Positions 1-64,000 of a stretch of 64,000 nucleotides of DNA are shown here, in pieces. The stretch comes from Mercurialis annua. Taxonomy: Eukaryota > Streptophyta > Magnoliopsida > Malpighiales > Euphorbiaceae. A model generated the notes under the pieces. That model was given only the letters and a program-made list of their open reading frames with translations, ran no database searches and had not been told where the DNA came from. The position numbers and the translations under genes are program-made. Positions within the stretch are counted from its first letter, which is position 1; every line of letters begins with the position of its first letter. The stretch lies in the NCBI RefSeq assembly GCF_937616625.2, contig NC_065574.1, forward strand, positions 12,526,501-12,590,500. Reading direction: 5' to 3'.

Positions 1-40
1 GTAGCTCCTATTCCTAAACCAAAATCATAAAATCACTTAC

Positions 41-3000
41 TTTCTTAGGTCGTTGAAGAGATGAAAGAATCTCGGCCTCATCAGCGATTCCTGAAATTGT
101 TGGAAGATCTGATGCAAAGAATACATCAGAGGTACATGAGTCCGTAGGGCTGACATTATAGGCCGGTAAACTAACAGTGAGTGATTGCTGGGTGGGCATA
201 ATAATTCCCAGTGGCATCATCCTCTTTAAAGAACTAAATTCAGTTGCAATATTAATTGCTCGTGCTTTTGGCTGGCCCGGGTGAAAGCACAACTTTATCA
301 GATAGTCAATTAGGCTAGCAAACTGAACAAACAAATTGCTCCCATCATATCCTTGGGCAAACCCTTTCTTAGCGTCATTTATAATTTGTGTAGCTTGGTC
401 TTTTCTTGAAGGAACTGTGGATTTTGAGACAGCTGCCATAATCCACAATGCTTGCTGTGGGTATTGCCGGAGGACAGATGTGATGATGCATCTGACCAAT
501 TTAACAATATCTTCATTCTGGTGACACACTCTAGAAACCAATTGAGGCAATACTGTTAACCACTGATATGCTGGTAAATCCTTTAAACAGCCTCGCATGA
601 TACTCATTACCTGCAATATAATAAATGGAAAAGATCATTTGCAGATCTGAAATAAAATAGGAAGGATTTCAAAAGAAGTTAAACTCTAAATGGAATTAAA
701 TATAATTGCATCCCAAATGATAGTATACCTTCCCATGAACCTTTTTCACTTCTTCATTGGATGATGAGCCACATCTAAGATAAACGCTCCCAAAATCGAA
801 CCATAAGGTTAGCAGCCTTGGAAGTGCTTGAAAGAGATTTCTGTGGCCTTTATGAAGCCCTTTGGCATAGAATAATAATACATCAGGTACATAAAACCAC
901 CAATGCTTTTCAGTAGTAGATTCAGAATTGTCTGCCTGACGTTTCCTGGCATCAACAAGCACCTCATCACAATACTTAGCTAAATAGAAAAATCCTTTAT
1001 CCCATTTTGGCTGCAATTCTCTCACCCTGGAATAAAGTGTTATGACATCTTCCTTCTGCTTCTGTCCAGTGTAATGAATCCATCTAGTGTATAGCAGAAG
1101 AGTCTTTGCAATATCTTGATTTTCATTTAAAGCTTGAGCATCACAAAGCGAAGGTTGGGGATTCAGTGGAACCACTGAAAGAGAAGTGATTAACAGCCTT
1201 GAAGCAGAGCCTATAGCCTTCTCCGGCATGTGCAGGAGAGCTTGTTGCAGTTCTGCAATAGCACCATCTGATCTCCTAGAACTCCACAGAAGCTTGGCCT
1301 TTTCCATGTGAACATTAGGTGCACCAGAAGCTTGGGCCTCTAGAATTGCTCGATTTGCTGTCGCATAATGACCAGCCATACGACAGAGCTTTGCATATTG
1401 AAGCCAGCAATTTCCCACATGAGCACCAAGACCATTAGCACCAAACACCAATCTTCGGAAAGCTAAAAGTGGTTCTCTTGCCCAAAGAGAAGGTTGCGTA
1501 AATCTGAGCCGATTTTCCCAGTTATCCATCAATTTAGTTAATTCCAAATCACCCAGATGAAACTTTTTATCCAAGAAAGATCCATCACCGAGAAATGTAT
1601 GGAAATCTTCCAACTCCTTTAGCAAGTGAAGTTTGACGATATATGGATAAGCCCGTGTATAGGAATCCATGCCTGCTGCAGCAAGAGGAGCGATCAGAGC
1701 TTGTTTGGACAATGCTACTCTTTCAGCAACTGAGAATTGATCCTTTTTCATCATAGCCTGGAGAATCTTTGCAACATTCAAATCAAACCAAGCATTACTC
1801 TCAGAGCTGCTACATACTAAACCTTCTTCATCAGCCCCACCAAGATACTCATCCATCAAGTCCCACATGCTAAGCCTCCATGCTGCCTGCACCCCTTGCA
1901 TACACCATGTTTTCTTGTATTGAGGAAACCTAGAAATTAAACCATCCACATGTGTGACCATGGTCTGAAGGTGACTAATGTTTAGCAGACAATTAACAAC
2001 GTCTGAATGCCTATGAACTGATGTTGGCTCCATCTGCAAAGCCTGCTCACAGAAAGTCATAACCTCCGCCCAGTTTCCTCCCTTTTTGTTAATTAAGAGC
2101 TGGTCCTGTAAGCTTAACGTTTCACGTAAACAAGCCAGGCCAGATAGACCATCAGGTTCATCTAAACAGCTGTATATTTCCATTAGAAAGGAAACATCTT
2201 CATCCTCAAAAACATCACTTCTCTCAGCGGCAGGGTTAAAGGAGCCAGACTTTTCGCGTACATGAGATTCAAAGTACATCAAAGACCTCGCATAAGCCTG
2301 ACACTTATAGGACGCTCTAGCAAGAGTTAACTTAGGAATTGCAACCAGAAGCTCTGAAACATATTTACACTGTGAAATGAGTTGACCTTGATCTATCACA
2401 GAAACAGAAGTTTGATCTTTAGTTCTGGAAGCTTGCTTCTTAGAAGCTGGTAACTGGAAAGATTGAGAAAGAGCTAATTCTTGCTCAACATCATCCACCC
2501 ATTGCCCTAGATTGTCTAGGAGATTGAATGCAGCTTGGATGCAAACTTCACTTTGGCCACCAGAACCACTAATAGCATGACACATAGCACTAATATTCAC
2601 TGAGGAAGCTGCGTCAAGAACAGATAGGATTTCTTCAGCTATACCAAGGCGAGCCTCTTTGGTACCATGACAAACAGCATTTAAAACTAAATAAGGCAGC
2701 AAATAAATTGCTATTTGCATATCATGACGCACTATACCGCGACAAGCATTAAATATGGTTGCACGAGATCCGGTGGCATGAGCAGTCAGTTTCTTAATCC
2801 ATAAAAATATCCATCTTCTAAATGACATTGAAGGATGGTAAATTGGACCAAATAATGTTGAGTCAGCTACATTTGGAAGCTGAAATCTAGAGGTTAGACA
2901 AGGGGCTATTATCTCCTTGACATAGTTGGAGAAGCGGTCCCACAGTCTCTGACCCCGAGTATTCATCCCACTACTGTTTTCAGTACTCTTCTCCTTCATT

Positions 3001-6000
3001 GGTTGTGGCAAAGAAGCAGTGATATTCTCATCCAATGATGCTTCACAGCCTGCAACTTTTAGCAGCTCTTGTATAGCCAATGCAGCTGAGTCTTGAACAA
3101 CAGTATTAGACGCAGCTCTAAAAGCCCTAGCCAAATGTTTATGGATCAACTCAAAGATGAGATCATCATCTGAACATTCAATCTTAAAGCGTTGGCATGA
3201 AAGCCCCTTCACCTTGGCCGGGTCAACTGCACCTAATGCTCCAAGGCAATCTGCACAGACCAACTTCAACCGCTGCCCCACCAGAGTCCTTGATTCTTCT
3301 GCACATCCTCTTAATAAAGATGTGATTAAAGAGCTTAAAACATCCATGTCTGCAGAAACTTCACCTGTGATCAAAGCTGTAATATCTTCCCTTCTCAAGT
3401 TCAGTAACTTCTTCAACTCACATGCTACCATATACCTCACATTCAAGTTCTCATGATTCAAACCATTAACAACATTTTTTAGTTGATCCTTCAGAATCAT
3501 TGACCCACGTGCTACCTGAATAGCTTCATTTACTTCAATCAGAGAAGGAATACTAGGTAATGGAGGGAACTCACAGATATGCTGCTTCAATATAATTCTG
3601 TTTTTTAACACAAGTTCTTCCAAAATTTTCACAACTTTATTCAAGTGCATGGAAGGATTTTCTTTACATCTTTCCAAAATGGGAATCAGGGCAGCGAAGA
3701 CTTGAGAAATTATATGTTTAGTGCTAGAAGGTGATTTTTTTGCCAATTGCACAATGAAAAAATGCAATACAGATAAACCCTCACTTTGAAGTGATTCTTT
3801 ATCAATAGCATGCATGAAAAGAACCATTAGTTTTGGGACATAGGTGTTGAGCTGAGAGCCCATCAGTTCAATCAACATTTTAATGCGTTCCAAAGCTTGT
3901 TTCTGTACCGAAGAATCATCTGAATTAAGCATTTTTCTATCAATACTGTTAAGGAGGCCAACAAAATGATTCCTTAAAAAGCCTGGAAGATCTTCTGCCC
4001 CTGTCAGAACTCTGGCAATTTCTTTTATCATTTCAGGCACTCTTGATAACCTGCAAAGAGAAAAAATGATAATATTTGAAAGGAAGACCAGTAACACATT
4101 TTGGGAACTTTAATGGTTATCACTTATCACTATTAGTGTATAGCTATTAATTAAAGAGAGAAAGGCAGAGAGGACAAAAAATGTCATGCAGATAAAGAAA
4201 TTTATAGCTCAATCCTGAGCTTTGACTGGATGATAGAGGGAGAGACGAAGTAAAAAGCCATCATTTTGTGATGATCACATTGATTGATCACCAAACAGAA
4301 TGCTATAGTAAGTTTATCCTTCAATATATTTGAAGGAATAAGGAAAGACTGATTTGGGGGGAAAGAAAGACTAATTTTGGGCCATAAACCTGCAATGTCT
4401 TTAGTTCCAATCCAAAACAACCATAATATGATAGTTCCTGCAACCTAGGACAGCCATAAAAGATTTGACAGATGAACATTGTCAAATGCAATTACAAAAC
4501 TGCTCAAAGAACTGCACTCTAGTTACCTTGTGCAAATAATGGACAGGTTAAGGAATACAGAATGCCAGAAATACCCAACAATAGTGAGTTCTAAAGTTTA
4601 CTTGAAATTTTCAAAAGCAAGTCAAGAGAACTATACCTTTCACCTATCTCAACGATATTACCACCACTTTGAAAGCATACAAGTTCATCTAAAAGTGCAG
4701 GTAGTGCAGCTGCAAATATTTCTTGGTTGTCGGAACCAGTCTGCTCATGGTAAAACTGCAAGGTGGAGAGTAATTCCTGCCTATTTGCCCGATGGAGAGC
4801 AAAAGCGAGCACTTTCGGCAACCAGTTCACTATAAGAGGCACCATATCATCGTTCCCATATCTGGCCAACTCCAGTAATGCAGGAACTGCTTTGTCATTA
4901 TCTTGATGAGAGACCACGAGCTTTGGGAGAACTATTGGAATCATTTTCTCAACAAGTTCATCTATCGCAACATCAAATAAGGCTTCCGCAAACTCTCTGA
5001 CCATTGCTGGTCGACTTGCAAGACTCATTGTTAAATAGTCAAAGAGTTCATTTCGGATATGAACAGCTTTTGAGAGGCTTACTTCAAATCCTCCTTTAAG
5101 ATGGAAAAAACAGGATTTTTTTATTAGCCTAGACGCATTCATTCTTATAGTAAGATGTGGACTATCAAGTCGATCAACCAACAAGATTAGTGAATTCAAG
5201 AAAAGTTGACTGGAGATATCAACTGTAACCATAATTTCTGCTGTAGATTCAAGAAGAGTCTCAATAGTTGGTGGATCCTGAGCTGCCACCAACGACTGTT
5301 CCAGTATATCCAAAAATCTACGTTCTTTAGTTTTATTTGATGAAACCCCGTCAAGAAATAGACAACTCAGCACTTGATCATCGAGGAAGGAACTGATCTG
5401 AGTGCAAAATGCTTCCCTTACATCCTTCTGTGTGTTAAGTAGTAAAAATTCAACACATATAATCCATTCAGATCTCGTTTTAATAAGAGTATCAGCAGTA
5501 GCATGCAGAAGAATACGCCGGATGGTTCTCACACAGCCAACTTGAACATCTTCCGAGGAATTATCATAAACAAGTTTAAAAAATAGGGACTGGAGATGCA
5601 TGAAATTACAATTGACACCCACTTCTCCACCTGAGATATCAGGAAGTTGTATCCTTTTAGAATATACTCCATGATTGGGCACGATTCTTTTATCACATAT
5701 TGAACAACAGAATCCTTGCAGTAAATGGTCTACTGTCTGACTGTGTTTCTCATCATTAATTGCCAAATAAAACTTGCATCTACTATGACCATCAGCAGTA
5801 TTGCAACATCCATATAAGCACGACATGAAACCAAGAGAAAAGGGAATGATCTGTTTAACTTTGTCATGTTCCTCTGTCGCCAGGAATCTGCAGATGATAA
5901 GATAAAGACAATTATGCCACAAGTTATCATATTAACTAGTTTATCTACATGTGCAAGATGTACAACATCAAGTTTGAACAATTATGAGCATCTAAGTTCT

Positions 6001-9000
6001 CTGTTGATAATAAGCCTATGGGAATCCGACTGAACTAATATAAGTTGGCTTAAGCTTGAATGAGCGTATCTGACAAAAAATGTATTCTAGTTGTCCCGGT
6101 ATGCAAACCAAAACAAATGAGATAAAAATTAGCATAATCCGCAAACTCATTCTTTTCTAAAATCGAACAACAAAACCTCCACTATGCACCATCAGTTACT
6201 ACAGAAAGTTGGAAATAAGTTTGCCAACACAACAAGAACATTTGAGAAACTTGGAGCCAAAAAAGAATTACACAAACATACTTGTCGTGTGTACAGAGAC
6301 AAACACGACTAAAACTATAATTACTTGATAATAGAGATTTTTTAGGCAAATGGATGATAAAACAGAAAAATGTGCTTCAAACCCTTTTATCAAATAATCT
6401 CCTAAAGGGATCATAATTTAAATTTCAATTCACGAAAAGGAGAACTGGAAGTAAAACAAATGTCTAGATATAATATAGAAATAACTCTCATCTTTTCTGT
6501 GGTTTCTTCATTGAATTGACAATTTCCTTTTTCACATCTAAATCTCTAATCACTGTTCATAATTATGCACGTGATAAAGTACACTCACAACAGTGACAAT
6601 TACTAACAACTAATTACTTTAATATGTAGCCAAAACAAATGGAAAATCTTCTATTTTTCACTTACTCCAGTCTTTCGAACATTTGAGCAAGTACACCAAG
6701 ACCTGACCACCAGACAACCACTGGCATTGAAATGATAGTTTCAAGTCTAACTTCTTCAGCTCCGTCATGAAGACCCAAATCGAAGACTTCAAATAGACTT
6801 TCAGTTTTAAAACTAGGACCAAGCTTGGATAAAACTCTAATAGAGGTACATTTTGCTTTCCATGGAGGATGTGGTCCGCCGACCATATGAGAGTGGGTCC
6901 ATGGCAGCTTCAGTACCATGTGTATAAGATCCACATAATCGTCCTTAAGTCTGAAAGGCTTGTCCTCCATGAGAAGAGTGCCTAAGTAAAAATAGCTAAA
7001 TGAGTCCAACGGAATAACAGCATTCAAATGCAAAGTTTCAGAGGCTGGGCCATAAATTCATAAAGAACAAGTGTAAAAACATCAAAAAGAGTAAAATCAA
7101 ATAACCAATCAACCCAAAAAATTTAAGTTGTTACGTGAAACTCCAATTATTTATTGAAGGCAAAGAGTATGTTTATAGTCTTACTTTGCATAACCAAAAT
7201 ACTGTGAATTCCTTCCAAGTAGGTGGGAACGTCAAATATCACTGAAATTCCTTGTCTTGCCTACACGATATACATCTCAATCAATCATTGGAAAAGTGAT
7301 AGCTAGCGGACAAATTTACAGATAACAAATACCTGCTCGCATATCCACGGTATCCATGAAAGCATTTGCTGGAAGATGCAGAATGACATATTGGTCATCG
7401 GGTATCTAGAAAAGGAAATACAAAGCATACTAAGAGCTGCTAGTGCAACATTTGGTCTTAAAGAATCAGGTCTAGGAGGAGCGTGCATAATGTCAAGTAA
7501 AGAAATAAGAAATGCATGCATATTGTCTGCATATTCTTCTCCTTCCCTCTCAGAATTTAATATATGAGTAAGCTTAGTCTCCTCTGGTACATCAGCATCA
7601 TAAGCCATAATATTTTTGTCAAACTTCAGACGCTTGATCTGGACAGTGTTTAAGTTCTGAGCACGTCTCTTATCTCCAATCTTGGAATTCTCAATTGGTC
7701 CATCATGTGATTTAGGTAAGCCCAAACTGTCATTATTTAAGGCTCCCCCTCCAACCCTCTCATGGCCGAGGATTGTGAGAGTAACATGAAGGCAATCTAT
7801 CAAGGAAGGACAAGGTTCTGGAAAACAAAGTATATGTACCAGAGACTCAGGTCTCCAAATATGAGGGGGGCAAGTTCTTGCAATTCGTTTGTAAACACTG
7901 CATAAAGCCACCTGGGTAAAAGGAAAACAGAACAAGAACAATAAGAACTAATTCCCACATGGAAATCATTGTCCAACCAAGAGGTTAGGAAAAGGAGAAA
8001 TTGAATGCTCAGAAGAACTTGTAACTTGCATTAATTAAAACGATTTCAGGATCTAACCTTAAGTTCTTGGCTTTTGGTTCTCCACATTGACAGAGGGAAA
8101 ACTTTCATTAAATTAGTTGCCGTCAATTTTACAACATCATCATGACAACTCGAATGCAACACACTAAGGCAACCACCAATGGAGGAATCATATACCAAAT
8201 TTCTGCAATGCAAGCAAAATATTAAGACAGCTTAAGTCTCAATCCACAGTCCTCAAAAAGTTTCGTCCGCTATAAGGATCATTTTCCTCCATCCTGCTTT
8301 GCTAAAAACAATCCAAATATTAAAAAATTTAGAACTAAATAGGGACATTAGAAACACAAGAAGATCATAAAAGTAGCCAATGGCAAGCATAACCATAGAT
8401 CACATGAGCAAATCATTGTGGCAATACACATAGTCACAATCATAATGGAGGTGGCCTATTTTTGAAGTTTTAGTTGATAGAGGAAAATTTACTAGTTCAC
8501 ATATGTGCAATACACTAGCTAATGAATAAAGAACTACAATCCAAATACTCTCAATGATATTAACTCAAAGAAAAAAACAATCCAATGAAGAAAAAAAAAA
8601 TTATGATTTATTTGTTCTGATGGAATAGAAGGGAAAAGAAATAGAATTCTTTGAACAGCACAATCGGAAAACATTAAATTGGAGAGGAATGTGATTGTAA
8701 TTTCCCCCCAGTTTGATGAAGACAAATGATAAGGACAAAATTACTAATATATCCTTTCTCTGAAGCTCACAAACATAATCTTAATTTTTTTTTCTGAAAG
8801 TTGATCATAATTTTTTAAAAAGGAGATTATACTTCTCCATTTTTCACAAACAATCCAAAGACAAGAAAGCAAATACAATTTCTTTTCTTTATTTTCTTTT
8901 CTGGTCTTCCCACTTCTTTCCTTAAATTTCTTTTATTTTCTTTTTCTTTCCCTTGTGTAATTAGTAATCAAAACAATAGGACTGGAGTTATTATAAATGC

Positions 9001-10995
9001 AACATACAATTGGGAATTCTACACCAACTTAAAAAAAATAAAGACCTAAAGTTTTCACTTAAAACTTTTCAGGACTTCTTAAAGATTCCTGCAAGATTGT
9101 ACATCTGAATATTGCTGATAAATCAAAAACCAATAAAAGGAAAATATACTAGAGCTCCCAGCTAAGCATGCAGCATGACGCAGTTACAGTTGTTACACTT
9201 ACACCAGAAATCTTCGAAAACTATCAACATAATAACACTTTATAATTAGAAAGTCAGATCTTGTAAGATTGTGGTTGTTTCTTAACTCTGCGCCTTTGGA
9301 GCATATACGTAAAAAAGTTCAACAGCAGTTTGTCTAAAACAATCTTCCCAAGCGGCATATCGCCAAACATGAACGCAATCAAGAACCACAACATATTAAG
9401 ACTATTTTATCAGAACATTTATTCTCAAGACATCCATATAAAAAATGCATCAGTTACAAAAAAAATTCTATTCCAAATTTCTGACATTCTCCTATTGTAA
9501 ATTCAAACGCATACCTATATACAGGAAGTCCCTCTTTGTCCTCACTTAATATTACAGCAATTGACTGGATCAGATTCTCATGAGGAATGAAATCATCATC
9601 TATAACAGATCCAATCACGCGCGCAAAATCAAAACAAGCCTTCCATAAAATTTCAAGTGTCAGAGAACTGTCAAAAAAAATCTTATTGTAATTGAAATGA
9701 ATCAACCAATTGAGACAATTTATCCAACTATTACATTAAAAAACTCTCACATACCAAAAGTATAAATAAAATAGGCTAAAGCCACGAAGTTGTAAAAATC
9801 TTTCTACGCACCATATGCAAGTCAGCATCTCCATAGCACAAAATAGAACAAGCGGATGAAACATTTGATATATTGACGAGCCCCTCAACATATAAAGTGC
9901 CTTCAGTTAAGCATTTGCTGATAAGCTTAATCATCCACGTCGCTAATGGTTGCCACCTATCTTTTCCCGTAATGTTGATCAAGATACCAGCACCATCAAG
10001 GGGTTTACTGCTGGTAGGAAGATCAGCAAGACAAGTAGGATCCCCGAGAACTTCAGCAAAGGACGTACAGAAACACTTCAAATTTAAGCTAGGACAGCCT
10101 GAATCATCAGCAGTTTCAGCAGAAATTGATGCTGCATACAGAAGATCTATATGCAGAAAGAGAAAGAGTTAAGTTCTGCACATGTTAATGCGCTGTCCAT
10201 AAACAATGAATTAATAAAGAGAAAACACCACATCGAAGATGTAAACACTACAACTATTTACAAGAAACGCATTAGGTAAAAGATTCCTTACCTTCAACGG
10301 CCGACATAGCATCAATGAAAAATTTACAATATGCATCTCGTGCTCCAATACGAAGCAATGACAAAAGAGATCCAACCGTCTCAAAAATCACCCCGTGTCG
10401 CGAGCTGAAACAATATAGTCAGTTTCCAAAATAGATACTTATTAAGAGTAAATAAACAGAAACACCAACCTATGGTTTGACAAGATATCAACAATCATTC
10501 CAATTTCAACACATCATAATCTTCAGTCTAATTTCTAGTAAACCCTAACTAATACAATCACAGACTCACCGAAAAGCAGGCTCTGCGAAAAACGGCAAAA
10601 TCCGACCGATAACAGGCAAAACAGCAGTAGCCTTGCCATGATAAAAGAATCCAGGAAAATTCTTCGCAATGTGAGAAATTAACTTCAGAACAGCAATCAC
10701 CTCTCTCTCACTAGCTGCAATCATTTAAAAAAAATCAAAACGAAAACTAAACACGACGACTGCAAAATTAGGGCGTTAATTGAGTTCAAATTAGATTGAT
10801 CAAAGACGAAAAACCGGAGGAGGAAGAAGGAACGACGTAGGAGTGAAGCAGATTAGGAAGGACGGCGCGGAATCTGTTTCCTAAAGCGTCGTCGTCGTCG
10901 AAGGTGGCGTTTGACGGCGTGGAAGAGGAGGCGGCTATGCGTTCTCGGAGTTCGTGTATTAAACTGGAGAGGTTACTGTTAGTATTAGCGGCCAT
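41..10995 (-). CDS. ATR: ATR checkpoint kinase (PI3K-related), N-terminal 2407 codons, partial
   Basis: ATR is the nuclear serine/threonine kinase that senses replication stress and single-stranded DNA. I recognise the plant ATR protein by its N-terminus (SSLIHELRERIAAS), its UME region (about residues 1150-1250, TYVPKLMVLFMHAI) and its FAT region (from about residue 1680, with LLAFRRLVFGANGLG). HEAT-type helices fill the first 1600 residues. Twelve exons join in phase with no stop: 10815-10995, 10570-10714, 10292-10404, 9812-10146, 9515-9639, 8058-8202, 7333-7911, 7185-7260, 6666-7044, 4637-5887, 729-4050 and 41-610. The start is the ATG at 10995-10993. Exon 11 is unusually large (3322 bp). 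The last exon ends at a GTAAGT donor after RPKK. Plant ATR is about 2700 residues, so the kinase and FATC domains should lie left of the window. The 1.3 kb intron at 8203-9514 holds nothing I recognise. The gene looks intact and functional as far as seen. Confidence 0.97.
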
Positions 10996-11178
10996 TTTCG
11001 CCGCCGTTGTTGTTTGGTTTTTGTGTTTGTTTGTTTGGTTTCATTTATTGATTTTATTTCCCTCCTAAATTCGAAATTTTATGGTGTGTAGAAGTGAACT
11101 CATTCTGGGTGTATGCAAGAACAAAACATGAATAAATAAATTCACTCTTTTTTAAGAAGAATTTTAAATAAATTCTTA

Positions 11179-12083
11179 TAGCATCCACAATTAATGCTAT
11201 TTTATATGCTATGATTGGCATGAATAAATAATAAAATGCTATATTTATCATAACGTTCTAATTTTATCTCCAATGCAAAATTACAAAAAAAATTATAATT
11301 ATTTATTAGGATAATTATCTATTAACTTTTTTATTAATTTATAAAAAAATAAATCATATATTTTAGGATTAATTTCATAAAAAATCACAACATTTACATG
11401 AGGTTGTATTTTAATCACGACTTTTAAAAATTGTCATATAAAACCATGAACTTTTATTTTTGCTGACGTAGCCACCAAAATCCGGCAGATTTGAAAAAAA
11501 TGGAAGGTAAAAATATACCGAAAAAATAATCAGTAATCTATTTGAAAAAAATGAAAGGTCAGAGTTTTATGAAAACTTTTAAAAGTCGTGATTAAAATGA
11601 AATTTCGTGTAAAATTCGTTATTTTTTTATGGAATTAATCCTATATTTTATAATCTTCATTAATATAAATTTTATTTTTATTTGATATAATAATGAGTTC
11701 TTTTAAAAAAGAATTGTTAAGAGGGTCAATGATTTATATGAAAATAAATTGTTTATAAATTATTTTAACATATTGGTGTGTGGTTTATTATTAAAATATT
11801 TAATCAATCGGGATCGTAAAAACAAAAAAAAATATCATAAAATTTAAGATGAAAAAAAAATGAATAATGTAAAAAAGAATAGTAGTAAAAAATTATAATT
11901 AATAATGAATTTTAATTGGTCGTAAAAATTTAGCATATGCTATAATTGATATTAAATTTAACACAGAATATAGCATATTCTAAATTTAATATTGAATATA
12001 GCATTATATTGTATTTGGATTTTAAAACTCAATGCTAAATTATAGTATTAACATGCTAAAATAACATTGCATTGTGCATGCTC
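11179..12083. mobile_element. Harbinger/Tourist-like MITE with a nested insertion
   Basis: The two ends are inverted copies, TAGCATCCACAA on the left and TTGTGCATGCTC on the right. Both are flanked by TTA (11176-11178 and 12084-12086), the target duplication expected of PIF/Harbinger elements. Similarity extends imperfectly inward, with repeated AGCAT and ATGCTA motifs. There is no transposase. About 285 bp of the length is a later insertion (11366-11641 plus its duplication). It lies just upstream of the ATR start codon, within 0.2-1.1 kb, so it may overlap the promoter region. Confidence 0.6.
11366..11641. mobile_element. Mutator-type MITE (9-bp target duplication)
   Basis: This is a 276-bp foldback element. 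Its ends are GGATTAATTTCATAAAAAA and the inverted TTTTTTATGGAATTAATCC, with pairing that continues inward (ATTTTAATCACGACTTTTAAAA against its complement). It is flanked on both sides by TATATTTTA (11357-11365, 11642-11650). A 9-bp duplication with long inverted ends fits a non-autonomous Mutator-like element. Its ends resemble those of the element at 18619-18929. Confidence 0.75.
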
Positions 12084-12107
12084 TTACATATTCAATTAGT
12101 GTGAGGA

Positions 12108-13987
12108 TTTTTTTTTTAGGTGAAAATTCAAAAAAGATATATTAATAAAGCGCAATAAAAATTGCAACCAAAATACAACTCTCCTAAGAGAAAACAAACA
12201 AAGTTACAAAGTCAATCTCTGCAAATTAAATTGGAATTCTCAACTTTGTTCTTAGCAATGACAATACACCTAACATTTATGATTATAGTCGAAACAGTGT
12301 TTTAAAAATCGGATCGACTGGTTCGACCGGAAATCGAAAGTCAGTCCAGTCTTTTTTACCTTAAGAACGGGATTTACGGTTCAACAGTTAACCGGAATAA
12401 CTGTAAACCCGGAGTATCATTGAACCAGCTGAACCGGAAAACCCGTCTGGTTCACTACCAACGGACCATATTATTTTAGATTTATGAATTTTATTACAGA
12501 AAAAATGAAATTTTTGATAAGAAAAAAATTCAAAAATATACATCTAAGAGAATATGTTATTATTGACAGAGTTTTAAATTTTAAGAAAACTAATATGAAA
12601 GTAGATCTACGAGAAATGGTCAAAGAAAGAAAATAATAGTTCTTAACTGAATTTGTGGCGTTGCCATGGTTATGGTTCTGAGTAAAGATTATTTGTACTA
12701 TAAAGATGAAGTTGAGATGATGATGATGATCCTAAATTAGAAGAATTTTTTTACTTCATTTTACTTTTTTTTTTCACTGTGTTTATGGATTTGATGAGAA
12801 ATCAGTAAAAAGAGAAGAAAATAAATAAAAGTTAAACGAAGAAGGAAGCATAAGATAATGGTTTATAGAAAAAATAATTTGTATTAAAAAAGAAAAAAGA
12901 AAAAGTTGAAATTTAATTGTTACAATAGTGGGTCACAGCTCATTGTAAGCTGACAGGTTGATGAGACACAACAGCGTCCCATGTTTTAATATAATTGGTT
13001 GAATTGGTAATTGAACCGGTTGAACCATAAATCGATGACTGTATTGGTTCTACTATCGATTTGGTTTTTAAAATACTGAGTCGAAGTATTAGGACTTTCA
13101 TTAGCAAAAAGTAACTGTTCCTAACCTTCCAGATATAATATATGATTGTTGTCAAAGATAATTCTTGCAACATTTTTTATAGTAGCTCTCTTAATAAACC
13201 AACTTATCAGTCTTCTTCAAATTCTGATATTACTAAGGCATATGCAAACAGGCAATAAAATATTTCAAATTTTTCAAAAAAAGTTGCACTCATAAAAGCA
13301 ACAATTGTTTCAATATTAGAGGAACAATACACAATTGTTATTTTCCCTTAATTTGTGAATTTGTCTTTTGTTCTCAACCTCCTTTTCATAACTAAGCACA
13401 ACATAAAATTAAATCTAAGGATGGAATTCTTGTCCAGGATTAATTTATTCCAAGAGACCTGATTGTGATGATCTCTAAACTCATTTCAGGTCTTAGCAAT
13501 TGAAAATATGTTTTTGTAAACAACTTTTCAATTCATAGCATCCTCCACAAGTGCTATTTAATTTGACATTATCTCTTATGTAATTCCAAGTTTCTTCTGT
13601 CTTATTATCTATGGAATTAGGGAGGTTCTATATGTTGTTTCTCCATTGATCAAATAGAGAAGCATTCTTGGGGATATTGACATCTCTCATTTTAACACTT
13701 GGAAATTTCTTTAAAAAGGAGTATCCATGTAACCATGGATCATTCCAGAAGTCAATTTTGGTATCATTACAAGGCTTGTACACTATGAGTTTTTTGACTT
13801 TATTTTTTATGCCTAACAGACCCCTCTAGGCCCAGTTAGTATTGTTGTTTGTTTTAGACCCTTAAAACTTCTTGATTCTATTTTGTCTTGTTGATTGCAC
13901 CCATAAAGAGATAGAACTGCTGATAATTTTCCAAATATGCTTGTTGGTAGTTGCTCTATTCCAACTATCTATGTCTTTATTGTCTAA
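12108..13987 (-). mobile_element. LINE relic, 3' part, interrupted by a hAT element
   Basis: Read on the minus strand, 13660-13770 encodes NDTKIDFWNDPWLHG followed by FPSVKMRDVNIP. This is the conserved stretch that follows the reverse transcriptase in plant LINE ORF2 proteins. Further pieces continue with frameshifts and stops. The run of T at 12108-12117 would be the poly(A) tail of a minus-strand LINE. A hAT-like element (12295-13078) splits the relic, and a copia-type LTR abuts it at 13988. The left and right limits are approximate and no complete frame remains. Confidence 0.6.
12295..13078. mobile_element. Non-autonomous hAT-like element
   Basis: The inverted ends are CAGTGTTTTAAAAA on the left and TTTTTAAAATACTG on the right. 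The 8-bp flanks AGTCGAAA (12287-12294) and AGTCGAAG (13079-13086) match at 7 of 8 positions, as expected for an old hAT target duplication. Subterminal copies of GGTTCGACCGG and GAACCGGTTGAACC are present. There is no transposase frame. It sits inside the LINE relic, so it is the younger of the two. Confidence 0.7.
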
Positions 13988-14367
13988 TGTTGGAATATGT
14001 GGAAATTAAATATGATTGTTCTAAACATACCTCTTGTCGAATCCACAAGTTTGATTGATATCATGCACTAAGTCTCAAGTATTTTCACAATGAAAAATAC
14101 TTATATTTCACCACCTAATGTACCGATTAATTGTGTATATTTTGATAGAGAATTGAGCTATGATTCATTATTTAATTATGTATTTTCAATACATGTATAT
14201 GTAAGCAACTAAAAGGTTCCATGAATAAGTGTAACTTTTCACTAAGTTACCACTTTTCATGGAATTGCAACCTTACAATAAAGGTATTGCACCCTTTTCA
14301 TGCATACCCATATAATTAGTTGGATTCCAATCAATCAGTCATGGGCGATCCGACACAAATACCAACA
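13988..14367 (-). mobile_element. Copia-type LTR (3' LTR of an antisense element)
   Basis: The segment begins TGTTGG and ends CCAACA, the perfect short inverted termini of a plant LTR. Directly to its right, the minus strand reads GTGCAAGTGGGAGG, the polypurine tract that precedes the 3' LTR in many Ty1/copia elements. It is therefore best read as a 380-bp 3' LTR of a minus-strand element. I did not find the partner LTR. Confidence 0.5.
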
Positions 14368-15300
14368 CCTCCCACTTGCACATGACGGGTTAGACCTCAT
14401 AATCAAAATATAACCACAATTTCATACTAGTACATAGGTCGTGCGACTTAGCGAGTATACCTTCACTCGGGATCTTATAGATATGTATCTGTTAGGAATG
14501 ACATAACAGCTTCTATCCTTTAAAAATATATTGTTATTCTCGCAGTACCCTAAATTTATCCTTTTGAAATGATAAACTCTATTCTCTCGCAGAGTATGTT
14601 AAAAAATATATATACTTGTGTATTCATAATCAAGTCATATTTCTTCAAAAATTGATAAGATTGGCCGACCAATGAAAACACTGAATCAAATCTTCCTTTC
14701 TCACTCAAAATTTACAATTTTATGCACAACTGTTTTTCTAGACATGGTTCATAGGCCAAATCATCCATAACCATAGGTAGCAAACTAAGATAGCAAACAC
14801 CATGAATAAAACATAAATAGCAGAAAAACGCTAAGGGTACAATTATAAAGATATATACTTATCCTATATGGTCTCACACAGTGGAGAAGGAAGGAATCAT
14901 TCTCCCACCATCTTTTTGGTTGTCCTAGCACACATGGTATGAATCATGTGCTACAATATTCTTTATATCTTCGATGTTAAATAAAGTATTGTACGGACCT
15001 TGATTCAGTCATTTCTTAACGCTAACATGAATTCTCAAAATTCTTAATCTTAGCAGGTAATAATGAGAACTCACGTCCGGCTATCACAAATCACTTGGAT
15101 TCGGACAATCCAAAACGGTTATAAATATAGTATCTCATCTTATTCTCTTGAGGCGATAAACCTAACATCATATCTCATCTTCACTCGCTCATCTGACACT
15201 AGAGGCGACCGCTCATGTGAGTGAGCCGATCTAAAATCTGTGTGACATCTTTATTGACCTTTTACAAATAATATATGTGATATGATGATACAATAAAATT
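14368..15300 (-). other. Non-coding stretch next to the LTR, probable retroelement remnant
   Basis: About 0.9 kb follows the polypurine tract. It has no open frame and no recognisable pol motif. Its right part (to about 15250) has moderate GC and repeated ATCTCATCTT-type phrases. Position suggests the internal non-coding part of the element whose 3' LTR lies at 13988-14367, but nothing in the sequence proves that. Confidence 0.3.
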
Positions 15301-16560
15301 AAAGGTTAATGTCATAAAAATTCACCAATTTTACACGTTTTCTCATTTTAATCATGCAGTTTAAATTTTCTCATTTTTTAGGGTTTTGATTTTTCACCTC
15401 CAAATCCACCATTTTTTATATATGAGATTGTTATACTATTTATGTTTTCTATAATTATTCCTAATAAAAAATTAATATTTCTAAATTATCTTTATCCCTA
15501 ATTAAACCATTTTTTCTTTACCTTTTTTTATCTTTTTGTTTATAGAAACATCTCTCAAAAAATATTATTATGATGCCAAGAGTTTGGCCAATTATTATTT
15601 GTAAGTTTCTTTTCATATGTATTGTATTTAATCAATAGTTATGTTTTATGCAAATTATCCATATTTTAGATTTATCAATAGTTATGTTATGTGCACAAAA
15701 AAAAACATAAAATATTATTTTAATTTTTTGTACTAATCTTGATCTTATGTTATAGAAAAATTATTTTTACTATAAAATGATTAGTGTTTAAATATCTAAC
15801 TGAGAATAGAAATGAAAAAAATATATTAAATTCATGGAATGCTCTTATTGAAGTCAAACAAAAATGGAAGGAAAATTGTGTTAAAAGTCCATTGATTTTA
15901 TTTTTAATCCAAATGATTGAAATTTTATAATTTATAGATTTAATTTCTATTAATTTAGAATTTATCGATTTTATTAAAATTTATAAATTTGAAATCCACA
16001 ATTCAAATGGTGTCTTATGCAATTAACAACGCTTTTATTATTGATTTAAATATGGGAGAACTCATCACAAAACCGACAAATTTTTTGTTTTCTTAAAGAG
16101 AATAATGTGAACATGGCTACATACGAGGCTAAATTTTCATATAAACGCATCAATCATTTTGATATTATTGAGATTTCAAAAAAAAAAATCATATTATTGA
16201 GATTTAATTATTATCGAAACACGTAATGACATCAATAATGGTGATAAGGAAATATGGATATCTCCATACAAAATTTTAGTGGCCGGAAATTTTTTCTGTC
16301 CTTTATAAATTATTTCCTGCCACGTTGTCTCCTAAGTACAGTCTTTGGATATTTTTCAGGTTTTATCATTCTTGTTTATAGTTTTGTCCTTTTTATTACT
16401 TTTTTGATATTAACTTTCTTTTCATCAAAATATAAATGTGAAATCAAAAATATAATTGTGATCGATTCGGCTGTTGAACCAATAATTTAAAAGTTGGACC
16501 AATTAGACAATAAAATTAGGTTTAAAATTTAATTTATATGTATCATTTATTCAATCGATT
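15301..16560. other. AT-rich intergenic DNA with one MITE end
   Basis: The segment 15305-15390 (GTCATAAAAATTCACCAA, then TTTACACGTTTTCTC) matches the left end of the MITE at 18619-18929, but I see no opposite end nearby, so it is probably a broken copy. The rest is AT-rich with only short chance frames. I see no gene. Confidence 0.45.
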
Positions 16561-17420
16561 GAACTATAGTTGAAATGTCATTGTACCAAATAGAGCCGAA
16601 TTCGAAGTGTTCATGTTTGGTTCGTTACATAAAATATTCATATTCAATTTATATAAAATTTATAATGTTCATATTCGATTCATGTTCTGTCAGTATTCAT
16701 TTATTTAATTGCAAAGCGAACAAACTCGCAAATGTCATGAAGGTACTAAACGAGCTCATTCCAAGCTCGTTCGTTTAACAACTAAACTAATAAACACGAG
16801 CTCAACACGATTAACAGTTAAATGAACGAACACAAATCGCGAAACAAATGAACATATTTTTTTAAATTATGTAATTTTGCTTAAATTTATGTAGTTTTAA
16901 TAAATTAAAAGAACATTTTATATTAAATTTAACAACGAGTTCCGCAAACTTTTAATCGAACTTCTATAAAAGCCGATCGCAGACTCTTTGCGGAGCTTAT
17001 ATATGAGTCATGAACTCATAATCGAGCTTATAAATGAGCCCGTTCACAAACAATTAACAATATCATATACAAGATGTTCGTGAACATAAACAAGCCCAAC
17101 AAATTATATTCATGTTTGGTTCGTAAATAAATAAACATAAAATCAAATTCGAACTTGGTTCGTTTAAAATATGAATGTACATGAACTGAGCTCATATCGA
17201 GCCGAATGGCGAGGCGCTCATGAACAGCTCGGTTCGTTTACAGCCCTATAGATAACCTTACCAGTTTTACCACAGGGGCGAGCAGTTCGGTTCGTTTAAA
17301 GCCCTATCAATAGCCTCCCGGTTTGACCATCGACACGGGCAACTATACCGATTTGACCACTGAAACAAGCAATTCGGTTCATTTAATACCCTATCGATAA
17401 TCTTACCAGTTTGACCACAT
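16561..17420. repeat. Repeat-rich segment with reiterated TTCGGTTCGTTTA motifs
   Basis: Many copies of GTTCATGTTTGGTTCG, CGAGCTCATT and related words occur in both orientations. Three direct copies built on CGGTTCGTTTA, then AGCCCTAT, then CCAGTTTGACCAC lie at about 17224-17281, 17282-17338 and 17369-17419. The motif CAGCTCGGTTCG followed by TTTACAGCCCTAT resembles the ends of plant hAT-type MITEs. I could not fix both borders or a target duplication. Confidence 0.4.
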
Positions 17421-18609
17421 GTTCGCTTTTTAAACATTAGTTTCAGGTTTGTAGAAAACACGACAAGTCATGAGTTGTATTGTTTCTATTTGTGTAGGAA
17501 GCGTTTATCCCATATAACTATTGTGTTACATTATTTTTACAATACGACAATGAGTATTTGCGAGATGAATTTTTTTTATTTTTTTTATCATTTAATTTTC
17601 CGCATGACTAATGTATTATTAGTTTATTACACGAATGAAATGGCACAAACGTTCTGTTATATAATTATTCCTGTGTAGGTGATGATGACACATGAAAAAA
17701 TATATCTGTAGGGACCAGCTCCGGCTCATATGGCTGATGTTTCAGGTGGTCTTTTCTTTTCCCATTTTGTTAGTTTCTCCTCATTTGGCTTATTATTAAA
17801 ATTTGGGCTACTCATAGGAGTTTTGATCTTTTACTCATGCAACACATGATGACACATGACTCGTAGTGTTTTTACTCTTTATATTGGCCCTTTTTTTTAT
17901 GAACTCTTTATGTATCCATGAAATCCATTCATTCATTCAATCAATAAAATATCTATTAAAAATATATGTGAAATGTCAATGTAACCATCTAAGTTTTATC
18001 TTGCTTAAATGAACATAAAGAAACAACACAATTATTAATGAATTATTTTATTAAAATCAACTAAATGTAATGCAATATTAATAAAAATATGTATGAGAAA
18101 TATCTATAAAAATATTAACGCAAGATCTAAATAAAACATCAATAATATAAATTTTATATATTTGAATAAATATAAAGAACAATGTATTTATTAATACAAT
18201 ATCTTCTAAAAATCATCAAATGTTGATAGAGTATAGATGAAAAATTATCGGAATATCTATAAATTATTATAACTTTTTTTATAGTGCTTGGACGGATACA
18301 AAGAGACATTGAATTTGATTAAAATTTAATTCCATTCTTTTTATAATGTTGACCTTAGTTTATGACTTTTTAAGTTATTTTTAACTCATTATTGAATGAT
18401 TACATTTTACATAAACTATTATTACCAAATAAAATCATAATTTGAGTTAGTTATATATTATAGTTTACTTTTATTTCATTATTAAAATTACACTATAAAT
18501 AAAATAAAAAATAATAAAAAATATTATTATTACTATATATAATAATTTATAAAAACAATACAATTACTACATTAAATAAACACTATGTTGTTAATATGTT
18601 TAATTATCA
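17421..18609. other. AT-rich intergenic DNA, no gene seen
   Basis: There are only short chance frames (for example 17475-17678) with strongly AT-biased codons and no recognisable domain. No inverted ends, LTR termini or RNA gene were seen. Confidence 0.4.
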
Positions 18610-18618
18610 ATTAAAAAA

Positions 18619-18929
18619 GGGGTAATATCATAAAAATTCACCAACTTTACACGTTTTCTCAATTTAATCACGTTCTTTAAAATTTCTCATAAAAATACAC
18701 CAACTTTCATTTGTTTTTTCAAATTCATACACGGTGCTGATATGACACTCATTCATTGGTGCAATTTGCTGAGGTGTAAGTCATTTTTAACTATTCATTG
18801 AGTGACACGTCAGCATCCTGTATGAATTTGGGAAAAAAATAAAGTTGATGTATTTTTATGAGAGGTTTTAAAAAATGTGATTAAATTGAGAAAACGTGTA
18901 AAGTTGGTGAATTTTTATAACATTAACCC
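18619..18929. mobile_element. MITE, Mutator-type, about 311 bp
   Basis: The left end GGGGTAATATCATAAAAATT is mirrored by the right end AATTTTTATAACATTAACCC, and the inverted similarity runs inward for about 50 bp (AACTTTACACGTTTTCTCAA against its complement). The flanks ATTAAAAAA (18610-18618) and ATTAAAAAT (18930-18938) match at 8 of 9 positions. A degenerate relative is at 41878-42153 and a broken one near 15305. Confidence 0.7.
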
Positions 18930-19031
18930 ATTAAAAATTATACTATAAACTATCATCACTATTATTTCGATATAATAATTTGTAAAAAAAATTAATTTAT
19001 CGACAAATTATTATTATTATTATTATTATTA

Positions 19032-20485
19032 GAGAAAAGGGTCAGTTAAGCCCCTATTGTTTGGCCATTGGATCAAGTAGGCCCTTAATGTTTGAAAAGG
19101 TGCAATTAAGCCCTTAACGTTAGTAAATCTTATCACGTGAGCCCTCCTCCTTAACACCGTTCAAAAACGAAGAGATCTCTGTCTATTTTTGCCAGCATGG
19201 ACTCCTCAATTGCTGACGTGGTCATAATACCATTATACCCCTCACCTTCTCCTCTACTTCTTCTATAGTTTTTTCTCATCTTTTTATCTGCCACTTCCTC
19301 ATCGCCACCAAGTTAAGAACCCATTTCACTTTCTATTTATTGAGATTCTTTTTTGTTTAATCCTGTGAACCAAAACCCACTTCTCAAATTCACAATTGTT
19401 TCATTCAAATACTATAATACAGAAGAAAAAAATAGAACTCTGTTTTGTTGAAAAGCCCAAGTCTCAACCTGAATGGTTTCTTGTGCTCAGTCTGCTGACT
19501 TCTTTTTTTCATTCTTGACATTTTTATTCACTTTGCTCAACTTGGTTTATGTTACACTTCACTAAATGTAACGTCTTAAAAGGTCTCAACGCCACACTCG
19601 TAAACACCATAACCATCCATCAACATTTCAACGACGGCTAAGACCCACATAATTAAATTTCTCTGAAAACAATCTCTAATGGCTCCAATGACGTCGGCTT
19701 TTTACAAGCAGATTGCACTGAAAATTATCTATCAACAATTAAGATCGTGGGTTAAAAATCTTTAACAAATTTAATTATTAAACTTAAAAATTTACGTCGG
19801 CAATGATTGCAGTTATCTACAATGGATTCTCGCCGCGGGCGCTTAATGTAGCGAAACACTTTGGATTGATCAGATTGTTTTTTTACTTAGTCGTGCACTG
19901 TTAGTGTTAGTAATATTTATTAGCATATTCAAATGGGTCTTCTTTCGATTACGGTACAGAAGGCCACCATGGAGGCTCCTGGTTTCTCTGAGCCTCAAAC
20001 TTCAGAGGTTTCGTCATTCGTCCTCGATGGTTCAGGGTCGTACCCTGAGTATGGGATATGGTGGTGAACTGTTGCTTGTCAAATGTTGATTTGCGAAAAT
20101 AGATAGGCGAAGAGTTCCAAACCGTTTTGATGCATATTAGAAAAACATTTACTGTTCTTTTAGTTGTTGAAGTTATTGATTAGTTTTCCAAAAAAAAAGT
20201 TGTTGATTATCAATATTTTCTGTTGAACATAAGGTGTTCGACAGAAGTTCTCAATGAAATATAGATAAAAAGAGAGTTGGTGGCATTATAAATTGTCGCA
20301 TTTCATGTCAATATTGACACGTAGATTAGAAATTAACGGAGATTTTAAAAAAATTAACAGCGTCAAACTAAAGGGCTTATATGATACCGTTCATTAACAT
20401 TAGGGGCTTAATTGCACCTTTCCAAACATTAAGGGCCTACTTGATCCAATGGCCAAACGTCAGGGGCTTAACTGACCCTTTTCCC
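19032..20485. mobile_element. Mutator-like element with about 95-bp terminal inverted repeats
   Basis: The left terminus (GAGAAAAGGGTCAGTTAAGC) and the right terminus (GCTTAACTGACCCTTTTCCC) are inverted copies, and similarity continues for about 95 bp on each side through TTGGATCAAGTAGG-type sequence. Both flanks read TTATTATTA (19023-19031, 20486-20494), consistent with a 9-bp duplication but lying in a trinucleotide repeat, so not decisive. The 1.26 kb interior has no transposase. It has higher-GC parts (around 19940-20090) with a short frame of unknown origin, as might be left by a captured host fragment. The end sequence resembles that of the 275-bp element in the MSL gene (38652-38926). 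Confidence 0.75.
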
Positions 20486-20533
20486 TTATTATTATTATTT
20501 TAAACTATTGAAATTTAGCTATCAATTAAAAAT

Positions 20534-20626
20534 ATTACCTTGCAATACGAACCTTGTGGGTGCAACAATAGGGAAGAAATTACCTTGCAATACGAACCTT
20601 GTTCCGGGTGCAACAATAGGGAAGAA
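20534..20626. repeat. Two-copy tandem repeat, 45 and 48 bp
   Basis: The phrase ATTACCTTGCAATACGAACC, followed by TTGT and GGGTGCAACAATAGGGAAGA, occurs twice back to back. The second copy carries a 3-bp insertion (TCC). This looks like a recent slippage or unequal-exchange duplication. Confidence 0.85.
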
Positions 20627-21424
20627 ATTATTCTTCATTACGTTAAAGAATGCCGGGAGGTTCGTGGATTATAGCTCCTCTCTCCGTTGAACTTTCAGGT
20701 GGATATATTTACCTATCAAACTACCGAGGAATGGTTGAGCTTAATGTTCACTTTGCTGAAATTAGAGGAGCTGTAGATCTTCATGTTATTTTTGGTTGTC
20801 TAGAATGAATGAAACAACTTGGTTTTAGGAATGATATGCTTACTCCAATACACCTTTTTAGCTGCATTCAGAGTATGACTGATAATGAAACTGATCGTGC
20901 TAGGATTGATGGGAGTGCTGGAAATGTGTCGGAAAAAAATATGGTATACGCCTTCCATTTAGGTCCTCAAAGTGAACATTGATGCCGCAATTTTCATTTA
21001 TTCAATTTTTTGCCAAATATACTCAAAACTCATTTGAATTTTGCCCAATATACCCAAGTATATCCAAGTCTTAGGTATATGTAGCAAAAGTCAAATAAAT
21101 GATGGATCAAATTGGTAAAATTTAAAAATTATAAAATATTTGTCAAAACCCCTATAGTTATTCATTTTACCTTAAGAAAACTAATAGGTCTTTTTGTTCA
21201 TTGTTATTTTACCTAGCGAGGTGATATACAATATTTATAAATAGGAGTGAACAAATTGCCATTAAATTAAAATAATTAATCTATTTCAGATAAGTTCAGT
21301 TAATGTTTTTAATTAATCTAGTTATTTCATTTTATTCAGTTCGATTAATAAAAAATTAATTCTCTTGCTAGTAGTGTTAAAAAAAATCAATTAGTTTTAA
21401 TTGAAAATTTGCTATATTTATTTT
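20627..21424. other. Intergenic DNA, possible decayed coding fragment
   Basis: The interval 20640-20990 has less AT bias and more codon-like composition than its surroundings, but it is broken by stops and matches no domain I recognise. The remainder, to the copia relic, is AT-rich and featureless. Confidence 0.3.
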
Positions 21425-22571
21425 AAAAATTAATAACGTAGTGAAGTCATCAATAAAAAAAAACATAATAACGACAACCCCTTTTAGTAGAAATAGGAGA
21501 GGATCCCCAAACATCAGAATGAATAAGATCAAAAAGAGCAACAAAAATAGTATTACTTTTAGAAAAAGGCAAAGCAGAGAACTTTGCTAGTTTACAACCA
21601 CTGCAATAAAAAATATCATGAGTTTTCAAATTCCCTAAAACTCATGTAGAAGCTAAAAATTGTAAACGAGACCTAGTGACATGACCAAGGCGAGAATGCC
21701 ACAAGTAAAATACAGACGAAGAATGATTCAAATGAAAATATGATATATCCATACCAGGAACAACAGCCGCAATCTTACGCGTTTTGAGCTGATCCAATAT
21801 ATAAAGTCCTCCTTCTTTATGACCGGTCCTAATCACTTCCTGAGACTTTAGATCCTGAACTTAACAAGCAGAAGAAGCAAAGCATACTAAGCAACAATTA
21901 TTACAAATTTGACCAACAAAAGTAAAATTTAAAGTCAGAATAGGAATATGATAAACATTGGATAAGGACAAAAAAGGTATATAATAATCGAACCAACACC
22001 TTGCAAGGGCATAGGTATACCATTAGCACTCATAACATGAACTAAAACTTTAGGAGTTAGAGAAGTAAAAGATGACAAATTAGATTACATATGATTCGAA
22101 GCACCAGAATTTAAAATTCAGGATGAAGAAAATATACCTAACGAACTAGATGACAAACCTATTTGAGATGAAACTGACATGACATGTGGTTGAGATGCAA
22201 AAAACTTCTACAATTGCTTAATCATTGATGGATCTAAAGAAGAGGTTGTCAGCGCATTGTGAGGGCGAGGAAGAATATGAGGTCCATTATGAGGATCCAG
22301 TGGTCGGTACTTTTACTGATGAGACTGCTGATGGAGTATTGCTGAGCATACTACTGCTTTCCTTTACCCAAGTTTGGACATTGTGATTTTCAATGACCTT
22401 TCTATTTACAAAAACCACATTAATTACGAGCAACAGTTCCATAAGGCCTGAATTGAGAATTGAAATTTGGTCGTGGAGGCATGACAAAGACTGATGTATT
22501 AGACAATAGAAACTTTCTTTACAACAGAAGGCTTAAGACGAATTTCTATACACTACTAGAAAACAACTGAT

Positions 22572-22950
22572 TAGCGACGGAATTTGGCGACGGATGCCAA
22601 TTCTGTCGCTAATGAGTTGTTTAGCGACGGATTTATGTCCGTCGCTAAATCCACCATGTTTAGCGACCGATTAATTCAATTCAGTCGCTAATTTTGGAGG
22701 GAACATGGCGGGAACGGAGGCGCCAATTTTTTTTGGTAAATTAGCGACGGATTATTTAAGTCTGTCGCTATTCTGCAAAATCAAATTTTTATTTAATACT
22801 GATTTTAACGGTTACCGGCGGAACTCTAAATACGTCGGTAAATTACCGACGGATATAGAGTTCCGTCGGTAAATCATCCCTTAACGTTTCATTAAGGGTT
22901 ATGGTTTTACCGATGGAATTACCGACGGACTGTTTCCGTCGGTAAAACCT
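22572..22950. repeat. Left subterminal repeat block of the CACTA element
   Basis: There are multiple direct and inverted copies of TTAGCGACGGA and TTACCGACGGA, several arranged as palindromes such as GACGGATTTATGTCCGTC. CACTA transposases bind subterminal repeats of this type. The same words recur in the right block and in the small element at 46354-47317. Confidence 0.85.
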
Positions 22951-24113
22951 TAACCTAATTTATCCCACTTCCTTTTCTCTCGCACTCAGACTCTCTCTCT
23001 CTCTCTCTCTCTTTTCCGCCGCTCTCCCTCTCATTTTCTCCTTTTCCGGCGAAATCCCTCTCATTCTCCGGCGAATTCCCTCTCTTTTCCGGCGAAATCC
23101 CTTTCCCTCTCCTTCCCTTTCTTTTTTCTTCACCGACCGCCTCCTCTCCTCCCTCTCTTTTTTCTCCGCCACCACTGCTCCTCTTCGGCGAAAGCATTCC
23201 GGCGCCATTTCTCTCCCTCCTCTTTCCAGTGAGTTAGTTTATATATTTTAATTGTTTTGTTATTTGTTTAATTATATAATAAAGTTGTATTTTTTTTAAG
23301 TAACTGCTGCCTGCCGCCCTCCGCCGCTGCCGACCTCCGGTCACCGGTCTTGTCCGCCGCTGCCGACCTCCAGTACTGTGTAGGTTAGTGAGTTGAAGTT
23401 AGCTTTTGTTTTTTATTAATTATAATGCAATAGTTAACTTAAAAAAAACAACAGCCGCTGCCTTCGTCCCCCGCTGCCGACGCCGCTGCCATCGTCCGCT
23501 GCTGCTGCCAACCTCCGATCACCTCTGCTGTTCGCTGGTGGAAGCTGCCTAGGTTAGTTTTTTGAACTTCAATTTTCAATTTTGATTATTATTAAATTTA
23601 ATTGGATTAGAAATTAGTGTTATAATTAAATTAGGTTATTTTAATTGTTTTAAATTAAATTACACTAGTTTATTTAGAGTAGTTAATTAAAGTAGAGATT
23701 AAATTATGTGTTTATTATAATTAAAAGAGATTAATTGAAATTATTAATATTTAATTTTGTTTAAAAAATATTAAGTTAGATTTGTGAAAATTAGGTTAGT
23801 TTTGTCAAAATTTGGTTAGTTTTAGTAAAGAAGGTTAATTTTTTTAAATGGTTATATATTATTAGGCTAATTAAATTGTTGAATGGTGGGTTGAATAATA
23901 TATTATTTAGGTTAAATATTTTATTAGATTAATTAATTTGTTATAAAATTAAGTTAGTTTATAAAACTAGGGAATCTATATTTTTAATTTAGGTTAATTA
24001 ATTATGTTAATTAAATAAAATTAACTTAATTTATTATTAGCTAGTATACTTAATTTGAAATAATTAAAATAAAATGATTTGTTGTTTATGTTGGAACCGA
24101 ATATGTATTGTTT

Positions 24114-24185
24114 ACTTGCAGGATTTCCCTGAAAAATGGGTGATGCTCATTTTTAGGGGAAATGCTGCCGGATTTTCGTTAAAAA
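24114..24185 (+). repeat. Internal direct repeat of the CACTA element, copy 1
   Basis: A block of about 65 bp containing GATTTCCCTGAAAAATGGGT, then GATG, and later AAATGCTGCCG, is repeated at 29737-29808 with a few differences. Both copies follow a TTGCAG that looks like a splice acceptor. Confidence 0.8.
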
Positions 24186-24878
24186 TATTATATCACTTAG
24201 AAAATTAAAAAAAACGTATCTTGATAAAGTATTAATTTGTATTGTTATGATAATCTGATCCAAAACTATTAATGTAGGTTTGTTTCTGACGATTGCTGAT
24301 AGCCACTGATCATAGCCGTTGTTGTTTGTTTACATAGCTTATCTTCTATTTATTGCGGTTCTGCTCTTCAACAAGTAAGTGTTACTGCATTTTTGTATTT
24401 CATTTTAGTTTGTTAGAGTAAATTGAATAACTGTTAAATTTAATTAACAAAGATTTTATTCCCACCGAATAAAATCTTTCCTAGCCGTAGAAACCCGTCC
24501 CGTGTGTTCAAGAGATTGAACGACACGGGATTGTACGTGTGTACAATTCGTAAAACTGCTGTCGTCTGCGTAATTTGATCACGAAAAAACATATGTGTAT
24601 GGATATGGTATAGGAATATTTGGTAGTTTTCTGGCGTATGTTCTCTGGGTGACTATTTAATATAGGATGTGTAACGCTTATTCCTTACGGAATATATAAT
24701 TAGCGTTACACACCCTATATTATGTAATGCACCTGGGGAACGACGCCGGAAGGCTGCCGAATATTTTTTCCGTATTCATGCATATATCATGATCGAATTA
24801 TGGGGCGCCAGTTTTGCGAATGGGATAGGACCATACCCTTTTAGCAGTCAATTACATTGACTTTGCTATGTTGAGCTT

Positions 24879-27800
24879 ATGAACCAGTACCTAATTGTAC
24901 GTCCTCCAGAAATGAATCCAGACCGCAGTTGGATGTATACGAGGCATGACAGAGGCTTCCTGCCGCCAGATTTTTTCCCTAATCTTGAAGAGTTCGTGAA
25001 TTTTGCTGTACAACATCCCGAGTGTATGAGTGGGGAAGAGATAAAATGCCCATGTTCTAGGACAAAATGTAGAAATACGAATTTTCGAGATGTCGAAGTT
25101 GTGAAACTACATGTCTTGCAGTCTGGGTTTGTTCCAGATTACTATGTTTGGATTCACCACGGTGAGGTGAATGTCCCTCCTGTAGTTCAGCAGCCGGCTA
25201 ATGAATACGATTACTATAATGAGGGAGGGGGAGATTTAAACTCTGGTTAGAGAATGGTTATTGATGCTGTTGGTCCCGAAGTTTTTGAGGAAGAGACCCC
25301 GAATGACGAAGCTCAGAGGTTTTTTGATATGATGAGTGCGGCAGAAGATAAAATATGGCCCGGAAATAGCAGACACTCACCCCTGTCCGCATCTGTTGAA
25401 ATTTTGGATATTAAGTGTCGACATCAGGGGTCGATATCGTTGATTGATGACACCTGCCGTTTATTATAAGAACTGCTTCCAGAGAACAACAAAATGCCGA
25501 ATTTTTTTGTTAATATCAAGAAGCTGGTGAAAGGTCTCGGGTTGCCGGTCGAGGTTATTGATTGCTGTTTCCACAACTGTATGATTTACTGGGGGGCGGA
25601 CGAGGATTTAACCCACTGCAAAGTTTGCACATTTCCTCGGTGGAAACCTGTTACGAAAAGCAATTCGGCCAAAAGAAGGGCTAACGTTCCTTATAAAAAA
25701 ATGTTTTATTTCCCTTTAACTCCGAGGCTGCAAAGGTTGTACGCTTCCAAAGCCACGGCTAAACATATGACATGGCACGCTGAACATGAAATGGAAGACG
25801 AGAAGATGTGTCATCCTTCTGACTCTCCGGCGTGGAAACGGTTCAGTGAGTTGCATACAGATTTTGCAGATGAAACAAGAAATATCAGGCTAGGATTATG
25901 TACTGACGGGTTTCAACCATTTGGTAGTTTTGGGAAAAATTATTCTTCCTGGCCAGTGATTGTGACGCCGTATAATCTGCCTCCTGGCATGTGCATGAAG
26001 GATGAATTTATGTTTCTAACAATACTTGTCCCGGGACCCGGAAATCCAAAAAACCATATGGATATTTTCTTGCAGCCATTAATAGCAGAGTTAAATCAGT
26101 TGTGGAAATCTGGAATCCGTATGTATGACATTCAAAAACGGCAGAATTTTCAAATGAGGGCGGCGCTTATGTGGATAATTAATGACTTTCCCGCTTATTC
26201 AATGTTGTCTGGTTGGAGCACATTAGGAAGATTGGCATGTCCGTATTGTATGGAAATTACTGAGGCTTTCACGTTGCCCGAGAGTGGTAAACAATCCTGG
26301 TTTGATTGCCACAGAAAGTTTTTACCTACAGGTCACCATTTCCGTCGGAACGTTACCGAATTCCGAAAAGGCAAACAAGTAAGGCATCAATTTGGAGGTG
26401 TGAGGACTGGAGATGAAGTGTTAGCAGAGGTGGACGGTCTGGGGTTTAAGAGGGCCTATGAGAATGATGCTAAGGCTACGAATGATGAACTATCTAAAGG
26501 CCGTGGTTGGAACCGAAAAAGTATATTTTGGGATTTACCGTATTGGAGGACAAATGTGATCCGGCATAATCTCGATGTCATGCATATTGAGAAAAATGTA
26601 TTTGACAACGTTTTCAATACCATGCTCAATGTACCTGGTAAGACGAAAGATACGGCAAAATCTCGGGCAGAGTTGAATAAAATTTGTGATCGTCCTGGCC
26701 TGGCACAAGATGAGGAAACTGGTAGATATCCAAAGTCTTTGTATGCTTTGGACAGAGATTTAAAAAAGATTTTGTCAGAATGGATTCAAAAGTTAAAGTT
26801 TCCGGATAGTTACGTGTCCAACTTGTCTAGGTGCGTTGATTTAAACAGTTTAAAGATGATGGGCATGAAAAGTCATGATTGTCATGTCTTCACGCAACGA
26901 CTTTTGCCAATTGCTCTTCGGGAGCTTCTTCCGGCAGAAGTGTGGGAGCCTTTAACAGAGTTGAGTATATTCTTCAGAGAGTTAACTGCCACATCGCTAA
27001 AAAAGGCAGATCTTCAGAGATTAGAGCTTGATATCCCGAAGATACTGTGTAAGTTGGAACGTATATTTCCGCCGAGTTTTTTTGATTCGATGGAACATCT
27101 CCCCGTACACCTTCCGTACGAAGCTATGATGGCAGGACCTGTTCAGTATCGTTGGATGTATCCGTTTGAAAGGTGATATATTTAAAGTTCTATTTCGTCA
27201 ACCGATAATTAGGTAAATGAACTAATTATATGATTATGCAGATACCTGAGAAAACTCAAAAATAAGGTTTCGAATAAAGGCAGAGTGGAAGGAAGCATTA
27301 GCAGCGGATATCTACTGGAGGAAATAGCAAAATTTGCATCTTTTTATTTCAAGGATGGTGATCCGATGGTACCATGTCGGATGCAAAGAAATGAAGTTTG
27401 CGAAATGGACGTTGATGATGATTTCGACAGATTATCTATTTTCAAACCGGAAGGGCGACCTGTAGGTGCTTGTCGGAACAGATATCTGGATGATGCTGAA
27501 TATGTTGCTGCCCGAAGCTACATCCTTTTGAATTGCCCTGAAATCGAACCTTACAGAGAGTAAGTCTTAATATACAAATTTAAGTTCAGTATTGAAGAAT
27601 TTGATACAAATTGTATTAATTCGCTCGTATTCTTGTAAAAAGAGTTTTTGAAGGCGAGTTGTATGAATTCAACCACGAAATTACACAGACCGAAGTTGTA
27701 GTAAAGTTGGAAAGGGAATTCGCCTTTTGGTTCGAGCAATATGTAAGTATTAATGTTGTTTTATCGTCGTAGTTGTATATATTATCGTGTTGATCCGTAT

Positions 27801-28521
27801 AATAATTGTGCTACAGGTGAAAGACCCAACTGTCTGTACCAATCCCTATATTCTAAGTCTTGCAAAAGGACCACTTAGATCGGTCAAAACATTCAAGGGG
27901 TACTGTGTGAACGGGTTTAAATTCAATACTGAATAATATGGGGAGGATCGGGTTACAATGAATAGCGGAGTCTGTGTAAAAGGATCACTCTACGGCCCAG
28001 CTGAAAGCGACTTTTATGGAGTGTTGACTGACATTATTGAGTTAGAGTATCCAGCTCTACCAATAAAGAGGACGGTTTTATTTAAATGTAATTGGTTTGA
28101 TCCTACAAAAACGGTTGGTATGTTAGTCCATCCTCGGTATAACATAGTCGATGTTAATCACAGAAAGAGATACAATAAATACAAACCTTTCATTTTAGCT
28201 GAACAGTCCGATCAAGTACATTACTTACCTTATCCTAGCAAAAAGCGGGACAAGAAAGATTGGTGGGCAGTATGCAAGATAAAAGCTCTCTTTGAGCTAG
28301 ACATGCCTGAAACAACTGTTCCAGCTTTCCAAGATGATAGTGCAGAACTTCCGCTCGATGTCATAACGAATGACGATCCGACAAATTTAGTTGATCCGAA
28401 TGGCGAGGCGGACGAGGCTGCATTACACAACCCTCCAATAGTAGAGACGGAAGATGATTATCCACCATCCTCATCAGACGATGATGATATTGGAGTGGAA
28501 GATGATATAGAAATTGCATGA
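24879..28521 (+). pseudogene. CACTA TNP2-type transposase, broken by in-frame stops
   Basis: The order of parts is that of a plant En/Spm TNP2 transposase. First comes a transposase-associated domain (24879-25200: DRSWMYTRHDRGFLP, then CPCSRTKCRN). The TNP2 core follows (25494-26950, including YDIQKRQNFQMRAALMWIIN, a CPYC pair and NLDVMHIEKNVFDNV). Next are a DUF4218-like region (26860-27560, LPVHLPYEAMMAGPVQYRWM) and a DUF4216-like region (27960-28300, FYGVLTDIIEL and LFKCNWFD). Exons join as 24879-27172, 27242-27559, 27643-27742 and 27817-28521. Stops in the reading frame at 25248-25250, 25467-25469 and 27934-27936 interrupt otherwise collinear protein. The first could be hidden by an unrecognised intron. 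The other two fall inside conserved text, so I call it a pseudogene. Confidence 0.88.
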
Positions 28522-28676
28522 TTTGTTTTAATGTTATTTCTGTAGAATTTTGACTTTTATTTACGTTTGTTGATGTAGTAACTTTATTTCGTTAAACAAT
28601 TATGTGTTATGGTTTTTATAATAGATGTGATTATTTTTTTCTTGTCGAATATTGTTTTGTAATTTGTTTCGCAGAT

Positions 28677-30352
28677 ATGAGAGGTTCAGGTTCTTCTTCT
28701 GCCGGTCGAGGCCGGGGTAGGGATACTGGTCAGGGACGTGGACGCGGCCGTGGCGAACCAGAGCAGGATCCACTCGAGAGGTCGGATCCAGGGGCTGAGC
28801 AGCAGGTGCTGGCGGGTAGACCCGCACCGCGGAGAGCGGCGAGACAGTCGCAGCCACAGGACCATCCGCCAGCTACGGACGAGTCTGGGAGGATTAGAGT
28901 TACACCTGATGCTGCAAGGTATGATTGACAACTTTTTTAACAAATATTATTTCAAAAATGTGAAAACTAAGTTTTTTTGTAATATACAGAGAAAGGTTAC
29001 TAGATAGCAGGAACGACAACGGAGCATAAGGGCTTCTACTTGTTGTTAAATTAAAATTTTAAATTTATGTTTTATTGTCTTTTTGATTTCTAATTTTTTT
29101 ATTAATTAATGGTTTGCAGAAGGATTTTTATTGGGACTCCACCTACCCTGAGGACCTGATTAGAGGGGTCTTCTACCGACATGCGGCTAATCGGTACAAA
29201 GATACTCTCCACAACATGAAGCCAGATAAAAAAGAGGGAAGTGTTAGTGCTGATACTTGGGCGTCGTGGAAGCGAGACTAGGATACTACTGAGGTTAAGA
29301 AGAAGTCTGAGGTAGCACGAGCTAATCGGATGAGTGAGCCGTCCGGAGCTGGCACCGGACCGGTTCGACATACCGCAGGATCGAGATCGGCTACGAGGCA
29401 TAAGATAGTTATGGTATGTTTTTAATATTACTAATCGTTATATATTCTGTTTATCTACTAATTAACTTTTTCATTTCATATGATAGACTGAGGAGCTCGG
29501 TCGAGAGCCCACTTTAGCTGAGTTGCATGTACGGTTGCACCTGACCAAAGCTGATCGGACTGTCTTCGTTGACAAGAGATCAAAGGATAAAAATGTAAGT
29601 TCATTTTAACCTTAAGTGACTGTTTAATATGATATAAATATAACTTTATATAGTTAGTTGTTTATAGGATGTTTACGTGTTTGTTGTGGGTGTTGTGATT
29701 GCTATTTCGTATTGTTGAACAGAGTTGTCTGTAGTTTTTGCAGGATGTCCCTGAAAAATGGGTGATGATCAAATTTTAGAGAAAATGCTGCCGATTTTTA
29801 GTTAGAAATGTAGGTTTAAACTAATATTTGTGAAGTATTTTTATAAAGTTTCACTAAACTAAAAATTTGTATTTTTAATCTCAGGACCGTTTCCAGGCAG
29901 AGCTTGCTGCAGCGACCCAGTCTCAGGCGGCTGGGGAAGGGAGTTCGTCGACTCCAGAGCCGATCGACGAGAACGAGCTGTTTTTGTATCTCGAGGCAAT
30001 CAAGAAGCAGCGAGTCTACGGTATTGGTTCGGCTTCAGCATCCTACATCGGCTTGAGCAGCCGATTGCGCCGCGGTGGATCATCCCAGTCACAGCAGCAG
30101 GCGGTCGTTAGTGAGGAGATCGAGCAGCGCATTGCTAGAGAGGTTGAGGAGCGACTCGAGCAGCGGATGCGTACTGTGGAGGCGGGTTTTAAAGAGCGGG
30201 TCGAGCAGCGGATCCGTACTGTGGAGGCGGGTTTCGACGAGCGGATCCATACTGAGCTTGCGCGACTGATGACTACACTCCCACCGGAGTTACGACCGCA
30301 GTTTCCCCCACCTCCACCTCCACCGACTGACGACACTACTAGTTTGGGGTAG
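28677..30352 (+). pseudogene. Second CACTA gene, En/Spm-type (Transposase_24-like), degraded
   Basis: This frame follows the transposase, as the second gene of plant CACTA elements does. It starts at ATG 28677 with a Gly/Arg-rich N-terminus (about 28686-28760). It continues after an intron with KDFYWDSTYPEDLIRG (from 29121) and HTAGSRSATRHK (about 29369-29404), then ELGREPTLAELH (from 29491). It ends with an exon (29884-30352) whose middle is an Arg/Glu-rich coiled coil built from two near-identical copies of RTVEAGF, followed by a proline run. The order and phrases match the Ptta/En/Spm protein family. A TAG at about 29279-29281 (WKRD, stop, DTT) interrupts it, and the region between the first two exons does not join in a clear frame. 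Confidence 0.7.
29737..29808 (+). repeat. Internal direct repeat of the CACTA element, copy 2
   Basis: This is the second copy of the block at 24114-24185 (GATGTCCCTGAAAAATGGGT, then GATG), 5.6 kb downstream in the same orientation. It lies just before the last exon of the second gene. Confidence 0.8.
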
Positions 30353-30597
30353 TATAGTATTTGGACTTGGATTTTTATAATACAGTTTGCATATTTTGAC
30401 TTATTTAGTATTTATCGAATTGTATACTTTTTTACCGTTTATTTATATATAACGGTTTTGGTTTATGTTTATTTGTGTTTCAGTTTTTGTTTTTTTGTTG
30501 TTGTCTATCGTGTCTGTCTGTGATTAGTCAACGGGTCTATTAAAAAACAGAAACAATCGAAAAATGCCGAAAAACGAGAATTTTCTGCCGAAAAAAA

Positions 30598-31005
30598 AAT
30601 TAGCGACCACATATGAGCTTTTAGCGACGGAAAATCCGTCGCTATAATGCTCAAAAAACGACAAAATTGGACTAATTAGCGACGGATTTTCCGTCGCCAA
30701 TTTGTCCAAATTTGCGACTACATTTAGCGATGAAATATTCCGTCGCTGATTTAGCGACGGAATAGTCTGTCGCCAAATGTGTCGGTATTTGGTCGGCTAA
30801 CCCGACCAGAATACCGACTGAACCGTGGCAATTTACCGACGGAAAATTCCGTCGGTAACTTGCCGACGGTTCAGTTTTGGGGTCGCTAAATGATTAGCGA
30901 CCCAAAATGTACCGACAGATTATGTCCGTCGGTAATCCGTCGCTAAACTCCATTAGCGACGGATTTTAGCCAATTAGCGACGGAAATATCCGTCGCTAAT
31001 TGGCT
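30598..31005. repeat. Right subterminal repeat block of the CACTA element
   Basis: More than ten copies of GCGACGGA or its complement, plus ACCGACGGA variants, are arranged in head-to-head pairs such as TTAGCGACGGAAAATCCGTC. This mirrors the left block and is the expected transposase-binding region. Confidence 0.85.
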
Positions 31006-31861
31006 GATTTCTTGTAGTGATAGCCAAAAGTTCACTAACAACAGAATTAACATAAGGCGGTGAATGACAATGCAAAATGGACCCTCGAAGTCCCTTAAGC
31101 TCCTCACGAAGAGCCATTAAAAACTGTACCAATCTCTACTCCTCTTTTCGTGCAATATAAGCCCTAAAGGCTCGTAATTCAGCAGATTCTGTGAGAGCCA
31201 GTTGATCCCACAAATCTGTCATAACATCATAAAATTCCTGAATACTCATACTTTTCTACTGCAAAGCACGAATATCAGACTCAAACTCGTATTGTTTTGC
31301 AAAGTTATACTGTGTGTATAGTCTAGTTAGGTGATCCCAAACCTCTTTAACTATCTCATATTTTGCTAACTGGATACCTATCGAGTGCTTAATAGAATTA
31401 TTAATCAAAGTGATGATCGGGAATTATCCACTTCTCATTTATCTAACAAAGTCACATAATCAGCAGTTGTGCCATCCCCAGTCTTAACAAAAGCACCCGA
31501 AATATAACCCAATTTTTGTTTACTATTCAGAAATTTTTCATCACATAACTCCAATATGCATAATTTTTACCATCTAACTGAACACTAACTGCTTAAAGCC
31601 AATCATCTCTACTTTTAGCTATACTAAAATATGAACAGAAAATAACAAATTAAATCAATTAATTAGAGAGAACAAACCCAAATGATGAGCAGAGAGAGTT
31701 AGCAACCAAAATGACGAACAACCAAAATTAGATCACCAATAATACCGAACAAACGAATAATCACCAATCGCAACAGCCGCACAATCACAAGAAAATGCCA
31801 AAAAATATTTTGTGGACGAGATCAAATTAATGGCAAGAGTAAGAAATCGGCTTTGATACCA

Positions 31862-32048
31862 TGATAACTTTAATTAGAAAAAAGAGAATTGCAAATATCA
31901 TTAATTTGGTAAAGAAAAAAATACAAGAAGATAGAGACTAATAATTGCATAAAAGCCTTAAAACCTTAAAATAATATCAGGAGAGTTTATATAGGTTAGA
32001 CTAAACTAGAAAAACAGACTATAATACCCTCTATCTTAACGGGAATCA
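31862..32048 (-). repeat. Probable 5' LTR of the copia relic
   Basis: The segment begins TGATAACTT directly next to the primer site and can be closed at GGAATCA, giving TGAT...ATCA termini and a length of about 187 bp. The outer border is uncertain and I found no second LTR. Confidence 0.45.
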
Positions 32049-32254
32049 CACTATGGCAAGAGTGGGATTTATCCCTTGCTAGGACGGAAATTTTTAAAAA
32101 CTACAAATAAATTTTTTAAAATAGGAGTAAATTTGTGGAAAATGTATGGTTAATTTTGGATAATGAAAAATTAAAAGTGAAGTAGAAACTAAGCTAAAAT
32201 AAATCTTAAATCCATCATTATGCATGTTTATAATATAGAAGGGTTAGGAATAAA

Positions 32255-33717
32255 ACTGGGTTGCAGGATTTCCTACTATATAGACAGATGTCAATTTATG
32301 AATTGTTCACATTGATATTAAAATTTATTGTTTACTCCAACTAATTACTAAATCAACATTAAAAAATTGAATATGTATCATTACTAATTCTACAAATATT
32401 GCACTTTGTTTACGAGTCCTTTAATTTCCATTACAACATGGGACGTTTAGGAGAATACCTAAAAAACTAAAATATTTGTAAATTTACCTCAAAAACTGAA
32501 AGTTTATAAGCGTACCTAAAAAAAATAAATATTTATTTTTTTACTCCGCAATTTATTTTTGTACTCCGCAGTTTCAAACGGTTTTAAATACAGTTTCTAA
32601 TATAGTTTCAAACGGTTTATAACGGTTTCGTAAAAATAGAGTTTCAAACGGTTTCAAATACAGTTTTAAAAAACACAATTTGAAACTGTTTTATAAAAAC
32701 GTTTCAAATACAGTTTCTAATAGAGTTTCAAACGGTTTCAAATACAGTTTCTAATAGAGTTTCAAATGGTTTATAACGGATTATTTTTAAAAAACTTTGA
32801 CATCTTTGAAACCGTTTATAATACAGTTTAATACAGTTTAAAAAAACGAAGTATTTTTATAAATTTTTTCAGAATAAAAAAAAACCGGAGAAAAAAAATA
32901 AATTTTTTTTAAAAAAAGGTAGACAAATAATTTTCAAAAAACGGAGTATTTTTGCAAATATTTTGAAAAACGGAGTATTTTCTGCAATTTCTCTTACAAC
33001 ATTTAAAACCGCAATCGGATCGACTTAGATTTGGATTCAGTTTTAATTTAATATTCAATTCAAACTCGATTAGATTTTATTTCAAGAATTCAAACTCAAA
33101 TTTTATAAAATAATTGAGACTCGAGCTCGGATCGATTCGACCACTGATATAAATAATTCAAAATATTATTTTATTATAGAAATACAGATTTATTAATTTT
33201 AAATATATATAATTAAAAAGGATAAAAATATAAATTAGCTAAAGTTCAACTAAGCTCGCGCGTTTATAGAGCCGGATATTTTGATTTTCAATTTTGACTC
33301 GACAATTAACAAAAGTAGCTCGAGCACCATTCAATATTATTCAAGTCAATTTCAATTATTTTTCAATAAATTTTAAATAATTCGCAAATTGTCTCATCGA
33401 ATAACCTCTAACATTTATAGTTTTTCTTCTCCATGACCCAAACAATTTGAAAGGCAATTCCAAAACACAATACCGTGAATGATGTTTAATAACGAAAGAA
33501 TGTTATTTGATTATATCCAATACTCAGAAATGGTGTCAAAATTTGTGTTAGATCAAATTGAGTATGACTAGATGAAAAAAGAAGATCGGGCTGCATGTTT
33601 TGAAGAGAATTGAACAAATAGGTATGGAATTTAGAACAAAAAGACAGTAAAAAATCAATTTTTAAATTTATGTAAAACTGACATCTGTCTAGATTGTAGG
33701 AATTCCTACAACCCAGT
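32255..33717. mobile_element. Terminal-inverted-repeat element, about 1.46 kb, unclassified
   Basis: The left ACTGGGTTGCAGGA, then TTTCCTAC...AGACAGATGTCA, is mirrored on the right by TGACATCTGTCTAGATTG, then TAGGAATTCCTACAACCCAGT. The inverted ends are about 45 bp. I see no clear target duplication and no transposase. An inner foldback segment (about 32447-33000) carries the GTTTCAAACGG repeats. Confidence 0.55.
32569..32845. repeat. Degenerate tandem repeat of GTTTCAAACGG and AATACAGTTTCTAAT words
   Basis: The words GTTTCAAACGGTTT and AAATACAGTTTCTAATA alternate about eight times with irregular spacing, including one inverted piece (AATTTGAAACTGTTTT). There is no coding potential. Confidence 0.7.
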
Positions 33718-33731
33718 TTGCAGGAAAGTTT

Positions 33732-34050
33732 TAGGCCAAACTCATATAGAGATCTTTGTATTTTATACTTTTTTTTCTGTAAGTCTTTATACTTCATTTT
33801 TGTATTATCTGGTCCCTCTATTTACCTATTTTTAATTTTCAAGTCCTTTGTGAGTTTTTTCCAGTCCATCTACTTATAATTTTTGTTTTCTCTAGTCCCT
33901 CTACTTATAATTTTTGTTTCCTCCAGCCACGGAAAAAATTCATAAAGGACCTGAAAATCAAAAATAGGTAAGTAGAAGGACCAATACTACAAAAATGAAG
34001 TATAAGAATCTACGGAAAAAAATATATAAAGTACAGGGACCTCTATATGG
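33732..34050. mobile_element. Foldback MITE, about 320 bp
   Basis: The left half (GGCCAAACTCATATAGAG and following) pairs with the right half (CTCTATATGGATTAAGCC), and the inner parts also pair (GTCCCTCTACTTA against TAAGTAGAAGGAC). It is related in wording to the element at 35546-35830. Its borders are approximate and the target duplication is not resolved. Confidence 0.5.
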
Positions 34051-34135
34051 ATTAAGCCAAATTGTTATTCATTCATGTATAATACAAGTGGCATGTAAGT
34101 TTTTTTTTTGCCAAAGGAAGGATTTCATTAAGAAA

Positions 34136-34948
34136 TTATCGACTTACAAGTCTCGATTCTAGCCACAAAAGTTGGGCTAGAGGATTACAACAAAAGAAAT
34201 TATCTCTAAGGGCTCGCTTAACAACAATATGTGCCACCCAATTACACGAACGCTTAACAAAACGAAAAGAACAATCAAGAATACTCCTACAAAAAAACCG
34301 GCAATCCTCCAAGATCACCTCACAATCCATATCAACAGCGTACTTGCCATTCATTGCATCAATGATACATTTGGCATCACCCTCGAAAATGGGATCAATC
34401 AGGTTCAAACTCTTCGCAAGGCCAATAGCTTCCCGCAACGCTAAGGCTTCCACAACAGCAGCGGATGTAACATTCGAAAAACGGCAAGCCACGGAAGCAA
34501 TGACCTTACCCCGATGATCCCTCGCCACACAAGCTCCCACTCCTACACTGGACACTGAAATAAAGACACCATCAAAATTAATCTTATGAGCATTACCAGG
34601 AGGAGGTACCCAATGGGGACCTGCAATTGGATTGATCATAGGCTGAGCATTAACACTTTCCCTGTTATGATTGCAGATATTTAACCATTCGGTATGAAGC
34701 TCATTTGCCTTCAACAACACTGTCCCTGGATCCCAATTCTCATCCTTAAAAATCAGCGCATTTCTCGCAAGCCAAATCGCCCATAAAATCCAAACAAACA
34801 ACTGTAGAGACTCCTCTTTGTCTACACTGTTGTCAAATTTATGATTTACAAGACACCAAAAATCCTCCACATTATATCTTGATAAATCATCCATATGTAG
34901 AGAGAAAGTAGAACCCAACCAAACAGATTCCACAAAAGGGCAGCCCAT
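34136..34948 (-). pseudogene. 5'-truncated LINE ORF2: RNase H domain, 270 codons
   Basis: The frame reads MGCPFVESVWLGS, the tail of a zf-RVT region. It continues with LLKANELHTEW and a complete RNase H-like domain (about residues 120-265). Visible acidic catalytic positions are INFDG, VVEALALRE and FEGDAKC, and the family motif RSCNWVAHIV follows. This is the C-terminal end of a plant non-LTR retrotransposon ORF2, often annotated as a putative ribonuclease H protein. A T-run at about 34100-34109 is the reverse complement of its poly(A) tail. The reverse transcriptase and endonuclease are absent, as expected of 5'-truncated LINE insertions. The frame itself is intact, so the insertion is fairly young. 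A host function is possible but nothing supports it. Confidence 0.75.
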
Positions 34949-35044
34949 TTAGAGGCTTTTGTACTATATCATTTTTATAAGTGGCAAATTGACTTTAATT
35001 CTAGTAAATGCTTCTATTGTAACAAAATAGGCATTGTGGATGTT

Positions 35045-35430
35045 TTCAGAAATGCTCCCGACCGACGTATTTTTTTTAAGTGTTTCCTACGTGTTCCGTT
35101 TACTAATAAAAAGTGTTCGACACGAAAAATACTTGTGTGAACCTAGTTCGCCACGTAGCATTATGAACCCTCCATTAAATGCATGATACGTAGCGTAATA
35201 AAATACCATAACCAATCAATAATTATCACATTAATTAGTGATCTTTTAATTAGAATTAAATGCTATTTATTGATCGGTTATGACATTTAATTACGCCACG
35301 TGTTATGTATTTAATAGAAGGTTCGCAATCCTACGTGGCGAACTAGGTTCACACAAGAATTTCTCGTTGGACACTTACTTATCTGTGTTTCATGTACGTC
35401 ATCACCATATCTCTGTTGTATTCCGCATTT
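35045..35430. mobile_element. Foldback element with long inverted halves
   Basis: The left CTTGTGTGAACCTAGTTCGC, then CACGTAG, is mirrored on the right by CTACGTGGCGAACTAGGTTC, then ACACAAG. The inverted similarity runs from about 35109 to 35370 and more weakly beyond (TAAGTGT...). The central part (GGTTATG against CATAACC) also pairs. This is typical of a foldback MITE. I did not find a convincing target duplication. Confidence 0.6.
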
Positions 35431-35545
35431 CTCCTTACATACAGAGGGCGCCTCATAAGAGTCTGATGTTATTATTTTAATAATATTAGTATGTTATAGG
35501 TTTTAAAAATAAAATAAAATTTCTATTCATCAAAACAAAAAAAAT

Positions 35546-35830
35546 GGCTAAACCCATCTAGAGGCTCTTGTACTATATCATTTTTGTTCAAAAAGCCCTT
35601 ATACTATTTTTTTGTTCTTCAGGTCCCTGTATTTGGCAAAATTTCGAATTTTAGGTCCTTTTGAGGGACTGGAGAAACAAAAAAATTGTAAGCAGAGGGA
35701 TTGGAAAAAACAAAAAAAGGACCTAAAAATCACATATTATGTAAGTACAGGGACCTGAAGTATAAAAAAATAGTACAAGAGCTTTTTGAACAAAAATAAT
35801 ATAGTACAAGAGCCTCTAAATTGGTCTAGC
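35546..35830. mobile_element. Foldback MITE with 9-bp target duplication
   Basis: The left GAGGCTCTTGTACTATATCA pairs with the right TAATATAGTACAAGAGCCTC, and the inner AGGTCCCTGTA pairs with TACAGGGACCT. The flanks are AAAAAAAAT on both sides (35537-35545, 35831-35839). This low-complexity word weakens the duplication as evidence. It lies about 400 bp upstream of the MSL start codon. Confidence 0.65.
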
Positions 35831-36247
35831 AAAAAAAATCTCTAAAATTTCGGCTATGTTAGTAATATTTAGATGAGCACACACCTACTCACATGCAGGG
35901 CAATTTTGTTTCCGATCTCTCGTCTTCAATGCCACATGTCAAATTTTTGTACACTGCCTCACTCCTCTCTCTTTCTTTTAAATCACGTTCTGAACAAATT
36001 ACACCACTTATTTCATACAACAAATTTGCAACAATAAACCTATTCATCAAAACGAAAAAACCAACACCACAACCAAAATCTCCAAATTTTCTGGGAAACC
36101 CTTTGTAGAAAGAAAAAAATCTTTGGCTGGTTTCCCAGATCCCAAACAAACACCTTCATTTTTTCTTGATACTTATATAATGTATTCTTGATTCTTGTGT
36201 TTTCCTGAGAAAACAATAGAAAAAAAGAGCAAAACAATAGCATTTTA

Positions 36248-39200
36248 ATGGATTTTTCTCCATTAAAGAAGTCATTCAAAAGCCAGGGTTCTTACAAGCA
36301 TGCAAGAAAAATCTCAGGTGGAGGAGCAACTGCGTCCAGCCACTCTAACGAACACGAAGAGTTGCCAATTCTCGGCAATGATCATGATCATGATCATCAA
36401 GAATCACCGCCGGAGCAATCACCTAGAGCCGTCCGATCAACTGACCGGGGCCGGGCCGAGGTTATCGTCAAGGTTGATTCAGGCCATTCTAGTTTTGACA
36501 GTAAGACACCGAGAGGTAATATAGATGATCCCCCGTCAAAGCTTATTGGCCAGTTCTTGAACAAACAAAAAAATGCTGGTGGTGAAATTGCTTTAGACAT
36601 GGACATGGAAATGGACGAGCTAAGACGCGAATATTATGATCGGAACTTGCATCCGTTTCCTGAATCTCCACTTAACAGCACCCCGTCGAAGGAGATTCGG
36701 GTTTCGTTTGATCCTTCGCTTTCTGGTGGGATTTCGGGTGCGCTTTCGGGTGGAATTGAAAGTACTTCAGCTGACACTGTTCGGAAACGGTATAAGGATT
36801 TAATAGAAGGCAAAGATGGTCACCATAATCATAATCATAATCACAAGCAGCAGCCTAGTCGAGACGAGGTGCTAAAGTGCACCTCAAACGCCTCGTTTCG
36901 AGCTCAGCCTAATCAGATTTCAAGACTGAAAACAAAATCTAGGCTTTTAGATCCGTCACCGGAAGAATTAGCGCGAATGTCAGGAAGATTACCGCCCAAA
37001 TCAGGACCGTTAAAATCCGGGCTGTTAGGTAGGGCGAGTAAAGCAGACGACGACGACGATGACGACGATCCGTTAGCGGGTGATGACATGCCTGAAGAGT
37101 ATCATAGGAAGAGTTTTAGATTAAGTGCAATGAATATAATTCAATGGGTGAGTTTGATTGCAATTACGGGTGCATTAATCTGCACTCTTGCTCTTTCTGA
37201 TTTGAGAGAAAAGCATTTTTTAAAGCTTCCATTATGGAAATGGGAAGTTTTAGCATTGGTTTTGATATGTGGAAGATTGGTTTCGGGTTGGGGGATTCGG
37301 ATAATCGTGTTCTTCATAGAGCGGAATTTTCTTTTACGAAAACGGGTTTTGTATTTCGTTTACGGATTACGAAAAGGAGTACAAAATTGCTGGTGGTTAG
37401 GGCTTGTGCTATTAGCTTGGCATTTCTTGTTTGATGAGAAGGTTAGAAGAGAATCAGAAGGAAATTATCTGATGTACATTAACAAAATCTTGGTATGTTT
37501 TATGGTGGCTAATTTCATGTGGCTACTTAAAACATTAATGGTTAAAGTTCTGGCTTCATCTTTTCATGTGAGTACTTATTTCGATAGGATTCAAGAATCG
37601 ATATTTAATCAATTCGTGATCGAGACGTTATCCGGACCGCCGTTGATAGAATTACAGCGAAACGAGGACGAGATTGAGAAAACCGCGGCCGAGATTCGGA
37701 TTCTACAGAATGCCGGAGTTAATATGGCTCAAGAACTGAAGGATTCGGCTTTCAAGAAAGGGGAGGCGAAAAGCTTCTCATTTTCTAGGCAAATTTCAAG
37801 AAAGTGTGAGACGAAGAGCAGTGACCATTATGGAATAACGATTGATTATTTGCATAAATTGAATCCGAAGAATATTTCGGCCTGGAATATGAAGAGGTTG
37901 ATGAATATTGTGAGGCATGGTTCTTTATCTACGTTGGATGAGCAGATTCTTGATGCAGGGTTTGATGATGAATCTGGAACCGAAATTAGAAATGAATATG
38001 AGGCTAAAGCTGCTGCTAGGAAGATCTTTTATAATGTGGCTAAGAATGGATCCAAGTGAGTCACTTTCACTTTTTATTATTTTTGTGATTCTATTAACTT
38101 TGCAGTTTGGGGTTAAATAATTTTTAGGTCACCGAACTATAGTGTTTTCATAAAAAGGGTTATCGAGTTATAAAAATTTACAAAATGGTTATCGAATTAT
38201 ATTTTTTCTTTACAAAACGGTTATCCAAAGTTTTAAGTTCTGTATCGACTATTTTCTTTTTTTGTTTATAATATGGCCCTATATATTATACCTGTGGGGA
38301 TTGAAATTGTATAAGTTTTTCTGGCATGTAGTAAAGACTGTAGGGAAGTAATTAATTATATGTTTTGTTTAGGTACATTTACTTACAAGATTTGATGCGA
38401 TTTATGAGAGAAGACGAAGCTTCAAAATCAATGAGTTGCTTTGAAGGAACATCTGAAAGCAGCCGGATCAGTAAATCATCTCTAAAGAACTGGGTGGTAA
38501 GAACATAGATTATCAGTTTCTTAGCTTGCAGTATTTCGTTTTCGTATCTGAAAATATTTCTAAAAATCTTAACTTTTAACTATTTTTTTAATAAAAATTA
38601 AAACATCAGCTCAACATGGAAATTTTAACTTTATAATCTTTATTTTATAAAGGAAAAAGGGTCATTTATGTCCCTAAGTTTTGTTTACAAGATCAAGTGA
38701 GCCCAAACGTCTACAAAGATTCAAATATTGCCCCAAACGTCTTAAAAAATGAATAATTAGGCCCCTAGTTTAACTTACAAATGAGACGTTAAGGACATGG
38801 TTGTCAAAATTGGAGGGCCTGTTTGATCAATTTTTAAGACGTTAGGGGCATATTTGAATCTTTCCGGACGTTAAGGGCTTATTTGATCCTCGATCAAACT
38901 TTAAGGGCAAAAATAACCCTCTTCCCTTTTATAAAAAATGACATTTTTCTGTTTGTTTCCGTTTCAATTTTAGTATTTCCATTATCATATAACACAGAAA
39001 ATGCTTTCACTGGTTATGTAAATAAGATGTAATCAAGGACATAGTCCGGAAAATACCAAAAGAGCCCGTCTAACTTTTTATTTTAAAAATATAGCTACGA
39101 ATTTAGGTTTCCGTAAATTAACATCTAAATTTTAATCCTGGTTCCGCCACTGAAAATAATAAAGATTGAATGGATGTAGGTGAATGCATTTAGGGAGAGG

Positions 39201-41665
39201 AGAGCACTAGCATTGACATTGAATGACACAAAGACAGCAGTGAACAAGCTTCATCATGTGGTGAACGTAGTAGTGAGCATTATCATAATTGTGATATGGC
39301 TCCTCATTCTTGGAATCGCCACTAGCAAATTTGTGGTGTTCATAGGCTCACAGATTGTGGTGGCCTCCTTCATTTTCGGAAATACTGTCAAGACTTTGTT
39401 CGAATCCATTCTCTTCTTGTTCTTGATTCATCCTTTTGATGTCGGCGATAGGTGTGAAGTTGATAGTGTCCAGGTATTTTTAACATTTCTCTTCTTCTAT
39501 AAATTACGAATTTTGGCGTATTTTTTAATTTTTATACGAGTTTTTAAGTTTGACAATATAAACAATTAACTGATATTTTTTATAGTTTAAATCACGAAAT
39601 AATTTTATGATAAAATAAATGTTGATGCGGACATTAAAATATAAATTGTTTTCATGATCATATAGATATTTTATTTTTTTTATTTTTGCAATATCATGTA
39701 TGAATTTTTCATAATTATTTAGACTTGATTTTTGCAGTTATATACATGATCTTTTAATTTGTTTACAATTTTAAGCAATTCGCGCATCTAAAACGGATGT
39801 GACTAATTGGAAGGAGACCATGTGTATACAATATGTGGCATTAGCTACATCGGCTTTAGATGACTCGATTGCATGAAATTGTAGAAACTTTAAAGATCGT
39901 GAATTATAAAAATTACATATATACAGTTAAATTATAATTTTAATTAAATTCATGCATTTTTTGTAAGTAATTCTATTAAAATTACAAAATACTCATAATT
40001 TATTTTATAGTTACTCCTCAAAAAGATCACTTCTTACTTGAAGTGCTCTCCAACTATATTTAAGAATAATACAACTATTGCTTTATGCAAAAACAAAAGG
40101 GTTAAAAACCCTTAACAGCATCAAATATTTATCATATTTTTCAATATAGTACAAAAACTTTAAAAGTTAATTTTTTTATTCAAAGTCAAAATATTTGAAG
40201 CTTTTCATATCAAAATAAAGTGTTGCAGCAATGGATGAAAATATAATACTGAATGAATTTTCAGATGATAGTGGAGGAGATGAACATTCTAACAACGGTG
40301 TTCCTAAGAGCAGACAATCAGAAGATAGTGTACCCTAACAATGTTCTTGCGACCAAGCCTATCGGAAACTTCTATCGCAGCCCTGATATGGGAGATGCAG
40401 TTGAGTTCTTCATCCATGTTTCCACTCCTGCTGAAAAGATTGCTCTCATGAGACAGAAAATCATCAAGTAAGTCTTTAATTTATTCATTAAGCTATACAT
40501 AAATCCATTTTAATCCAAATAATTAATTAGGTCATCACACATATACGGTAAACAAATGTGAGGTCGTAAAATTAAAATTAAATTCTAAATTTTTAAATTC
40601 AACGATGAGTCGTTTTAATGAAGTTTTGATGTATTTTTGCTGACATAAAAGAATATTTTGTAATATTTTCTATGTCAGCAATCATGTCATCGGTCAAGGA
40701 TAAAGTCAAAAATATATTAGAAGGGAGGCAAAACTATTGGGAAAACATATATTTGAGTCCCTAGGTATTGTATTGTTTTAATTGAGTCCTTCCACTTTTA
40801 TTTATCAAGACTGAGTCCTTAGACTTTAAATTTATAAGCATTGGTCCTTTTGTCACATAAATAAAGTGTGTGTACTCCACGAGCTTTTAGTGTGACAAAG
40901 ATAAACTTTTTATTCCATATTAATTTTTTCTTTAAATTGAGTCCCTGTACTTTTATTTTTATTGAATCTTCAATCGGTTTCAGGATAAATTTATTAGAGA
41001 ATTCATACGCATCAACATGATCAATTACTATATTACACGATTTAAGTAACTAGAAGTTGAAACGGAAACAGAAAAATGACAATTAGTTATATAATCGAGA
41101 AAATATATATTTGAGTCACTAGGCTATTGTATTTTTTAATTGAGTCCTTCCACTTTTATTTTTCAAGATTGAGTCCTTACAATTTAAATTTATAGGCATT
41201 AAGTCCCTCTGTCACAGAAATAAAGTATGCGTACTCCACGCGCCTTTAGTGCGACAAAGATAAACTTTTTATCCTATATTAATTTTTTTTTGAATTGAGT
41301 CCCTGTAGTTTTATTTTTATTGAAATAAGTGAATTTTGAAATTGTACACGATTACAACAAAATTACATGTATATATCTTAATGAAAATAATTCATTTAAA
41401 CAATTTGTGCAGTTACATTGAGACTAAAAAAGAGCACTGGTACCCTGGGCCAATGGTGGTAATGAAAGAGCTTGAAGAACTGAACCAAGTGAGAGTGGCA
41501 GTGTGGCTGAGGCATAGAATTAATCATCAAGACATGGGAGAAAGATTTTCGAGAAGATCTCTTTTATTAGAAGAAATGGTTAAAATTTTCAAAGATGTTG
41601 ATATGCAATTTCGGTTATTACCTCTTGATGTCAATATTCGTACCATCCCTCCTTTTAACTCTTAA
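36248..41665 (+). CDS. MSL6: Mechanosensitive ion channel, MscS-like (MSL4/5/6 type), 893 aa
   Basis: This is a membrane channel gated by membrane tension; plant MSL4-MSL10 act mainly at the plasma membrane. Five exons join in phase: 36248-38055, 38373-38496, 39180-39473, 40265-40467 and 41413-41665. They give 893 residues, close to the length of Arabidopsis MSL5 and MSL6 and longer than MSL10. A long hydrophilic N-terminus includes the family phrase DDPPSKLIGQFLNKQK and an eight-Asp run. Six membrane segments lie at about 292-315, 330-352, 380-397, 413-432, 670-690 and 695-730. The last leads into the pore-lining motif and HPFDVGDRCEVD, the MscS signature. The cytosolic part has EEMNILTTVFL and LATKPIGNFYRSPDMG. 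The start ATG has no close rival. A TATATAA at 36174-36180 may be a promoter element. Introns 2 and 4 carry repeat insertions but the splice sites look intact. The paralogue number is uncertain within MSL4-6. Confidence 0.95.
38652..38926. mobile_element. Mutator-type MITE in MSL intron 2
   Basis: This is a 275-bp foldback element starting GGAAAAAGGGTCA and ending with the inverted AACCCTCTTCCC. About 95 bp of each half pair (for example AAGATTCAAATAT against its complement). The exact 9-bp flank TTTTATAAA occurs at 38643-38651 and 38927-38935. The ends resemble those of the larger element at 19032-20485, so it is likely a deletion derivative or relative of that family. Confidence 0.85.
40739..41325. 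repeat. Direct duplication of about 230 bp in MSL intron 4
   Basis: The segment 40739-40967 (AAATTGAGTCCCTGTA, GACAAAGATAAACTTTTTAT and others) is repeated in the same orientation at 41093-41325. Roughly nine in ten bases match, with about 125 bp of unrelated DNA between the copies. The layout of two direct copies around a short unique core could be a local duplication of a MITE or a tiny terminal-direct-repeat element. It lies wholly within intron 4 (40468-41412). Confidence 0.8.
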
Positions 41666-41877
41666 TTTGGGTTAAAATATATAATGTTACTAAATCTTCC
41701 TCTCATGTTTCAATTTTGTATTTTGTATTTTATTTTATTTTTTTATTTATTTTAGACGATATTTTGTGAAATTTAGGTCGATTTCGTCATCGGAATTAAA
41801 TGAGAATATCTACTATATATTTGTTCATCTAAAATGATACACCCGATTCATAAAATAAAAATATATTATTTAATTCA

Positions 41878-42153
41878 GGGCTAACGTTATAAAAATTCAT
41901 TAATTTTACACGTTTTTTCAATTTAATTACGTCATTTAAAAATCGTTATAAAAATACATCAAATATCAAATACATACACGGTGCTGAGGTGATATTCATT
42001 CATTGGTGTAATTTGCTGAGATGTCACCTCAGCAAATTATAACTCTGTGTATGGATTTGGAAATAAATATAAAAGTAGTTGTATTTTTATGAAACTTTTA
42101 AAAGGCGGAATTAAACTGAAAAAACGTATAAAGTTAGTAAATTTTTATAGCAT
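41878..42153. mobile_element. Degenerate MITE, relative of 18619-18929
   Basis: The left GTTATAAAAATTCATTAATT followed by TTACACGTTTTTTC pairs with the right AAAACGTATAAAGTTAGTAA. The inner phrases CACGGTGCTGA and CATTCATTGGTG also occur in the element at 18619-18929. The borders are approximate and the target duplication is eroded. Confidence 0.6.
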
Positions 42154-42816
42154 ATTTTTAAATTTATTTCAATTCGAAAAAGACATGTTTAGACTGTTTT
42201 TAAAAAAAAATATTTAATAAACTAGTCAATATACGAAGATAAAATTTATTTTAACTTTTATAATCATTGCTCAGAATGAAATAGAGTAATTAGTATTAAA
42301 AAATATAAATTGATAATAAAATATTAAATTGATACAAAAGCGAAAAAAAATTATACCATTCAGAATTTTAACCCTCTAATTAATTAGGTGGCCATTCGCC
42401 ATCATATGTAAATTTGCGGCTCCAAAGCTAATGTGTCGACATTTATGTCTTTAGCGAAGGTACTCAGCTCATGATGAAAGAAAAAGCGTCGGTAAGCTTA
42501 ACGCCACACATTTTGCTTGCATGATTAAACACCAATTCTGTCCAGTAGCCATGGTCCATGGATATAATCTTCTTAATAATGAACATTTTCACGTCGATTT
42601 TTTAGAGAGAGGAAGTCCGTTTTTCTTCGATTTCGAGCGCAAGAGACAGTTTAACTTGTTTATTTCAATATTTTATGATGTTTGTTTTTTGAATAAACTG
42701 CTCGGTTCTTTCGAGTTTTATGTTTTTTCGTGTGCTTTATTCGTTATAGTTTGTTTTTGCATAGATTCTTGTATCGTTCAAGATTTTTTAGCGTTTATTC
42801 AAATTTCAAATTAAAA
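42154..42816. other. Intergenic DNA downstream of MSL, no gene recognised
   Basis: The only sizeable frame (42521-42814, 97 codons, plus) is Phe/Cys-rich, matches no family I recognise and runs up to the border of the next element. I treat it as chance. Confidence 0.4.
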
Positions 42817-43172
42817 TGAACAAAGGTTCAATGCGCCCCCTGAACTTGTGACACGGGGTCATCTAGCCCAATTTATATTTTTTTGAGCAATTAACCCCAA
42901 AACTCTTCATTTTTGGGTCAAATAACCCCATAAGTTATATTTTTATTTTAAAAAACAAATTTAGGATAATTTTATCGCAACAATTAGAAAAGTATCTAAT
43001 TACTTTTTTGCATCCCTCACCTCCGATTTGTATTTTACGCGTTTTAAAAATACAATTATGGGGTTACTTGACCCGAAAATAAAAAGTTTTGGGGTTATTT
43101 GCTCAAAAAAGTATACATTGGGTTAGATGACCCCGTGACACAAGTTTAGGGAGTGCGTTGACTCTTTGTTCA
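42817..43172. mobile_element. Terminal-inverted-repeat element, 356 bp, TGAACAAAG family
   Basis: It begins TGAACAAAGGTTCAATGCGC and ends GCGTTGACTCTTTGTTCA. Long inverted similarity includes GTGACACGGGGTCATCTAGC against its complement. The 8-bp flank AATTAAAA is present on both sides (42809-42816, 43173-43180). The same terminal word occurs in the next element (43577-44499). The superfamily is unclear: an 8-bp duplication suggests hAT, and long inverted repeats suggest Mutator-like. Confidence 0.75.
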
Positions 43173-43576
43173 AATTAAAATTCTTGAAGATTCAAACTTT
43201 TTATACGTTTAAAGTATATTAGCAGCGGAATAAGAGATAATAGAAGTTATGAGAGTGCAATTGGTGTTAAGAAATTATCAACACTTGAATTCTTCCTAAT
43301 TATTGAACACTTGCAAAAAAATTTCTTTTAATTTCTATTGTTGTATCGTTTCTTTTCGTGGATTGAATATAGAATTTTAGATTATTTTTTATTTTTTTTA
43401 TAATATAAATCTACAATGTACTTTGATGATTCAAGTTGTAATCTTGATTTCCTTAATATATAATCTGTCTTTCTATATAAAAAAAATTCTTCTCATTTGC
43501 ATCAGATATAGCTGATAACATGGTAGTAATGTTTATTAAAGGCGAAATAACCTCGTTTAAAAAGACTATTACTAAG

Positions 43577-44499
43577 TGAACAAAGGATCACTTTGGCCCC
43601 TCAACTTGGCACAAAGTATCAAAAACGTCCAAATTAGCAAAACGGGATCACTTTTATCCTGAACTTGTTAAATTTGGTACAAAAAGACCCCTCCCCACTC
43701 TCACTTAAGAGAGTGAGATACACTCTCCGGGTTTCTTTAATCCTAGGTGGTTTTAAATGGTAAAGAGGTTAAAATGATCCTAATTTTTTCTTAACATTTT
43801 AAATTAACTCCTAATAATTTAAAATAAAAACAATTTAATTATTTTAAATTAAAATTTTATATAACAAATTAACCCCTAAATTATTTTATATATAACAAAT
43901 TAATCCCCATTAATAAAAACATAAAAAAAATTAAATTTTTAACAAAAAAACTAAAAAAATTTCAATTTTTTATAGACCCGTGGGTCCTCAAGAACAGAGA
44001 AGAACAGATCTGGGTATCTGTTCTTCTTCAAGAAAACAGACCCAGGTCTGTTCTTGAAGAACAGACTGTTCTTCAAGAACAGATCGGATCTGATCTCTGA
44101 AGAACAGATCCGGGTCTGTTCTTTAGAGAACAGATCGGACGTCTGTTCTCTGAAGAACAGACCGGAGCTGCTGCTCAGGAGCAGCAGCTCCGTTTTTCCG
44201 GCGAGGAGATTCCTCCTCGCCGGAAACTGAGAAAAAAATTTGATTTTTTTTTTGAAAAAAGTCTAAAAAGGCCCCTGAATTAATTAGGTTTAAATTATAA
44301 TTAATTAGTATTTAAATATGATTAATTAGGGTAATTTTTAATTAATTAGTAACCCACTCTCCAATTAAGGTGCCACGTCAGCATAGGGGTCTTTTTGTAC
44401 CGGTTTTGACAAGTTCAGGGTAAAAGTGATTCGCTTTTCTCAATTTGGACGTTTTTGATACTTTGTGCCAAGTTGAGGGCCAAAGTGATCCTTTGTTCA
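43577..44499. mobile_element. Terminal-inverted-repeat element, 923 bp, TGAACAAAG family
   Basis: The left end TGAACAAAGGATCACTTTGG and right end CCAAAGTGATCCTTTGTTCA are perfect inverted copies over 20 bp, and similarity continues for over 100 bp on each side. The flank TTACTAAG is exact (43569-43576, 44500-44507). The interior has no frame but contains a dense run of inverted repeats (43975-44225). Confidence 0.88.
43975..44225. repeat. Array of stem-loop-forming palindromes inside the 923-bp element
   Basis: AGAACAGA and its complement TCTGTTCT alternate about a dozen times from 43993 to 44163. A perfect 13-bp stem (GGAGCTGCTGCTC with its complement, 44164-44191) follows, then a perfect 11-bp stem (CCGGCGAGGAG with its complement, 44198-44223). 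Each has a loop of 2-4 bases. Confidence 0.85.
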
Positions 44500-44507
44500 T
44501 TACTAAG

Positions 44508-45674
44508 TCAAGCAAAAGAATGGCCGACTAAGACGAGGTGTTAGACAAGTTATTATCTTGGACTCAATAAACCGAGATACAACGTTAGGACCAAGATAAA
44601 TGATCATAAGGGCACCGAATTACAGAGCATAGCTCGGACATTAGAAGTAGTTATAAGTCGAGTTACGAAGGAGGCCAAGCCTCAGGATCCGAACCGTGTT
44701 AAGTGTAACTGTGTTAAGTGTAAGGGTCTAAATGATCATATATGCCCCTAACTGTGTTAAGTGTAAGAGTTTAAATGAGTTTATTTTAAAACGTTTGGGG
44801 CATATTTGCACCTTTTATAACCGTAAAAGCATAAATGATCTTGAATCAAATGTTAGGAGCATGTATGATCCTTGTCCCTAAAAAATATTTTTCAAACATG
44901 CCAGATTTGTTGAAATTTATTATAAAAGTATCAGAATAGTCACAATATATATATATATATAACAAACGGCGCATGTACTTTAACCACCGAAACGCAGAGT
45001 GTTTTTGATCATTTTCAACCTTAAACTAGTGAGATGGCTAAAATACATTTTAATCCCACTTTTATGGTTAAGTTGTATATTAATTCCTCATATATATCTT
45101 AAGTTTATTTTCCATTTTAAATACAAATTTATTTTAAATTGTATTACATTTGTTTTCTATTTATTTAATTATATAATTTTTATATTCAGTATATTTTAAA
45201 TTTAATTTATAGCTATTTACTGATTATTTTTAGTTTATGTAGTTTTTGTTTTATTATTCTATGATTTAAATACAATTTATTGTTTATGTAATTTATATTT
45301 ATGTTAATTTGTATAAAATTTTAGGTTATATAGCATTATTTTCATTTTGTTTTTATTTAGTTTTTATTACTTTTATTTATAACAAGATAGTTAGTTTAAA
45401 TATTGTTTTTTTTTTTAGTTTATATAATATGTTTTTTATTTTGTTGTTTTTTATATAATACTTTTCTTCAGTTTATAATTTTATATTATTTATATAAAAA
45501 TTATTTTATATATTTTATGTGCGCTGATAAATTTTAAGGAAAAATGATTATACCTTAAGCAAATAACATTATAGTCTATTTAATTGACATTTTTAATTTA
45601 TTTTTTACAACCAATATATTTTAAACATAATCAATTTTTTTTATATATAAATTAACTTGATGACATGTTTAAAT
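44508..45674. other. AT-rich intergenic DNA, no gene seen
   Basis: GTGTTAAGTGTAA recurs three times within 44690-44770, next to text resembling the MITE ends seen elsewhere (GGGGCATATTTGCACC). An (AT)n run lies at 44946-44961. From 45000 to 45670 the DNA is extremely AT-rich, with long T-biased frames that look like chance. Confidence 0.4.
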
Positions 45675-47714
45675 AAGGCCAAATAACTAAAAAAGATCAA
45701 ATCTTTGAAGAAAGTTTCATAAAATTGTAAACCTTTCAATTTCATCCAATTTGTCCTGAAATGAATGATTTCATTTCAATTTAATCAAACCCTCAATTGG
45801 CACACGCTTTTTCTGATGTAGCGTTGACGTGACGTGCCACACAATATGCCACCATGACAATTAGTAGGTTAAAGTGCAAATAAATTTTTAATGTTTAAAA
45901 AACTTACCAATTTTATACTTATACATTTTGTTAATACATGTCACCATCTTCTTAATTTAAATATCAATAATCAAATAATATTTAAAATTAAAATAAATTA
46001 AAATTCAATTAAACTAATTAAATACTTTGAATTCCGATTAAATCAACCGAACCAATTAATTTCATTAAAAAAATAGGGTCGTCAATTTAATTTTTTCAGT
46101 TAATAAAATGCAACTGAGCATAACTATAAAAACTCAATTAAATAAAACAAATCAAACCCAATTAAAAATTTAATTAAGATTGTTTTTTTAAATAGTAAAT
46201 ATATAATTAAACCCAGTTGAACTGAGTTTATCTTTTCCGATGAACCCAATAACTGGGTTCATCCAAGTTCTTCCTAAATGGGAAGAACATCCTTTCCATG
46301 AGAAGAATGGTAGGCAGACATTTTTTTTCCGACAGTGGTGTCGATAGGGGTGGCACTACTAAAAAACTGTGTTTTACCGACGGATTTAGAGTGTTCCCGC
46401 CAACTTTAGCGACGGAAAATCCGTCGCTACCGGGAACACTCCCGCCAATTATTTTTGATGTATTTAGCGACGGATTTCAAATCCGTCGCAAAATCTGTTT
46501 TTAGCGACGAATTTTAGCGACAGATTTAAATCCGTCACTAATTTAAAAAAATAAAAAAATCGTAAAAAAAATATTAAATTAAATAAATTTTTTATCAAAA
46601 AATTATTTAAAAAAACAATTATTAAAGAAAAAAGTAATAATTTTTTTTAATTATATATAATATTATTTAAATATAACGTAAATATATATATTGAAAATAT
46701 TGTTATTTATTTATTTATTAATAATTATTTAAAATAACTATTAATTATAAAAAATAATTATCTTAAAATGTGGGAGGAAGTATTTGTCATTTTTTAGTTA
46801 CATTTAAATATAAATATACATTTATACATAACAAGAAGCTGAGCTGGTTCAGGTGGAAATATGCGCGGGAGAACTTGAAAATTAAAGAGCAATGAGTTGG
46901 AGCAGTGGGAAGGATGGATGACCTATTGGGAAGTTTGTAAAAATTGCGAGTGGGTGATGGAGGCAACGGATGGGTAACCGAGGGCGACGGGCGGGGGACG
47001 GGGGGTGACGGGTGTGTGACCGATTAAATAATAATAATAATTTATTTTACGATTTAATTTTTTTATTTTTGGTAATTAGCGACGGATTAAAATCCGTCGC
47101 TAAAATCCGTCAGTAATTAGCAACGGATTTAAATCCGTCGCTAAAATCCGTCGGCAATTTCTGAAAAATCCGTCGGCAAATTTTTTGTTCCGTCGCCAAA
47201 AATTTAGCGACGAGGATTTTTCCGACGGATTGAATCCGTCGGGAAACGTTTTCCCGGCGGATTTCATGCTTTTAGCGACGGAAAAATCCGTCGCTAAAAG
47301 CAAGTATTATAGTAGTGTGGCCGGAAAATTAAGACGGTCGAAAAATGGTGTCGATAGCGGACTACGATAAAAATATTAAAAAATGATTGAATTACTTTTA
47401 ATAAAATTATTTAGATTTAGTTGGATTATTTTTTAATTAAATTTTAAAAGTTAAGATGAAACGATTTAAAGTTGGAGAGTGTAAATATTCTAAAAACTTT
47501 AAAAATTTATTTGGACTTTTTACCTTGTATTCGCCAAGGTGGCAGACGTGTGGCATGCCTCTTCAGCACCACATATGCAAAATCAATTGAAAATTGAGAG
47601 TCGGACAAAATTGAAACGAAATTATGTGTTTCAAGACAAATTGGATGAAATTGAAAGATTTGAATTTTGTGAAACTTTCTTTAAAATTTTTGACCTTTTT
47701 GATTATTTGGCCTT
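45675..47714. mobile_element. Inverted-repeat element, about 2 kb, hosting a CACTA derivative
   Basis: The left AAGGCCAAATAACTAAAAAA is mirrored by the right GATTATTTGGCCTT. About 125 bp on each side pair, including CTTTCAATTTCATCCAATTT against its complement. I see no target duplication at these borders, so the true ends may differ slightly. The 964-bp CACTA derivative at 46354-47317 lies inside, leaving about 1.07 kb of older sequence without a coding frame. Confidence 0.65.
46354..47317. mobile_element. Non-autonomous CACTA element, 964 bp
   Basis: It starts CACTACTAAAAAACTG and ends TTATAGTAGTG, with the target duplication TGG on both sides (46351-46353, 47318-47320). Both subterminal regions carry GCGACGGA and CCGACGGA copies, many in palindromic pairs (AGCGACGGATTTCAAATCCG). 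There is no transposase. It shares end and subterminal words with the 8.5 kb element at 22551-31019, so it could be a derivative mobilised by that family. Confidence 0.9.
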
Positions 47715-48979
47715 TTTCTACTTCGCTGAATATTCATTTCAGTTTAATATATTATACAATTTATAAATATTCATTTGAAATTGTTTAGTATATTATGAGT
47801 GCTAAAGTTTTTTTATAGACAAACGATTAAATCATATGCTAATAATCTCACGAAAGTTGTTTTATTTTATATTTATTGATGAAGTCTGTCTTATATATCT
47901 TTAATTAAACCTGCAAAACAATGTAGATGATAAATCAGACGGTGGTTGTTCGATTAATGCTCTGATACTTAAATCAGTCTAAACTCAAGTCGCGTATTTG
48001 TTATCTTGAATTCAGTTGTAATTGTAGGCCTATACCTCATATCTTTATATAGTGCATGATGAATACTTTTATATGAGTTGGAATAGAAAAATGATTCATA
48101 TTTAGTAATGTGTGTTTGAATAGAAAAATGATTATTTATTCAATTAGAGTCCTATTTAGGAGTGTTCCTAATGAGTTTATCTTCCCAGTTAGGAGTATAT
48201 TTCCAAATAGAAAAATGGTTCCATTATATTTGGTCTTCAGGATATTATCTATTTCCGTGTAATAAGATTTTCGGCGACGCGCTTTGAATTTGATTTCGGA
48301 TATTACCGAAACCTTTGAAATTTGGGCGAGTCCTAGGATTCATTCGGATGAGTGGATTACGTACGACTCGGTCTCATAGTACTTATGCTGAAATTCGGTT
48401 TTCCATCATTTATTAATAATTTCTTTTACATTTAATTCATTGTATCAATAAACTATATGTAAGTTAATTTTATCTTATTTAATAATTATACCTGTTCAAT
48501 TTATTCTTTATTTATTGTTTATTACTTATTTTTTGTTTATATGTAGTTTATTTTTGGGTTATTTGTATTTACATTATAAAATATAAAAATTATTTTATGA
48601 CACAAAACTATTTATTTTTGTTTATTTTTTATTTATGGTCTTTATATTATAAAACAAAAACTTTAAAACTATTATATATTACAGTATTGGTTATTGTCGG
48701 AAACCCGATTCCACATAATAATATAATGAGAAAATTACACCAAATCACCCAAAAACTCAAAAGTTTATATAAATCACCCAACTTTTTTTTTTTGCAAAAA
48801 TCTCTCAATTTTAAAAGATTCTTTTCATCTCTACCTTTTAATAGTTGTGATTACTATTTTATCCTTATGGTGTATTTTACCTATTGTGTTTCCATTACAC
48901 CTAATAATTTCTCCTCATTTTACATAAACCGGGCCAATTCTAATCGAACCACCACCGGTCAGACCATTATTGGCCGGGC
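47715..48979. other. Intergenic DNA left of the Athila element, no gene recognised
   Basis: The interval 47930-48420 has mixed composition without a frame. The frame at 48597-49094 is AT-biased and runs into the LTR, so it is chance. The stretch 48731-48850 (AATCACCCAAAAACTC and AATCACCCAACTT phrases) looks like one end of a MITE. The last 35 bp (48945-48979) resemble the minisatellite on the other side of the Athila element. Confidence 0.4.
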
Positions 48980-50465
48980 TGATAGGAGTAAAATACTCCT
49001 ATATTACGAGTCTCTTTCGCATCGCTTTGTATACTTTTGTTGCATGTTTCGAGTGATTATATCGCTTATTACGTGTTTTACTGTTTCAGGATGAACGAAG
49101 CGTATGTGAAGGGTTTTGAGTCCAAAAGAGCAAAGAATCGATGATATGTGGAAGTCGAGAGAGAGATTGAAGCAAAGGGCGAAGAAGAGATCAAAGAAGC
49201 CTTTCTCCTGCATGGTCTCGATCGAGAAGCACAATTTCACCTTGCTTCTCGATCGAGAAGAAGAGCAAAATTCGGCAGGGATTTTGGACATCAAGCTTCT
49301 CGATCGAGAAGCTGACTTTAATGAAGCTTCTCGATCGAGAAGGGCCAGAATTCAGCATTTCAAATCAGCTTTGGGTCTTGTGCTCTCTTGGCCCACTTCC
49401 ACTTTTGGACAAACAAGCTTGTAATAGGATGTTTTTTATTTCCCTTTTGGGCTTTACTATATTAGGATACCTTATGTCACATTTTAGGGTAAGCCTCTTT
49501 TGTAGCAACATTTATTACTCTAGCAATTATTCCCTTAGTTGGTGTGACTTGTTCTTGGAGATTCCTCCATTGTTAAGGATTTTGAAGCTTTTATTTCCAG
49601 ATTTTGGGTTTTGAATTCATCTTTAATACAAGCTTAGTTATTGAATCTTCATTATCTTGTTCATGCTTTATTGTTCTTCATTGTTATTTGAGGTAAGCTT
49701 TCTCACTTTTATTATGATGATTTACTATTGCTTAGTTGTTGTTTTTACTTTAATCATGAGTAGCTAAACTCCTAGTCTAGGGGTTGTTTATGATTGCTAT
49801 GTATGATTGTTAGATGATTGGTTAGGGTTGTATGGGTTAGGGTTTTGTTGTGTTCAATGATCTTAATGCTTGAAATAAGTTAGCTCCTTATTTGATGTTT
49901 TGTGTTTGATTAGTGAGGACGAGAGTTAAGCTAATTGAATAGACCTTGTTAAACATAAGCTTAAGACCTAAATGCGCGAGAGTGATTTGGGGATTTAGCG
50001 GTTGTTTGAGTTGCGGATTAATCGGATTGATTGTTGTAGTCGACATCCACTTGTGCGAGAGTGATTTGGATTTCGACTCATTAATCAATTGTCGATTCGT
50101 CAATTTCCGGCTCGAGAGAGCGGATTTAGATACTTTAGAACGGCTCGACCCGAACCAACACCCATATACCCGACCTATTACCTAGGAATCTCGATGGCAT
50201 GATTAGCAACCCTTAGGCGCTTTTAATTATCGTTTTTAATCCGTTAATCAATTAATCGTTTAATTCTTAATTGCTTCTTAGTCTAATCAGTGTTTGTTTA
50301 ATTTTAGTTCCGCTGTTTTTAATCAAAAATCCAACTACTCTTTGCTTTCCGAATTGAAAATCAAAGTCAATTTCATTCACTTTAAACCCCTTGTCTTCGT
50401 GGGATCGACATCCGACTTCCGGATTACTACGAGTTGGCATTATTGCGTGAGCATTTTTGTCAACA
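48980..50465 (+). repeat. Athila 5' LTR, 1486 bp
   Basis: It begins TGATAGGAG and ends GTCAACA. A palindrome cassette lies at 49214-49342. A weak TATA-like CTATATTA at 49457-49464 would place that cassette just upstream of transcription start, but this is a guess. The last part carries GTGGGATCGACATCCGAC, a phrase typical of the LTR end in this lineage. Confidence 0.92.
49214..49342. repeat. Palindrome cassette A (5' LTR)
   Basis: Four palindromes based on CTTCTCGATCGAGAAG start at 49214 (two outer bases differ), 49245, 49296 and 49327. The spacings are 31, 51 and 31 bp. Confidence 0.95.
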
Positions 50466-50471
50466 AGTTTT

Positions 50472-50489
50472 TGGCGCCGTTGCCGGGGA
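50472..50489 (+). promoter_or_regulatory. Primer binding site (tRNA-Asp type)
   Basis: TGGCGCCGTTGCCGGGGA lies six bases after the LTR end. It is the complement of the 3' end of plant tRNA-Asp, the known primer of Athila and Calypso elements. Confidence 0.92.
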
Positions 50490-50632
50490 CTAGGTTGCGT
50501 TTAATTGATTGAAAGTATTTTGAAATTCGGTCGAGTTAGCTTTAATTTCTGTTTTTACTTTTATTGTTCGTTCTTGCGTTTTCGTGATTTACGCTCGGTT
50601 CTCTTGTCGTTGTTTGTGTAGGAATTTACCCT

Positions 50633-53600
50633 TTGTGTATGCATAATACACGGCGTGCTAATTTCCCGCTAGAACCTTTTCAAGAGGATCTCGGTAGTTA
50701 CGAAAGAGGAGTGAGAAGAAGAGCCCGGATTCCTTTAGTTATGGAGGGTGACGGACATGGTTATGAGGTAGAGGAAGGATTCAATCCTCTAGTGGACGAA
50801 GGGGAACAACAATACCCACCCCCTCCTCCACTTGAGAATGTGAATCAACAAAGGCAACAAGAGCGACCAAGGGAGGTTCGCCCTCGAGTGCAACCGCAAG
50901 TGCAAAATCAACCGAGGCAAACTTTGGGCGAGTTCTTCTTGCCGGATGTGGATAATGCCACGTTTGGATGTTTTGCTATGCCGGTTCAAGCGGCAACTTT
51001 TGAGATCAAGCCGAGTACTATCCAACTCTTGGAGAACCGTTGTGCTTTCTTTGGGTTGAAGCATGAGGACCCAAATGCCCATATAGCCAAGTTCTTGGGG
51101 GTCCTTAACACGTTCAAGCTTCATGGGATAACCGCGGACCAAATCAAGCTCCGGATGTTCCCTTTTTCTTTGAGGGATAAGGCTAGTTTGTGGCTTCAAT
51201 CTCTACCCAATGAATCGATCCATACTTGGAGGGAGTTGGCTCAAGCTTTCCTTAACAAGTACTTTCCACATGGCAAGACAACGAAGCTAACCAAAGACAT
51301 TCTTGAGTTTGTGCAATTCGACGGGGAGTCGCTCTATGAAGCTTGGGAGCGTTTTAAGGATTTACAAAGGAGTGTGCCCCATCATAAGCTTAACAAGGAG
51401 CATGTGATTCAGATTTTCTATGATGCAACGAATGTCACCACTAGAGCGACTATTGATGCGGCTTCGGGGGGGTCTTTGATGCAAAAGACGTATGAAGAGG
51501 CTCTTGAGTTGGTAGAAAAGTTGGCCATGGTTAGTAGCACATGGGGGCCCACGGAAAGAAGGGCACCGGCTAGTCAAAAGTCGGTAATGACGCTTGACCA
51601 AGTTAAAGAGATGGAGGCTATCAAGGAAAAAAATGCTTCACTCCAAGCACAATTGGATGCTTTGAAAAAACAAGTTGCGCCTAGAAATGCTCCGGTGGCT
51701 TATGTTCAAGTCGGATGTGAGTTTTGTGGTGATTTCAACCATTCGGGGGGAGAATGTCTAGTTACGGGGCAAGCTTTGAGTGAGCAAGTAAACTATGTCG
51801 GGGGTCAAAGACAAGCAAACGATCCTTATTCCAACACCTACAATCCCGGGTGGAGGAATCATCCAAACTTCGGGTGGAGAAATCAAGAGGGGCAAGGCAA
51901 CGCTCAAGGGTCTAATCAAGCGGGTTCAAGTTTTCAAAGCAATAATAGGCCTCCACAACAACAAGGTCACTATCAAGGAAACCCAAACCATGGGAACAAT
52001 TACGGTGGAAGACCACAACATCCTCCCGGTTTTCAACAACCACGGAATACGGATGAGGGAAATGTGCTCGCCAAGGTGCTTGAGAAATTAGAGAAAATGG
52101 AGCAAAGGGAGAAGAACCAAGCTTCCACTATTCACCATTTGGAAACTCAAATTTCTCAAATGGCTATCTCACTTCAAGGTAGAACTCAAGGAGGGTTGCC
52201 ATCCACGACGGAAAATAATCCTAGAGAACATGTTAAGGCGGTAGAGCTCCGAAGTGGGAGAAACCTTGAGAAAGCAAATGGGAAGAAGCATGTTGTGGAG
52301 GAAGATGAACCCCAAATTGTGATTGATATAGCAAGCTCAAGCCAAGAAACACCAAAGGAGCGTGAGGAGGTGGCTATTGAGGATGAAGAGCCTTATGTGA
52401 GACCGCCACCGCCACCACCGTTTGTACCACCGGTTCCATTTCCAAGCCGGTTAAGGAAAGCTCAAGGGAACGAAAAGTTTCATAAGTTCCTTGAGATTTT
52501 CAAGAAATTGCAAATTAACCTTAGCTTGGCGGATGCTCTCCGAGAGATGCCGCAATATGCCAAATTCTTGAAGGATATCATTACCAACAAACGGAGTTGG
52601 GATAGTGGTGCAACGGTTCCCATTCCGGAAGTTTGTAGCTCAATCATTTTGAATGATCTACCGGCTAAGTTGAAGGACCCAGGGAGTTTTTCTATACCTT
52701 GCACTATTGGCACTATGAGTTCTATAAATTGCTTATGTGATCTTGGTGCTAGCATTAATCTTATGCCTCTAACTCTTTTCAGGGAATTATGTGGAGATCA
52801 AACCGTGAAGAGCACCTCGATGGTACTCCAACTAGCGGATCACTCATTGAAGAGGCCGTATGAGATTGTTGAGGATGTGCTTGTGAAAGTGGATAAGTTC
52901 ATATTCCCGGTTGATTTTGTGATCTTGGATTATGCGGTGGATAAGGAATGCCCAATGATCTTAGGGCGGCCCTTTATGAACACCGGGAGAGCTTTGATTG
53001 ATGTGCATGGTGGGAAATTGACCTTGCGAATTGATGAGGAAACGGTTGAGTTCGATATGAAGAAAGCAATGAGGAGTACCATCGAGGAAGAAGAGTGTAT
53101 GAGGGTTGATTTGGTAGATGAAGTTGTGAGGGATCAAGTCGAGGAAAACGTGGAAGCATTCAACCGTGGAACGTTGGAAAAATTTGACAATTTCACCTAT
53201 GCTCAGGAGCTTCTCGATCGAGAAGCACAATTACACCTTGCTTCTCGATCGAGAAGAAGAGGAGAAATTGGCAGAGTTTTCCAACCAAGAGCTTCTCGAT
53301 CGAGAAGCAACTCCCAGTCCACTTCTCGATCGAGAAGCTCAGAAAGGAGGAAGATGTCGCAAGTTTCAAAGGTTGTCTTCCATTCCGATGATCTTAGTGA
53401 TGCATACACCGAAGATGATGAACCTAAGCCGGAGAAATTGAGCAAGAACGATGGTGTGACTCCTCCATCCTCCGAGTTACCACCAATAGTTGAAATGAAG
53501 CCACTTCCGGCTCATCTCCGGTATACTTTTGTGGGGGAGAATGAAACTTTACCGATAATCATCTCCAACAAGCTTTCTACGGAAAAAGAGAAGAGGGTTG

Positions 53601-56386
53601 TGCAAGTAGTGAAAGGGCATGTGTTGGCCATGGGGTGGCAAATTTCCGACATTCGAGGCATAAGTCCGCAAGTGGTGATGCACAAGATCCACCTTGAGGA
53701 TGGAGCCAAGAATTGTACTCAAAGGCAAAGAAGGTTGAACCCTAATATGAAGGAGGTTGTGCACAAGGAAATAGTAAAGCTTCTAGATGCCGGGATTATT
53801 TATCCGATCTCCGATAGTGGTTGGGTGAGTCCGGTTCAATGTGTGCCTAAGAAGGGAGGAATGACGGTAGTAGAGAACGAGAAAGGGGAACAAATCTCTA
53901 CACGAACGGTTACCGGGTGGAGAGTTTGTATTGACTATCGAAGGTTGAACGCGGAGACCCGGAAGGACCACTACCCGCTACCATTCATCGATCAAATGCT
54001 TGAAAGGGTGGCGGGTCACAAGTACTATTGCTTTCTCGATGGCTATTCCGGCTACAACCAAATCTTGATCTTTCCGGATGACCAAGAGAAAACAACGTTC
54101 ACATGTCCCTATGGTACCTTTGCGTACCGACGAATGCCCTTCGGTTTATGCAACGCACCCGCCACATTTCAGAGGTGCATGACCTCGATATTCAATGATA
54201 TGGTGGAAGATATAATGGAGGTATTCATGGACGATTTCTCCGTTTTTGGTGACTCGTTTGATGGTTGTTTGGCGAATCTTGAGCGTGTTCTAGCACGGTG
54301 TGAGGAGACCAACTTGGTGCTTAATTGGGAGAAATGCCATTTCATGGTAGAAGAGGGAATTGTGCTCGGGCATAGAATCTCGGAAGCGGGTATTGAGGTA
54401 GATAGGGCAAAGACAGAGGTTATAGAGAAGTTGGTGGCTCCGGTGACGGTTAAAGGAGTCCGGGCATTTTTGGGCCACGCGGGTTTCTATCGCCGGTTCA
54501 TCAAGGATTTCTCATCCATTGCGAGGCCATTAACGAGTTTGCTAGTAAAGGATGCCCCATTTGAGTTCACCAAGGAGTGTCAAGAGGCTTTTGAGAAATT
54601 GAAGGAGGCCCTTGTGACCGCTCCTATTATTTCATCTCCGGATTGGAACTTGCCTTTTGAGCTTATGTGTGATGCAAGCGATCAAGCCTTGGGATGTGTA
54701 TTGGGTCAACGGAAGGACAAGAAAGTGCATGTGATCTATTATGCAAGTCGGACAATGGCGGGGGCCCAACTCAACTACACCACTACCGAAAAGGAAATGT
54801 TGGCGGTAGTTTTTGCTTTGGATAAATTTCGGCAATACTTGCTTGGGTCCAAGTGTATCATCTACACCGACCATGCCGCTTTGAAATACCTCTTTACCAA
54901 GCAAGATGCCAAGCCAAGACTAATCCGATGGATCCTCCTAATGCAAGAATTCGACATCGAGATTCGGGATAAAAAGGGCACGGAGAATGTGGTGGCGGAC
55001 CATTTGTCAAGATTCGAGAATCCGGAGCCAATTCCTCTCGGTATGGAAATCAACGAGTGGTTTCCGGACGAAACGCTTATGGTGATCCGGGAAATGGAAA
55101 CTCCATGGTATGCCGACATTGCTAACTTCCTTTCATCTAAGGTGATGCCTCCGGATTTGACGCACCATCAAAGGAAGAAGTTCCTTTCCGATGCTAAGAG
55201 GTTTCTTTGGGATGAGCCGTATTTGTTTAAGGAGTGTGGAGACGGAATGTTGCGGCGTTGTGTCGCTTTGAAGGAAATGATGCCCATCTTGGAGGCTTGT
55301 CATACATCCGATTACGCCGGTCATTATGGAGTGGCAAGGACCGCCGCTAAGGTGTTGGAGAGCGGATTCTTTTGGCCTACCTTATTCCGTGATGCTAAGG
55401 ACTTTGTGAGCCATTGTGATAGGTGCCAACGGGTTGGGAACATTTCTAAAAGGGATGAGATGCCGTTGACTTCGGTGCAAGAGGTAGAGATCTTCGATGT
55501 TTGGGGGATTGACTTCATGGGTCCCTTTCCGATGTCGCATGGGAACTTATATATTTTAGTTGGCGTATGTTACGTATCGAAATGGGTGGAAGCGGAAGCT
55601 CTACCTACCAATGACGCCAAGGTAGTTTTGAAGTTCCTCAAGAGGTTGATGAATCGGTTTGGCACCCCACGAGTTATTATTAGCGACGGTGGATCTCATT
55701 TTTGCAACCGGCAATTCGATGCATTAATGAAGAAGTACAATGTGTATCACCGGGTTGCTACCCCCTATCATCCGCAAACAAGTGGGCAAGTTGAGGTCTC
55801 TAACCGGGAGTTGAAGCGAATATTGGAGAAGACGGTGAATGGGACTCGCAAGGATTGGAGTTTGAAGCTTGACGATGCATTATGGGCATATCGCACGGCA
55901 TTCAAAACGCCATTAGGTATGACCCCTTATCGCATTGTGTATGGGAAAGCATGTCATCTACCCTTGGAATTAGAGCACCGGGCCTATTGGGCGATTAAAA
56001 AGTTGAATTTTGATCTAAAAGCGGCGGGGGAAAAACGCTTGTTGCAATTGAATGAATTGGAGGAATTCCGGTTCTTGGCATATGAGAATGCGAAGCTTTA
56101 CAAGGAGAAGACCAAGCGGTGGCACGATGCCCACATTTCCCCTAAAACTTTCGAAGTTGGAACGTATGTATTGGTGTATAATTCGAGGTTGAGATTGTTT
56201 CCGGGAAAGCTTAAGTCCCGATGGAGTGGACCATTTAAGATTCGGAGTGTGGCGAATCATGGTGCCATTGAGTTGGAGAATCAAGGAGGTGAAACGTTTA
56301 AGGTCAACGGACACCGTTGCAAGCCTTACTTGGGGCCTTTAACGGATCAAAAGGGGGAACAATGTTATCTCGACCCCGCCCCATGA
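50633..56386 (+). CDS. Athila gag-pol polyprotein, 1917 aa
   Basis: This is one uninterrupted frame encoding the capsid and all enzymes of the element. The gag domain covers about residues 120-280, with a CCHC zinc knuckle at about 361-375 ([14 protein letters not shown]). The protease is at about 690-790 ([10 protein letters not shown], then ILGRPFM). The reverse transcriptase is at about 1040-1270 ([13 protein letters not shown] in place of YxDD, usual in this lineage). RNase H is at about 1340-1460 ([22 protein letters not shown]). The integrase is at about 1550-1750, with an HHCC zinc site ending CDRCQ and the D, D, E residues in [15 protein letters not shown] and [12 protein letters not shown]-type C-terminal module is near 1850 ([13 protein letters not shown]). 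Residues 860-903 are an Arg/Ser-rich insertion encoded by a palindrome cassette. All catalytic motifs are present. The start could be the next ATG, six bases on. Confidence 0.95.
53210..53337. repeat. Palindrome cassette B (inside gag-pol)
   Basis: Four perfect copies of CTTCTCGATCGAGAAG start at 53210, 53241, 53292 and 53322 (spacings 31, 51 and 30 bp). In the gag-pol frame they read LLDRE once and SRSR three times, in the linker between protease and reverse transcriptase. The frame stays open through all four. Confidence 0.95.
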
Positions 56387-56680
56387 GTTCTACAAGCAAG
56401 AATGGTCGAGCTTTTGACTGAAAACAAGCGCACTTGGGAGGCATTCCCAAGCGGTTAGATTTTCTTTCTTTTTACCTATTTCTGTCGTTTTAGTTATTTA
56501 CTTTGAGAAATTTTCATTTTTGAATTAGCTTAGTTTTGTTTATTTCATTTGTTCTCTTTAATGCCGGGGTGTTCATGTTGTTGATGTGTAGAAAATAGAA
56601 TAGCACGGAGCTAATTTGAGTTGGGAAGCATTGGACAAGACTTTTGGAAGTTTTGAAAGAAGTTGTGCAGATATCAGGGG

Positions 56681-56810
56681 CTTCTCGATCGAGAAGCCAT
56701 TTTTGGCCTATGCTTCTCGATCGAGAAGAAGAGCAAAAATTGGCAGGGAATTCCTCAAGGGAGCTTCTCGATCGAGAAGCTAGTTTAAATGATGCTTCTC
56801 GATCGAGAAG
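56681..56810. repeat. Palindrome cassette C (leader of the second frame)
   Basis: Four perfect copies of CTTCTCGATCGAGAAG start at 56681, 56713, 56764 and 56795 (spacings 32, 51 and 31 bp). They lie between the end of gag-pol and the likely start of the second Athila frame. Confidence 0.95.
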
Positions 56811-57162
56811 CATGAAGAGTCTGAATTTGAATTTCGAATTTTTTGCCAATTTTTGCTTCCCTAGGTCCAACATTTGCACATGGGGGTGTGAGGTGGTTCA
56901 TTCTAGGCCATTGGATACATCAAACACAAAGCACAAGAAAGGGAATGTCATTTTCAAGGAATATTCAAAATTCAAAATTGAATTTCTCTCTTTAAAAAAA
57001 GCCCCAACACTTCATCTTCTTCCTTCATCTTTTCCATTTCAAGCAAAACACCATAACTTCTTCTCTCTTCAAGCAAAAATTCGGCCACCCCTTTCACCAC
57101 CTAAACCACCACCAAACTTCAACCTAAACACATATTTACCCACCCTTTTGCCTATAGTTATC

Positions 57163-58524
57163 ATGGCCGGAACCTCAAGGGCAAGCAAAGGAAAGTCCGC
57201 CGCCACCGCACCCACCCCCGTTCCGAGACCTCTCCGAGGAAAGAAGAAGACCGCCTCCGGTGCATCGGTTGTGGGACCCAACACACCGGGTTCCCTCACA
57301 AGGAAATATGAAGCACCCTTCGAGATCCGCTCCGACGAGGAAGGCAAGCGTTTCCTAGAATTGAAGAGCCAAAAATTCGCCATTCCCTATCAAATTAATT
57401 GGGAAGATATGGGCCGTTTGGGGTTAATCGAAGAAGTGGAGCAATACTTGGAGCCGTTGGGTGTGCTCACACTCGCTAAAGCGCCGGAGGTGGGGTATGA
57501 GGAATTGACTTGGGAGTTTTTCACAAGTCTTAAATTAGAGGAAGGGTACTCCAATTCGTTAATCGTAAGGTTGTTTGGAGTGGAATACGAATTAGGGGTA
57601 TCCGCTCTAAAAAGGAAGCACGGAATGAAGGCGGATGGTTTGCGCACCAACCCGAGGCAATTTGACTACAAAGGGGTGTGGAAAGAGGTATCGGATTTGG
57701 AGGGTTATCAAGCGAAGACGGCCAAGGTAAACGACATCAAGGACACCGCTCTTGTGGTGGCGGTGAAATGGCTTGGCCATACCTTCGGGGGGCGTCACGA
57801 GTACAACAAGGTGGGGGAAACCGAGGTTGTGATGATGAATGCCATGATGCATCCCGAGGTGGCCGATTATCGGATTGACTCCGCCAACCGCCTAATTACC
57901 ACTTTTATCGATGTTCCGGAGGCGGGCACAAAACTCGGTTTTGGATGGTTGGTCACCCGTATAGCGAAGGAGTTTGGCGTCCCCAATGAGAAGTTCGAAG
58001 GACTCACCCCGATACCGTCTCGCTCCATTGATATCAAGCATCTTGACAAGGCCGGATATGTTCACAAAGGGAATGTTGTTCCCTATTTCAAACGAGGCCC
58101 ATGGCTAAAGGCGCACGGGCAAGAAGCGGCGAGACAAGCGGAATTTGGCGGTCAAGGTGGAGAAGAAGAGCATGGCGAGGAGGGTGATCAAGAGCTTGAT
58201 CAAGAACAACCGGCACCTAGAAGAGAAAAGGAGCCGGTAAGAAGAAGAGAGAAAGCAACGGAGGAACCGGAGGTTCAAGAAGAAGGGGCCCAATGGGGCC
58301 AACCATGGGCCACTAGCTCACATGGGGGAAGTAGCTTTGAGGATGAACAACGCCAATTTATGGCGGAGCAAAGGAGAATTTGGAACGAAACTAGATATGA
58401 AATGAAGCGGCTCCGTCATAGGCAAAGAAGGGAAGCGGAAAAATTGCAAGCATACTTCAATGCCCAAGGAGGGCCCCACTACCCGTCACCTACTCCATCC
58501 CCCGAACCCCCGGCGTTCGACTAG
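57163..58524 (+). CDS. Second Athila frame, env-position protein of unknown role, 453 aa
   Basis: This frame lies where Athila and Calypso elements carry an extra gene. I take ATG 57163 (ATCATGGCC context) as the start. The frame is open back to 56644 and could add 173 residues that include palindrome cassette C. The N-terminus is basic and Ala/Pro-rich. The middle (about residues 50-320; FLELKSQKFAIPYQINWEDM, then FGVEYELGVSALKRKHGM) resembles the plant transposon-protein domain found in many Athila second frames. The C-terminus is acidic then Arg-rich, with a probable coiled coil (RRIWNETRYEMKRLRHRQRR). I see no signal peptide or membrane segment, so it does not look like a classical envelope protein. 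No function can be assigned. Confidence 0.75.
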   Translation: MAGTSRASKGKSAATAPTPVPRPLRGKKKTASGASVVGPNTPGSLTRKYEAPFEIRSDEEGKRFLELKSQKFAIPYQINWEDMGRLGLIEEVEQYLEPLGVLTLAKAPEVGYEELTWEFFTSLKLEEGYSNSLIVRLFGVEYELGVSALKRKHGMKADGLRTNPRQFDYKGVWKEVSDLEGYQAKTAKVNDIKDTALVVAVKWLGHTFGGRHEYNKVGETEVVMMNAMMHPEVADYRIDSANRLITTFIDVPEAGTKLGFGWLVTRIAKEFGVPNEKFEGLTPIPSRSIDIKHLDKAGYVHKGNVVPYFKRGPWLKAHGQEAARQAEFGGQGGEEEHGEEGDQELDQEQPAPRREKEPVRRREKATEEPEVQEEGAQWGQPWATSSHGGSSFEDEQRQFMAEQRRIWNETRYEMKRLRHRQRREAEKLQAYFNAQGGPHYPSPTPSPEPPAFD

Positions 58525-60145
58525 CGAGATTTGCATTTTCTAACCCTATCTCTTACAATTTCTTGTTTTATTTTATTTCTTGCTTAAGGGACTAAGCTAG
58601 AAATAGTTTGAGGAGGGTAGCGAAATTGTATCTCGTTTCTATCTTTTATTGCTTTATGTTGTGTTTTATTTTTGTTAATTTTAGTTGCTAGAGTTTAGTT
58701 AGGTTGTTTTGTCGCCTCCACTAAAGCTCTTGTACTAAGCATGTGAAATGAATCGAAAATGAGAATTAGTCACTTGGCAACGTGTTGAACCATATCAATG
58801 TGTATTATCTCTCGTGTCTTATTGCCATAATGCATTTGTTTAGATTTAACAACTTTGATTAAATGCGTGCTTAATGGATGTAATTCGATATGACATGTGT
58901 GAAGGGATAGTGTTTAAATTGATCTTTAGTTATTAATCTTTGGATGTGATGGTTTAAACTTAATACGGTTGCATGATGTGCGAAATCGTGAAAAATTTGT
59001 GTTGGCATAATTTGGGCATAATTGGCATGAAAACATAGGGATTGAACAATAGGCATAACACCACATTTTTCATATTGAGTTATTTCGAGCCTACTTGTCT
59101 TTGTGAGTGTTGCCTTGTCCGGAATTCCTAGAATTTGCTCGGTGTCCATTCAAAATTGCATTGTTGAGTGATTGATAATTAAATGACTATGGCATTAGGT
59201 GTAACCATTCTAGAGACCGCTTAAAAAGCCTACCTTTAACCTTTAGATAGCCAATTTTGAGCTTAGACCTTTGTTGATATTACCATGCTAACAACACAAT
59301 CCCTTTCTTAATTTTCCACTTTAATTCACCCAACTTGACTTGACAACTAGTGTGAGGAGGAGAGGGTAATAGCTTGATGAACATAAAGAGGAGTGAACTT
59401 GAACTAAAAGTGAAATTAGTGCCTAAGAAAGAAGAAGAAAGAAAAATATAAAAATATGCAAGGGAAAGAAAAAAATCCAAAAAGAGAAAAAAAAAAAAAA
59501 AGAAAGAAAGAAAGAAAAAAATAATATAAAGGCATGAGATTGAGTTAAGCGTTCAAAAAGAGTTCAAAAATATAAAAAGTCCAAGCTAGCCCAAGTTCTT
59601 ATCAATGTTTTAACTAGTTTCAAGTCAAGTTTTAGCCTAAAGTATCAACTTTGATCTACCCCGACCTTGGCCACGTTACAACCCGTGCAAGCCCATGAGA
59701 TAATTATTGATCACCGAGCTAAGTAGTGGAGTTTAGGACTATGAGCAAACCTATGGGAATTCCGTGTTTGTGTGCTTAATTTTTTTTTTTATCTAAACAC
59801 TTGTGTGTTAGAGCGATACCTAGTGAGGATTTTGATGCCTAGGTTCAATTGTTTATGTTTGATTATTGCCATGACTTGCCCTACATTGTTGCTTAACCAA
59901 ATAATCGCATGTCCCGTAAACGATGGTGATAGCTTGAGTGTTCAAGATTAATGTTAAACTAATGCAATTGTGTTCTCTTTGCCTTCGCATTATGTCATTA
60001 CAAATTGCATTACTCATTTGTTCGCATTGATTATAGTTGTTGACATTAGACATTTGCATTTGTACAATTTGGTAATGGGAGTATGAATATTGATGTGTGT
60101 TCAACCTTGCCAATGTCTCTAAGTTAGTTGTGGTTTAATGCATTT
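58525..60145 (+). other. Athila 3' non-coding region
   Basis: This is 1.6 kb between the second frame and the polypurine tract, with no frame of note. A purine tract of A and GAAA repeats lies at about 59400-59525. It is internal to the retrotransposon and unlikely to contain a host gene. Confidence 0.7.
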
Positions 60146-60165
60146 CTTGCTTGAGGACAAGCAAG
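60146..60165 (+). other. Perfect hairpin upstream of the polypurine tract
   Basis: CTTGCTTGAGGACAAGCAAG forms an 8-bp stem with an AGGA loop. I recall near-identical words before the polypurine tract of other plant Athila-type elements, so it may be a conserved RNA signal. Confidence 0.8.
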
Positions 60166-60170
60166 GTTTA

Positions 60171-60183
60171 GTGTGAGGAGGTT
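60171..60183 (+). promoter_or_regulatory. Polypurine tract
   Basis: GTGAGGAGGTT runs up to the first base of the 3' LTR, the position where plus-strand priming occurs. Confidence 0.75.
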
Positions 60184-61669
60184 TGATAGGAGTAAAATAC
60201 TCCTATATTACGAGTCTCTTTCGCATCGCTTTGTATACTTTTGTTGCATGTTTCGAGTGATTATATCGCTTATTACGTGTTTTACTGTTTCAGGATGAAC
60301 GAAGCGTATGTGAAGGGTTTTGAGTCCAAAAGAGCAAAGAATCGATGATATGTGGAAGTCGAGAGAGAGATTGAAGCAAAGGGCGAAGAAGAGATCAAAG
60401 AAGCCTTTCTCCTGCATGGTCTCGATCGAGAAGCACAATTTCACCTTGCTTCTCGATCGAGAAGAAGAGCAAAATTCGGCAGGGATTTTGGACATCAAGC
60501 TTCTCGATCGAGAAGCTGACTTTAATGAAGCTTCTCGATCGAGAAGGGCCAGAATTCAGCATTTCAAATCAGCTTTGGGTCTTGTGCTCTCTTGGCCCAC
60601 TTCCACTTTTGGACAAACAAGCTTGTAATAGGATGTTTTTTATTTCCCTTTTGGGCTTTACTATATTAGGATACCTTATGTCACATTTTAGGGTAAGCCT
60701 CTTTTGTAGCAACATTTATTACTCTAGCAATTATTCCCTTAGTTGGTGTGACTTGTTCTTGGAGATTCCTCCATTGTTAAGGATTTTGAAGCTTTTATTT
60801 CCAGATTTTGGGTTTTGAATTCATCTTTAATACAAGCTTAGTTATTGAATCTTCATTATCTTGTTCATGCTTTATTGTTCTTCATTGTTATTTGAGGTAA
60901 GCTTTCTCACTTTTATTATGATGATTTACTATTGCTTAGTTGTTGTTTTTACTTTAATCATGAGTAGCTAAACTCCTAGTCTAGGGGTTGTTTATGATTG
61001 CTATGTATGATTGTTAGATGATTGGTTAGGGTTGTATGGGTTAGGGTTTTGTTGTGTTCAATGATCTTAATGCTTGAAATAAGTTAGCTCCTTATTTGAT
61101 GTTTTGTGTTTGATTAGTGAGGACGAGAGTTAAGCTAATTGAATAGACCTTGTTAAACATAAGCTTAAGACCTAAATGCGCGAGAGTGATTTGGGGATTT
61201 AGCGGTTGTTTGAGTTGCGGATTAATCGGATTGATTGTTGTAGTCGACATCCACTTGTGCGAGAGTGATTTGGATTTCGACTCATTAATCAATTGTCGAT
61301 TCGTCAATTTCCGGCTCGAGAGAGCGGATTTAGATACTTTAGAACGGCTCGACCCGAACCAACACCCATATACCCGACCTATTACCTAGGAATCTCGATG
61401 GCATGATTAGCAACCCTTAGGCGCTTTTAATTATCGTTTTTAATCCGTTAATCAATTAATCGTTTAATTCTTAATTGCTTCTTAGTCTAATCAGTGTTTG
61501 TTTAATTTTAGTTCCGCTGTTTTTAATCAAAAATCCAACTACTCTTTGCTTTCCGAATTGAAAATCAAAGTCAATTTCATTCACTTTAAACCCCTTGTCT
61601 TCGTGGGATCGACATCCGACTTCCGGATTACTACGAGTTGGCATTATTGCGTGAGCATTTTTGTCAACA
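60184..61669 (+). repeat. Athila 3' LTR, 1486 bp
   Basis: It appears identical to the 5' LTR throughout, with no insertion or deletion between them. It ends GTCAACA directly against the 31-bp minisatellite. Confidence 0.93.
60418..60546. repeat. Palindrome cassette A (3' LTR copy)
   Basis: The same four palindromes as in the 5' LTR start at 60418, 60449, 60500 and 60531. Confidence 0.95.
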
Positions 61670-61670
61670 A

Positions 61671-61873
61671 GGGCCACCGCGGTCAACGCCGGTCAACGAC
61701 CGGGCCACCGCGGTCAACGCCGGTCAACGACCGGGCCACCGCGGTCAACGCCGGTCAACGACCGGGCCACCGCGGTCAACGCCGGTCAACGACCGGGCCA
61801 CCGCGGTCAACGCCGGTCAACGACCGGGCCACCGCGGTCAACGCCGGTCAACGACCGGGCCACCGCGGTCAAC
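61671..61873. repeat. 31-bp minisatellite, about 6.5 copies
   Basis: A 31-bp unit starting GGGCCACCGCGGTCAACGCC repeats at 61671, 61702, 61733, 61764, 61795, 61826 and 61857 (the last partial). I see no differences between full copies. Each unit holds two GGTCAACG words. The unit is GC-rich in AT-rich surroundings. Because 31 is not a multiple of three and no frame has a stop, all three plus-strand frames are open across it. Confidence 0.97.
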
Positions 61874-61957
61874 ACCATTACTGGTTTGTGGTCTAACTAT
61901 TTTTAATGGTTGGACCAATTTTAGTTAGATAATTAAAAATTAAATAAAACACCATTT

Positions 61958-62030
61958 TGTGGTTGAGGGGATTTAAACCCTTGACCTCTTATAAGAGAGA
62001 GGTTGTGCTTTGCCATTAAGGTAAAGGATA
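61958..62030 (-). other. tRNA-like sequence, degenerate (tRNA relic or SINE head)
   Basis: On the minus strand a box A-like TACCTTAATGG (about 62023-62013) and a box B-like GGTTTAAATCC (about 61979-61969) are 44 bases apart, as in a tRNA of normal size. A 5-bp anticodon-type stem (CCTCT with AGAGG) lies between them. The acceptor ends do not pair, so it is not a functional tRNA. Confidence 0.45.
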
Positions 62031-62867
62031 ATTGTTGTCAACATTTACTCTATAATTTATATGTATAACTGATTATAAATTTAAATTAACTTATTAGAAT
62101 GAAATTAATTTATAATGTAAATTAAATATCAACTAAATATCAACTTAAATTAAATTTATTATAAATTTAATATTAAATTAGTCTAATTAAATTTATTTAT
62201 TTATTAAATATTTATACAATAAAAAAATAAAATATACATATATTTATATTTTATACAATTTATTAATATATAAGTAAAACTAGTAAAAATATTTCACTTT
62301 TTAAAATTGAAAAATATAATGGTTTAGTGGTCGTGGTCGGATATGTGGTAGTGGGACCCCCGTGGTGTGCGAAAACTCAATATAAACTCAATGACGACTT
62401 AATGTCAATTCAATGATAACTTAATGTCAACTTCATTATTTATACTATTAAAAGTAATTTATAATATAACAAATAAACTAATAGTAATTTGAAAGAAAAT
62501 TATTTAAGGTTTTATTAAAATAAAATAAACCGAAAGTAATTTTAATATAAGTGAACTGAATATAAATTTAATATTAACTCAATGTCAACTCAATATAAAC
62601 TCAAAGTAAACTTAATGTGAACTCAATATAAATTCAATATAAATTTAATGTTCACTGAATGTTAATTCAAAGTAAATGTTTTGATAAATAATTATAAATT
62701 TAAAATGAAATTATTTTATATTATTATATAAAATTATTTTTCTATAATTTATACTTTTAAAAATAAACTATAGTAGATTGAAAGTAAATTATTTAAGTTT
62801 TTATTACAGTAATTTGTGTAAATTTAATGTCAACTCAATATGGACTTAATATCAACTCAATGGCGAC
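62031..62867. repeat. AT-rich DNA with degenerate ACTCAATATAA-type repeats
   Basis: Loose copies of AACTCAATATAA, TTAATGTCAACTC and close variants occur in runs at 62373-62450, 62550-62672 and 62826-62866, with spacings near 11-13 bp. There are no coding frames and the array is old and irregular. Confidence 0.6.
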
Positions 62868-64000
62868 TGTTGGCAAATAATCGCAAGTGTACGATATCGC
62901 TCAAGTAATATAACTTGGAAGACCAAGTATCGATCCCACAAGGAACAATGAACTAAACAACTAATTTCTAATATTCTTTAATTGGCTAGTAGGAAAATAA
63001 ATGGATTTGTGTAAACTAATTATAATCTAAAGTGAATTAACTCAAGTAATTAGACTAAAAATCTGAAATCAAACAAATAAATTGAAGCTTAAACAATAAT
63101 GGTAAAAAGCTCAAGGATTGATAATTCCAAGTAAACTAGTAGAAGAATGGATCAAAATTTATCTAGTGATTTTATTATGAATCGAGCTATTCTATTGCAC
63201 CGAATCCCGCTCTCTCAAGCCTCAAGGATTCAAATAAAATCACAACCTAATTAGCTAATCAATTATTAACTTGCTCTCACAATATTAAAACTGAATTAAA
63301 TAACTAAATTGTAATTATGAAGCAAACTCAACGACTACCTAAATTCCAACCCGCTCTCACGGTGTTTTCCTCTAAGTTTTTAATTACCTATGTCTATTTA
63401 ATTAACAATCTCTCAATTAGTTAATTAAACACAAAATCATGAACTAAGTGATCAAATTAATTCAAGCATTAATCTTAATAATTAAAACATAATTTTACTC
63501 ACTTAATAAATCCTAATTCAATTCGAAAACTAATCTAAGTGTTCATATCAATCCCCGAACAAAGGATTTAGTTACACATGCTTAAGCTTAAATTAAACAA
63601 AGAAGAAGATGAAGAATTAAACATAATTAGAACAATAAATACCGGAGTTGTCAATTTCGGAAGAATCGTCTAGATTAAACTTGAAATCTTCACAATCGTT
63701 CTTTGCAGAAACTAATAATAAACTACTTATAAACTGCTGAGAAATAGAAGCTAAAACGCTATTTTAAGAGAATGAAAATAAAACTAAAGTAGTCTAAAGT
63801 ATTCTACGTATTAAATTGAGTCTAGTACAAGGTCTTTATATAGTAGGAGAAGTTCCGGAGTCTTCTAATTCATATTACAAATCAATTTGAAATAGGAATT
63901 GTAATTGTAATTTGAGGAGGAATTTCATTCCAATCCAAAGTCTGCTGCACGTGTAATTCTCTTCTTTCCCGTTCGGGAAGCCATAGTTCCGTTCGTGACA
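62868..64000 (-). mobile_element. LTR of a second gypsy-type element, partial, runs off the window
   Basis: From TGTTGGCAAATAATCGC the minus strand ends as a gypsy LTR does (GTGGGATCGATACTTGG, then TTTGCCAACA). It shares the GTGGGATCGA phrase with the Athila LTR end. No primer site follows on the left, so this is the outer edge of a 3' LTR, or a solo LTR, of a minus-strand element. The remainder lies beyond 64000. No frame is seen in the 1.1 kb present. Confidence 0.6.

Follow-up and report, generated by a model that had tools for sequence, protein, structure and literature searches.

An Athila-type element carrying palindrome cassettes

The window, a 64,000-nucleotide stretch of the Mercurialis annua genome, contains an Athila-type element bounded by a 5′ LTR (48980..50467, + strand; its end uncertain by 1-2 bases) and a 3′ LTR (60184..61671, + strand), which are 100% identical over 1488 bp. 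Just after the 5′ LTR, at 50472, lies TGGCGCCGTTGCCGGGGAC, which we take to be a match to tRNA-Asp marking the tRNA primer site. The gag-pol open frame (50633..56386, + strand) encodes gag, reverse transcriptase (RT), RNase H and integrase (PF03732, PF00078, PF17917, PF17919, PF17921 and PF00665), as expected for Ty3/gypsy elements of the Athila type. Downstream of pol, ORF2 (57163..58524, + strand) is an env-like ATHILA ORF of 453 aa (PF03078, E 2.1e-06, 27.3 bits; cut-off 20.2). The domain order RT, RNase H and integrase, followed by the ATHILA ORF, is not that of the Ty1/copia Sireviruses.

The sequence-only reading had described 16 copies of a 16-bp palindrome in this element, arranged in four cassettes of four, and its coordinates were borne out by a site search: 14 copies are perfect, and the other two carry GG for CT at the left end. 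Shuffled sequences gave a mean of 0.12 matches (three or fewer mismatches) and a maximum of one. The palindrome has the core TCTCGATCGAGA and the arm CTTCTC. All four cassettes were located, with the spacings originally reported, but only three are independent (LTR, pol and pre-ORF2; 11 of 12 sites perfect), since those at 49214-49342 and 60418-60546 occupy the same place in two identical LTRs.

The LTR cassette (49214..49342; palindromes at 49214, 49245, 49296 and 49327; spacing 31/51/31) starts 234 bp into the LTR, and a TATA-box-like ACTATATTA (49456..49464, + strand), aligned in 11 LTRs, follows 113 bp past it. Its 3′ LTR copy (60418..60546) has palindromes at 60418, 60449, 60500 and 60531, again spaced 31/51/31. 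The pol cassette (53210..53337; palindromes at 53210, 53241, 53292 and 53322; 31/51/30) lies upstream of the RT domain within one unbroken gag-pol frame, with no obvious promoter alongside; its palindromes translate as LLDRE and SRSR, reading-frame marks that are also present in the gag-pol homologue P0001. The pre-ORF2 cassette (56681..56810; palindromes at 56681, 56713, 56764 and 56795; 32/51/31) is located 352 bp ahead of ORF2 and 180 bp before the TATA-like TTTAAAAA (56991..56998, + strand), a candidate internal ORF2 promoter; a TATA-like stretch near this position was found in five of six aligned elements, a weak match judged by eye.

Conservation, spacing and promoter distance

Comparison of six related LTR cassettes gave a mean pairwise p-distance of 0.021 for palindromes, 0.264 for spacers and 0.164 for flanks, and the corresponding values for nine LTR cassettes were 0.051, 0.429 and 0.275. 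All compared loci had been retrieved through a palindrome match; the palindrome distance was 0.030 once one perfect site per fetched locus was dropped, and 0.062 for site 1 alone, which was never an exact match to the search word. The original claim of preserved palindromes in diverged spacers is therefore supported even when this locus-finding bias is allowed for.

Spacings of up to 64 bp between adjacent sites cluster at 20-22, 27-33, 41-42 and 49-54 bp, close to 2, 3, 4 and 5 helical turns. Among non-redundant adjacent pairs in this range, 47 of 51 deviate by no more than 2 bp from a multiple of 10.45 bp, a band that would take in 42% of lengths. These 51 pairs share ancestry and fall into only four length classes, which makes the test of phasing weaker than its count. 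None of all 283 pairs is spaced at 23-26, 34-40, 43-48 or 55-64 bp, and eight longer spacings in the non-redundant set (65-99 bp) do not clearly follow the rule. The idea of helical-turn spacing, first proposed for the window, thus extends to many further cassettes. In 15 of 19 hand-picked LTRs the last site stands 111-116 bp from the TATA-like box (127 bp in one; three without a regex match), and this nearly fixed distance fits the suggestion that the cassettes are binding sites in the promoter region.

Template switching or gene conversion could mimic conservation without selection, and the cassettes would then be non-functional homogenised repeats. Sites are indeed homogeneous within each cassette (54 matches between halves observed, 56.8 expected when halves were shuffled within cassettes), and locus L075 carries a run of sites at 30-bp intervals. 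This explanation is nevertheless improbable, because 16-bp words would be hard to homogenise while the 15-bp spacers diverge, and it leaves the TATA distance and the phased spacing unexplained.

Arm types and sister families

The exact palindrome of the window (A-A) occurs at least 745 times in its genome, where a reversed control has 0 matches. Sister families have a similar layout with other arms, such as TGTCTCGATCGAGACA (B-B), present in 517 exact copies. Only 133 A/B hybrids were counted against approximately 679 expected arithmetically from random joining of A and B halves; all these genome counts of repeats are possible lower bounds. At L023, every one of the four LTR sites differs from those of the window at 4 of 16 bases. 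From these sequences, families appear to have changed the arms of most sites together, as expected if a binding protein had changed its specificity. Further arms include GGTCTC and TGTTTC, and E-type sites such as TGTCTCGACCAAGACA, whose centre is not self-complementary, were found in L005, L006, L007 and L009.

TGTCTC/GAGACA is the motif of auxin response factors, with a TGTC core in each half-site, and the B arm is exactly TGTCTC. Recruitment of these factors by the arms is nonetheless very improbable, since the GGTCTC and TGTTTC arms deviate from the motif and the window arm, CTTCTC, lacks the TGTC core.

Related middle spacers are found in cassettes of either orientation: the middle spacer of the B pol cassette matches that of the B pre-ORF2 cassette when inverted (z 7.4), and inversion likewise brings out a match between the middle spacer of a chromodomain-type element and B pre-ORF2 spacers (z 4.9). 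In this chromodomain-type retrotransposon, for which the gag-pol of L055 was scanned with Pfam in support, the related cassette ends 37 bp ahead of a TATA-like TATTTAAA. Two observations count against full generality of the cassette: the pol of a second, divergent Athila in L018 contains no site, and the reading-frame marks of A and B palindromes are missing from the gag-pol proteins P0004 and P0005. Viral contigs contained no two A palindromes at a distance of 8-22 bp.

Symmetry of half-sites and predicted RNA folding

Among 27 non-redundant four-site cassettes, halves matched their own palindrome partner in 46 of 108 cases, ranking 22nd of 24 possible pairings, so the view of each palindrome as an independent homodimer dyad was dropped. 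Site 1 with site 2 and site 3 with site 4 formed the joint best half pairing (71 of 108); this arrangement was favoured by 13 of the 27 cassettes and own partners by one, the other 13 being ties. Judged from sequence, the pattern is better accounted for by hairpins, or by dyads with their centres in the short spacers, than by palindromes acting as independent homodimer sites. A cloverleaf joining all four sites did better than own-partner pairing (10 versus 2), yet was not the best arrangement.

Such pairing could reflect nucleic-acid hairpins, in which adjacent palindromes would form stems of 16-18 bp in RNA or single-stranded DNA and act in RNA dimerisation, packaging or a small-RNA pathway. 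RNA folding predicts that the first palindrome pairs with the second, and the third with the fourth, in the LTR and pol cassettes, the three 161-base cassette stretches folding at -72.5 to -77.8 kcal/mol, which predicts strong RNA pairing between neighbours. A small-RNA role would also be in line with the excess of small RNAs over Sirevirus palindrome clusters described in part of PMC10760457. Hairpins appear unlikely overall, however, since they predict neither helical-turn spacings nor a fixed distance to a TATA-like box, and stems reaching into the spacers were rejected because complementarity at spacer ends was not significant. The E-type sites lack the self-complementary centre, and the LTR copy, lying upstream of the TATA-like box, should be missing from the RNA 5′ end. 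Dimerisation of genomic RNA, one of the roles first suggested, is accordingly disfavoured by this position, by the inverted copies and by the sites without a self-complementary centre.

A probable DNA-level control module and its possible binding protein

The cassette is probably an upstream activating (or anti-silencing) array that acts at the DNA level through a protein of the host or of the element. This reading draws on the conserved sites, spacings near whole turns, the near-fixed TATA distance, the occurrence in both orientations and the related cassette in another element type. Inverted 8-bp half-sites would be bound cooperatively by a putative multimeric DNA-binding protein requiring them to lie on one helix face, and binding would raise transcription from the LTR promoter and the internal ORF2 promoter. 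The protein would be common to several element families, either as a host factor or as ORF2 acting in trans. Template switching during reverse transcription is the probable route by which cassettes reached new positions and other elements.

One version of this activating-array explanation, and thus not exclusive of it, is element-encoded anti-silencing, in which ORF2 might bind the arrays and lift silencing along the element, by analogy with VANC of the VANDAL transposons. Motif arrays in the LTR, pol and pre-ORF2 region resemble the distribution of VANC motifs, and ORF2 identity tracks arm type, at 38-48% between groups compared with 71% (the window and L018, A) and 77% (L051 and L052, B) within them, while the gag-pol segments of P0002-P0004 share 73-75% identity with that of the window. 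The LTR and ORF2 may, however, descend together, so that the link could be mere descent, and a related cassette occurs in an element of another type. PF03078 was detected in all six ORF2s scanned and PF20167 in four; ATHILA and Transposase_32 were the only significant Pfam matches, with no VANC profile among those scanned. As to a DNA-binding domain, which ORF2 searches did not yield, Pfam gave one insignificant helix-turn-helix match (E 0.26). Protein searches returned no ORF2 homologues, solved structures offered only a weak resemblance, at the C-terminal end, to G-protein gamma chains (best E 0.41), and the single-sequence fold model was poor (pLDDT 41.6) and unusable but for a C-terminal helix. 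A suspected likeness of ORF2 to the plant mobile domain was not borne out by the Pfam scan, which did not list that domain. In the part of PMC7156037 dealing with the MAIN/MAIL1 'DOWN' motif, no link was found. Anti-silencing by ORF2 is, on balance, doubtful.

A broader, tentative reading, possible though with the odds against it, is that unrelated transposons in the same genome share a mobile operator: an enhancer, phased to the helix and independent of orientation, that would place its holders in a regulon under one DNA-binding protein. These holders would comprise Athila families, the chromodomain-type retrotransposon and, possibly, some small non-LTR elements. The cassette would pass by copying from one element to the next, and a change in the specificity of the common regulator would lead to its re-tuning as a unit.

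Relation to known systems and significance

The sequence-only reading had not recognised the arrangement from earlier work, yet it is not wholly undescribed, as palindromic boxes in the LTR and pre-env region are known from the repeated motifs of Sireviruses (Bousios et al. 2010, PMC2829016). These are the nearest precedent: palindromes vary from element to element, and the window palindromes likewise occupy the upper part of the LTR and the region ahead of an env-like gene, their 16 copies exceeding the minimum of eight in the Sirevirus repeated-motif definition. Sireviruses, however, are Ty1/copia elements with a CGG-CCG core in 12 of 13 boxes, whereas the window element is a Ty3/gypsy Athila whose core is TCTCGATCGAGA and whose cassettes hold four sites spaced near helical turns, with one copy in frame within pol and a relative in a chromodomain-type element; the motif section of PMC2829016 makes no mention of phasing. 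What goes beyond this precedent is the helical phasing, the cassette in frame with pol, the switching of arms and the sharing between types of element. Maize Sirevirus LTRs also carry palindrome clusters in cis-regions, discussed as a small-RNA source in part of PMC10760457.

According to the relevant parts of Hosaka et al. 2017 (PMC5735166), VANC motifs are similarly short, differ between related families and recur across a number of VANDAL21 regions that are non-coding, and the unrelated AT9TSD1 also carries VANC6 motifs; the VANDAL elements, however, are DNA transposons with a YAGTATTAY motif and a demonstrated TE-encoded binding protein, while the binder in the window is putative. Arabidopsis SIRC, in the portion of PMC10342631 concerned, are short repeats with differing DNA between them, in part flanked by palindromic arms (4-9 bp), and are present in some Athila families among others, but they are direct repeats detected by a CRISPR finder, and that portion says nothing of a constant place in the promoter, of spacing by helical turns or of arms changing together. 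Host DNA-binding factors bind the BII boxes in the Tnt1 LTR, but these are defence-induced boxes of the tobacco element, and the passages on them in PMC3316501 mention no cassette copies within the coding region. Literature searches with TCTCGATCGAGA returned only E. coli and bee microRNA subjects, by title; joining 'Mercurialis annua' with 'Athila' gave no match, and on palindromes and repeats in Athila and Sirevirus nothing came nearer than the Sirevirus motifs.

How plant retrotransposons are activated and keep their promoters readable under host silencing is, to our knowledge, understood for few elements. Here, presumed binding sites can be read in several families of one genome, with different arms on a common layout and register. 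The arm types permit a direct test of whether the host supplies the binder or the element does so itself through ORF2, a protein of disputed role. If cassette sharing between unrelated retrotransposons is true, regulatory switches, besides whole elements, would spread through genomes.

Palindrome cassettes of a recent Athila-type element

The Athila-type element of the window is recent, with LTRs (48980–50467 and 60184–61671) that are identical over 1488 bp. Its gag-pol frame (50633–56386; 1917 residues) contains gag, RT, RNase H and integrase domains and is followed by ORF2 (57163–58524), which matches the ATHILA family PF03078. Each LTR opens with an inverted repeat, TAGGAGTAAAATACTCCTA (48980–49003 and 60184–60207), and a 31-bp GC-rich tandem array (61671–61873; 6.5 copies, 100% matches) adjoins the 3' LTR end. 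The 16 sites of a 16-bp palindrome reported by the sequence-only reading, 14 of them perfect, were recovered, compared with an average of 0.12 in shuffles allowing up to three mismatches. All four cassettes that it counted are present, but only three are independent because the LTRs copy each other: one lies 234 bp from the LTR start, one falls within pol, ahead of the RT domain, and one is 352 bp before ORF2.

The exact palindrome (A-type, CTTCTC arms) occurs 745 times in this genome and its reversed control 0 times (repeat counts are possibly lower bounds), and an annotated M. annua gag-pol homologue is 98% identical over the 201 residues searched. Comparison loci were 17 stretches of one chromosome around exact palindromes, taken from the first of the matches listed; the window LTR aligns to sequence in all 17, in some at an identity of only about 68%. 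A second, divergent Athila in stretch L018 has a pol without any site. Stretch L006 carries an extra cassette downstream of ORF2 (4003–4132), where the window element has none, and L075 has five sites in a row, recurring every 30 bp (293–428). L005 holds a short element with two LTRs, between which no gag-pol match was found, yet cassettes are present, together with an internal two-site copy.

Conservation and spacing of the sites

The palindromes are kept while the spacers diverge, as had been proposed: mean pairwise distances across six related LTR cassettes were 0.021 for palindromes, 0.264 for spacers and 0.164 for 200-bp flanks. Adding three more divergent LTRs gave 0.051, 0.429 and 0.275, respectively, and three LTRs with the second (B-type) palindrome gave 0.031, 0.186 and 0.079. 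Loci had been chosen via an exact palindrome; with one perfect site per fetched locus left out the palindrome distance was 0.030, and site 1 alone, never an exact match to the search word, gave 0.062.

Adjacent sites at most 64 bp apart (n = 283 pairs) were spaced only by 20–22, 27–33, 41–42 or 49–54 bp, and spacings of 23–26, 34–40, 43–48 and 55–64 bp were absent. The suggested near-helical-turn spacing holds within this range, where 47 of the 51 pairs left after removal of near-identical ones deviate by at most 2 bp from some multiple of 10.45 bp (42% expected for uniform lengths; best-fitting period, 10.75), but not clearly at 65–99 bp. In a smaller set, comprising 24 non-redundant cassettes, all 67 spacings up to 60 bp fell in 20–21, 29–33, 41–42 or 51–53 bp, and eight longer ones (65–99 bp) did not clearly follow the rule. 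Because the sequences are related and form four length classes, the phasing is a strong pattern whose statistical weight is lower.

Arm types and other elements

The B-type palindrome, TGTCTCGATCGAGACA (TGTCTC arms), has 517 copies, which among fetched examples often form four-site cassettes of similar layout. Hybrid sites with one A and one B arm number 133 (58 + 75), against about 679 expected under random joining of halves. Further arm types are TGTTTC..GAAACA, TGTCAC..GTGACA and TGTCTTGG with CTTCTCGA; GGTCTCGATCGAGACC has 17 copies. The switch is visible in the gag-pol reading frame of three of five M. annua proteins, as CLDRD, VSIET and VSRSR in P0002 and P0003 and as LLDRE and SRSR in P0001, the window's homologue; P0004, P0005 and a Tanacetum protein, P0006, lack these marks. 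Families switch arms as a tendency and not as a rule, since mixed cassettes, with one arm type toward the short spacers and others outside, are numerous.

ORF2 identity is 38–48% between arm-type groups and 71–77% within them, and no recognised DNA-binding domain was found in ORF2. Two B-type ORF2s (L051 and L052) agree in 14 of 38 columns of a hypervariable block (138–175), compared with 215 of 252 around it. The element in L006 and L007 is a mosaic: two stretches of its gag-pol (732 and 886 aa) are 95–96% identical to the window's, but nucleotide identity is about 68% for the LTR and protein identity 39% for ORF2, and the pol cassette has a different arm type. B-type sites also occur within AT-rich stretches without a recognised LTR (L027, as a 21-bp tandem; L032; L048).

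A different LTR family (L035, L049 and L050) carries B or B-like palindromes spaced 20/53/20. On short matches, it is provisionally filed as a chromodomain element: pieces adjoining these LTRs match L055 gag-pol in its chromodomain end, at residues 1553–1598 (L053; 41%) and 1579–1602 (L054; 58%), and residues 1553–1596 of that protein match PF00385 (Chromo). In L049 and L050, TATTTAAA follows the end of the cassette at a distance of 37 bp. The L049 middle spacer, when inverted, resembles B-type pre-ORF2 spacers; its z of 4.9 was the highest among comparisons against 12 spacers, each in both orientations. Between the B pol and B pre-ORF2 spacers the inverted match reaches z 7.4.

Promoter geometry and the functional unit

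The last LTR site ends 111–116 bp from a ACTATATAA-like box in 15 of 19 hand-picked LTRs and 127 bp in one, with no match in the other three; ACTATA is present in 10 of 11 aligned LTRs, and L017 has AATATTTAA. Before ORF2, each of four measured elements has a TATA-like stretch 149–180 bp after the cassette; L013 lacks one. This suggests a possible internal promoter.

All 24 left-right pairings of half-sites were compared in 27 non-redundant four-site cassettes. Own-partner symmetry ranked 22 of 24 (46/108 matches) and pairing of sites 1 with 2 and 3 with 4 was joint first (71/108); 13 cassettes favoured the latter, one its own partners, and 13 were ties. Within cassettes, own-partner halves were no better matched than other halves (54 versus 56.8). 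Because the 1–2/3–4 pairing beats own-partner symmetry, the dyad seems to be centred on the short spacers, which would suit a protein assembly bridging two sites. A hairpin would fit as well: predicted RNA folds of the LTR and pol cassettes pair neighbouring sites, although complementarity between the ends of the spacers is not significant. The phasing, the TATA distance, the place upstream of a TATA-like box and the use of both orientations point more strongly to a DNA-bound protein, which may be a host factor or ORF2, than to RNA.

Relation to known systems

The cassettes repeat the architecture of the Sirevirus repeated motifs, palindromic boxes that PMC2829016 places in the upper part of the LTR and ahead of env; PMC10342631 presents SIRC as a looser cassette class that includes Athila families. 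The sequence-only reading did not recognise the cassette as described, and in view of the Sirevirus boxes this holds only in part. Among the papers listed by literature searches, none described such phased, arm-switching, shared cassettes in Ty3/gypsy in its title or abstract opening. What we consider new is that Ty3/gypsy elements converge on this layout and combine it with helical phasing, a copy in the coding region, switching of arms and probable exchange across element types.
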